A stretch of 35,367 nucleotides of DNA from a bacterium TMED88 (GTDB lineage Bacteria > Myxococcota_A > UBA9160 > UBA4427): positions 1-35,367 of the forward strand of contig NHEP01000011.1 of the NCBI GenBank assembly GCA_002171515.1. Reading direction: 5' to 3'. The position numbers and the translations under genes are program-made. The stretch's first letter is position 1. Every line of letters begins with the position of its first letter. Positions 1-35,367 of this stretch are shown one piece after another. The notes beneath the pieces were generated by a model. The model ran no database searches. It had not been told where the DNA came from and was given only the letters and a program-made list of their open reading frames with translations.

Positions 1-32
1 CCCATGCCGGTGATGACTACGCGGCGCGTCAT
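1..32 (-). CDS. 3-oxoacyl-ACP synthase II (FabF/KAS II type), N-terminal fragment
   Basis: Only the first codons are inside the window. Read on the minus strand from the ATG at 32 they give MTRRVVITGMG, the usual opening of KAS I/II condensing enzymes (the first beta strand of the thiolase fold). The start codon overlaps the stop of the fabZ-type gene by 4 bases (ATGA), so it should be translationally coupled and the last visible member of the operon that begins at 2789. The catalytic Cys-His-His residues lie outside the window, so whether it is an active elongating enzyme, and whether it is closer to FabF, FabB or a chain-length factor, cannot be seen. Confidence 0.7.
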   Translation of the reverse strand, partial: MTRRVVITGM

Positions 33-487
33 TTTCGAACCCCCATGCCGGACAGTTCACCTGAACACACCACAGTTCCGTCCTCCAATGTCATTTCGAC
101 TTCAGCTCGGAGCTTCATCCGTCGAAAAAATTTGACGCGCCCCGTGGTCTTGACGCGGTCGCCCGGCAAGACCTGCCCGGTGAAATCAACCGAGCAATCG
201 GTGAAGACCGTAACGACCTTTTCAAGCTCTTCCTCGGATGCTTCAAGGGCGTACAGATAGAGTCCTTGGGCCACCACACCCGCCTGGGCCATTGTCTCGA
301 TCAAGATGACGCCCGGCGTGATTGGGTTCCCGGGAAAATGACCTCGGTAGAAGTCGGCTTCTTCGGGAAATCGATAACTGGCCACAATATGTTCACGATC
401 AAGCTCGTGAATCGTATCGATAAAACGAAACGGATCCTGTTGGGGAACCCGCGCCAGCACTTCCTCTTTGCTCAGTTCGCTACCCAC
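29..487 (-). CDS. FabZ-type 3-hydroxyacyl-ACP dehydratase (hotdog fold)
   Basis: A 152-residue single hotdog-fold protein, the usual size of FabZ. It should remove water from 3-hydroxyacyl-ACP in the cytoplasm during fatty-acid-type chain elongation. The active-site block GHFPGNPITPGV with His50 and the following helix ILIETMAQAG with Glu64 are both present, so the protein looks catalytically intact. The start is a GTG at 487 that overlaps the end of the fabG-type gene by 8 bases; no better start follows before the conserved PFRFID segment. Its own stop overlaps the start of the fabF-type gene. It shares the operon with a second dehydratase of FabA type (1205-1795), which suggests a dedicated pathway. 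The exact substrate is not visible. Confidence 0.88.
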   Translation of the reverse strand: MGSELSKEEVLARVPQQDPFRFIDTIHELDREHIVASYRFPEEADFYRGHFPGNPITPGVILIETMAQAGVVAQGLYLYALEASEEELEKVVTVFTDCSVDFTGQVLPGDRVKTTGRVKFFRRMKLRAEVEMTLEDGTVVCSGELSGMGVRK

Positions 488-1208
488 CGTACATGCCCCC
501 GTTCACGTGAATCACGCTTCCGTTCACATAGGCGGCTCGGTTGGCCAGAAATGAGACGACATCGGCAACCTCTTCCGCGGTCCCCATACGGCCCTGGGGA
601 ATGCGGTCCAAGATCGAAGTTTTGATCTCTTCGGATAATTCTTCGGTCATCTCAGTTTCGATGAAGCCCGGCGCAACGGAGTTGACCAAAATCTCACGCC
701 CGGCGAGTTCTTGACTCAATGACTTGGTAAACGCATCGAGGCCAGCCTTCGCCATCGTATACGGAATTTGACCGGCGTTGCCCGTATGACCCACCACGCT
801 CGAAATATTGATGATCCGTCCAGAAGATTTGCGAAACATGAACCGCCGTAAAACCATCTTCGTGAGGTACCAGGTGCCTCGGGCCAGCTGAGCAACCGCG
901 TCATATTGGTCCAAGTTCATCGTCAACATCGGAGCATTGACGTTATAGCCTGCATTGTTGACCAAGACATCGACGCTGCCGGCCTCAGCTTTGATCGTCT
1001 TGATCGCGGCATCCACCTCTTCTTTGTCGGATAGATTGGCCCGGACCGAAAAAGAACCGGGCAGCTCCTTGAGGAGTTTCTGGGCCTTTTCTTCGCTGGA
1101 GCGATAGTGAAGAGCGATTCGATAGCCGTCGGCAGACAAGCGGCGTGCGCAGGCCGCGCCGATTCCCGTTGCTCCACCGGTGACGAGCGCCACCCCTGCC
1201 TCGCTCAT
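480..1208 (-). CDS. FabG-type 3-oxoacyl-ACP reductase (SDR family)
   Basis: A 242-residue classical short-chain dehydrogenase, the usual FabG length, expected to reduce 3-oxoacyl-ACP with NADPH. Visible motifs are the Rossmann glycine block TGGATGIG (residues 10-17), NNAG (84-87), catalytic Ser137, and YTMAK with Tyr150 and Lys154. The Asn of the usual Asn-Ser-Tyr-Lys tetrad seems to be Gln107 here (AQLARGTW); this is an alignment by eye. The C-terminus has the typical VNGSVIHVNGGM ending. The ATG at 1208 overlaps the fabA-type stop by 4 bases, so translation is coupled. Many SDR enzymes share these motifs; the assignment to 3-oxoacyl-ACP rests mainly on the neighbours. Confidence 0.87.
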   Translation of the reverse strand: MSEAGVALVTGGATGIGAACARRLSADGYRIALHYRSSEEKAQKLLKELPGSFSVRANLSDKEEVDAAIKTIKAEAGSVDVLVNNAGYNVNAPMLTMNLDQYDAVAQLARGTWYLTKMVLRRFMFRKSSGRIINISSVVGHTGNAGQIPYTMAKAGLDAFTKSLSQELAGREILVNSVAPGFIETEMTEELSEEIKTSILDRIPQGRMGTAEEVADVVSFLANRAAYVNGSVIHVNGGMYGG

Positions 1209-1795
1209 CGTTCCATCCTCCCGCCCCGGGAATTCGCCGACGGAAGAGGGTAGTCGGGGTAATCGATGTCCCGAAACAGTCCCACGCGCGCACCGCTAAT
1301 CGTATAAATCTCGTCGTCATCGACCAAAAGCCGGGCGTCGCCAATCACCATGGAGGCTCCGGCATTCTGGAGTTCTGTGTAGCGTTTTACTTTGATTTCG
1401 TACCGGATGACTGCATCGTGGGGTCGGATTTGACCAAAAAATTCGACTTCACCGCAGCCCAGCGCTCGGCCGCTGCCGAGCCCACCCCGCCAATTGCAGT
1501 AGAAACCCAGCAACTGCCAGACACCGTCTAGACCGAGGCAACCTGGCTGTACCGGGTCTCCCTGGAAATGGCATTGGAAGAACCAATCATCGAGATTCAC
1601 ATCTCGCTCGGCCACGATCGTTCCGCGCGCGCCCCGCGCCGAAATCTCAAGGACCCGATCGACCATGAGCATCGGCGGAGTCGGGAGCCTCGCTTTAAGG
1701 CCCGAAGGCGCGTCCTCAACAAGTCGCCCGTACGCAAAGGCCAGCAACTCGGATTGGTCGAAATGATCGCGTGATTTGAATTCGTCGTATTTCAT
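1205..1795 (-). CDS. FabA-type 3-hydroxydecanoyl-ACP dehydratase/isomerase family protein
   Basis: A 196-residue protein that follows FabA closely: MLMVDRV near residue 42, then DWFFQCHFQGDPVQPGCLGLDGVWQ (in parts) with catalytic His76 and Asp90, then GRALGCGEVEF. His and Asp, rather than the His and Glu of FabZ, mark the FabA group, whose members can also isomerise the trans-2 to the cis-3 double bond. It is about 25 residues longer than the Escherichia coli enzyme, mostly at the N-terminus. The ATG at 1795 lies directly after the fabH-type stop (TAA, one base gap). Whether it isomerises, and so makes unsaturated chains, cannot be told from sequence; the partial KAS at the left edge would be the matching elongating enzyme. 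Confidence 0.88.
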   Translation of the reverse strand: MKYDEFKSRDHFDQSELLAFAYGRLVEDAPSGLKARLPTPPMLMVDRVLEISARGARGTIVAERDVNLDDWFFQCHFQGDPVQPGCLGLDGVWQLLGFYCNWRGGLGSGRALGCGEVEFFGQIRPHDAVIRYEIKVKRYTELQNAGASMVIGDARLLVDDDEIYTISGARVGLFRDIDYPDYPLPSANSRGGRMER

Positions 1796-1796
1796 T

Positions 1797-2789
1797 TTAG
1801 GAGGCGTCGGATCCGAAACGGAGCAAATAGGACGACCACGTCAAACCCGACCCGACCCCCACCACGGCCAAGTCATCCTGGGCACCCCATTTGTCCCACT
1901 CTTGGGAGATCACGGAACCGGAACTCGCTGCACCGGTATTGCCGTAGAACTCCGCGTTACTGTGGTGAAGTTCGGGCGGAATATCGCAACGCTTGCAGAC
2001 CGCCTCAAGCATTCGAAGATTGGCTTGGTGGCCGATAAAATGAAGGGGCCGATCACTTTCGCACTGCTCTTCCTTGATCGCGCGGTAGAGCCGGGCCGTT
2101 TTCTTGATCGCGAACATCTGCACGGTTCGGCCTTCCTGAGCAAAATATCCCTCTCTGGGGATCAAGACTTTGTCGTTGCCCGCGGGACTCGACTCAAGCC
2201 GGCTTTGGACCACACGGGCGCGTCCAGAGTGACGCGGGGATAAAACGGCCGCCAAGCCCGCATCGCCCCAAAGAACCGCGGCCGATCGGTCGGAGTAATC
2301 CACGGTCCGCGTCATCGATTCCATCGCAACCAAAAGAATGTAGTCGGGGAGAGACTCGGGTTTCATCATGTCGAGCACTCTCATGCCCGCCAGAAAGCTG
2401 GTACATGCGGAGTTGACGTCCAACGACGGGGCCTCGATTTCGAGCAGGCGCGACAAATTGCAGGCCTCCGCCGGAGAAGCCGTGTCGGGCGCGCAGCTGC
2501 CTCCGACCACCAGGCCCACATCAGCCGCCGTGATCCCCGCTCGCTCGAGGGCCAATTGGGCGGCTCGAGCCCCCAACTCCGCGTTCGTATACTGCGCCGC
2601 CTCGACCGAAGCGCGGGTTTCGCAATTCCGGGTCTCGCGGAGATAGTCCAGGGACAGAACCGTGCGCCGAGAGCGAATTCCGACGCGCTCCATAATCCAT
2701 TGCTCAGACGTGCCAATATCGAGGGACTCAAGAAAGCTGTTGGTGATTTCGTTTTCGGGATGAAAGTGCCCAAAGCCCAGAAGATTCAT
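1797..2789 (-). CDS. 3-oxoacyl-ACP synthase III family protein (KAS III/FabH-like)
   Basis: A thiolase-fold condensing enzyme of about 330 residues with all three FabH catalytic residues: the nucleophile Cys in NSACTSF (near residue 130), His in GHQANLRML, and Asn in YGNTGAASSG. The segment WIMERVGIRSRR matches the N-terminal substrate and CoA-binding region of FabH. I chose the ATG at 2789 because AAAGGGG lies 7 bases upstream of it; a GTG two codons earlier (2795) is also open. It is the first gene of the operon and would prime chain synthesis by condensing an acyl-CoA with malonyl-ACP. Relatives such as PqsD or alkylresorcinol-type starters share these motifs, so the priming substrate is open. 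No acyl carrier protein gene is visible nearby. Confidence 0.87.
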   Translation of the reverse strand: MNLLGFGHFHPENEITNSFLESLDIGTSEQWIMERVGIRSRRTVLSLDYLRETRNCETRASVEAAQYTNAELGARAAQLALERAGITAADVGLVVGGSCAPDTASPAEACNLSRLLEIEAPSLDVNSACTSFLAGMRVLDMMKPESLPDYILLVAMESMTRTVDYSDRSAAVLWGDAGLAAVLSPRHSGRARVVQSRLESSPAGNDKVLIPREGYFAQEGRTVQMFAIKKTARLYRAIKEEQCESDRPLHFIGHQANLRMLEAVCKRCDIPPELHHSNAEFYGNTGAASSGSVISQEWDKWGAQDDLAVVGVGSGLTWSSYLLRFGSDAS

Positions 2790-2795
2790 CCACAC

Positions 2796-3096
2796 ACCCC
2801 TTTGGCGGTGTGACCGCCTGGTGAAAGCTGCCTATCGATGGTTTCGGTCACTCGCGCATCCCGATCTTCTCAAGCTGAGCCCGTCCTCTCGGGTTCACCC
2901 CAACTCCCCCGGCCTCGCGCGCCCGAGGCTCTGATTTCGCTCAGCGCGCCGCGCAGAGGGGCCGCGAACCTTCTCTCAGTCAGCCCGAAATACAGCTCGC
3001 TGGGACGGTAGCCCCGGGAGCCGCATTTGCGGGTTCAACAAACGCAAATGTCTTGCAAAAACTGGGTTTTCGGACCGTTTTTGTGATCCGGACCGA
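2796..3096. other. Intergenic region upstream of the fab operon
   Basis: About 300 bases without a credible coding frame, between the 3' end of the dinG-like gene and the start of the fabH-type gene; both are on the minus strand. It should hold the promoter of the fab operon. I see an 8-base inverted repeat (3024-3050, listed separately) and a shorter GC-rich one, GCCTCG/CGAGGC, at 2912-2929. No T-run follows either, so neither looks like a classic intrinsic terminator. Confidence 0.5.
3024..3050. promoter_or_regulatory. Inverted repeat CATTTGCG-N11-CGCAAATG
   Basis: Two perfect 8-base arms separated by 11 bases, in the gap 235 bases upstream of the fabH-type start. The AT-rich arms stand out in a GC-rich gap. 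The spacing is compatible with a dimeric repressor site (for example of the TetR or FadR/FabR style) or with a stem-loop. There is no T-run after it on the minus strand, which argues against a terminator for the helicase gene. The regulator is unknown and none is encoded nearby. Confidence 0.35.
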
Positions 3097-5955
3097 TTAT
3101 GACTCAGAGTCATCCGGGTTCAACGCAACCCCCAGCTGCACTTCTCGAGCCAGATCCGGGAGCTGAGACGGGGACACGGACCGAATTTCGACCCCTGCGG
3201 GGAATGCGTCCCCGATTCGTCGGAAATATCCGCGATCCGAGCGGGGCTCGACAATGACCACCAGCCCCCGATCCGCCTCGCCTCGAATCAATCGTCCGCC
3301 CATTTGTTTCAGATGCAACAGCATCTTCCCGAGGCGATAGCGATCAAAGGCGTTCAAACCCAGTTCGCGGATCCGGGCTTCTCGGCGACGACGTAACTCC
3401 GTGGGCACCTCAAAGGGGAGTTTTTCGATGACGACAGCCTGCAAAGCGTCCCCGGGCAGGTCCACCCCCTGCCAGAATGTTCGCGCGCCCAGAAGAACGG
3501 CGCCGCTCGGTGCATTTCGGAAACGACCCACAAGGCTCCCTGGGTCGCTGGCCGTGCGATCCGGCCAAAGCACTTCGATGCCTTCTCCGTCGAGCGCCAT
3601 CTCAAGTCGCTCGGCGACAGCTCGCATTCGACGCAGGCTCGTAAAAAGTCCCAAAGTTCGGCCCCCTAAAAGACGGGCCAAGAGCGCGATGGTTTCAGCG
3701 GTTCGCGTCACCAATTCCTCTGCATCCGTGGGATCAGGCAGGGCCGCCACTCTCATCTGGCCCTCGTAGTCGAAAGGGCTTGGAATCGAAAGCCGCTCGA
3801 TCCCGAATGCCGCCCGCTCCTCAAGCTCCAGTTCGCCCAGGGCAGCAAAGGCATCGCCTCCTACGAAGAGGCTCGCCGAGACCGCCGCGAACGAAGACCG
3901 GCTCTCCAAAAACTCCCGATGAAAGGCGCCCGCCGGCGAAACAGGCCTGAGTGCAAGAACCCACCGGTCATAGGGAACAGCCAGACGATCAAATGCGGCC
4001 ACAACCTCGTCTCCGTCGGAACCAAAAGCCGTCCTCAAAGACCCAGCGGCTTCTCGAAAGGCTGTGCTGTTTTTTTCGACCGGGGTCGGACCTTCCCCGG
4101 GTGAGGTTGGCGTTTCATCAAAAGTCCATTCGGCTCGAGCGTCGAGTTCTTCGGCCAGCCGCGCGAGCGACTCAAGTCGGCCCGCAGCCGCCTCGGCACA
4201 ACGCGCAGCATCGGGAAAGGTTCGTTCCGCGTCGGCGGGCAATTCCACTTCACCCCAATCCCCCGCCCGAGTCGAAATGTTTCGACCGATGGCTGAGAAG
4301 TCGAGCGACAGAGCACGGCGAATCGGATGGATCGTTTTCTGAGCCTCCAAGCGCTGCTTTCTCGGCAAAAGCGCCCGAGTCGGCTCCCCGCCCACAATGG
4401 GCGAAGGGACACCAAAGACCTCGTCGATTCTCTCCATCAACTCTTCAGGGCGAACGATCTGGGCATAGACATCATCGGCGACACCCGATAGCTCGTGGCC
4501 CTCATCCGCAATCACATGACCAAAGCGAGGATAATCGGGGGGCCAACGCAAGAGAAGGTCGTGGTTCGCCACAATCAAATGGGCCTTACTTAAAGCGGCG
4601 CGGCGCCGCCCAAAGGGGCATCGTTTCTGGTGAGCGCACTCCTCTCGACTACACTGCTCCGCCCTTTGCGCCACGGCCCCATGAATCAGATCGCGCAAGA
4701 TCGGATGCCGAGCCAACAGCGAGGAGGGCAACGAGCCCACCTCGCCGGCCCCCCGGTTGCGCGCACAACCAAGGAGCGTCGCAAACGCCATCCGGTCCTC
4801 AGCCAGCAACTCCGCGTCCGCCCCTCGCGCTAAAACCTCCTGGAGCCTCTTTTCGCAGATGTAATTCGCTCGGCCTTTAATCGAGAGTGCCTGCAACTGC
4901 GGATACCCCAGCATCCGCGCGGCCGCAGCAATATCTTTCTCAAGAAGCTGGTCTTGCAAGAGCTTCGTTCGCGTCGAAAGCAGGACGGGGTCTCGCTCGC
5001 CGGCTTCGGCCCTTTGAATCGCGAAGGGAATCGCCGCCGCAAGATAAGCCAACGACTTGCCGACGCCGGTTCCACCCTCCAACAGCAGATGGCCCCCTCC
5101 AGAGAGGTTTCTCACAAAGGCCCGCATTAAGTCCACCTGCTCGGGCCGAGCTCGATAATGATCGAAATGGCGACGGCCTCGGTCTTCGTCAAGCAACGCC
5201 GAGGCAATGGCATCCGCATCAAACGGAACCGGAGCTTCCTGCGTTTCGCCGATTGCGAGAAAGTGGCCCTGCGTTCCGTCATCTCGATCACTCATCGATT
5301 CAGGAATCAAGGCGCCCCATAGACTTTGAGGAACAAAGCGCTCCAGGGCTCGAGCCGCCGCTCGATAACGGGACTCAAGGTCCCCCGCAGCGATCGCCAC
5401 CAAGACCTGTAATAGATCAAAAACCATCCCCCCCGCACCCTTGGCTGGACCTCGATCGAGAAGTGGCACAGTCAAAGCCTCCAGGCCGAAGGACTCTGCA
5501 TCGGGGTGCGCCACGGAAACAAGGTCGAGGGTGTCGAAAGCGCGCGCTTTGGACAGAGCCGGTGATACGGTCCGGCAAAGGAATGGGCGCACCGACATCA
5601 CGTCGTGAACCACCCAGGTGCGCTGGGAAAGTTCGAGGGCTAGGGCCTCAATGATCTGGGGATCATGCTCGCCGCTCGCCTCTTCGGTCGAATGGACCCA
5701 CCGGGCCTTTGACTCGTCTGGGCCATCCAGCAAAATAACGGCCAACTCAAGAACCCGAGCCGTTCTCGAATCCTGGGCGCCTCGCGTGACAACCGAGCAG
5801 AGCGCCAAAGGACCCGCCGCCTCAACAAAAGGCGCTAGGTCTCTCAGCCGCTCGGGCAGGATGCGCCCGGACGCAGCCAGCGGAACTCCGAGAGTTCCCG
5901 AATCAAGCGCGGATCTCACCCTGGGATCAGACGTAGATGCCGCCCTTGAAATCAC
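3097..5955 (-). CDS. DinG-like Fe-S ATP-dependent DNA helicase with degenerate N-terminal exonuclease-like domain
   Basis: A 952-residue superfamily 2 helicase of the DinG/XPD type, expected to unwind 5'-tailed DNA or R-loops. Motifs: Walker A GGTGVGKS (294-301), Fe-S cluster cysteines Cys367, Cys435, Cys440 and Cys446, motif II as DEGH (484-487) instead of DEAH, the FWQGVDLPGDAL block, and motif VI MGGRLIRGEADRG near the C-terminus. Residues about 50-175 resemble the DnaQ-type exonuclease domain fused to some DinG proteins (AFDTLDLVSVAHPDAESFGLEAL in parts), but the acidic DxExTG and HNxxFD motifs are missing, so nuclease activity looks lost. The start is a GTG at 5955 that overlaps the previous gene by 29 bases; a GTG at 5919, just past that gene's stop, is an alternative. 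Confidence 0.85.
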   Translation of the reverse strand: MISRAASTSDPRVRSALDSGTLGVPLAASGRILPERLRDLAPFVEAAGPLALCSVVTRGAQDSRTARVLELAVILLDGPDESKARWVHSTEEASGEHDPQIIEALALELSQRTWVVHDVMSVRPFLCRTVSPALSKARAFDTLDLVSVAHPDAESFGLEALTVPLLDRGPAKGAGGMVFDLLQVLVAIAAGDLESRYRAAARALERFVPQSLWGALIPESMSDRDDGTQGHFLAIGETQEAPVPFDADAIASALLDEDRGRRHFDHYRARPEQVDLMRAFVRNLSGGGHLLLEGGTGVGKSLAYLAAAIPFAIQRAEAGERDPVLLSTRTKLLQDQLLEKDIAAAARMLGYPQLQALSIKGRANYICEKRLQEVLARGADAELLAEDRMAFATLLGCARNRGAGEVGSLPSSLLARHPILRDLIHGAVAQRAEQCSREECAHQKRCPFGRRRAALSKAHLIVANHDLLLRWPPDYPRFGHVIADEGHELSGVADDVYAQIVRPEELMERIDEVFGVPSPIVGGEPTRALLPRKQRLEAQKTIHPIRRALSLDFSAIGRNISTRAGDWGEVELPADAERTFPDAARCAEAAAGRLESLARLAEELDARAEWTFDETPTSPGEGPTPVEKNSTAFREAAGSLRTAFGSDGDEVVAAFDRLAVPYDRWVLALRPVSPAGAFHREFLESRSSFAAVSASLFVGGDAFAALGELELEERAAFGIERLSIPSPFDYEGQMRVAALPDPTDAEELVTRTAETIALLARLLGGRTLGLFTSLRRMRAVAERLEMALDGEGIEVLWPDRTASDPGSLVGRFRNAPSGAVLLGARTFWQGVDLPGDALQAVVIEKLPFEVPTELRRRREARIRELGLNAFDRYRLGKMLLHLKQMGGRLIRGEADRGLVVIVEPRSDRGYFRRIGDAFPAGVEIRSVSPSQLPDLAREVQLGVALNPDDSES

Positions 5956-7573
5956 GATCCTGCTTGATCATCACATTAATCAGAGCTGGCTTCCCAGAAG
6001 CGGCCGCCCGCTCAAGCGCCGGGCGCAGTTCATCGGGGTGCTCGACCAACTCGCCATGTCCACCGAGGGCTTCGACCACCTTGTCATAACGGGTCCGCCT
6101 CAGAAGCGTACCGTCCAAGCGATCCCAACCCAGCATGGCACCCTGGGGACGCATCATTTGTCCCCACGCTGCATCATTGCCCACGATACCGATGATCGGC
6201 AGATCGAAACGAACAGCCGTATCGAATTCGAAACCATTCAGCCCAAAAGAGCCATCGCCGTAGACAATCACCACACGTTTGTCGGGATGAGCATGCTGAG
6301 CCGCCAAGGCAAAGGGCGCGCCCACCCCCAAAGTGCCGAGGGGCCCCGGGTCCATCCAGGCCCCCTCGCCCTTCACCGGAATGATCTTGGCCGCGGTGGC
6401 CACGATGTCGCCACCATCCCCAATGACAATCGGCGCCTCAAGGGTCTCAAGCCAATCTCTCACCTCGCGACACATCCGTTGCGAGTCAATCGGCACCTCA
6501 TCGCTGTTCAGCTTGGCCTGAACCTTTTCTTCCGCGGCCTCTTCAATGACGCGGAGTTCGTCACGCCATGCCGAAAAATCGAGATTCACGCCCTGATTCT
6601 TCATTTCTTCCAGCAACAAATCGAAACTGCAGCCGAGGTTCCCCACCAGCGGCACATCGGTTCCGCGGTTCTGACCGATCAGCGTCGCATCCATTTCCAG
6701 CTGAATGATTTTGGCGTCTGCGGGAATCGTCTGCCCGAAACGCATTCTGAAATCGAGCAATGTTCCCGCTAACAAAATGCAATCAATCTTCTGCATGGCG
6801 TCTCGCCGAGATCGATTCAGAAATTCCGGAGAATCCCAGGGCACCGTGCCGCGCCCCATGCCGTTGGTATACGTCGGGATATGAGTGTCTCCGATAAAAC
6901 GATTCATGGCCTCACTACCCTGAGACCACTTCACGCTGGTGCCGGCCATCAGCATCGGGCGTTCGGAGGCCTTGAGGATCTCAATCGCATTCCGAACCTC
7001 TTCCCGGTCCGGGGACAAGCGCGGCGTTTCAGTTCGGATCCTCGGTATCGTGACATTCTCCCACTCACACTGACCGTTCCAGGTGTCCATCGGAATTTCA
7101 AGATAAGCCGGCCCCGGAATGCCTGAGACGGCATGGCGAATGGCCAGTTCCACAAATTCGGGAATACGGTCGGTGCTGTAGACGGCATCGCAGTACTTCG
7201 TGATCGGGCGGACAACACCGAGATGATCCATTTCCTGCAAGGAGCCCTTGCGGAGCTGGCTGAAGGGCCCTTGGCCACCAAAGATGAGAATCGGCGAGTT
7301 CGCCCGCCACGCATTGGCAATCCCGGTGACGCCATCCGTCACTCCGGGACCGGCGGTAATAGCGGCCACACCGATACTGCCGGGATTGCAGCGGGCCCAC
7401 GCATCCGCGGCGTGAACCGCCGCTTGCTCATGACGGACGTCGATAATCTTAATTCCTTCATCGAGACAACCGTCGTAGAGAGGCATGATGTGCCCGCCCG
7501 AAAGCGTGAAGAGGACATCAACACCTGCATTCTTCAGGGCTCGCGCAGCAAGTTTTCCACCGTGTACCGGCAT
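5927..7573 (-). CDS. Thiamine-diphosphate enzyme, ILVBL/2-hydroxyacyl-CoA lyase-like
   Basis: A 548-residue three-domain enzyme of the acetolactate synthase/oxalyl-CoA decarboxylase family. Catalytic Glu49 lies in VRHEQAAVHAADAW, and the thiamine-diphosphate/metal motif runs from GDG (439-441) to Asn466-Asp467. The N-terminal pattern FTLSGGHIMPLYDGC, AAITAGPGVTDGVTG and PILIFGG resembles the human ILVBL (HACL2) protein more than the biosynthetic IlvB subunit, and no IlvN-type small subunit is next to it. A likely reaction is cleavage or joining of a 2-hydroxyacyl-CoA with formyl-CoA, but acetolactate-type chemistry cannot be excluded. The ATG at 7573 has a strong AGAGGAG about 7 bases upstream. 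The 3' end overlaps the helicase start. Confidence 0.82.
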   Translation of the reverse strand: MPVHGGKLAARALKNAGVDVLFTLSGGHIMPLYDGCLDEGIKIIDVRHEQAAVHAADAWARCNPGSIGVAAITAGPGVTDGVTGIANAWRANSPILIFGGQGPFSQLRKGSLQEMDHLGVVRPITKYCDAVYSTDRIPEFVELAIRHAVSGIPGPAYLEIPMDTWNGQCEWENVTIPRIRTETPRLSPDREEVRNAIEILKASERPMLMAGTSVKWSQGSEAMNRFIGDTHIPTYTNGMGRGTVPWDSPEFLNRSRRDAMQKIDCILLAGTLLDFRMRFGQTIPADAKIIQLEMDATLIGQNRGTDVPLVGNLGCSFDLLLEEMKNQGVNLDFSAWRDELRVIEEAAEEKVQAKLNSDEVPIDSQRMCREVRDWLETLEAPIVIGDGGDIVATAAKIIPVKGEGAWMDPGPLGTLGVGAPFALAAQHAHPDKRVVIVYGDGSFGLNGFEFDTAVRFDLPIIGIVGNDAAWGQMMRPQGAMLGWDRLDGTLLRRTRYDKVVEALGGHGELVEHPDELRPALERAAASGKPALINVMIKQDRDFKGGIYV

Positions 7574-7598
7574 CGGGCACTCCTCTGTTTCTTCCTTA

Positions 7599-7619
7599 AG
7601 AGACGAAGAGAACGTCTCT
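7599..7619 (-). promoter_or_regulatory. 7-base inverted repeat in the HACL-like gene leader
   Basis: AGAGACG and CGTCTCT are separated by 7 bases. The repeat ends about 25 bases upstream of the ATG at 7573 and a few bases upstream of its AGAGGAG. It could act as an operator or as a leader hairpin affecting translation. No regulator is encoded beside it. Confidence 0.3.
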
Positions 7620-7725
7620 GTTCTAAGCCGGCGCGAAACTTGGGATAAAAGAGCCCAGGGCGATCGAGCTCAAACTCCCTCCGCGCCAGAATCATCGTGG
7701 CCCCTGACGTTATCACCCCACGACA

Positions 7726-7745
7726 GCGGGGCGCCAACGCCCCGC
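7726..7745. repeat. Perfect GC-rich stem-loop, 8-bp stem with 4-base loop
   Basis: GCGGGGCG and CGCCCCGC flank the loop CCAA. It is a strong hairpin on either strand in the middle of the pal-HACL gap. No T-run follows on either side, so it is not a standard intrinsic terminator. Its shape suits a REP-like extragenic element; I did not find a second copy in this window by eye. Confidence 0.4.
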
Positions 7746-7843
7746 AGGTTGGCCTCCGGCCAGAGCGGCCCGGGTTGAAGAAGCCTCTGGGGAAGCCAAG
7801 CGGGGCCCGAAAAAGACGGAAGAGCGGAACCCAAGAGGCCCCG

Positions 7844-7897
7844 CCCTTCAAAAAGGGTTCAGGCCCGACGGACCCCCCGATCACAGGGGCCCGTCGG
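7844..7897 (-). terminator. Probable terminator of pal (two consecutive hairpins)
   Basis: The first hairpin begins just after the pal stop: CCGACGG (7865-7871) pairs with CCGTCGG (7891-7897), with extra GGGG/CCCC pairing inside. On the minus strand it is followed by a second small hairpin, CCCTT-loop-AAGGG (7844-7857), whose start contains a run of five T. The T-run is short, so efficiency is uncertain. Confidence 0.45.
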
Positions 7898-7905
7898 CAA
7901 TTCGC

Positions 7906-8436
7906 CTAGTCGGCCAGAGTGAAATCAGCCCGGCGATTCAGCGCCCAGGCTGCCGGTGTGTTGCCCTGGGCGGCCGGCCGGAGTTCGCCGTAGCTGACGA
8001 TTGTCATTTGGTCCGAGGGCACGCCGAGATTTTCCAAGTATCGCTGTACGGAGGCGGCCCGCCGTTCTCCGAGGGCAAGGTTGTACTCCTCGCTACCTCG
8101 ATTGTCGGTGTTCCCGGCAATCACAATCCGGGCCCCTGTTGCCTTCAAAGCGGTCGCTCCGGTGCGCAGGGTATCCACCGCATCGGGGCGAATACTGGAC
8201 TGATCAAAATCAAAGTAGACCGGCGGCACATCGATCCACTCGTTGATTTCGGTGATGTCCGTCTCTTCAACCACGTTGGTCGCACCCGCGTCGCTGAACT
8301 CACTTCCGGTCGAGGCGTCATCCTTCTTTTCCTCGGTCGAGGCGCATCCGACCAATCCGATCAGCAGTGCAGTCGCGAAACACAGCACGAGCCTCGACCC
8401 AGTGGATCGAGGCGAAAGGAGAGCTATTCGCTTCAT
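7906..8436 (-). CDS. pal: Peptidoglycan-associated outer-membrane lipoprotein (Pal/OmpA family)
   Basis: A 176-residue lipoprotein. The N-terminus is a signal peptide (MKRIALLS with a hydrophobic stretch) ending in the lipobox LVGC, with the mature protein starting at Cys30. A short acidic linker leads to a full OmpA-like domain: VYFDFDQSSIRPDA, GNTDNRGSEEYNLALGERRA with the Asp and Arg that bind diaminopimelate of peptidoglycan, and a C-terminal NRRADFTL. It should anchor the outer membrane to the wall. No tolB or tolQRA genes adjoin it, so it could be another OmpA-type lipoprotein rather than the Tol-linked Pal. The ATG at 8436 has AAAGGA about 11 bases upstream, and a promoter-like pair lies at 8515-8545. 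Confidence 0.85.
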   Translation of the reverse strand: MKRIALLSPRSTGSRLVLCFATALLIGLVGCASTEEKKDDASTGSEFSDAGATNVVEETDITEINEWIDVPPVYFDFDQSSIRPDAVDTLRTGATALKATGARIVIAGNTDNRGSEEYNLALGERRAASVQRYLENLGVPSDQMTIVSYGELRPAAQGNTPAAWALNRRADFTLAD

Positions 8437-8514
8437 GGGTGCTTGATTCCTTTCGATGAAACTTCTGAGGAGTTTCCGATAAGCGCTGATTCCTCAAGCG
8501 CATCCCGGACCGAC

Positions 8515-8545
8515 ATTAACAGCCTGCGGCGCCGCTTGCGGTCAA
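8515..8545 (-). promoter_or_regulatory. Possible sigma-70-type promoter of pal
   Basis: On the minus strand TTGACC (8545-8540) lies 19 bases upstream of GTTAAT (8520-8515), giving a leader of about 70 bases before the pal ATG. The -35 box is close to consensus. The -10 box is only moderate and the spacing is 2 bases long, so this is a weak call. Confidence 0.3.
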
Positions 8546-8734
8546 ACGTCACGCTGACTGGCCGGATGATGGAGATTCCTGTCGGATGGCGCAAGCTTTC
8601 GGGGCTCTTCGGCTGCACTTCTGGATGCGCATGCCAAATGAGGGGCATTCGGGGATCATGGGCCTTTTCGCCACTCCTTGTCCGGACCGCAGCCCGGCCT
8701 TTCTTCGTCAACCGAAAATCAGGACGTTTTTTCC

Positions 8735-10036
8735 GTGTCCCAGGCCGAGTTTTCCCAACCCAATCCGCCGTCGTCGCCCCTCAGTGAGGAGAGTCGCCGA
8801 CGCGGTCGGCGCTTGGCCATTGCGAGTCACCCGCTGGGGATGACGTTCAGCATGGTCTTCACCCAGCACCTCCCAACCCTCGCGCTCGTCGCCTTGGGGG
8901 CCAGCGAGACCGTCGTGGGCCTCCAGAGTGCGTTGGGTATCGCAGACCTTCTCCGCCTCCCCGCCCTACGGGCCGTCTCGGTCTTCTCCAAGCGGGCCAT
9001 CTTAATCGCGGGCCAAGCGACCGCCCTCCTTGCGGCGCTCCCAATGCTCGCTTTTCCATGGCTTCTTGAGGCCTCACGGTCCGGCGCCTCCCACGCAGTG
9101 GCGATCGCGCTCTTGAGTCTCATGGGCGTCGTCGCCGGCATGAGGTTTTCCGACACTGTTTGGTTCCCGCTGCTTCGAAGCTATGTCGAAACGGATGCCA
9201 TCGGTCGGTTTTTCGGAACCCTTCGTTCAGGTTGGCACTTCGCTTTGATCCTCTACTACGCAGCAGCCAGCCTTTGGCTCCTCAAGGACCCAATGGGATT
9301 CGGCCCGCTCTTTGCTGTTGCCTGGGTCCTAGGGGTCCTGCGTATCCCGCTCATTCGACGCCTCCCGGAGCGCAATGAGAGAACCGGCGAACGGATTCGT
9401 GCGCGGGAAGCCATGGCACTGATTGTTCACAACCCCCGGTTACGGCGCTATCTCACAGGGGTCGGCACCGCGGCAGCCGTCCGCGGGAGTGTGGTGCCCT
9501 TTATCCTCGTCATGATGCGACGAGAAATCGGATTTTCAGACGGTGAGATCTTGTACACCACGGCCGCTTCCTTCGCCGGGGGTCTCGCTTCTCTTTACCT
9601 TTCCGGTCGTCTGGTCGACCTCTTTGGGCCGACGGCCCTTTTTCGGGTGACCGCCATCGGCAATGCCCTGCTGATCGCCTCCCTCGTGGGCGTCGAGCAA
9701 GCAAGCCCATTGACCCTCGCCGGCCTCGTCGGTTTCTTCTTTGCTTTCTCCGCATTCACGGCCGGATTTGGAGTCGCCGATACCCATGTCTTGTTCGGGC
9801 TCACGCCCCCCGAGGCCCCGGCTCGAACCCTTGTCATCGCACTCACGGTCTCAGCTGTGCTGGGTAGCACCGCACCCTTACTGGCCGGCATCGCCCTTGA
9901 GCACTGGTTAAGTCAGCCGGGGACCTCTGGGCGAGTGGTCTACCATGTGTTCTTCCTGATTGCGGCGGCGATTCAGTGCTGTGTTTTCTGGCCATTGCGG
10001 CGTTTTCAGAAAAAGGAGCCCGGGGGAGAACTATGA
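8735..10036 (+). CDS. Major facilitator superfamily transporter
   Basis: About 433 residues with some ten to twelve hydrophobic segments typical of a 12-helix MFS permease of the inner membrane. After a Ser/Pro-rich, Arg-rich N-terminal tail come helices such as TLALVALGASETVVGLQ, and an Arg-rich central loop (IRRLPERNERTGERIRARE) of the kind found between helices 6 and 7. Substrate is unknown. I prefer the GTG at 8735, which has AGGA 10 bases upstream, over the in-frame TTG at 8678, which has none; an even later start inside the tail is possible. The stop overlaps the thiI start by 4 bases, so the two genes are coupled, which is an unusual partner for a tRNA sulfurtransferase. Confidence 0.8.
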   Translation: MSQAEFSQPNPPSSPLSEESRRRGRRLAIASHPLGMTFSMVFTQHLPTLALVALGASETVVGLQSALGIADLLRLPALRAVSVFSKRAILIAGQATALLAALPMLAFPWLLEASRSGASHAVAIALLSLMGVVAGMRFSDTVWFPLLRSYVETDAIGRFFGTLRSGWHFALILYYAAASLWLLKDPMGFGPLFAVAWVLGVLRIPLIRRLPERNERTGERIRAREAMALIVHNPRLRRYLTGVGTAAAVRGSVVPFILVMMRREIGFSDGEILYTTAASFAGGLASLYLSGRLVDLFGPTALFRVTAIGNALLIASLVGVEQASPLTLAGLVGFFFAFSAFTAGFGVADTHVLFGLTPPEAPARTLVIALTVSAVLGSTAPLLAGIALEHWLSQPGTSGRVVYHVFFLIAAAIQCCVFWPLRRFQKKEPGGEL

Positions 10037-11547
10037 CAGAAATCAGGACGACCCCCGGTCGGCAGCTTCTGCTTGTTCGTTTCAGTGGGGACATCACAAC
10101 CAAGGCCGAGGCGACTCGAAAGCGGTTTCTGCAACGAATGGCTCGGAATATCAAGGATGCCCTCAAGGCTTCGGGAGCCCAGCACACGGTCATCCGCACA
10201 CGTGATCGAATCTTTGTTTCTCTTGAGGGAAAGGACCTGGAGCGTGGGGCCGCCGATCTGCAAAGAGTCTTTGGTGTACAGTCTTTGGCGCCGGTCAAGG
10301 AGCTTGAGTGGAGTTCCCTGGATGGGTTGGTTCGCGACGCCGAAGCCTTTTTCCGAGATCGCGTTCGCAGTCGGTTCTTTGCGGTCCGGGCCAGGCGGGT
10401 CGGCGAAAGGGGCAGCCTGCCCTTCCGATCAGGCCAAGTGGAGCGAGATCTGGGAACGGCACTCCTGCCCGACGCGGCGGGGGTCAATCTCCGAGATCCG
10501 GACGTCACCGTGGCCCTCGAGATCATGCCCGGAACCGCGTATCTCTTCGATGAAAGACTCGAGGGGCCAGGTGGCGTGCCCCTTGGCGTCGAGTCTCGAG
10601 GCATCGCGCTGATCTCCGGGGGATTTGATTCTCCGGTCGCGGCGTGGCTCATGATGAAGCGGGGCGTCGCCCTCGACTACGTGCTCTGCAACCTCGGCGG
10701 GCGCCAGCAGCAACTCGAAACCCTTGCGATCTGCAAAGCCTTGGCAGACCAATGGTCTTTTGGGACCCGTCCGCACCTGCATGTCGTCAACTTTGATGGC
10801 ATCACCCGTGCCTTACAGGACCATGTCAGCACACGCATCTGGCAAGTCGTTCTAAAGAGGTTCATGTTACGCGCCGCCCAGTTCGTCGCTGAAGAACGTG
10901 ACGCGCAGGCACTCATCACCGGAGAAGTTGTGGCTCAGGTCTCGTCTCAAACCTTGCCGAACCTCGCAGTGATTTCGAACGCGACACACTTACCCATTCT
11001 GAGACCTTTGGTGGGCTTCAATAAAGAAGAGATCATTCGACACGCCCGAACAATCGGGACGCATGACCTGTCCGCTCAGGTGGGAGAATACTGCGCGTTG
11101 GTGCCCAGTCGCCCGGCAACGCGGACGACCGAAAGAAGAGTCGCTACGGAAGAAGCTGCGATCGACTCCAGTATCCTACAACGCGCACTCGAAGAACGAA
11201 CCATCTACGACCTTCGCACGCTCGATATGGCCAGCCTCGACCAACCGGGTCTTCATATCGATCATGTTCCGGACGGTGCGACCCTGGTCGATCTTCGCTC
11301 AAAATCCGCGTACGACGGCTGGCACTACCCGGGTGCGTTGTTCCTTGACTTCGCTAACGCGCTTCGTGTTTACGCCCAACTCGATCGAAGCCAAGAGTAC
11401 ATTGTCTATTGCGAGTTTGGACTCAAGAGCGGCCATCTCGCCGAACTGATGCAAAACGAAGGCCTCCGGGCACACCACTTTTCAGGAGGCTTGTCCGCTC
11501 TGGTCGCCTTCGCGAAGTCAAAAGGTCTTCCCACTCCGGAGCTTTGA
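10033..11547 (+). CDS. thiI: tRNA 4-thiouridine sulfurtransferase ThiI with C-terminal rhodanese domain
   Basis: 504 residues, slightly longer than Escherichia coli ThiI. It adenylates U8 of tRNA and transfers persulfide sulfur to it; the rhodanese part also feeds thiazole synthesis. Visible parts are an N-terminal ferredoxin-like/THUMP region (about 1-160), the PP-loop SGGFDS (195-200), the conserved Cys354 in GEYCALVPSRP, and a rhodanese domain (about 420-500) with active-site Cys460 in IVYCEFG. Both redox cysteines of the Escherichia coli type are kept. The ATG at 10033 follows GGGGGAGAA and overlaps the MFS stop (ATGA); the frame is open further upstream but that part is inside the MFS gene. 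It converges with the DUF3106 gene 11 bases away. Confidence 0.92.
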   Translation: MTEIRTTPGRQLLLVRFSGDITTKAEATRKRFLQRMARNIKDALKASGAQHTVIRTRDRIFVSLEGKDLERGAADLQRVFGVQSLAPVKELEWSSLDGLVRDAEAFFRDRVRSRFFAVRARRVGERGSLPFRSGQVERDLGTALLPDAAGVNLRDPDVTVALEIMPGTAYLFDERLEGPGGVPLGVESRGIALISGGFDSPVAAWLMMKRGVALDYVLCNLGGRQQQLETLAICKALADQWSFGTRPHLHVVNFDGITRALQDHVSTRIWQVVLKRFMLRAAQFVAEERDAQALITGEVVAQVSSQTLPNLAVISNATHLPILRPLVGFNKEEIIRHARTIGTHDLSAQVGEYCALVPSRPATRTTERRVATEEAAIDSSILQRALEERTIYDLRTLDMASLDQPGLHIDHVPDGATLVDLRSKSAYDGWHYPGALFLDFANALRVYAQLDRSQEYIVYCEFGLKSGHLAELMQNEGLRAHHFSGGLSALVAFAKSKGLPTPEL

Positions 11548-11558
11548 AACCGGGCGCG

Positions 11559-12308
11559 TCAGGGCGATCCCGTCGAACCCTCTCCCAGAGGACCGAGGGC
11601 CTCGTCGAATAACCTCTCTCGCTCCTCAGGCGACAACGCCCGCAAGCGACGCATCCGCTGGCGCAAGGCCTCTTGCTCATCAGGCACCATCTCTCGCCAA
11701 CGTCGCTGATTCGCTTCGATCCGCTCGCGTTCGGTGTCGGAAAGCTGAAGCCACTCATCGAGGTTCTCTCGCAGCCGGATTTGAGAATTGGGGTCGAGTT
11801 CGCGGTAGGCCTTCAATCGCCGACGCAGACCTCTCCGCTGGTCGGAGTTCATATCCATGAGCTTGTCCCGCATTCGCTGACGCTCAACGGGCGTGAGGCT
11901 GCGAAACTGCTTCCTGAGTCCTCTTTCTCCCGGCGAGCGCCGGTTGTCTATTTCGCCCAGTCTTTCCTCTGCGCGGCGTCTCAATCGTTTTTCACGCTGC
12001 GCCTGAAACGAGCGACCGTCACCGAGTCGCCGCCGCAAAGAGCGTCGCTCTTTGCGAAGCGCATCTCGCTCAGCAGGGCTCGCATCTCTCCACTGTTCGC
12101 GCATGGTGTCGCGAAGAATTTTTCGTTCGGCGGGTGAAAGTTTCGTCGCCCGATCCCGGGTGTTGGCCCGAAGCTGATTTCGGTCGTCAGTCGGCGCACG
12201 CTGGATGCCCTCGATGGGTTTGACTTCGCTTTGCAAACTGGGTTCTTTCGCCCAGGTCACGGAACTCAAACCGAAAACAAAAATGAGGACGAGGAGACTC
12301 TTCATCAC
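11559..12308 (-). CDS. DUF3106-type exported protein, Arg/Glu-rich
   Basis: 249 residues. The start MMKSLLVLIFVFGLSSVTWA is a clear Sec signal peptide with a probable cut after TWA. The mature part is highly charged and helical, built from recurring short units such as LSPAERKILRD, LTPVERQRMRDK, LSDTERERIEAN and LSPEERERLFDE, the pattern of DUF3106. A periplasmic, Spy/CpxP-like helical role is possible but is inference. The ATG at 12308 overlaps the anti-sigma stop by 4 bases, so it is the third gene of the sigma-anti-sigma operon and may be the envelope component whose state the pair senses. Biochemical function is unknown. Confidence 0.78.
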   Translation of the reverse strand: MMKSLLVLIFVFGLSSVTWAKEPSLQSEVKPIEGIQRAPTDDRNQLRANTRDRATKLSPAERKILRDTMREQWRDASPAERDALRKERRSLRRRLGDGRSFQAQREKRLRRRAEERLGEIDNRRSPGERGLRKQFRSLTPVERQRMRDKLMDMNSDQRRGLRRRLKAYRELDPNSQIRLRENLDEWLQLSDTERERIEANQRRWREMVPDEQEALRQRMRRLRALSPEERERLFDEALGPLGEGSTGSP

Positions 12309-13126
12309 AAAGTCTCCGGTCCATCGAGGATTGAAAGGCGCTCAAGGAGGTCGAGATTTTCGATCACATCCAAATCGGCGAGCATCTCATACTCCAGAAC
12401 AACCGCGAGTTCCGTTTCATCGGCCTCATCCAACGAAGTCTCCAAGGCCGGCTGTTGCTTCAACGCCTGATCCGAAGTCGTTTCAACAACCCGCTGAGTT
12501 TCGATCAAGATCTCGACTTGCGCGGGCTCAGGGGTTTCCACGGGCGAGGGCGCCCGAGCGAGGATTTGATCCGGCTCGATGATCTCAGCCGGCACGGGGA
12601 CACGTTGAGAAGGCACATCGAGGGACGCCGGCGGCTCCGAAGTCAACGAGGGAATGGTTCCGAGGGCCAGCGAGCGGTCCGGCGGAGTCGAGGGCGTCGA
12701 AGCCACCTCCTCCCCTGGGCGGGAGAGGATGACCAGAGCGAGGCCAGCCGCCAAAGCCGCCGCGACGGGCGCTCTCCATCGAACCGGAAGACGAAAGACT
12801 CGGGCTCCATGCGTCCGGGACGAATCCGGTTGCTCGACTGAATCAGGCGACGCCGCTTCAATTTGCGCCTGGAGATTCTCTCTGAGTGCGATCAACCGTT
12901 CCGGCGAGGGAAGTTGTTCCTCTCCCCATTGCCGTAAAGATCCGTCCGCTGCACCGAGGTCCGCCAAACGCTCGGCCAAAGCCGGCTCTTGAATCATCCG
13001 GGCGCGAAGCACGTCAGCCGCTTCATCCTCAAGCTCACCATCCAAGAGGGCCGAAAGTTCCACGTCCAGCTCCGGGCTCGGAACCGATTGCATCCGTCGG
13101 GAGGAGCGCGTTTCATCCGAATTCAT
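12305..13126 (-). CDS. Putative anti-sigma factor, single transmembrane helix, no zinc motif
   Basis: About 273 residues. The N-terminal cytoplasmic part has ELSALLDGELED, a pattern common at the start of anti-sigma factors, but there is no His-x3-Cys-x2-Cys motif and no cysteine at all in this protein. A transmembrane helix lies near residues 118-135 (APVAAALAAGLALVIL). The rest is a Pro- and Glu-rich stalk ending in an acidic, Leu-rich C-terminus. The position directly after an ECF sigma gene supports the role. I chose the ATG at 13126 because CAGGAGG lies 5 bases upstream; the frame is open further up to 13270 but that would overlap the sigma gene by 62 bases. Confidence 0.75.
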   Translation of the reverse strand: MNSDETRSSRRMQSVPSPELDVELSALLDGELEDEAADVLRARMIQEPALAERLADLGAADGSLRQWGEEQLPSPERLIALRENLQAQIEAASPDSVEQPDSSRTHGARVFRLPVRWRAPVAAALAAGLALVILSRPGEEVASTPSTPPDRSLALGTIPSLTSEPPASLDVPSQRVPVPAEIIEPDQILARAPSPVETPEPAQVEILIETQRVVETTSDQALKQQPALETSLDEADETELAVVLEYEMLADLDVIENLDLLERLSILDGPETL

Positions 13127-13208
13127 GAGGGCCTCCTGAATGGGACAGGATTCGGGTTCTTCAATGCTTTCGACTCCAAGCCGTTTGATTGTTTTCGGGG
13201 GCGATTCA

Positions 13209-13805
13209 TCACACCGACTCCGAAGCCAGGGCCAGGGCCGGTCCATCGAGGCGAGCCGCGGCGGCTTCATTCATTTTGGACACAAGAGCACTTCGACCCC
13301 GATGGACCAAGGCTTTCACCGACTTCTCGGTCGTCTCAAGCACCTTCGCCACCTCGGCGTAGGAGCAGCCTTCGGCCGCGGACAACCAGAGCGCGACGCG
13401 CTGCCTTTCGGGAAGCTGGTCGAGCCACTGCTCAACGCGCTCTCGCCGAAGGCCGATGTCCAGCTGTTCCTCAGCATGGGGCCGGGGGTCGGGAATCACC
13501 TGGTCTTGCTCCTCAGCATGGCGGTGCCTTCGACGAGGCCTTTTCAATTCATTGAGAGCCAAGTTGGTCGCGATTCGGTAGAGAAATGTGGAGAAGCGAG
13601 CGCGGGGTTCGTAACGCGCCCGGGCGCGATGGACCCTTAAAAAGGCGTCCTGAAGAAGCTCCTCTGCGGTTGCCGTATCGCCCACCATTCTCTCCAGATA
13701 CCGGAGCAGGGGACCTGCCCAGCGGTGATAGAGACCGTCGAACGCGGAATCATCGCCAGCTTGGAATGCCAGCATCAGCGCAACATCGGGATCCGCTTCC
13801 TGCAC
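13209..13805 (-). CDS. ECF-family RNA polymerase sigma factor
   Basis: 198 residues with the two ECF domains. Region 2 covers about residues 25-90 (LLRYLERMVGDTATAEELLQDAF, in parts, and FSTFLYRIATNLALNELKR), and region 4 about 130-180 (LPERQRVALWLSAAEGCSYAEVAKVLETT and the recognition helix KSVKALVHRGRSAL). It should direct RNA polymerase to a small regulon, probably including its own operon, under control of the membrane anti-sigma encoded next. The start is a GTG at 13805 preceded by GGAGG with 5-6 bases between. A 6-base inverted repeat sits just upstream of that site. The ECF subgroup cannot be told by eye. Confidence 0.9.
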   Translation of the reverse strand: MQEADPDVALMLAFQAGDDSAFDGLYHRWAGPLLRYLERMVGDTATAEELLQDAFLRVHRARARYEPRARFSTFLYRIATNLALNELKRPRRRHRHAEEQDQVIPDPRPHAEEQLDIGLRRERVEQWLDQLPERQRVALWLSAAEGCSYAEVAKVLETTEKSVKALVHRGRSALVSKMNEAAAARLDGPALALASESV

Positions 13806-13820
13806 AACGACCTCCGCTGA

Positions 13821-13839
13821 GTCCTGAACCCCACAGGAC
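13821..13839 (-). promoter_or_regulatory. Inverted repeat GTCCTG-N7-CAGGAC in the sigma-factor leader
   Basis: Perfect 6-base arms separated by 7 bases, ending about 15 bases upstream of the GTG start of the ECF sigma gene. It could be an operator or a leader stem-loop near the ribosome binding site. Confidence 0.3.
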
Positions 13840-13882
13840 CCTCAAGGTTGCGCGTCTGGAACAAGAATTACCCCGGGGGCCC

Positions 13883-14719
13883 TCAATTCGAATTAGGCAG
13901 GTCCGCGAGAAAAGCGAGAACGCGACGGTCGAAGGCTCCGGCCGCCTCGATATTCAGGATATGGCCGGCTCCGGCAACGACCTCGTACTGAGCATTCGGC
14001 AACTTCGCCGACATCACCTCGGCCGCCCGCAAAAACGCGGCGTCCTCCTCGCCGACGAGGACCAATGCCGGCTGTTGTATTCCAGCCAAATCATCGATGA
14101 CCGACGGCGCCAAGCCCGAAACTCGCCGACCAAACTCAGCGACGCCCTTCGGATTCTGGGCCAAGATCGCCTTTGCGGCCGCCTGAGCGGCAGGCAAATC
14201 AGGCTTTCGACCGATACAGGTCGGCGCGGCCTTGCCAGACAAGAACGCCTCGAAACCTCTCGACTCAATGTATTCAGCTGTTCGCTCGGTTTGGGCCTTC
14301 CATCGCGCAGCCGCCTCGGGCTTTTTGAACCCTGGCCCACTGCCCGCCAGAACAAGGGCCCGTACACGCTCGGGGTGGGCCACGGTGAAATGCAAAGAGG
14401 CGAGACCGCCGAAGGAAAGGCCGGCCAGCACAACCGGCGCATCGGGCGAGAGGATATCTGCAACGCACCCGAGGTCGGAGACGACCTGCTGCATGGTCAA
14501 CGCGCTCAAATCTGCCGGGGTCTCAGATTGACCATGGCCGCGATAATCCCAGAGGGCAACCCGATGCCCTGCCTCGACGAGCGGCTCTACTTGGGACAAC
14601 CAATTGGCGTGGGTCGTCGAGTAAGCGCAGGAAAAGACGATTGAGGCCCCTTCTGGATTCGCTTCCCCGAAACACTCAACAAAGAGCCCGACCCCGTCCT
14701 GCGCCTTGACCAGACCCAC
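13883..14719 (-). CDS. Alpha/beta hydrolase
   Basis: 278 residues, the usual size of a cytoplasmic alpha/beta hydrolase with a cap domain. The triad is visible: nucleophile Ser in GLSFGG (near residue 102), Asp in LVGEEDAAF, and His in GAGHILNIE near the C-terminus. The oxyanion region appears as SCAYSTTHANW rather than the common HGxPG, which is a little unusual. Substrate is unknown; an esterase or lactonase (3-oxoadipate enol-lactonase-like) activity is plausible. I prefer the GTG at 14719, 6 bases after GAGGGAG, over the in-frame TTG at 14734, which overlaps the previous stop as TTGA. It follows the SRPBCC gene directly, so the two are probably co-transcribed. Confidence 0.8.
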   Translation of the reverse strand: MGLVKAQDGVGLFVECFGEANPEGASIVFSCAYSTTHANWLSQVEPLVEAGHRVALWDYRGHGQSETPADLSALTMQQVVSDLGCVADILSPDAPVVLAGLSFGGLASLHFTVAHPERVRALVLAGSGPGFKKPEAAARWKAQTERTAEYIESRGFEAFLSGKAAPTCIGRKPDLPAAQAAAKAILAQNPKGVAEFGRRVSGLAPSVIDDLAGIQQPALVLVGEEDAAFLRAAEVMSAKLPNAQYEVVAGAGHILNIEAAGAFDRRVLAFLADLPNSN

Positions 14720-14730
14720 GAAGATCTCCC

Positions 14731-15147
14731 TCAAACCTCAAGCGCAGACTGGAGGGCTTCCAGCATTTCAGAAAGCTGGTCCTCCATTGCGCCCTTGATG
14801 GTGAATTCAGGAACAAAACTCTTTGTCCGCCCGGTCATCTCGATCAAGACTCGAGCTCCTTGCGCATGCTCTTCGACTTCGACCAGACCCTGTAGCTCGC
14901 GCCAGACTCGACCGTCGCACACCTTTTCAAACCCCACGCTTCCATCCATCCTAAAGGTCCAATGAAACGTGGCTTCGCCCTCTTGGCCGAGGGCCGTGTA
15001 CTGGGTCCGCGTCGTAATTTGATCGGGGCGACGGTCCACTATCTCGGTTTGGCCCGGAAAGAAAGTCAGAAGCACGTCTTCCCGCGACAAAATTTCGACC
15101 ACGTCATCCCGTGATCGATTCACGGTAAACTGGTTAGAGAGTTGCAA
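14731..15147 (-). CDS. SRPBCC/START-like domain protein
   Basis: 138 residues, the size of a single SRPBCC (polyketide cyclase/START-like) hydrophobic-cavity domain. The N-terminus NQFTVNRSRDDVVEILSR is the usual first strand and helix, the middle alternates beta strands (TTRTQYTALGQEGEATFHW, in part), and the C-terminus is the long amphipathic helix IKGAMEDQLSEMLEALQSAL. No catalytic residues are expected; such proteins bind lipids or small hydrophobic ligands. The start is TTG at 15147 with GGGAGGG about 7 bases upstream. The hydrolase begins at its end, so they may act on the same ligand. Function is not established. Confidence 0.72.
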   Translation of the reverse strand: MQLSNQFTVNRSRDDVVEILSREDVLLTFFPGQTEIVDRRPDQITTRTQYTALGQEGEATFHWTFRMDGSVGFEKVCDGRVWRELQGLVEVEEHAQGARVLIEMTGRTKSFVPEFTIKGAMEDQLSEMLEALQSALEV

Positions 15148-15207
15148 GGATTTCCCTCCCGGCTGTACTCGGAGAACGAGTTTAGCCTTTCAGTCGGCCA
15201 AGGACTG

Positions 15208-16932
15208 CTAGTGGATCTCGACCCAGACCGGCGGCACCAACAGAGGCCTCCCCTCTGGCATCTCCGCCAGCAAGGCCCTTAAAGGCCTGAGCATTCGAGG
15301 GATCGGGACAACGCTTTCCGCCAAACTTGCGATTCGCGAATTGAACAGATCGGCGATTTCTTCTGAGACCGTTTTGGGAGCCGGTCGAATCACGAGCTCA
15401 AGATCGTCGTCGGGCGCGAGATGAAGACTCGTTCGCACCCGATCCAATGCGGTGTGCAGGCCCCCGATTTCATCCACGAGCCCAATCTCGAAAGCTTGAC
15501 GGCCGGTCCATACGCGTCCCTGCGCTACGGCGTCCACACGGCTGATTTCAAGATCTCGCCCCTTCGCGACCCGCTCCAAGAACAGCTGGTAGATGTCGAG
15601 GACAATGCTCTGAAGCCTGGCCTTGGCTCCGGTCGAGAGAGGCTCGCCGGTCAAAAGCAGGTCGGCGAAGGCGCCGCGGGTCATGGACTCCCGGGCAATT
15701 CCCAACTTGTCGAATGTCCCCGCCAAAACCGGGCGCAAGGCGAAGACGCCGATTGAACCCGTCAGGGTGCCGCCGTTGGAGATAATGGCATCTGCACCCG
15801 CCGCCACATAGTAGCCACCGGATGCAGCGACATCAGAGAAAGACGCAACAATCGGCTTGCCTTGTGCTCGGGCCGCAACCAAGGCCTGCCACATTTCCTC
15901 CGAGGCCAGCGCCGAACCACCAGGACTATCCATTCGCAGGATGATGGCATCGATCTCCGGGTCTTCAGCCACTTCCTCGATGACCTCAGTAAAGGTGCGC
16001 GAGGCCATCACCGGGGCGCCTCCCGGTGAACGCGAGGCACGACCTTGAACAATGCTGCCCGTGCCGTAGACCAATGCAACCGAGGCAACCGGCTCAAACC
16101 CGACGTCCTTCGGATCAACTTGCGCGTAATCCTCTCCGTAGATCACCTCCCCGGGCAACTCGTCGAGCAATCCTTTCAGATCACCGACACCGTCTACCAG
16201 TTTCTGCGCCATCAGCTCAGATGGAGTGACCGGGCCTTGGTCGATGGCGGCTCGAACCCCGTCGAGGCTCATGTTGCGCCCTTCGACAATCGCCTGAACG
16301 AAAGCGCCATTGGCTGAGTCGAGAAGCGAAGAGGCCATCTCCCGGTTGGGCCCGGACATCTCGCTCCCGGTGTAGTACTCGACGGCGCTCTTGTACTTAC
16401 CGGCCTTTCCGACGTCGAAACTGACGCCCACTTTTTCCCAGAGTCCGCCCAAGAAAAGGTATTCGGCCGCCAGGCCCACCACTGGAACCGCTCCGCCTTG
16501 AATGACGTGAATTTTTTCCGCGGCGGTCGCGATATAGAACTCTCGCGTGGCGTTGAATGACGCCATGTCGAGGAAAGCAATCACCGGGTGGCCGGCCTCA
16601 CGAACGCGCGCAATGGCTTCCCGGAGCTCCTCAGCCTTGCCCCAACCCATGCTGAGGGGCCGGACCACAAGCACCACCGTTCCAATTCGTTGATCACGTT
16701 CAGCCAGGGCAAGTAGCGAGAGCAATGAAACAAAGGGGCGTTGGCCCTCTCCCAATGCGCGGGCCAACAAGGAGGGCTGCGGTGACTCGACGTACTCGCC
16801 CTCTAGCTCAAGGACGAGTGTTGTTCCGGGTTCGATCGTCATGACGCCACGCGTTCTCAGAAAGTAGACGGAGGCGCCAACGATCAGTAGAACCACGACA
16901 ACGTTTCGCAACCACTTCGATTTCTTCTTCAT
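15208..16932 (-). CDS. sppA: Signal peptide peptidase SppA, 67K type (protease IV)
   Basis: 574 residues with two tandem crotonase-like SppA domains, the long enterobacterial layout rather than the short 36K form. An N-terminal membrane anchor (WLRNVVVVLLIVGASVYFL) places it in the inner membrane facing the periplasm, where it degrades cleaved signal peptides. The catalytic dyad is present: Lys181 in GKYKSAVEYY of the first domain and Ser371 in VAASGGYYVAAG of the second, with the conserved RMDSPGGSALASEE before it. The ATG at 16932 has AAGGGG 6 bases upstream; the eight codons before it are open but lack a better site. It stands between the SRPBCC gene and the ABC transporter, with about 60 and 110 base gaps. 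Confidence 0.92.
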   Translation of the reverse strand: MKKKSKWLRNVVVVLLIVGASVYFLRTRGVMTIEPGTTLVLELEGEYVESPQPSLLARALGEGQRPFVSLLSLLALAERDQRIGTVVLVVRPLSMGWGKAEELREAIARVREAGHPVIAFLDMASFNATREFYIATAAEKIHVIQGGAVPVVGLAAEYLFLGGLWEKVGVSFDVGKAGKYKSAVEYYTGSEMSGPNREMASSLLDSANGAFVQAIVEGRNMSLDGVRAAIDQGPVTPSELMAQKLVDGVGDLKGLLDELPGEVIYGEDYAQVDPKDVGFEPVASVALVYGTGSIVQGRASRSPGGAPVMASRTFTEVIEEVAEDPEIDAIILRMDSPGGSALASEEMWQALVAARAQGKPIVASFSDVAASGGYYVAAGADAIISNGGTLTGSIGVFALRPVLAGTFDKLGIARESMTRGAFADLLLTGEPLSTGAKARLQSIVLDIYQLFLERVAKGRDLEISRVDAVAQGRVWTGRQAFEIGLVDEIGGLHTALDRVRTSLHLAPDDDLELVIRPAPKTVSEEIADLFNSRIASLAESVVPIPRMLRPLRALLAEMPEGRPLLVPPVWVEIH

Positions 16933-17043
16933 TCTAACCCCTTGCGCTGACCCCACAGGCTATCCCACATCGATGGGTCAGTCGGTGTTGCGGTCAAAAG
17001 CGCCGAAACTGTGCGGACGGCGTCTAAGCCCAGTCGGCGAAAA

Positions 17044-17856
17044 CTATCGAGCTTCCAAGCGGCTCAATTCGATTTGATCGAAGACGATCAGGAGCAAAAC
17101 GAGAGAACCCAAGGCCCAGGAGATTGAGCGAAGCGCCACATCCCATAGAGGAATCTCAACTGGGCCTGTCGTCCACCACGGCGAGAGGGCCGCCATCACG
17201 GCGCTGAGAATCGGAGGTCCAAATTGGTGTAGGACATAGTAAAGGCCCGCCAGCGGCCGACCGGCGGCTGCGGCTAAATTCAACACCGCCATCAGGCCGA
17301 CTCCGCCGAAGACCATCAAAACGGCCACCAAGCGTGGGAGAAAGAGCGAAGCCATCATGGCCAGTGCCGCCATGGTGACGCAGGACAAGAGCACCGAGAG
17401 GGTGGCCCAAATGGCCGGCAGGAGAGGAAGGCCGCCTCGAATCGAGAGAAAGAAGCTCGCCCCGCCGCATAGCAGAAGCGCTGCGCCCAGAGAAACAATC
17501 AGGGAGCCCAGCAGCCGACCAAGTGCCAATGTCGGTCGACTGATGGGGCGAGCCAACCAAAGCGTCGCGCTGCCATCCTCGAAGATTTCTCGTAGATGGT
17601 CCGAGGCCAACAAGCCCGCAAGGGCAATGCTCCAGATCGCCAAAAGACCGAAAGTAAACAGCCCGGCCAGGCTACTGAGATCCATCGTTTGGGGCTCGCC
17701 CTGCACCACCACATTCGCGTTGCAGGATGTGCAGCTATCCATCATGAACAGCGAGAGCACGCTAATCACCAGCACCGCAGGCACCAGTCTCCGTTGGCTG
17801 GCATCGCGAACGGCCTGGGTGGTCAACCATCGCAAGGGGCGCGATTCGATCCTCAC
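17044..17856 (-). CDS. ABC-2 type transporter permease
   Basis: 270 residues with about six hydrophobic helices, for example VLVISVLSLFMMDS, FGLLAIWSIALAGLLAS, GSLIVSLGAALLLCGGASFF and VLMVFGGVGLMAVLNLAAA. After the second helix is DHLREIFEDGSATLWLARPISR, the cytoplasmic coupling segment typical of ABC-2 exporters of the NatB/Cu-export kind. A small CTSCNANV loop lies after the first helix. The start is GTG at 17856 and overlaps the ATPase stop by 4 bases, so the pair is a single transporter. Substrate unknown. Confidence 0.85.
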   Translation of the reverse strand: MRIESRPLRWLTTQAVRDASQRRLVPAVLVISVLSLFMMDSCTSCNANVVVQGEPQTMDLSSLAGLFTFGLLAIWSIALAGLLASDHLREIFEDGSATLWLARPISRPTLALGRLLGSLIVSLGAALLLCGGASFFLSIRGGLPLLPAIWATLSVLLSCVTMAALAMMASLFLPRLVAVLMVFGGVGLMAVLNLAAAAGRPLAGLYYVLHQFGPPILSAVMAALSPWWTTGPVEIPLWDVALRSISWALGSLVLLLIVFDQIELSRLEAR

Positions 17857-18587
17857 TGAGTGCCCCCGGCCCCTGCAAGCGGATTGATTAAACGAACGAA
17901 GGCATCTTCCAAGTCTTCCCCCTCGTGCACCACCTCCTGAATCGAACCCTGAGCTACCACCCGACCCTCTTTGAGCACTACGAGTCGGTCACAAAGGCGT
18001 TCGACCTCGGACAGAAGGTGTGAACTAATGAGTACTGTGCAGCCCCTGTCCTGAGCGGACGAAATCCACTCTCGGGCCTGCCTCATCCCAATCGGATCCA
18101 AGCCACTGCTCGGCTCATCTAAAAGAAGGAGTTTTGGATCTCCAATCAGGGCCTGGGCAAAGCCAACGCGTTGGGCCAAGCCCTTGGAGAGCACTCCGAT
18201 GCGATCGCTGCGTCGACCGGTGAGACCAGTGAGCTCAATCACGCGGTCGACCTCTGCGGCCACAGACTTCTCGGGAACACCCGCCAACAAGGCATGCAAT
18301 CCGATATATCCCTCGACGGCCATGTGGGTCGGCAGGCCAAGTCGCTCCGGCAAGTAGCCGAGACCCTGACGAGCCTCGGGGTCAAGCGGGTCCCATCCCT
18401 GCACCGTCACGCGACCGGCGCTGGGATGTGCCATCCCCAGAATGAGCCGCAAGGCCGTGGTTTTGCCCGCACCATTCGGGCCGAGCAATCCCAGAGCGGC
18501 CCCCTTGGGCAGCACAAGGTCCATCGTCTCAAGAGCGGTCCGAGACCCATAGTCTTTGCGGACGCCTGCGAATTCAATGACCGACAT
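17853..18587 (-). CDS. ABC transporter ATP-binding protein
   Basis: 244 residues, a single nucleotide-binding domain. Walker A is GPNGAGKT (near residue 35-42), the signature is LSKGLAQRVGFAQAL, Walker B is LLLLDEPSSGLDP, and the switch His is in LISSHLLSEVE. The form matches the CcmA/NatA group that partners with ABC-2 permeases, and the next gene is such a permease, overlapping by 4 bases. The ATG at 18587 has AGGA about 7 bases upstream. It is divergent from nudC with about 115 bases between, which should contain both promoters. No substrate-binding protein is present, consistent with export. Confidence 0.9.
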   Translation of the reverse strand: MSVIEFAGVRKDYGSRTALETMDLVLPKGAALGLLGPNGAGKTTALRLILGMAHPSAGRVTVQGWDPLDPEARQGLGYLPERLGLPTHMAVEGYIGLHALLAGVPEKSVAAEVDRVIELTGLTGRRSDRIGVLSKGLAQRVGFAQALIGDPKLLLLDEPSSGLDPIGMRQAREWISSAQDRGCTVLISSHLLSEVERLCDRLVVLKEGRVVAQGSIQEVVHEGEDLEDAFVRLINPLAGAGGTQ

Positions 18588-18704
18588 GGGGCCAATCCTA
18601 ACCTGCCCCCTGCTGAACTGCCGGTGGGGGGACGCTTTCAGCCGAGGTCCCGGATTTTGAGTGCGGTGTGCCTGGGTGGCTCGGTCTCGACTACCCTCAC
18701 CGAC

Positions 18705-19544
18705 ATGTCTGAATTACTGCCTCTCGCCTTCATTCCAGACCACCGGCCGCCGGAGGACTCCGGAAAAGACCCGATGCTGTTCGCTTTTCGAAATCGCGAA
18801 TTGCTCGTCACCCAGGACAATGCTCTGCCAAATGTCTCGGCCATTGATGCCCATGACATCGAAGCAGTTCGGACCCAATACCTTGGACGGCTCGCCGAAC
18901 GCCACTGTTTTTCAGCTGAGTTGGACGAAAGCTTCCGACCACCCGACGGATTCGCTCTTCGCGACCTTCGAATGTTGTTCGGTGCATTCGACTCCACACT
19001 GCACGCCTTAGCGGGACGCGCCGTCCAGATTGTCGAATGGGATCGGACCCATCAATTCTGCGGGGCCTGCGGAGGCCCCACAAAAATCTCAAGTGGCGAC
19101 CGGTCACGGGCTTGCCCCGAGTGTGAAATCCCCATGTACCCCCGACTGTCTCCGGCGATGATTGTTGTTGTCGAACGCGGAGACGAAATTCTTTTGGGCC
19201 GTTCAAAACACTTTCCGCCGGGGATCTTCAGCGCACTCGCGGGCTTTGTCGAGCCCGGAGAAAGTGCCGAGGAAGCGGTGATCCGGGAAGTCTGGGAGGA
19301 AACTCGGATTGTCGTGGACGAGGTGCAGTATTTCTCCAGCCAACCGTGGCCTTTTCCTAATTCATTGATGTTGGGATTTACGGCCAAATACGCGAGCGGC
19401 GAAGTCGATACCACCCACGACGACGAGATGGAAGATGCGCAGTGGTTCCATGTTGACGCCATGCCCAACATGTTTCCTGGGAACATCAGCATCTCGCAGT
19501 GGCTGATTCAAGACTTCATGCAGCGAAAACGCCCGGGACGCTGA
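18705..19544 (+). CDS. nudC: NADH pyrophosphatase NudC (Nudix hydrolase)
   Basis: 279 residues with the NudC layout: an N-terminal domain, a zinc ribbon (HQFCGACGG and CPECEIPMYPR, from about residue 116), the Nudix box starting near residue 179, and the NAD-specific signature SQPWPFPNS directly after it. It should hydrolyse NADH to NMNH and AMP and could remove NAD caps from RNA. In the Nudix box GFVEPGE...REVWEETRI the usual final Gly (EExGU) is Arg; the catalytic glutamates are kept. The ATG at 18705 is the first start before the conserved region but has no clear ribosome binding site, so it may be leaderless. The frame is open far upstream, over the antisense of the ABC gene, which I disregard. 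Confidence 0.88.
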   Translation: MSELLPLAFIPDHRPPEDSGKDPMLFAFRNRELLVTQDNALPNVSAIDAHDIEAVRTQYLGRLAERHCFSAELDESFRPPDGFALRDLRMLFGAFDSTLHALAGRAVQIVEWDRTHQFCGACGGPTKISSGDRSRACPECEIPMYPRLSPAMIVVVERGDEILLGRSKHFPPGIFSALAGFVEPGESAEEAVIREVWEETRIVVDEVQYFSSQPWPFPNSLMLGFTAKYASGEVDTTHDDEMEDAQWFHVDAMPNMFPGNISISQWLIQDFMQRKRPGR

Positions 19545-19557
19545 AGCTCGCCAAGCA

Positions 19558-20409
19558 TTAAGGCAAACCGCAGCCCGGAATATCGACTTCGACCACTTCG
19601 ATTTGCCCGTCTCTTTCTCGCGTGCAGTGGTCGGGCACGCTGTCTCCGGCAGTGCAAATGAAGAGATGCCTTCGTTCGGGGCCACCGAGCATGCAGGCGT
19701 AAGCCTGACGCTCCACTGCGACGCGATGCGTGATTTCTCCCCCTTCCACAACTCGAAAACACCCATGACTGACGGGAGAGGCGACCCACACCGCCCCATC
19801 GGCATCGAGTGCAATGCCGTCCGGCAGGAGGGCCTCGAACTCGGCCCATACCCGCCGATGGGTGAGAGATCCGTCCGGCTCGATGTCGAAAGCCGTAAGC
19901 CGCCGACCCATGGTTTCGGCCACGATCAGAGTGCGACCATCCGGCGTGATCACGCTTCCGTTGGGAAAGTCGAGGTCCGCGGCAGCGACCTGGGTAGATC
20001 CATCGGGGTCAACGCGCAGCAGCTGAGCGAGGCAACGCGTCCCGCCGCCGTGAAGATCCCAGCCAAAATGGCCCACGTAGGCTTGTCCCTGGCGATTGAC
20101 CACCATGTCGTTGCAGTGGAAACTCGCCCAGGCGCTCAAGTCTGCGTGCACGGCGAGCTGGCCGTCTGGCTCTTGGCGCAGAAGCTGGCGATTGCGCATC
20201 GAAACCACGAGCAGCCGGCCATCGGGCAACCAACCGAGCCCTGAGGGGTCGTTTTCCACCGTGCAGATTTCACGCCTTTGGCCCGCCAAGTCCACGGTCA
20301 AAACTTTTTGACTGTGCATGTCGGAGAACCAGAGAAGACCCTCCCGCCAGCGAGGCCCTTCTCCGAAAGCCAGGTCATCGAGAAGGGTCGTGGTGTGAAT
20401 CGTAAGCAT
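19558..20409 (-). CDS. SMP-30/gluconolactonase family protein
   Basis: 283 residues forming a six-bladed propeller of the SMP-30/LRE type. Metal ligands expected for the family are visible: Glu in FGEGPRWREG (near residue 17), Asn in DFPNGSVITPDG and Asp in LLPDGIALDADG; the segment SFHCNDMVVNRQGQAYVGHFG matches the conserved NDxxVD/NDGxxD region. It probably hydrolyses a sugar lactone or similar ester; the exact substrate is unknown. The ATG at 20409 has GGAG about 8 bases upstream. It follows the VOC gene by 35 bases with a stem-loop between them, and converges with nudC 13 bases away. Confidence 0.85.
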   Translation of the reverse strand: MLTIHTTTLLDDLAFGEGPRWREGLLWFSDMHSQKVLTVDLAGQRREICTVENDPSGLGWLPDGRLLVVSMRNRQLLRQEPDGQLAVHADLSAWASFHCNDMVVNRQGQAYVGHFGWDLHGGGTRCLAQLLRVDPDGSTQVAAADLDFPNGSVITPDGRTLIVAETMGRRLTAFDIEPDGSLTHRRVWAEFEALLPDGIALDADGAVWVASPVSHGCFRVVEGGEITHRVAVERQAYACMLGGPERRHLFICTAGDSVPDHCTRERDGQIEVVEVDIPGCGLP

Positions 20410-20429
20410 TTGAAAACTCCGCCTCTTTG

Positions 20430-20451
20430 GGCCTGACCAACCGATCAGGCC
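20430..20451 (-). terminator. Intercistronic stem-loop after the VOC gene
   Basis: GGCCTGA and TCAGGCC form a 7-bp stem with an 8-base loop; the VOC stop codon lies in one arm. No T-run follows on the minus strand, so it may be a processing or attenuating hairpin between the VOC and SMP-30 genes rather than a full terminator. Confidence 0.35.
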
Positions 20452-20933
20452 GAAGCCCGAGCAATCGTCGCGAAGGCCTCGCGAACTTCGGCGGGTGCTT
20501 GGACGAGCTCGACCAGCACACCCTCGGAGCCCTGGGGAGACTCTTCATTGCCCTTGGGGTGAATGAAGCAAACATCGAATCCCGCTGCACCGGCGCGAAT
20601 CCCACCCGGCGTAAAACGGACGCCTTGCTGGCCCAGCCAGTCAACAGCCGCCGGAAGATCATCGATCCACAGTCCCACATGATTGAGGGCGGGGTCATGC
20701 ACTTTGGGGCGGCTCTCTGGGTCGATGGGCTGCATCAAGTCCACCTCGACCTTGAAGGGCCCGGCGCCGGCCTCACAGATATCTTCGTCGACATTCTCTT
20801 TCTCGCTGCGATAGCTGGATGCGTACTCGAGGCCGAGAAGATCGACCCAGAAACGACGCAGTTTCTCTTTGTCGAGGCCGCCCACGGCAATTTGTTGGAC
20901 ACCAAGAACCTGAAAGGGACGCGGGGAAGGCAA
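20445..20933 (-). CDS. VOC family protein (glyoxalase/methylmalonyl-CoA epimerase-like)
   Basis: 162 residues with two beta-alpha-beta-beta-beta modules of the vicinal oxygen chelate fold. The second half ([22 protein letters not shown], in parts, then FIHPKG and [10 protein letters not shown]) resembles methylmalonyl-CoA epimerase, with metal ligands His and Glu in place. In the first module the usual metal His seems replaced by Gln (GVQQIAVGG), so activity is uncertain. I chose the TTG at 20933 because AAGGAG lies 7 bases upstream; a GTG at 20969 is open in frame but has no such site. Its neighbours (SMP-30, rlmE) give no pathway. Glyoxalase, epimerase or dioxygenase-like roles are all possible. 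Confidence 0.75.
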
Positions 20934-21018
20934 GGCTGAACTCCTTGTTGTGATTGAGATGATGGACACTCGTCGAGGCTGGATCGAGCGATCGGCGCGG
21001 GGCCGAGAGCTTAGGGGT

Positions 21019-21606
21019 TCACGAGGCGGGCCCCCTGGCCTCGGGGCTCGACCCGCCGGCCGAGGGAGGGACGTCCGGTTTTTGGTAGGCCCGGGCCAGC
21101 AAGTAGCGTTCGCTGCTGCCCTTACGGGTAGCCTTCGCTTTGACGGTCTTCACTTGCTCAAAAGCCTCTCGCATCCGTTGCTGAAAAGCCTGCGCTTCCG
21201 GGCACTCCAAAAGCTTCAGCAGCAGTGCCCCATCCTGCTGAATTAATTGAGGAATCATATACTCCACGGCGTCGAGCAGGCGCTCCTCCGCCGCGCGATC
21301 GGTTTCCCGTACGCCGGTGAGCTTGGGCGCGGCGTCGGAGAGCAGAACATGGCAGCGGCCGCCCAAGGCTTTGAGAATGCGTTCGCAAATATCGGCGTCT
21401 TCAAGGTCGCCCTTCAATGCGAACACGTTCTCAATTTCGAGGGGCGGCTCAATGGCGACTCGATCGACTCCGACAACGCGGCCGCCGGGGCCCACCGCCC
21501 GGGCGGCTTCCTGAAGCCAACCCCCCGGCCAGCAGCCGAGGTCAATCACCCTCTGCCCCCGAGCCAGCACCCGATGCTGCCCCTGCAACTCGGCGAGCTT
21601 GTACAC
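21019..21606 (-). CDS. rlmE: RlmE/FtsJ-family 23S rRNA 2'-O-methyltransferase, start uncertain
   Basis: From the GTG at 21606 it reads 195 residues of a RrmJ-type enzyme, which methylates U2552 of 23S rRNA. SAM motif I is [11 protein letters not shown], and the catalytic K-D-K-E set appears as Lys in VYKL at the very start, Asp in [11 protein letters not shown], Lys in LLLKLLE and Glu in SSERYLLA. The reading frame continues upstream through codons for ARYDRKDHFHQRAKREGF and RSRA, which is the conserved N-terminus of this family, until the TAG stop of rplC at 21682-21684. In those 25 codons there is no ATG, GTG, TTG or CTG. The family N-terminus would fit a start at the GTC at 21675, so the true start is non-standard, mutated or misread. 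The C-terminal tail is a Pro/Ser-rich extension. Confidence 0.82.
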
Positions 21607-21681
21607 CGCACGCGATCGAAAACCCTCGCGTTTCGCGCGCTGGTGGAAATGGTCCTTGCGGTCGTAGCGGGCGACGGCGAA

Positions 21682-22332
21682 CTACTTCGTCTTGGGGGCG
21701 ATGGCCGCGCGAACGCGCACCAAGCCGTTGTTGTGACCCGGTACCGCGCCGCGGAGAAAAATTAGGTTTTTGTCCGCGTCCACGCGAACCACTTCCAGGT
21801 TTTGAACCGTGACTCGGGCATCACCCATCTGGCCAGCATGCTTCTGGCCTTTCCAGACCTTCGCCGGGTAAGCGCCCGCGCCAATCGAGCCGGGGTGGCG
21901 GAAGTATTCGTGCGTACCATGCGTTCGCTTTTTGATCGCAAAGCCGTGGCGCTTGACCACGCCCTGAAAACCGCGCCCCTTGGAGGTCCCCACCGCGTCC
22001 ACGCGCTGCCCATCTTCAAAGATGTCGGCCTTCAGAATCTGCCCAACCTCGAATTCCCCCGCCTCCTCCTCGGAAATGCGACTTTCCGCTAGGTGCCGAA
22101 GGGGGTCAATGCCGGACTTCGCGAAATGACCGGATTCAGGTTTGTTGAAGAGTTTGGCGCGGCGTTCACCAAAACCGAGCTGAACGGCGGCATAGCCATC
22201 TTTTTCTTCGCTCTTCTTGATTCGAACGACGGTATTCGGGCCGGCTTCAAGAACCGTCACCGGAATGGCTTCGCCAGTTTCACTATAAATTTGGGTCATG
22301 CCGAGCTTGCGGCACATCAACTCGATGGACAT
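21682..22332 (-). CDS. rplC: 50S ribosomal protein L3
   Basis: 216 residues, full-length bacterial L3, which binds 23S rRNA near the peptidyl-transferase centre and helps start assembly of the large subunit. Conserved parts are the opening CRKLGMTQIY, the loop SKGRGFQGVVKRHGF, then HPGSIGAG, and KGQKHAGQMGDARVTVQNLEVVRVD, including the Gln that is methylated in some species. The ATG at 22332 has GGGAG about 8 bases upstream; ten earlier codons are open but unlike L3. It is alone here: no rpsJ, rplD or rplW, so it is outside an S10 operon. Downstream in the same frame is rlmE. It may be the only copy or a second one; this window cannot tell. Confidence 0.95.
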   Translation of the reverse strand: MSIELMCRKLGMTQIYSETGEAIPVTVLEAGPNTVVRIKKSEEKDGYAAVQLGFGERRAKLFNKPESGHFAKSGIDPLRHLAESRISEEEAGEFEVGQILKADIFEDGQRVDAVGTSKGRGFQGVVKRHGFAIKKRTHGTHEYFRHPGSIGAGAYPAKVWKGQKHAGQMGDARVTVQNLEVVRVDADKNLIFLRGAVPGHNNGLVRVRAAIAPKTK

Positions 22333-22615
22333 GGTGGAACTCCCAACCTCGGATTGGACCACCCAATGGGCGCTCTTCGCGGGTCAAATGGGGAATGGAC
22401 TTCGTTCGCTGAATTTCAACGGCTATAGGGTTTCGACGGGGCAGGGGGCTCGGCGAACCCAAGACATCATGCAATGCTCTCGGCACGAGCCATGGTGCGC
22501 CTTGGACTTGCTAACTTCCCACCTCGTCCGGACCGGACTCGCCCCTTGGGCCGAGTCCCATCCGTCTGCCCCGGGGAATCCCGGCGGCGGCGGAATATAG
22601 AGAGACCCTCTGCTG
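22333..22615. other. Divergent intergenic region between rplC and the phosphodiesterase gene
   Basis: About 280 bases with no convincing gene. It should hold the rplC promoter and leader on the minus strand and the promoter of the glycosyltransferase cluster on the plus strand. It contains a perfect 7-bp stem-loop at 22535-22558 (listed separately). I could not pick out a credible -35/-10 pair on either strand. Confidence 0.45.
22535..22558. promoter_or_regulatory. Perfect stem-loop GGACTCG-N10-CGAGTCC
   Basis: A 7-bp perfect stem with a 10-base loop, about 58 bases upstream of the phosphodiesterase ATG and about 200 bases upstream of the rplC start. There is no T-run. It could be a leader hairpin of the plus-strand operon or an operator. 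A link to L3 autoregulation is possible only if the rplC transcript starts this far away. Confidence 0.3.
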
Positions 22616-24346
22616 ATGTCGAGCCGCCTCCAATTTGCTGCGCCGGACCCTGCGTCCGGGGCCTCAGACGCGGGAGAGCCGACCCGCGAGGGCCATCCTC
22701 GGGGGTCGATCCAACCGCTCCTGGTGCTGGCCCTCGATGGAGCCACCTTCGACGTGATTCAGCCCATGCTGGACGAAGGATTGCTCCCCCACCTCGGCCG
22801 GTGGATGGGGGAAGGCCAATGGGGCCCGCTCCGCTCCACCACCCCACCCGTGACTTTTCCCGCATGGACGACTTTCATGACCGGCCTCGAGCCCGGTGAG
22901 CACGGAATTTTTGATTTCACTCATCGGGTGCCTCAGCGGTATCGAATTCAATTCGTCAACGCCTCAGATAGGACCGGCGAGACACTTTTCGAAGGTCTTG
23001 CTCAAGAGGGGGGCCGAATGCTGGTGCTGGGGATGCCCGCCACGCACCCTGTGGAACCCCTACCGGGCCTCTTCGTCCCGGGTTTCGATGCCCCGGTCTC
23101 GACGGGGAGCGAGGCCTCGGCGACCAGTGACCCCGCACTCTATGAACGCGTTGCCGAACGGGTCGGCCCTTGGATGCGACCCGATGTCAACGAATCCGCG
23201 GGAGACGCCGCGTCTGCGGAACGGGCCGTCGAAACGCTTTTGGGTCGCATCGAACGGAAAAAGAATTTCACCCTGGAAGCCCTCAACGCCATGGCGTCTC
23301 AGCCCGAGGGAAAACCAGAACTCGTCATGGTCGTCTTTGCGGAGAGCGATACGGTGGGACATCACTACTGGAGAGACCACGATCCCCAGAGCCCGCGTCA
23401 CGATCCCGCGGCCTCGAGCACCAGAAAGCAGGCGATCCGATCGGTCTATTCCGCGCTCGACCGGGCCTGCGGTGAAATCCGCGAGGCCTTCGGAAGCGAA
23501 AGACCCTGCTTGGTGGTGTCCGATCACGGAATGGGGGGAGCGGCCAAAGAGATCGTCCACCTCAATCGCTATCTGGCCGAGGGCGGGTGGTTGACGCGAC
23601 GTGCGGCCCAAGCCGCCCCTTTCGACACCCTCGCCCGAAGGCTGCGAGACACGGCTCTGCGCTGGCTGCCGCCCACTCTGGCCCAGCGCCTCTTCCGCCA
23701 AGCGCGCCGCGCCGCGGCCCGCCTTGAGAGTGCGGCTCGCTTCGGAGGGCTCGACTGGACACGCACCCAAGCCTTCTCAGAAGAGGCCAACACTCTGCCC
23801 GGTGTTTGGATCAATCTAAGAGGGCGGGAACCCGCCGGCTGCGTCGCACCCTCCGACTATGAGAAAGTGCGGGATCAGATCATCGATCATCTTCAGTCCT
23901 GGAAACGGCCCGACGGTGGACCCGTGGTCGCCCGCGCGCTGAGGCGCGAAGAGGTCTACTCCGGCCCCTTTGTGGAACGCGCGCCCGACATTCTCATCGA
24001 GCTCGCCCTCTCGGACGGCTATGGACTTTCCCTCGTGCCAACCCCTTGGGCGGGACCCACAGAATCCTGCCGAACCCTGGAGCCACAGGACTACGCGGGG
24101 GGGCGGGGTCGGGGAATGAATGGAACCCATCGGCGAGACGGCATTTTCATCGCCTCCCAGATGGGTTCGCTGGCCGAGACCCGCCCACCTACTCGCCTGG
24201 CGGAGGTCGCCGCCTGGATGGCCGACAGCCTCGGACTGAGCTGGCGCCCCACAACCACCCCAGGTTCGAGCCCACGTCGGGACTACACTGAAGAGGAAGA
24301 CGCCATCGTGGCCGCTCGGCTGAGGGCCTTGGGGTACCTCGAGTGA
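22616..24346 (+). CDS. Alkaline-phosphatase-superfamily phosphodiesterase/nucleotide pyrophosphatase-like protein
   Basis: 576 residues. It has the metal-binding pattern of the type I phosphodiesterase/nucleotide pyrophosphatase family: Asp in LALDGATFD, a Thr nucleophile in TPPVTFPAWTTFMTG, Asp and His in FAESDTVGHHYW, Asp-His in VVSDHGMGG, and a late His in MNGTHRRDGIF. Such enzymes cleave phosphodiester or pyrophosphate bonds of nucleotides, lipids or glycans; the substrate is unknown. No signal peptide is visible, and the first 30 residues are a low-complexity tail. A distinct insertion (about residues 330-400) is Arg- and Ala-rich. The gene overlaps the GT2 gene by 4 bases (GTGA), tying it to the surface-glycan set. 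The ATG at 22616 follows AGAGAGA with long spacing. Confidence 0.82.
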   Translation: MSSRLQFAAPDPASGASDAGEPTREGHPRGSIQPLLVLALDGATFDVIQPMLDEGLLPHLGRWMGEGQWGPLRSTTPPVTFPAWTTFMTGLEPGEHGIFDFTHRVPQRYRIQFVNASDRTGETLFEGLAQEGGRMLVLGMPATHPVEPLPGLFVPGFDAPVSTGSEASATSDPALYERVAERVGPWMRPDVNESAGDAASAERAVETLLGRIERKKNFTLEALNAMASQPEGKPELVMVVFAESDTVGHHYWRDHDPQSPRHDPAASSTRKQAIRSVYSALDRACGEIREAFGSERPCLVVSDHGMGGAAKEIVHLNRYLAEGGWLTRRAAQAAPFDTLARRLRDTALRWLPPTLAQRLFRQARRAAARLESAARFGGLDWTRTQAFSEEANTLPGVWINLRGREPAGCVAPSDYEKVRDQIIDHLQSWKRPDGGPVVARALRREEVYSGPFVERAPDILIELALSDGYGLSLVPTPWAGPTESCRTLEPQDYAGGRGRGMNGTHRRDGIFIASQMGSLAETRPPTRLAEVAAWMADSLGLSWRPTTTPGSSPRRDYTEEEDAIVAARLRALGYLE

Positions 24347-25110
24347 CAACACCGACACACCGCACGGACGAATACCCCGAGCTCTCTTTGGTGTTTCCAG
24401 TCTTTGACGAAGCACCGAACGTCGACCGCGTGATCGAGGCCGCCTGCAAGACGGGAGAACAACTCGTCTCAAGTTTTGAAGTCGTCGTAGTGGACGACGG
24501 CTCACGCGACGGAAGCGCTCAACTCATCGATCGATGGTCAGCTCGGGACCCCCGAGTGCGAGCGGTAAGACATGCTTCGAACATTGGCTATGGGGCGGCG
24601 CTGCGTTCGGGATTGACCGCCGCGCGAGGCGAACTCATTTTTTTCAGCGACGCCGACCTGCAATTCGATCTCGCTGAACTGGCCAACTTGCTCGCACACA
24701 GTCGCGACTTTGACATTGTTGCGGGCTACCGATCACCTCGCCGAGATCCCTGGCCCCGAGTTGCCATCGCGCGCACTTGGGCGCTGATGGTGCGTGGGAT
24801 ATTCGGGCTCCGAATTCGCGACATCGACTGCGCGTTCAAACTTTTCCATCGGCGGGTGATCGCCGCGCTCCCCCTCGCCTCCGTCGGCGCCTTCATCAAC
24901 ACGGAATTACTCGTCCGCGCACAAGCCGCGGGCTTCAGGATTCATCAAATCCCTGTCAGTCACCGGCGCCGCCGATATGGTCAGCAAACCGGGGCACGGC
25001 CCAGAGTCGTGATTCGGGCGGCCCTTGAATTGATGCGGCTCTATCGCACCCTGCCCTCGGTGCGAGCCACCAAAGCGCGAAGCTCTCGACCTGGCCCGTT
25101 TCCGGGTTGA
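24343..25110 (+). CDS. GT2 family glycosyltransferase, dolichol-phosphate-mannose-synthase-like
   Basis: 255 residues with a GT-A fold: LSLVFPVFDEAPNVDRV at the start, VVVVDDGSRDGS, NIGYGAALRSG, and the metal-binding FFSDADLQF. The downstream part RDIDCAFKLFHRRV and VPVSHRRRRYG-like (IPVSHRRRRYG) matches DPM1-like and polyprenyl-phosphate glycosyltransferases, which move a sugar from a nucleotide donor to a lipid phosphate. No transmembrane helices are seen at the C-terminus, so it is a soluble or peripheral form. The start is GTG at 24343, coupled to the preceding phosphodiesterase, and its stop overlaps the GT4 start. Confidence 0.88.
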   Translation: MTTPTHRTDEYPELSLVFPVFDEAPNVDRVIEAACKTGEQLVSSFEVVVVDDGSRDGSAQLIDRWSARDPRVRAVRHASNIGYGAALRSGLTAARGELIFFSDADLQFDLAELANLLAHSRDFDIVAGYRSPRRDPWPRVAIARTWALMVRGIFGLRIRDIDCAFKLFHRRVIAALPLASVGAFINTELLVRAQAAGFRIHQIPVSHRRRRYGQQTGARPRVVIRAALELMRLYRTLPSVRATKARSSRPGPFPG

Positions 25111-26288
25111 TCCCGATGACACCGTCCCGCGATGAAAATCTACGGCTGGCGGTTTTGGGGGCCTTGCCGTTCCCCTTGCCCCAGGGATCACAGGTTTTCA
25201 TGCGGGAGCTAACACGCGCGCTGACTCAAGCCGGTGCACGGGCAACCGTCTTGACCTACGGCCGAGGCATCGGAAATCCGCCCGAAGATCTTCACTGCCT
25301 CTCTACCCCTGGTTGGTCGACACCTCGCTCAATGCGTTCGGGACCTCATCCGGGGAAACCTTTCGCCGATGCCCTGCTCTGGTGGGCTTACCGGCGCGCA
25401 ACCTCCCAGCATGTTTTCGACTGGGCGATCGCTCACAACGCTGAGGCCGCGGCCATCGCTTTGGCAGCCAGGCCACAAACGGGTGTTCCCGTCGTTTATG
25501 TTGCCCATACAATTTTGGCCGAAGAACTGTCCGCTTATGGGTCCAAGCGCTGCAGCGCCCAACTGGACCGAATGGGTGGCCGAATCGACCGCTTGATCGC
25601 TCACAAGGCGGACGCGGTAGTGACTCTGTCCGATGACGGACTGAGCGCCTTGGCTCCCCACAGCCGCGGTCCGATCACGATGATCCCACCTGGCCACACC
25701 CTTGAGGCGCCTCCCGACGCGTCTTTGATCGCGCGCACCTGCGCCGAGCATCGGATAAAGCCCGGGACATATATCCTCTATTCAGGCAATCTCGACGGCT
25801 ATCAAGAGCTTGAGACCCTTGCGCGGGCGGCCGAACGACTTCGGGACGACAGCCCTCCCATCGTTGTGGCCACCCACGATGCGCTTCGAGCGGCGAACGC
25901 CAGCCAAGCGCTCCGGCAGAGCCTTCGGATTGTTTCCGTAAAAAAATTCGAGTCCATGCGGGCGTTGATTCATGGCGCCCGGTGCCTTGTGCTGCCCCGG
26001 ACACGGCGCGGCGGATTCCCCATTAAGCTTCTCAACTACATGGAGGCGGCGCGACCGATTGTCGCACTCGAAGGTGTGGCGGAAGGCCTCCAAGACGGTG
26101 TCTCGGCGAGACTTCTCCCCCATCCCACGGACCCTAGCCGGTTGGCCGAGGCCTTGAACGAACTCAACTTGGACCGCGCGCTTCGAAACCGACTGGGTGA
26201 GGGCGCGCGAACTCGGCTGGTCACCGAACACCGCTGGGCGCCGATCGGTGACCGATGGCGGACGTTTCTTGAATCCGCTGAGCGCTGA
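25107..26288 (+). CDS. GT4 family glycosyltransferase
   Basis: 393 residues with two Rossmann-like halves of the GT-B fold. The N-terminal half has ALPFPLPQGSQVFMRELTRAL and WAIAHNAEAAAIAL; the C-terminal half has the donor site with ILYSGNLDGYQELETLARA, VLPRTRRGGFPIKLLNYMEAARPIVAL (in parts) holding the Lys-Glu region typical of GT4. It should transfer a sugar from a nucleotide donor to a glycan or lipid acceptor. The start is TTG at 25107 with a 4-base overlap (TTGA) with the GT2 stop; the ATG at 25116 is an alternative. It is the last gene of the set and ends in a terminator-like hairpin. Confidence 0.86.
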   Translation: MIPMTPSRDENLRLAVLGALPFPLPQGSQVFMRELTRALTQAGARATVLTYGRGIGNPPEDLHCLSTPGWSTPRSMRSGPHPGKPFADALLWWAYRRATSQHVFDWAIAHNAEAAAIALAARPQTGVPVVYVAHTILAEELSAYGSKRCSAQLDRMGGRIDRLIAHKADAVVTLSDDGLSALAPHSRGPITMIPPGHTLEAPPDASLIARTCAEHRIKPGTYILYSGNLDGYQELETLARAAERLRDDSPPIVVATHDALRAANASQALRQSLRIVSVKKFESMRALIHGARCLVLPRTRRGGFPIKLLNYMEAARPIVALEGVAEGLQDGVSARLLPHPTDPSRLAEALNELNLDRALRNRLGEGARTRLVTEHRWAPIGDRWRTFLESAER

Positions 26289-26316
26289 AACCGAACTCGT
26301 TTAAGACGAGGGTTTC
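26287..26316 (+). terminator. Terminator hairpin after the glycosyltransferase genes
   Basis: GAAACC and GGTTTC form the lower stem, CTCGT and ACGAG the upper stem, with a 3-base bulge between them and a 5-base loop. It lies between two convergent genes and includes the end of the GT4 stop codon. On the plus strand it is followed by TCTTCTTC, a weak pyrimidine tail. It may work on both strands. Confidence 0.6.
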
Positions 26317-26777
26317 TCTTCTTCAGCCGGGGCTAACCGGACCAGCAGGGCGCCTTTTGCATCCAAGAGTTCAAGTTCCTTCCCTTTGCGGCGCCAGTGG
26401 GAGACGGATTCTAAATTCTGCATCAAAACCATCTCCACCGACGCACCGGGCTGCGAGCACGCCATGCGGGTCGTTGTGAGTCCAATGAACTCCAGCGAAT
26501 CCCCGGCCAGCAGGTAGGAGCCCCCCAAACGATTGCAACCGGTGAAGCCACTGACACGCACCGACTCTCCATCGAGACGCAGAGCGGGCACGCGGCCATT
26601 GGGCAATCGCGGAAGGGGATGGCCCGCCAAGTACACCACGTGCCAAGCCTCGTTGATGGGCGGGTCACCGGTGCCCCGCCCCATCGCGCAGCCAGAGGGC
26701 CCGCTGAGCAGAGCGAAAAAAACAAGGAACAGAGCCGCGCCGAAAAATGGGCGACGCCAATGCAAAGAATCCTTCAC
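26301..26777 (-). CDS. META-domain (HslJ-like) lipoprotein
   Basis: 158 residues. The N-terminus is a signal peptide (FFGAALFLVFFALL) ending in a lipobox-like GPSGC, so the mature protein is probably lipid-anchored. The rest is one META domain: RVSGFTGCNRLGGSYLLAG, then LTTTRMACSQPG with the two conserved cysteines, then LESVSHWRRKGKELELLDAKG. Family members include HslJ, tied to stress and novobiocin resistance in Escherichia coli; the molecular role is not known. The ATG at 26777 overlaps the stop of the HCCA-like gene by 4 bases, so it is the third gene of that operon. Confidence 0.83.
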   Translation of the reverse strand: MKDSLHWRRPFFGAALFLVFFALLSGPSGCAMGRGTGDPPINEAWHVVYLAGHPLPRLPNGRVPALRLDGESVRVSGFTGCNRLGGSYLLAGDSLEFIGLTTTRMACSQPGASVEMVLMQNLESVSHWRRKGKELELLDAKGALLVRLAPAEEEKPSS

Positions 26778-27442
26778 GATGCGCCCTTTCGATCAAGCTC
26801 ACCGGCTCGTCGGCGCAGCGCATCCGCGACAACCTCAAGCCGGTCATTGCCAAAGTACATGTCGTCCCCATCCACGAAAATCGTTGGGGAACCGAATCCG
26901 CCTCGCTCCATTAACTCGTCCGTGGACTGCCGCAAGCAATGCTTGTAGTCCTCCGTCTCAATCTTCTGAAAAATTTCGTCTGGGTCGAGTCCAGCCTGGA
27001 CGGTGATTTCGGTCAGGACTCCGTCTTGTGAAATATCTTTTAACGCGCCCCAATACGCCTCAAAAGCGGCTCGGGCAAAATTGGGCAGTCGCCCATGCTC
27101 CTGGGCGACGAAGCAAGCGCGCATGACCCGAACTGAATTCACAGGAAAGACAGACGGCTGACCAATTTCCAACCCAGTCAAACGCGCCCAGTCAGCCAGG
27201 TCCTTGATATAATATTTCGCCTTTCTTCCTTCGGCAGTGGCTTCGCCTTGGCGGAGGCGATCGCCGATCTTCGCGCGCTCGGTATACACGCCTTGATTAA
27301 TGGCGTTGAAGACCCCCCCCACAAGAATTGGGCGCCAAAGAATCGGCGTATCGGTTTCAGCGGCGATGGATTGAATCCGGTGAAACGCGAGGTAGGTCCA
27401 AGGACTCGAACAATCGAAGAAGAACTCGAGCCGGACGCTCAC
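26774..27442 (-). CDS. 2-hydroxychromene-2-carboxylate isomerase/DsbA-family protein
   Basis: 222 residues of the kappa-GST/DsbA-like thioredoxin fold. The start VRLEFFFDCSSPWTYLAF has the conserved Ser-Pro region that binds glutathione in HCCA isomerase instead of a CxxC pair, and the C-terminal MERGGFGSPTIFVDGDDMYFGNDRLEVV is the family signature with the cis-Pro. It probably isomerises or conjugates an aromatic or epoxide substrate using glutathione, or acts as a related oxidoreductase. I place the start at GTG 27442, with GAGGGAG just upstream and a 4-base overlap with the zinc-ribbon gene; 22 earlier codons are open but belong to that gene's end. Confidence 0.85.
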   Translation of the reverse strand: MSVRLEFFFDCSSPWTYLAFHRIQSIAAETDTPILWRPILVGGVFNAINQGVYTERAKIGDRLRQGEATAEGRKAKYYIKDLADWARLTGLEIGQPSVFPVNSVRVMRACFVAQEHGRLPNFARAAFEAYWGALKDISQDGVLTEITVQAGLDPDEIFQKIETEDYKHCLRQSTDELMERGGFGSPTIFVDGDDMYFGNDRLEVVADALRRRAGELDRKGAS

Positions 27443-28194
27443 GGCGCTCCCTCGGCCGACCCGCCCTCTGGGCGGATACGAATCAAAACCCGGCTGCAGC
27501 GAGGGCAATGGGCCAGTACGTCATCCGCTTCATTCCGAATCCGGTTGTATTCGATCACGGGGAGTCGAACCCGGCAAGCCCCACACGTTCCACCCTCCAG
27601 TTCCGCTGCCGCTCGGCCCCCGAGGCGCTCCTTGCCGCGCAGTCGATCGTACTCCGTGAGAATCGTAGACGGCACATCCTGCCGATGGAGTCCACAGCGG
27701 CCCGCCAGAACCCCCAGCTCCTCATCGATTAAGGCTTCAGCTTGAGCGAGTGCTGCCTGCGTGGTCGACACATCCGTATCCACTTGCTGACGGGCCTTAC
27801 GGTTGTCGACGGCTTCGGCATCGAGCCGGTCAATCTCCTCAAGGGTTTCCATTTGACTCGATTCGAACTCGCCCTGCCGTTCACGGGTTCCGCGCACTTC
27901 TTCCTGAAGCGCCTCAAGCTCCTTCGTGGCCTTCACAGTGCCGGAGTACAGCTTGTCTTCAAGCTCCTGCGCTTTGACCGCCAGGTCCTCGACCTGATTG
28001 GCCCAATCGCGCTCTTGGCGGTTGACCGTCGCCCGCGCCTCAAGGCACTGGGCGTGACCTTGATCCAACTCCACGGCGCGCGCCGCCAAGCCTCGGAGCG
28101 TCTCTCTCTCCGGCAGCTCTGCTCGACGGACAAGCAGAGCGTCTCGCTCGAGGTCGAGCGCCTGGACATCGATCAATGCAGGACGGGGGGGCAC
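27439..28194 (-). CDS. Coiled-coil protein with C-terminal C4 zinc ribbon (zf-RING_7 type)
   Basis: 251 residues. Residues about 10-185 are a long antiparallel coiled coil rich in Glu, Arg, Ala and Leu, with the signature LYSGTVKATKELEALQEEV that is typical of this family. The C-terminus has GTCGACRVRLP and AHCPRCSRVL, two Cys-x2-Cys knuckles that should bind one zinc ion. Family members are widespread but poorly characterised; nucleic acid binding is suspected. The start is taken as GTG at 28194; a TTG a few codons later is also possible, and neither has a clear ribosome binding site. It is divergent from the DksA-like gene, with about 110 bases between the starts. Confidence 0.82.
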   Translation of the reverse strand: MPPRPALIDVQALDLERDALLVRRAELPERETLRGLAARAVELDQGHAQCLEARATVNRQERDWANQVEDLAVKAQELEDKLYSGTVKATKELEALQEEVRGTRERQGEFESSQMETLEEIDRLDAEAVDNRKARQQVDTDVSTTQAALAQAEALIDEELGVLAGRCGLHRQDVPSTILTEYDRLRGKERLGGRAAAELEGGTCGACRVRLPVIEYNRIRNEADDVLAHCPRCSRVLIRIRPEGGSAEGAP

Positions 28195-28304
28195 AGCGCA
28201 ATGCTACCACGCTGAGCGCCGCCGGCCGGGATTGCCGAACGAGACTCGGCGAGCGAGGCTTCGTAGGGTCCCGTGTCCCCGAACTCGGCGACGAGGAGCG
28301 CGCT

Positions 28305-28667
28305 GTGCAGCCACTGACCCCCGGCCAATGTAAAAACTTGCGACAAGCCCTCGACGCGTTGGCCGAGGAACTCCGAATCCAGATCGAGCGGGGCGCCGCG
28401 GGCGCCCGACCGGTGGCGCTCGACGAGCCCATTGGCCGGCTCTCTCGAATGGACGCCATGGCGCAGCAGAAAATGATCGAAGCCACTCGCCGGGCGGCTG
28501 CCCAACGCCTCGAACGAGTCGAAGCCGCTCGCCAACGGCTCCGGACCAACCTGTATGGGCGCTGCGCCAGTTGCGAGGAACCCATCGGGTGGGCTCGGCT
28601 CAAAGCCCGCCCGGAAGCCGCCCTTTGTCTAGCCTGTCAGCAAGAACGCGAGGGGCGACTCCGATGA
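28305..28667 (+). CDS. DksA/TraR family C4 zinc-finger protein
   Basis: About 120 residues, shorter than DksA (about 150) and longer than TraR (about 70). The helical N-terminal part ends in DEPIGRLSRMDAMAQQKM, which is typical of small DksA-like proteins, followed by a basic helix and a zinc finger with CASCEEPIG and CLACQQ (all four Cys present). DksA relatives enter the RNA polymerase secondary channel and alter initiation, often with ppGpp. I chose GTG 28305 because GAGGAG lies 7 bases upstream; the frame is open back to 28176 but that region overlaps the divergent gene and is unlike the family. Confidence 0.85.
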   Translation: MQPLTPGQCKNLRQALDALAEELRIQIERGAAGARPVALDEPIGRLSRMDAMAQQKMIEATRRAAAQRLERVEAARQRLRTNLYGRCASCEEPIGWARLKARPEAALCLACQQEREGRLR

Positions 28668-28690
28668 TTTCATCGGGGGAAAACCCAAAT

Positions 28691-28722
28691 ACAGAAGACC
28701 GTCAACGGTTCAGACCTTCTGT
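28691..28722. terminator. Stem-loop after the DksA-like gene, likely two-way terminator
   Basis: ACAGAAG and CTTCTGT form the outer 7-bp stem and ACCG/CGGT an inner small hairpin. It lies between two convergent genes. The plus strand continues with TTTGG and the minus strand with ATTTGGGTTTTCC, so termination is more likely for the minus-strand methyltransferase transcript. Confidence 0.45.
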
Positions 28723-28736
28723 TTGGACCCCGCCAC

Positions 28737-28766
28737 GAGAACGCCTCGGCTCGATCGAGGGTTCTC
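28737..28766. terminator. Second stem-loop in the same convergent gap
   Basis: GAGAAC pairs with GTTCTC and, after a small bulge, CTCG pairs with CGAG around a 7-base loop. There is no T-run. Together with the hairpin at 28691-28722 it fills most of the gap between the two convergent genes. Confidence 0.4.
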
Positions 28767-28789
28767 ACTGCCCAGCTTGGCGCCCCAGC

Positions 28790-29587
28790 TTAGAGTCCAG
28801 GGGCCTCAAGATCCGCTGCAAACAGGTAACGGTTCAGGCTGAAGAAGTATTCTCCTGCCTCACCCAAGCGTTTGAGTTCCCCGAGCCACTCGCGCGTATC
28901 GTCCTGGGTACACTCCCGTCGACCGGCTGAAAAGCCCGCAATCATCCGGGTCAAATGCCAGCTGAACGCGTTTTCATGGTGCTCAACGTTGAGCATCGGG
29001 ATCGCCTCGACTTGACGAACTCGGAATCCAGCCTTCTTCATCTCGGCTCCGAGAAACCGAGGTAAGCCCCGATGGACAAAGTGTTCGTCCCAGGCATCTC
29101 GAATCCGGGCTAAGCGCAACTCATCCTCGGTGTGGATCACCCAGGAATCGTAATCGGTGTCGAGCACAACGGCCCGACCTCCCGGGCGCAGAACGCGCCG
29201 AATCTCCTGAAGACCAGCCGGGATGTCGGCCACATACTCGTACACCTGAGTCGAAACCACTGCGTCAAAACTCTCATCGGGGTAGGGGAGCTTGAGCGCT
29301 TCACCCGCATCGACCGTCACTTGCGGATAGGCTTCGCAGCGATGCGAGGCAGCCTCCACCATGGCGACACTTTGATCGACGCCTGCGGCCCGTCCTGAAG
29401 AGCCCACCGTTTTGGCCAACGCCTCAAGCAAGAGCCCTGGACCGGACCCGATATCGAGGACGTGTGACCCAGGCGTCAACGCCAGGGATTCGACAACTCG
29501 GACACGCTGCAAAATCACATCTGTCGTTTGATAGGCCGCTTCCAACCCGCGGGCAGCGGCGGCGTCGAAGCGGATTCCCTCGGGCAT
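28790..29587 (-). CDS. Class I SAM-dependent methyltransferase
   Basis: About 265 residues with the UbiE-like layout: motif I VLDIGSGPGLLLEAL (from about residue 44), the acidic loop end GVDQSVAMVEAA, motif II region LPYPDESFDAVVSTQVYEYV, and the post-motif EIRRVLRPGGRAVVLDTDYDSW. The C-terminal third is a family-specific cap (HHENAFSWHLTRMIAGF). Substrate unknown; arsenite, quinone and small-molecule methylases share this pattern, but no Cys cluster of ArsM is present. The ATG at 29587 has AGGAG 8 bases upstream and shares one base with the stop of the PAS-DHp-REC gene (TGATG), so the two are co-translated. Confidence 0.85.
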   Translation of the reverse strand: MPEGIRFDAAAARGLEAAYQTTDVILQRVRVVESLALTPGSHVLDIGSGPGLLLEALAKTVGSSGRAAGVDQSVAMVEAASHRCEAYPQVTVDAGEALKLPYPDESFDAVVSTQVYEYVADIPAGLQEIRRVLRPGGRAVVLDTDYDSWVIHTEDELRLARIRDAWDEHFVHRGLPRFLGAEMKKAGFRVRQVEAIPMLNVEHHENAFSWHLTRMIAGFSAGRRECTQDDTREWLGELKRLGEAGEYFFSLNRYLFAADLEAPGL

Positions 29588-30687
29588 CAAGAAGGCTCCT
29601 CGTGCCCGCCCACGTTTCGTTTTCGAATATGGATGGTTTCGACGATCACTTCCCGTAAACGAACCGGATCCACGGGTTTCTTAAAGATCACGCCTTCCAG
29701 ACCCTTCATGCGAGAACGCTTGATGATGTGATCCTTGTCGTAGTGAAATGCGGTCATCATCAAAACAGGTAGTTCGGGCATGCGTTCCTGAACATGCATG
29801 TAGAGTTGGTGTCCATCCATCCGGGGCATGACGACATCGGTCAGCATCAAGTCGAAGATCTTCGTGGACAACTGGTCGAGGGCTTCGAGGCCATCATGGG
29901 CGACTTCAACCTGGCAGCCACTGATCTCCAAAATCTCCTTCAGGCTATGACAAATCCCACGGTCATCATCAACCACAAGGAGCCGCAAGCCGTCGAGTTG
30001 GTCATCTCGCTTGTCGATTCGAGCTTCCTCTCTGCGGAGATCAATCATCCGAGACGGGCCCACATACCCTACCGTCTCGTAGCTATCCGACTGAACCATT
30101 TCTCCAAGGCGCTCGAGAACCTCCGAGATTCGAGCCACTTCTCGTCGGACTGCGTCGAGCCGCTCGTCTTCGACCGAACAATCACGATCGCCCGCAAGGC
30201 GCGAGATTTCTTCTTCCAACAGTTGGCACTGATTCAAGATGACGGCCAGCGGGTTGTTGATCTCGTGGCTCAGGCCGATGGCCACCTCGCCGAGGGTCGC
30301 GAGCTGATCTTTGTGCAGGATCTCACGGAGATCTTTCGCATAACCAATCGTTCCGTTTTCTTGACCCGACTCGTCGTAGAGCAGAGTGCCCGAGATCGCG
30401 ACGGGGATATTCTCCCCGGACATCGTCAGGAATTCTGTTTGGAAGCTTTCGACGATACCCTCGCCATCGGGTTCAGCGCTGCGCATGGCTCGGGCGACCC
30501 GACGGGCCTCCTCCAGGCTGGGATAGAGAATGCCCACAAACCGACCCAGGATTTCCTCGCTGACGTAACCGAGGCTCTTGGAGGCTCCGTCGTTGTAGTA
30601 GACGACGCGACCCTTGCGATCGGTGGCGACCACAATATCCGTGGAACGGTCCGTCAGGCGCTCGAGCATTTCACGCGTTAACGGCAT
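29587..30687 (-). CDS. PAS-HisKA-REC signalling protein lacking a histidine kinase ATPase domain
   Basis: 366 residues. A PAS domain covers about 8-120 (IVVATDRKGRVVYYNDGASKSLGY, in parts, and IGYAKDLRE). A dimerisation/phosphotransfer helix pair follows at about 125-200 with the H-box GLSHEINNPLAVI, phospho-acceptor His141. Next, with only about 30 residues between, is a receiver domain (about 233-355) with Asp240/Asp241, phospho-acceptor Asp284 in MLTDVVMPRMDG and Lys336 or Lys337 in IFKKPVDP. The N, G1 and G2 boxes of the HATPase domain are absent. So it cannot phosphorylate itself in the usual way; it may be a phosphorelay hub served by another kinase. The ATG at 30687 follows trxB by about 55 bases. 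Confidence 0.85.
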   Translation of the reverse strand: MPLTREMLERLTDRSTDIVVATDRKGRVVYYNDGASKSLGYVSEEILGRFVGILYPSLEEARRVARAMRSAEPDGEGIVESFQTEFLTMSGENIPVAISGTLLYDESGQENGTIGYAKDLREILHKDQLATLGEVAIGLSHEINNPLAVILNQCQLLEEEISRLAGDRDCSVEDERLDAVRREVARISEVLERLGEMVQSDSYETVGYVGPSRMIDLRREEARIDKRDDQLDGLRLLVVDDDRGICHSLKEILEISGCQVEVAHDGLEALDQLSTKIFDLMLTDVVMPRMDGHQLYMHVQERMPELPVLMMTAFHYDKDHIIKRSRMKGLEGVIFKKPVDPVRLREVIVETIHIRKRNVGGHEEPS

Positions 30688-30741
30688 CCCAAGGGCCCCC
30701 GGATCATTCCGCTGAGTGAACCCGCATAGCGACCCGCTTCA

Positions 30742-31686
30742 CTACTCGATTCCCTGCTCGGCAAGCCAGCGCTCCGCATCAATGGAGGCCATGCAGCCCG
30801 TTCCGGCGGCTGTCACGGCCTGACGATAGGTTGGATCGGCGACGTCGCCACACGCAAACACGCCTTCGACCGAAGTTCGGGTCGAACCCGCAGTCACCTC
30901 CACGTAGCCCGAAGCATCGAGCTTGAGTTGGCCCTCAAACAAATCGGTATTGGGTTTGTGGCCAATTGCGACAAAAAGGCCGTCAACATCAAGTCTCGTC
31001 TTCTCATCGGTCTTCACGTTGCGGATGGAAACGCCTTCAACCGCATCTTCGCCAAGAACCTCGTCGACCACCGAGTCCCAGAGAAAGTCGATCTTTTCGT
31101 GATCCAGTGCTCTTTGCTGCATGATCTTTGAGGCCCTGAGCTGATCTCTTCGATGAATGAGGGTCACCTGGGTGGCAAAGCGCGTTAGAAAAAGAGCCTC
31201 TTCAAGAGCGGTGTCGCCGCCACCCACGACGGCGAGGGGCTTGTCTCGATAGAGGGCGCCATCACAGGTTGCGCAGGCGGACACACCCCGGTTCTGTAAT
31301 CGGGTTTCGCTTGCGAGGCCCATCCACTTGGCGGATGCGCCGGTCGCGACTAGCAGTGAGTCCGCGGTATAGACGTTCCGGTCAACTTCTACGCGGAAGG
31401 GGCGAGCGGACAAATCAACTCGAGTCGCGTCCTCGAATAGAATTCGAGATCCGAATCGCTCGGCCTGCTTCTGCAAGTCCTCCATCATGGCCGGCCCGGT
31501 AATGCCTTCGGGGTAGCCTGGATAATTTTCGACCTCCGTCGTAATCATCAGCTGACCGCCAAATTGGAAGCCGGCCACGACGATTGGCTCGAGGCCAGCA
31601 CGGGAAGCATAAATAGCCGCGGTATAACCGGCCGGGCCGCTTCCCAAAATCAGAACCTTGGTGTGCATCGGATCAGGGTCGGACAT
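30742..31686 (-). CDS. trxB: Thioredoxin-disulfide reductase
   Basis: 314 residues, the usual TrxB size. It reduces thioredoxin with NADPH through FAD. Motifs are the FAD-binding GSGPAGYTAAIYASRAG (from about residue 15), the redox pair Cys138-Ala-Thr-Cys141 in SACATCDG, the NADPH-binding GGGDTALEEALFL and HRRDQLRAS, and the FAD-end GVFACGDVADPTYRQAV. All are intact. The ATG at 31686 has GAAGGAG about 11 bases upstream; a second in-frame ATG lies six codons on. It may head the transcript that continues into the PAS-DHp-REC and methyltransferase genes. No thioredoxin gene adjoins it. Confidence 0.95.
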   Translation of the reverse strand: MSDPDPMHTKVLILGSGPAGYTAAIYASRAGLEPIVVAGFQFGGQLMITTEVENYPGYPEGITGPAMMEDLQKQAERFGSRILFEDATRVDLSARPFRVEVDRNVYTADSLLVATGASAKWMGLASETRLQNRGVSACATCDGALYRDKPLAVVGGGDTALEEALFLTRFATQVTLIHRRDQLRASKIMQQRALDHEKIDFLWDSVVDEVLGEDAVEGVSIRNVKTDEKTRLDVDGLFVAIGHKPNTDLFEGQLKLDASGYVEVTAGSTRTSVEGVFACGDVADPTYRQAVTAAGTGCMASIDAERWLAEQGIE

Positions 31687-31839
31687 GCGCCGCGATCACT
31701 CCTTCGGGGCAGTTGGGCAGGGCAGAACGCGCGGACCCATCGCGCGCCTTTCACCGCCGGAATGCCGCAGGATGGTACCGCTAGGTCAATAAGGTGCCAG
31801 CACCGGGAAGGAGGGGAAAAACCGATTCCCGCCAAACCT

Positions 31840-33567
31840 TCAAAGAGGCTCCGTGATGGGCAACTCTTCCCACAGCAATTGGAGAAAGACGCCAATAAAG
31901 AAGGAAAGAAAAGTCATCAACAGGAGCGCCGAAGGAAAAGCGTAGACGGGGTCGAGGCCGACGATTCGGGGCAGCTCTCCAAGCAGTGGGGCGAGATCCT
32001 GTTGGAGCACCGGCAAAGGCACCTCCATTTCATTGCCTGGCGCCCAGCTTCTCACCACCATGAAAGGCCCAACCAGGCTGGTCATCACCAATCCGATCGC
32101 AGCCGCCTGGAGAACCCCAAGAAGAAAAATGCCCCGGGCGCGACCAAAAGCCTCGGTGCTATCGCCAATACGCCGGCGCACCTCAACGTAGATATACAGC
32201 AACGTCACGAGGCCCAGGAACATGACGAGACCGCCGAGCGCAAAAACATCTCGGCCCGCCAGCGCCCAAACCTCGTCGATCAGAAATACCGGCGCGTAGC
32301 CAACGATGATACCAGCTCCAATTCTAGGCACCGAAGCGTGGAACAAGCTCAAATCCCGACTCCACACAAATCGGTAGAGCAGGAACCAGCTCATCAACGC
32401 GAAGACGACGGCGACTTCTGCAGCACAAAGAAACCCGAACAACGCCGGCGCCTGATCGAATGCGAAGGCCGCGCCAACAAAAGGTAATGCGATCACAACT
32501 AAGGCCACCGCGTAGTTGATCGGAGCATGCCAGGTCAAGACAGCACGCGCATCATCCTTCCCTTGCTCCAACCAAGCCGCATGCTGGATCACCGCCGACG
32601 AGTGGCGAATATCGTATTGCCGAAGGAACCAGCGTTCCAATTTCTTCAGAAGCCGAAGGCAGTCTCGATCTCTGCGTCGAAGAAATGGAGAAAGGTCTTC
32701 GCCCCGCCGGATACTCGCAGAACCCGCAGCGGCGACGACTCGCAATATTTCATCTTCCCGGCTGCCGAAGGGGCTGTCTTCTTTTTCAAAAGCTTGATTG
32801 TCTTCATCCAGACAGATTCCCTCGACCCACTGATAGAAAGCACGTTCTGCCATGCGGAGCAAAAGGCGATCCACCCGGTCAGGGTCGTCGCCTTCGAGAG
32901 CATGGAAAAATCCACTCTCCGTAGGATCATCGCTGGCTTCGACCGGATCGACTTCCCCATCGATGTATCGCGCCAGATAAGATCGGCTCACGCGGCGACG
33001 CATCACGATTTCAAGAGAGCGGCACATCCGCCGCCGCAACACGTAGCCCGCCAGTCGGATCGGTCTGTTCCGCTCGAAGTCGACCGTCTGCTCGAAGCGA
33101 ACGAACAGTTGAGCCAGAAGGGCCACATCTTGGTGAAAACGGAGATGGATCCGATCGTCCAGATCTGGATCGGCATCGAGTCCTTCGCAGATGTCATCGA
33201 GGTAGACCGGTGCGGCCGAGAGCAGCCGCCGCACCAACTCGCGAGAATCGCGGCGGTTCGCATTGGGATGAAGCAGCCGCGTTCGATGGAGAAGATCGTC
33301 CAGCTGAAGAATCAACTCTGCGGGATCGTGACGATCAACATGAAACGAAAACGTCTCGGGAAAAATACGTTCAAAACCCTCGCCCCGGTCAATTTCAAAC
33401 CGGACTTCCCGGGCATGAAAAGCAAACGTAAACCGAAAGATCGCCTGGAGTCTTTCAATGCGAAGCTCCAGCCGCGGCAAGCCGCGTCCGCTTCCTACTT
33501 TGCTTCGACTGTCCATTGCCGACATCCGATCAAAGGGTCCGTTCACGTGGATTTTCACCGGATTCAT
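31840..33567 (-). CDS. Unrecognised protein with basic soluble N-half and six-helix membrane C-half
   Basis: 575 residues; I do not recognise a family. Residues 1 to about 345 are soluble, very rich in Arg, Asp and Leu, with segments such as ELILQLDDLLHRTRLLH, RLAGYVLRRRMCRSLEIVMRRR, ARYIDGEVDP and FLRRRDRDCLRLLKKLERWFLRQYD. From about 348 there are six hydrophobic segments (for example NYAVALVVIALPFVGAAFAF, GLVMFLGLVTLLYIYV, ALLLMTFLSFFIGVFLQLLW). No transport, protease or cyclase motif is visible. The ATG at 33567 has GAGGA 6-7 bases upstream and lies inside the end of the REC-PAS gene (38-base overlap), so the two are likely co-expressed and may work together, for instance with the membrane protein as a signalling partner. 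That role is inference. Confidence 0.78.
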   Translation of the reverse strand: MNPVKIHVNGPFDRMSAMDSRSKVGSGRGLPRLELRIERLQAIFRFTFAFHAREVRFEIDRGEGFERIFPETFSFHVDRHDPAELILQLDDLLHRTRLLHPNANRRDSRELVRRLLSAAPVYLDDICEGLDADPDLDDRIHLRFHQDVALLAQLFVRFEQTVDFERNRPIRLAGYVLRRRMCRSLEIVMRRRVSRSYLARYIDGEVDPVEASDDPTESGFFHALEGDDPDRVDRLLLRMAERAFYQWVEGICLDEDNQAFEKEDSPFGSREDEILRVVAAAGSASIRRGEDLSPFLRRRDRDCLRLLKKLERWFLRQYDIRHSSAVIQHAAWLEQGKDDARAVLTWHAPINYAVALVVIALPFVGAAFAFDQAPALFGFLCAAEVAVVFALMSWFLLYRFVWSRDLSLFHASVPRIGAGIIVGYAPVFLIDEVWALAGRDVFALGGLVMFLGLVTLLYIYVEVRRRIGDSTEAFGRARGIFLLGVLQAAAIGLVMTSLVGPFMVVRSWAPGNEMEVPLPVLQQDLAPLLGELPRIVGLDPVYAFPSALLLMTFLSFFIGVFLQLLWEELPITEPL

Positions 33568-34681
33568 AATAATCCTCGACCCGTCGGGCCAAGGCCTGAA
33601 TTCGCACGGGAAAGGCGCTGGGTCGCGGCCATCGCTTATTCGCTAGGAGCATCCTGTCGCGCAGAAGCTGAGCGTCGGGGTAGTCCTCTCGCTGCAGCGA
33701 CTCATCAACATCCAGCCAACCCTGCATGGCGGTTTGCGCCCGAGAGATCACTTCCGCGAGTTCGGCCATGTTCGGCGACGCGACCCCCGAGGCGTCGACT
33801 TCAACCATTAAGGCACCCAGCCGCTCCAGCACACTCTCCACGCGCACCCTAAATCCATCTCCATCACCCATCAGCTCATCGATGATCTCTTCGAAAGTTC
33901 GGCGGAGTGGCTCGTGGGAAATTTCCTTAAAGCGCACGACTCTTCCGAGAGAGAGGCCCTGTGGATCGACGAGCGGCTGCACACTGATGCGCACTCTTCG
34001 GCCGCTCCCACCCGCTTCGAGATCCATCTCTTCAAACCCGCCCCCGCTTTCATCCGCAAGCTTTCGAACCGTCTCGACGAGGTGCCCCGAGTCGCTGTTC
34101 GCCAGGAGATCATCGATTTTTCGACCGCGGGGGTCATCATCTAGCTGCAGGTACGCTCGAGCCGGCGCATTGGCCGCTCGAACCAACCCCTCACGGTCGA
34201 CTGCAATCGCTCCAACCTCAAGTTTGTCCATCACGGCTTGCATAATCGAATTGGCATGTTGCAAATCCAAAACGAGGCGGCGGTTTTCTAGGCTCAAAGC
34301 GTGAAGCTCTGCTGCGCGGCGGACGACACCCTTCAGTTCTTCGGGTTCCCAGGGCTTACTGATGTAGGCATATGCATGGCCCGCATTGATCGCCTGGATG
34401 GTCGCGTCCGAATCGGCAAAACCGGTCAACATGATGCGGACCGTTTCTGGGTGCTGTGTGTACACCGCTTCCAGAAGCTCGACTCCTGTCATATGCGGCA
34501 TTCGCTGGTCCGTGATCAACACGGCAACAGGAGCGTTTTCGTCAAGAAGGTCGAGCGCTCGACGGGGGTCGGCCGTGGTGAAGACCTCGTACTCCCCCAT
34601 GAAGGTAAACGTCATGGTCTCGAGGATGGCTTCCTCGTCATCCACGATTAGAATTTTCGGCAAACTGGATTCGCTGGCCAT
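33530..34681 (-). CDS. Response regulator with REC and PAS domains, no DNA-binding or enzymatic output
   Basis: 383 residues. The receiver domain (about 8-125) has Asp14-Asp15, phospho-acceptor Asp58 in LITDQRMPHMTG, Thr in IMLTGFAD and Lys in YISKPWEPEEL; this SKPW ending is common in HupR- and RpfG-type regulators. A coiled stretch follows, then a PAS-like domain (about 150-265: LEVGAIAVDREGLVRAANAPARAYL, in parts, to GRVVRFKEIS). The last 120 residues are helical, with no recognised output such as HTH, GGDEF, HD-GYP or AAA. It may act by protein contact. The ATG at 34681 has only a distant GAGGAG. Its end overlaps the membrane-protein gene by 38 bases. Confidence 0.83.
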   Translation of the reverse strand: MASESSLPKILIVDDEEAILETMTFTFMGEYEVFTTADPRRALDLLDENAPVAVLITDQRMPHMTGVELLEAVYTQHPETVRIMLTGFADSDATIQAINAGHAYAYISKPWEPEELKGVVRRAAELHALSLENRRLVLDLQHANSIMQAVMDKLEVGAIAVDREGLVRAANAPARAYLQLDDDPRGRKIDDLLANSDSGHLVETVRKLADESGGGFEEMDLEAGGSGRRVRISVQPLVDPQGLSLGRVVRFKEISHEPLRRTFEEIIDELMGDGDGFRVRVESVLERLGALMVEVDASGVASPNMAELAEVISRAQTAMQGWLDVDESLQREDYPDAQLLRDRMLLANKRWPRPSAFPVRIQALARRVEDYYESGENPRERTL

Positions 34682-34717
34682 GATACTTTGCTGAAAGACT
34701 CCTCGAAGTGAAGCGGG

Positions 34718-35290
34718 CTAAAAACCCGACCGGCCCTTTTCTTCATCAACCTTTTTCTTTCGGTCCACCTCGGCCCGGAGGGCTTTTCTTTTTTCTTCTA
34801 GCCGTTGGGGCAATCGCCCCTTCGCGACGGCGGTCCACGGCCTTTGCTCAGCGCTCTCGCGGAACCGCTTGAATCGTCGATATGCGGCGATTTCATATTT
34901 GAATTCTCGCTCGACGAATTTAATCATGATCGCATCATCCAAAAAACCGAGGACGGGAACGTGATCCGGAATGAGATCCTCGGGCTCGGCGAAATAGGCC
35001 AAGGCTCCCAGAATCTGAGACACCACCGCCTTCGGAGCCCGGTAGGCCGTATCCTCGATCATGTCTGTCAGATCCTCGAGGGCTAGGACGGCGTCTTTGA
35101 CAAATCGCGGCGCTTTCTTATCGCGAGTCACGCTAACGACGAGTTCGCGGGCGCCGGCAATCACTTCTTCAGGGCTCTTGCGCTTCGCTGCCAATCGAGC
35201 TTGCTTGAACAGGCGACGGAAATAGGCGACGTCTTGTTCGTCAAGAGTGAAATTCACTTTGAATGTCGTGTTGGCCAATCTAGACCTCAT
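34718..35290 (-). CDS. YkvA/DUF1232 domain protein
   Basis: 190 residues. The centre carries the YkvA signature: LGALAYFAEPEDLIPDHVPVLGFLDDAIMIKFVERE (in parts), with the conserved Pro-x-Asp-x-Ile-Pro and Gly-x-x-Asp-Asp pattern. Family members are often associated with membranes and have no firm biochemical role. The N-terminal part (about 1-90) is helical and Lys/Arg-rich, and the C-terminal tail is a very basic helix (RLEEKRKALRAEVDRKKK). The ATG at 35290 lacks a clear ribosome binding site; a TTG four codons in, with GAGG 6 bases before it, is an alternative. An inverted repeat lies about 30 bases upstream. It precedes the REC-PAS gene by about 35 bases. Confidence 0.82.
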   Translation of the reverse strand: MRSRLANTTFKVNFTLDEQDVAYFRRLFKQARLAAKRKSPEEVIAGARELVVSVTRDKKAPRFVKDAVLALEDLTDMIEDTAYRAPKAVVSQILGALAYFAEPEDLIPDHVPVLGFLDDAIMIKFVEREFKYEIAAYRRFKRFRESAEQRPWTAVAKGRLPQRLEEKRKALRAEVDRKKKVDEEKGRSGF

Positions 35291-35318
35291 CTTTGCATTG
35301 CGTTATTTCATCAAGCCC

Positions 35319-35333
35319 GACCAAACCTTGGTC
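35319..35333 (-). promoter_or_regulatory. Inverted repeat GACCAA-N3-TTGGTC upstream of the YkvA gene
   Basis: Perfect 6-base arms with a 3-base spacer, 29 bases upstream of the ATG at 35290. Position and symmetry suit an operator overlapping the promoter. On the minus strand TTGACC, a possible -35 box, overlaps it; I see no convincing -10 box at the right distance. Confidence 0.35.
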
Positions 35334-35367
35334 AATAGTGGGCAAATTCGATCAAACGTTCAGGCGA

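Follow-up and report, generated by a model that had tools for sequence, protein, structure and literature searches.

Where does translation of rlmE begin when the reading frame offers no usable start codon ahead of the conserved N-terminus of its product? The question is raised by two adjacent minus-strand genes in the window, the whole stretch of 35,367 nucleotides that was analyzed. The upstream gene, rplC (21682 to 22332), encodes ribosomal protein L3, starts with ATG at 22332, and specifies 216 amino acids that match TIGR03625 (L3_bact) with 269.7 bits, above the cut-off; it is the single L3 match in the genome. Its end reads AAG ACG AAG TAG, with the stop at 21682 to 21684. Past this TAG, the rplC frame contains no further stop until the methyltransferase ends at 21019, and 25 sense codons (21681 to 21607) separate the TAG from the GTG at 21604 to 21606, the earliest conventional start in the rlmE frame. 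These codons (TTC GCC GTC GCC CGC TAC GAC CGC AAG GAC CAT TTC CAC CAG CGC GCG AAA CGC GAG GGT TTT CGA TCG CGT GCG) translate to FAVARYDRKDHFHQRAKREGFRSRA and include no ATG, GTG, TTG, CTG, ATT, ATC, or ATA, and no in-frame rlmE start further upstream is possible in this genome. The original prediction that a conserved RlmE N-terminus (ARYDRKDHFHQRAKREGFRSRA, 21607 to 21672) lies between the L3 stop and the first usable start, where standard ORF calling overlooks it, was thus borne out. It had described the frame as running into an annotated enzyme, but the data carry no annotation, and GTG 21606 is merely the start chosen by a mechanical ORF caller. The pair stands alone, outside any S10-type operon (rplC at 21682 to 22332 of the window), and is divergent from a plus-strand phosphodiesterase/sulfatase-like gene at 22616; rplD was looked for in this 81%-complete MAG and was not found.

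From its inferred start to its stop (21019 to 21675, minus strand), rlmE encodes an FtsJ/RrmJ-type 23S rRNA 2'-O-methyltransferase, in which the FtsJ domain is found at 130 bits against a cut-off of 24.1 (PF01728, 1e-37). The best NCBIfam matches are RlmE models, TIGR00438 (156.8 bits) and NF008390 (116.2 bits), both under the equivalog cut-offs of 300.15 and 269 bits, and the scores therefore do not establish the U2552 specificity of RlmE. The K, D, K, and E residues of the product align with those of human MRM2 (7o9k), as does the N-terminal segment with the N-terminal part of MRM2, beginning at query residue 9. We take K-D-K-E to be the catalytic tetrad of RrmJ. The E. coli enzyme RlmE (RrmJ/FtsJ; 23S rRNA Um2552 methyltransferase) belongs to the same fold family as the protein described here, and the two agree in their aligned catalytic residues and in the N-terminal motif. 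The E. coli gene begins with ATG, is one of the heat-shock genes, and adjoins ftsH; it does not lie behind rplC.

The simplest reading of the frame is that translation starts at GTG 21606, its earliest conventional start codon, and that the 25 codons upstream, including the ARYDRKDHFHQR part, are untranslated. Comparison with relatives makes this highly improbable. Between this genome (G000) and its sister species and congener G001, codons 2 to 25 counted from the GTC at 21673 to 21675 comprise 17 identical codons, 7 synonymous differences, and no replacement; the comparison with G017 gives 14 identical, 10 synonymous, and again 0 replacements. The six codons that precede the GTC show no comparable constraint across the family. 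This pattern indicates strong amino acid constraint, as is expected of translated sequence, on codons 2 to 25. Further, GTG 21606 is not the ancestral start, because the same codon is GTC, GCC, ACC, or GTT in each of the other 18 family members compared. Initiation there would also remove the conserved KDHF..AK..E.[FY]RSRA segment, which can be aligned with human MRM2. GTG 21606 was rejected as the rlmE start on both grounds, the unconserved codon and the constrained N-terminus.

The position at which homologs begin was assigned by reference to the conserved Tyr of the Y-x-R-K-D motif. Relatives in which rlmE is not coupled to rplC carry ATG, GTG, or TTG three codons (sometimes 1 to 4) before this Tyr, and G000 has GTC there (21673 to 21675), 6 nt past the TAG, as originally predicted for the family start position. 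The intervening spacer (TTC GCC, 21676 to 21681) varies in length and frame among relatives. Within the family, coupled members have GTC, GTT, ATT, or GCG at this codon: GTC in G000, G001, genera g2, g11, and g12, and G021; GTT in genera g3, g5, g6, and g9; and ATT in G015. The GCG of G007 (L016), barely near-cognate and 4 nt past the rplC TAG, is the least certain of these assignments; the infC of the same genome gave a partial match only. Genus g10 of this family lacks rplC as a neighbor of rlmE, and there the start is ATG in all nine genomes. Other families of the order show ACG, ATT, CTG, ATC, or GTC at or adjoining the start position, and in the sister order f12 (L150 to L154 and L214 to L219), rlmE lies behind rplC with an ACG start in 10 of 11 genomes. 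The ACG of f12 is a second conserved non-canonical rlmE start, with a different codon.

A GTC lies one base away from a normal GTG start, and the possibility of a single-base change or of a sequencing or assembly error had been raised for this site. The relatives refute it, and we give an error practically no chance: the same codon is GTC or GTT in other species and genera whose metagenome genomes were assembled independently. Neither GTG nor ATG, which the original prediction had proposed to look for in close relatives, was found at this codon there. The first option it had offered for the GTC, a rare non-standard start, gained support, since GTC, GTT, or ATT is kept at the codon across the genera of the family. 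No NTG start precedes the conserved N-terminus, and the odd codon is either kept or swapped for other weak starts.

The start codon follows the distance from the rplC stop, a class-wide link that formed no part of the original prediction. We compared 86 genomes of the class, all of them assemblies and mostly metagenomic, and called rlmE coupled when the spacing between the rplC stop and its start is -8 to +10 nt, the range used in PMC10666635; the 6-nt spacing of G000 falls inside it, and 4 to 9 nt is usual in coupled genomes. Two spacings included in the count were set by hand: that of G025, whose rplC is truncated at the end of the contig (7 nt), and that of G043, which has a CTGA overlap and was assigned CTG as its start. 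An ATG, GTG, or TTG start was present in none of the 36 coupled genomes and in 43 of the 50 others (Fisher 3e-17, with genomes that are not independent); counted by genus, the canonical start was found in 0/25 coupled versus 21/28 otherwise. A kinship-aware test, with pairs taken on a maximum likelihood RlmE tree of 85 rows, yielded six informative independent pairs, all of which agreed with the prediction and none of which ran in reverse (sign test, median p 0.031). Twenty-five of the 36 coupled genomes lack ATG, GTG, and TTG anywhere upstream in the open rlmE frame, and a few (G017, G012, G007, and G080) have an upstream in-frame GTG within rplC. The seven uncoupled genomes with weak codons, among them GTT at 35 to 38 nt (G003 and G014), ACG at 13 to 23 nt (f12), ATC (G036), and CTG (G074), mean that proximity to rplC is not the whole story. 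These genomes, with spacings of 13 to 38 nt, may represent recent changes of spacing, or distance may not be the sole factor.

In the stretch analyzed, rlmE is in frame with rplC, as it also is in G001, G006, and G021, and rplC favors TAG. Both facts would suit read-through of the UAG (or a programmed frameshift or bypass in relatives) that yields an L3-RlmE fusion and needs no separate start, an option that the original prediction had included. We consider such a fusion very unlikely, because read-through or frameshifting would require a fixed frame, yet the frames vary: the 36 coupled genomes place rlmE in each of the three possible frames with respect to rplC (15, 12, and 9), and relatives with the same GTC or GTT codon sit in the +1 or +2 frame with spacers of 4 to 8 nt. 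A downstream frame in conserved phase with the rplC stop was not found, and the residues encoded by the spacer are unconserved. The rplC stop is TAG in 30 of the 35 coupled relatives with a mapped stop, but TAG is the commonest stop of uncoupled rplC too (26/38), and a role for it as a special coupling stop was rejected on this ground. Coupled or not, rplC ends with TAG in 56 of 73 genomes, and the stop of rlmE itself is mostly TGA. The very tight coupling with L3 translation that had been proposed for this locus is supported as far as position is concerned (6 nt).

If GUC is read as a start, the decoding machinery appears to be ordinary. A tRNA-Met(CAT) with the initiator stem GGGCTCATAACCC is present in G000, G001, and most other family genomes. 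Decoding of GUC by a dedicated initiator tRNA, such as one of the Val type with anticodon GAC, is extremely improbable; two GGGCTGACAACCC matches occur in G000, but ARAGORN does not accept these GAC-anticodon look-alikes as tRNA genes, the normal initiator tRNA(CAT) is present in the same genome, and the ACG, ATT, and CTG starts of sister lineages would demand additional tRNAs. A search for an altered initiator by GGGCTNNNAACCC scans and ARAGORN in these incomplete MAGs returned ordinary Met-CAT genes only. Nearly all family genomes start infC with ATT, ATC, or ATA behind a Shine-Dalgarno (SD) sequence, as E. coli and Streptomyces do, and the classic autoregulation of IF3 seems to be conserved in this lineage. 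The retention of this AUU-type start suggests that start codon discrimination by IF3 is probably intact. The SD sequences of the family infC loci (L229 to L257) are of the GAGGA type, and the infC start of G009 is possibly CTG. In the same genomes, rpmI and rplT have ATG behind an SD sequence and rplC has ATG or GTG, so that the odd start sets rlmE apart from the genes that served as controls (rplC, rpmI, and rplT). The SD sequence before rlmE is weak, at -2.2 kcal/mol in G000 and with a median of -3.8 in coupled genomes versus -6.9 for rplC. RNA structure at the rplC-rlmE junction, compared with shuffles, showed none beyond expectation (z of -0.8 and -0.5).

Collectively, we regard it as probable that the GUC is a genuine near-cognate start, used by re-initiation after L3, and that strong starts are selected against at this position in order to hold RlmE low. 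On this model, rlmE would be translated from the GUC at 21675 to 21673, decoded by the ordinary initiator fMet-tRNA(CAU), as ribosomes that have terminated L3 synthesis at the UAG, 6 nt before the GUC, re-initiate with low efficiency (termination-reinitiation). Every ribosome that translates L3 would pass the GUC, and a strong start would therefore produce a catalytic enzyme at the level of a ribosomal protein. The weak near-cognate codon (GUC, GUU, or AUU; ACG or CUG in sister lineages) could then be selected as a throttle on re-initiation, and it should render RlmE output sensitive to IF3. The initiation at GUC, its dependence on rplC translation, the low output, and the action of IF3 are inferred from the comparisons given here. 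By analogy with sigR of Streptomyces, the weak start probably keeps RlmE scarce relative to L3, of which each ribosome requires one copy, whereas the enzyme is needed in catalytic amounts only.

The selective part of this model can be set against drift, whereby the weak re-initiated start is real but is no selected damper: tight coupling would relax selection on the codon, and near-cognates would wander in. Start codon identity is indeed unstable, with 37 changes across the tree of 85 rows, and the GCG of G007 is what relaxed selection might leave behind. Drift should, however, reach GTG often, which accounts for 41% of the Val codons in the rlmE and rplC genes compared (GTC, 40%; GTT, 14%; GTA, 5%), and ATG, GTG, and TTG are absent from every coupled genome. 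Among the 15 conserved Val columns of the two genes, the start column alone lacks GTG and GTA, and the other 14 all contain GTG. This avoidance of GTG suggests that a weak start is selected rather than simply tolerated, and drift by itself appears unlikely. Selection for a weak, re-initiated GUC start accordingly remains our preferred reading.

Non-canonical starts and re-initiation are each already known, and the closest precedent for a GUC start is sigR of Streptomyces, which begins with GTC in 32 of 34 species and GTT in 2 of 34 and is repressed by IF3 (Feeney et al. 2017, PMC5472188). When its GTC is replaced by ATG, expression increases about fourfold, which upsets the balance between sigR and its partner (PMC5472188). 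This precedent indicates that GUC starts function in vivo. Like rlmE, sigR has a clade-conserved GTC start (GTT in a minority) that ORF callers do not see, and a protein level that is low relative to the product of the neighboring gene, as is probably also the case for rlmE. In contrast, sigR precedes its partner gene and is served by a strong SD sequence (AGGAGGTG), whereas rlmE is the downstream gene, SD-poor in G000, and lies 6 nt past the stop of a ribosomal-protein gene; the sigR start is experimentally proven, that of rlmE is predicted from sequence, and phylum and function differ. The infC gene (AUU/AUC), present in the same genomes, is like rlmE a translation-related gene with a non-canonical near-cognate start, and this start is sensitive to IF3. 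It differs by its strong SD sequence and self-regulation; rlmE does not encode IF3 and appears to depend on its neighbor instead. In E. coli, AUU reportedly has about 0.3% of the efficiency of AUG, a value that PMC10666635 quotes from Hecht 2017. GUC initiation should be weaker than this, and enough RlmE must then arise from very little initiation.

The spacing of rplC and rlmE lies in the range of known termination-reinitiation pairs (PMC10666635; PMC2268962; PMC12548453), and re-initiation in E. coli drops steeply with distance, as tested at 1, 4, 7, and 40 nt (PMC2268962; also PMC10666635). Ordinary pairs of this kind have NTG starts and mostly -4 or -1 overlaps; in rplC-rlmE, by contrast, spacings of +4 to +9 nt and GUC, GUU, or ACG starts are the rule. 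A clade-wide GUC, GUU, ACG, or CUG start on a ribosome modification gene, tied to the proximity of a ribosomal-protein stop, was not found in the literature searched. A broader proposition, which we advance tentatively and hold to be less probable than its negation, is that re-initiating ribosomes obey looser codon rules than those initiating de novo and that evolution exploits this difference. A gene that follows a heavily translated ribosomal-protein gene at 4 to 9 nt could thereby receive a start (GUC, GUU, ACG, or even GCG) that would be rejected de novo, and it would be translated solely by ribosomes that had finished L3, at a low rate that IF3 could tune; such a class-wide rule would tie a 50S maturation enzyme to L3 synthesis.

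Start codons other than ATG, GTG, and TTG are on record for very few bacterial genes, and gene finders assume that there are none. The rlmE gene, which is present in single copy and encodes an enzyme that modifies the ribosome, apparently uses GUC, GUU, AUU, ACG, or CUG in dozens of species of a large group of uncultured, Myxococcota-like bacteria, with a choice that tracks the distance from the L3 stop. These lineages offer natural replicates for the question of whether re-initiation is as stringent toward start codons as de novo initiation, and they bear as well on whether start codon strength serves to set stoichiometry within coupled gene pairs. Annotations across the whole class probably give rlmE in truncated form or with a wrong start. 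Three lineages, represented by G039 (L123), G073 (L148), and G043 (L122), display a further arrangement, a -4 overlap in which the sequence CTGA holds both the end of rplC and CTG as a weak start of rlmE.
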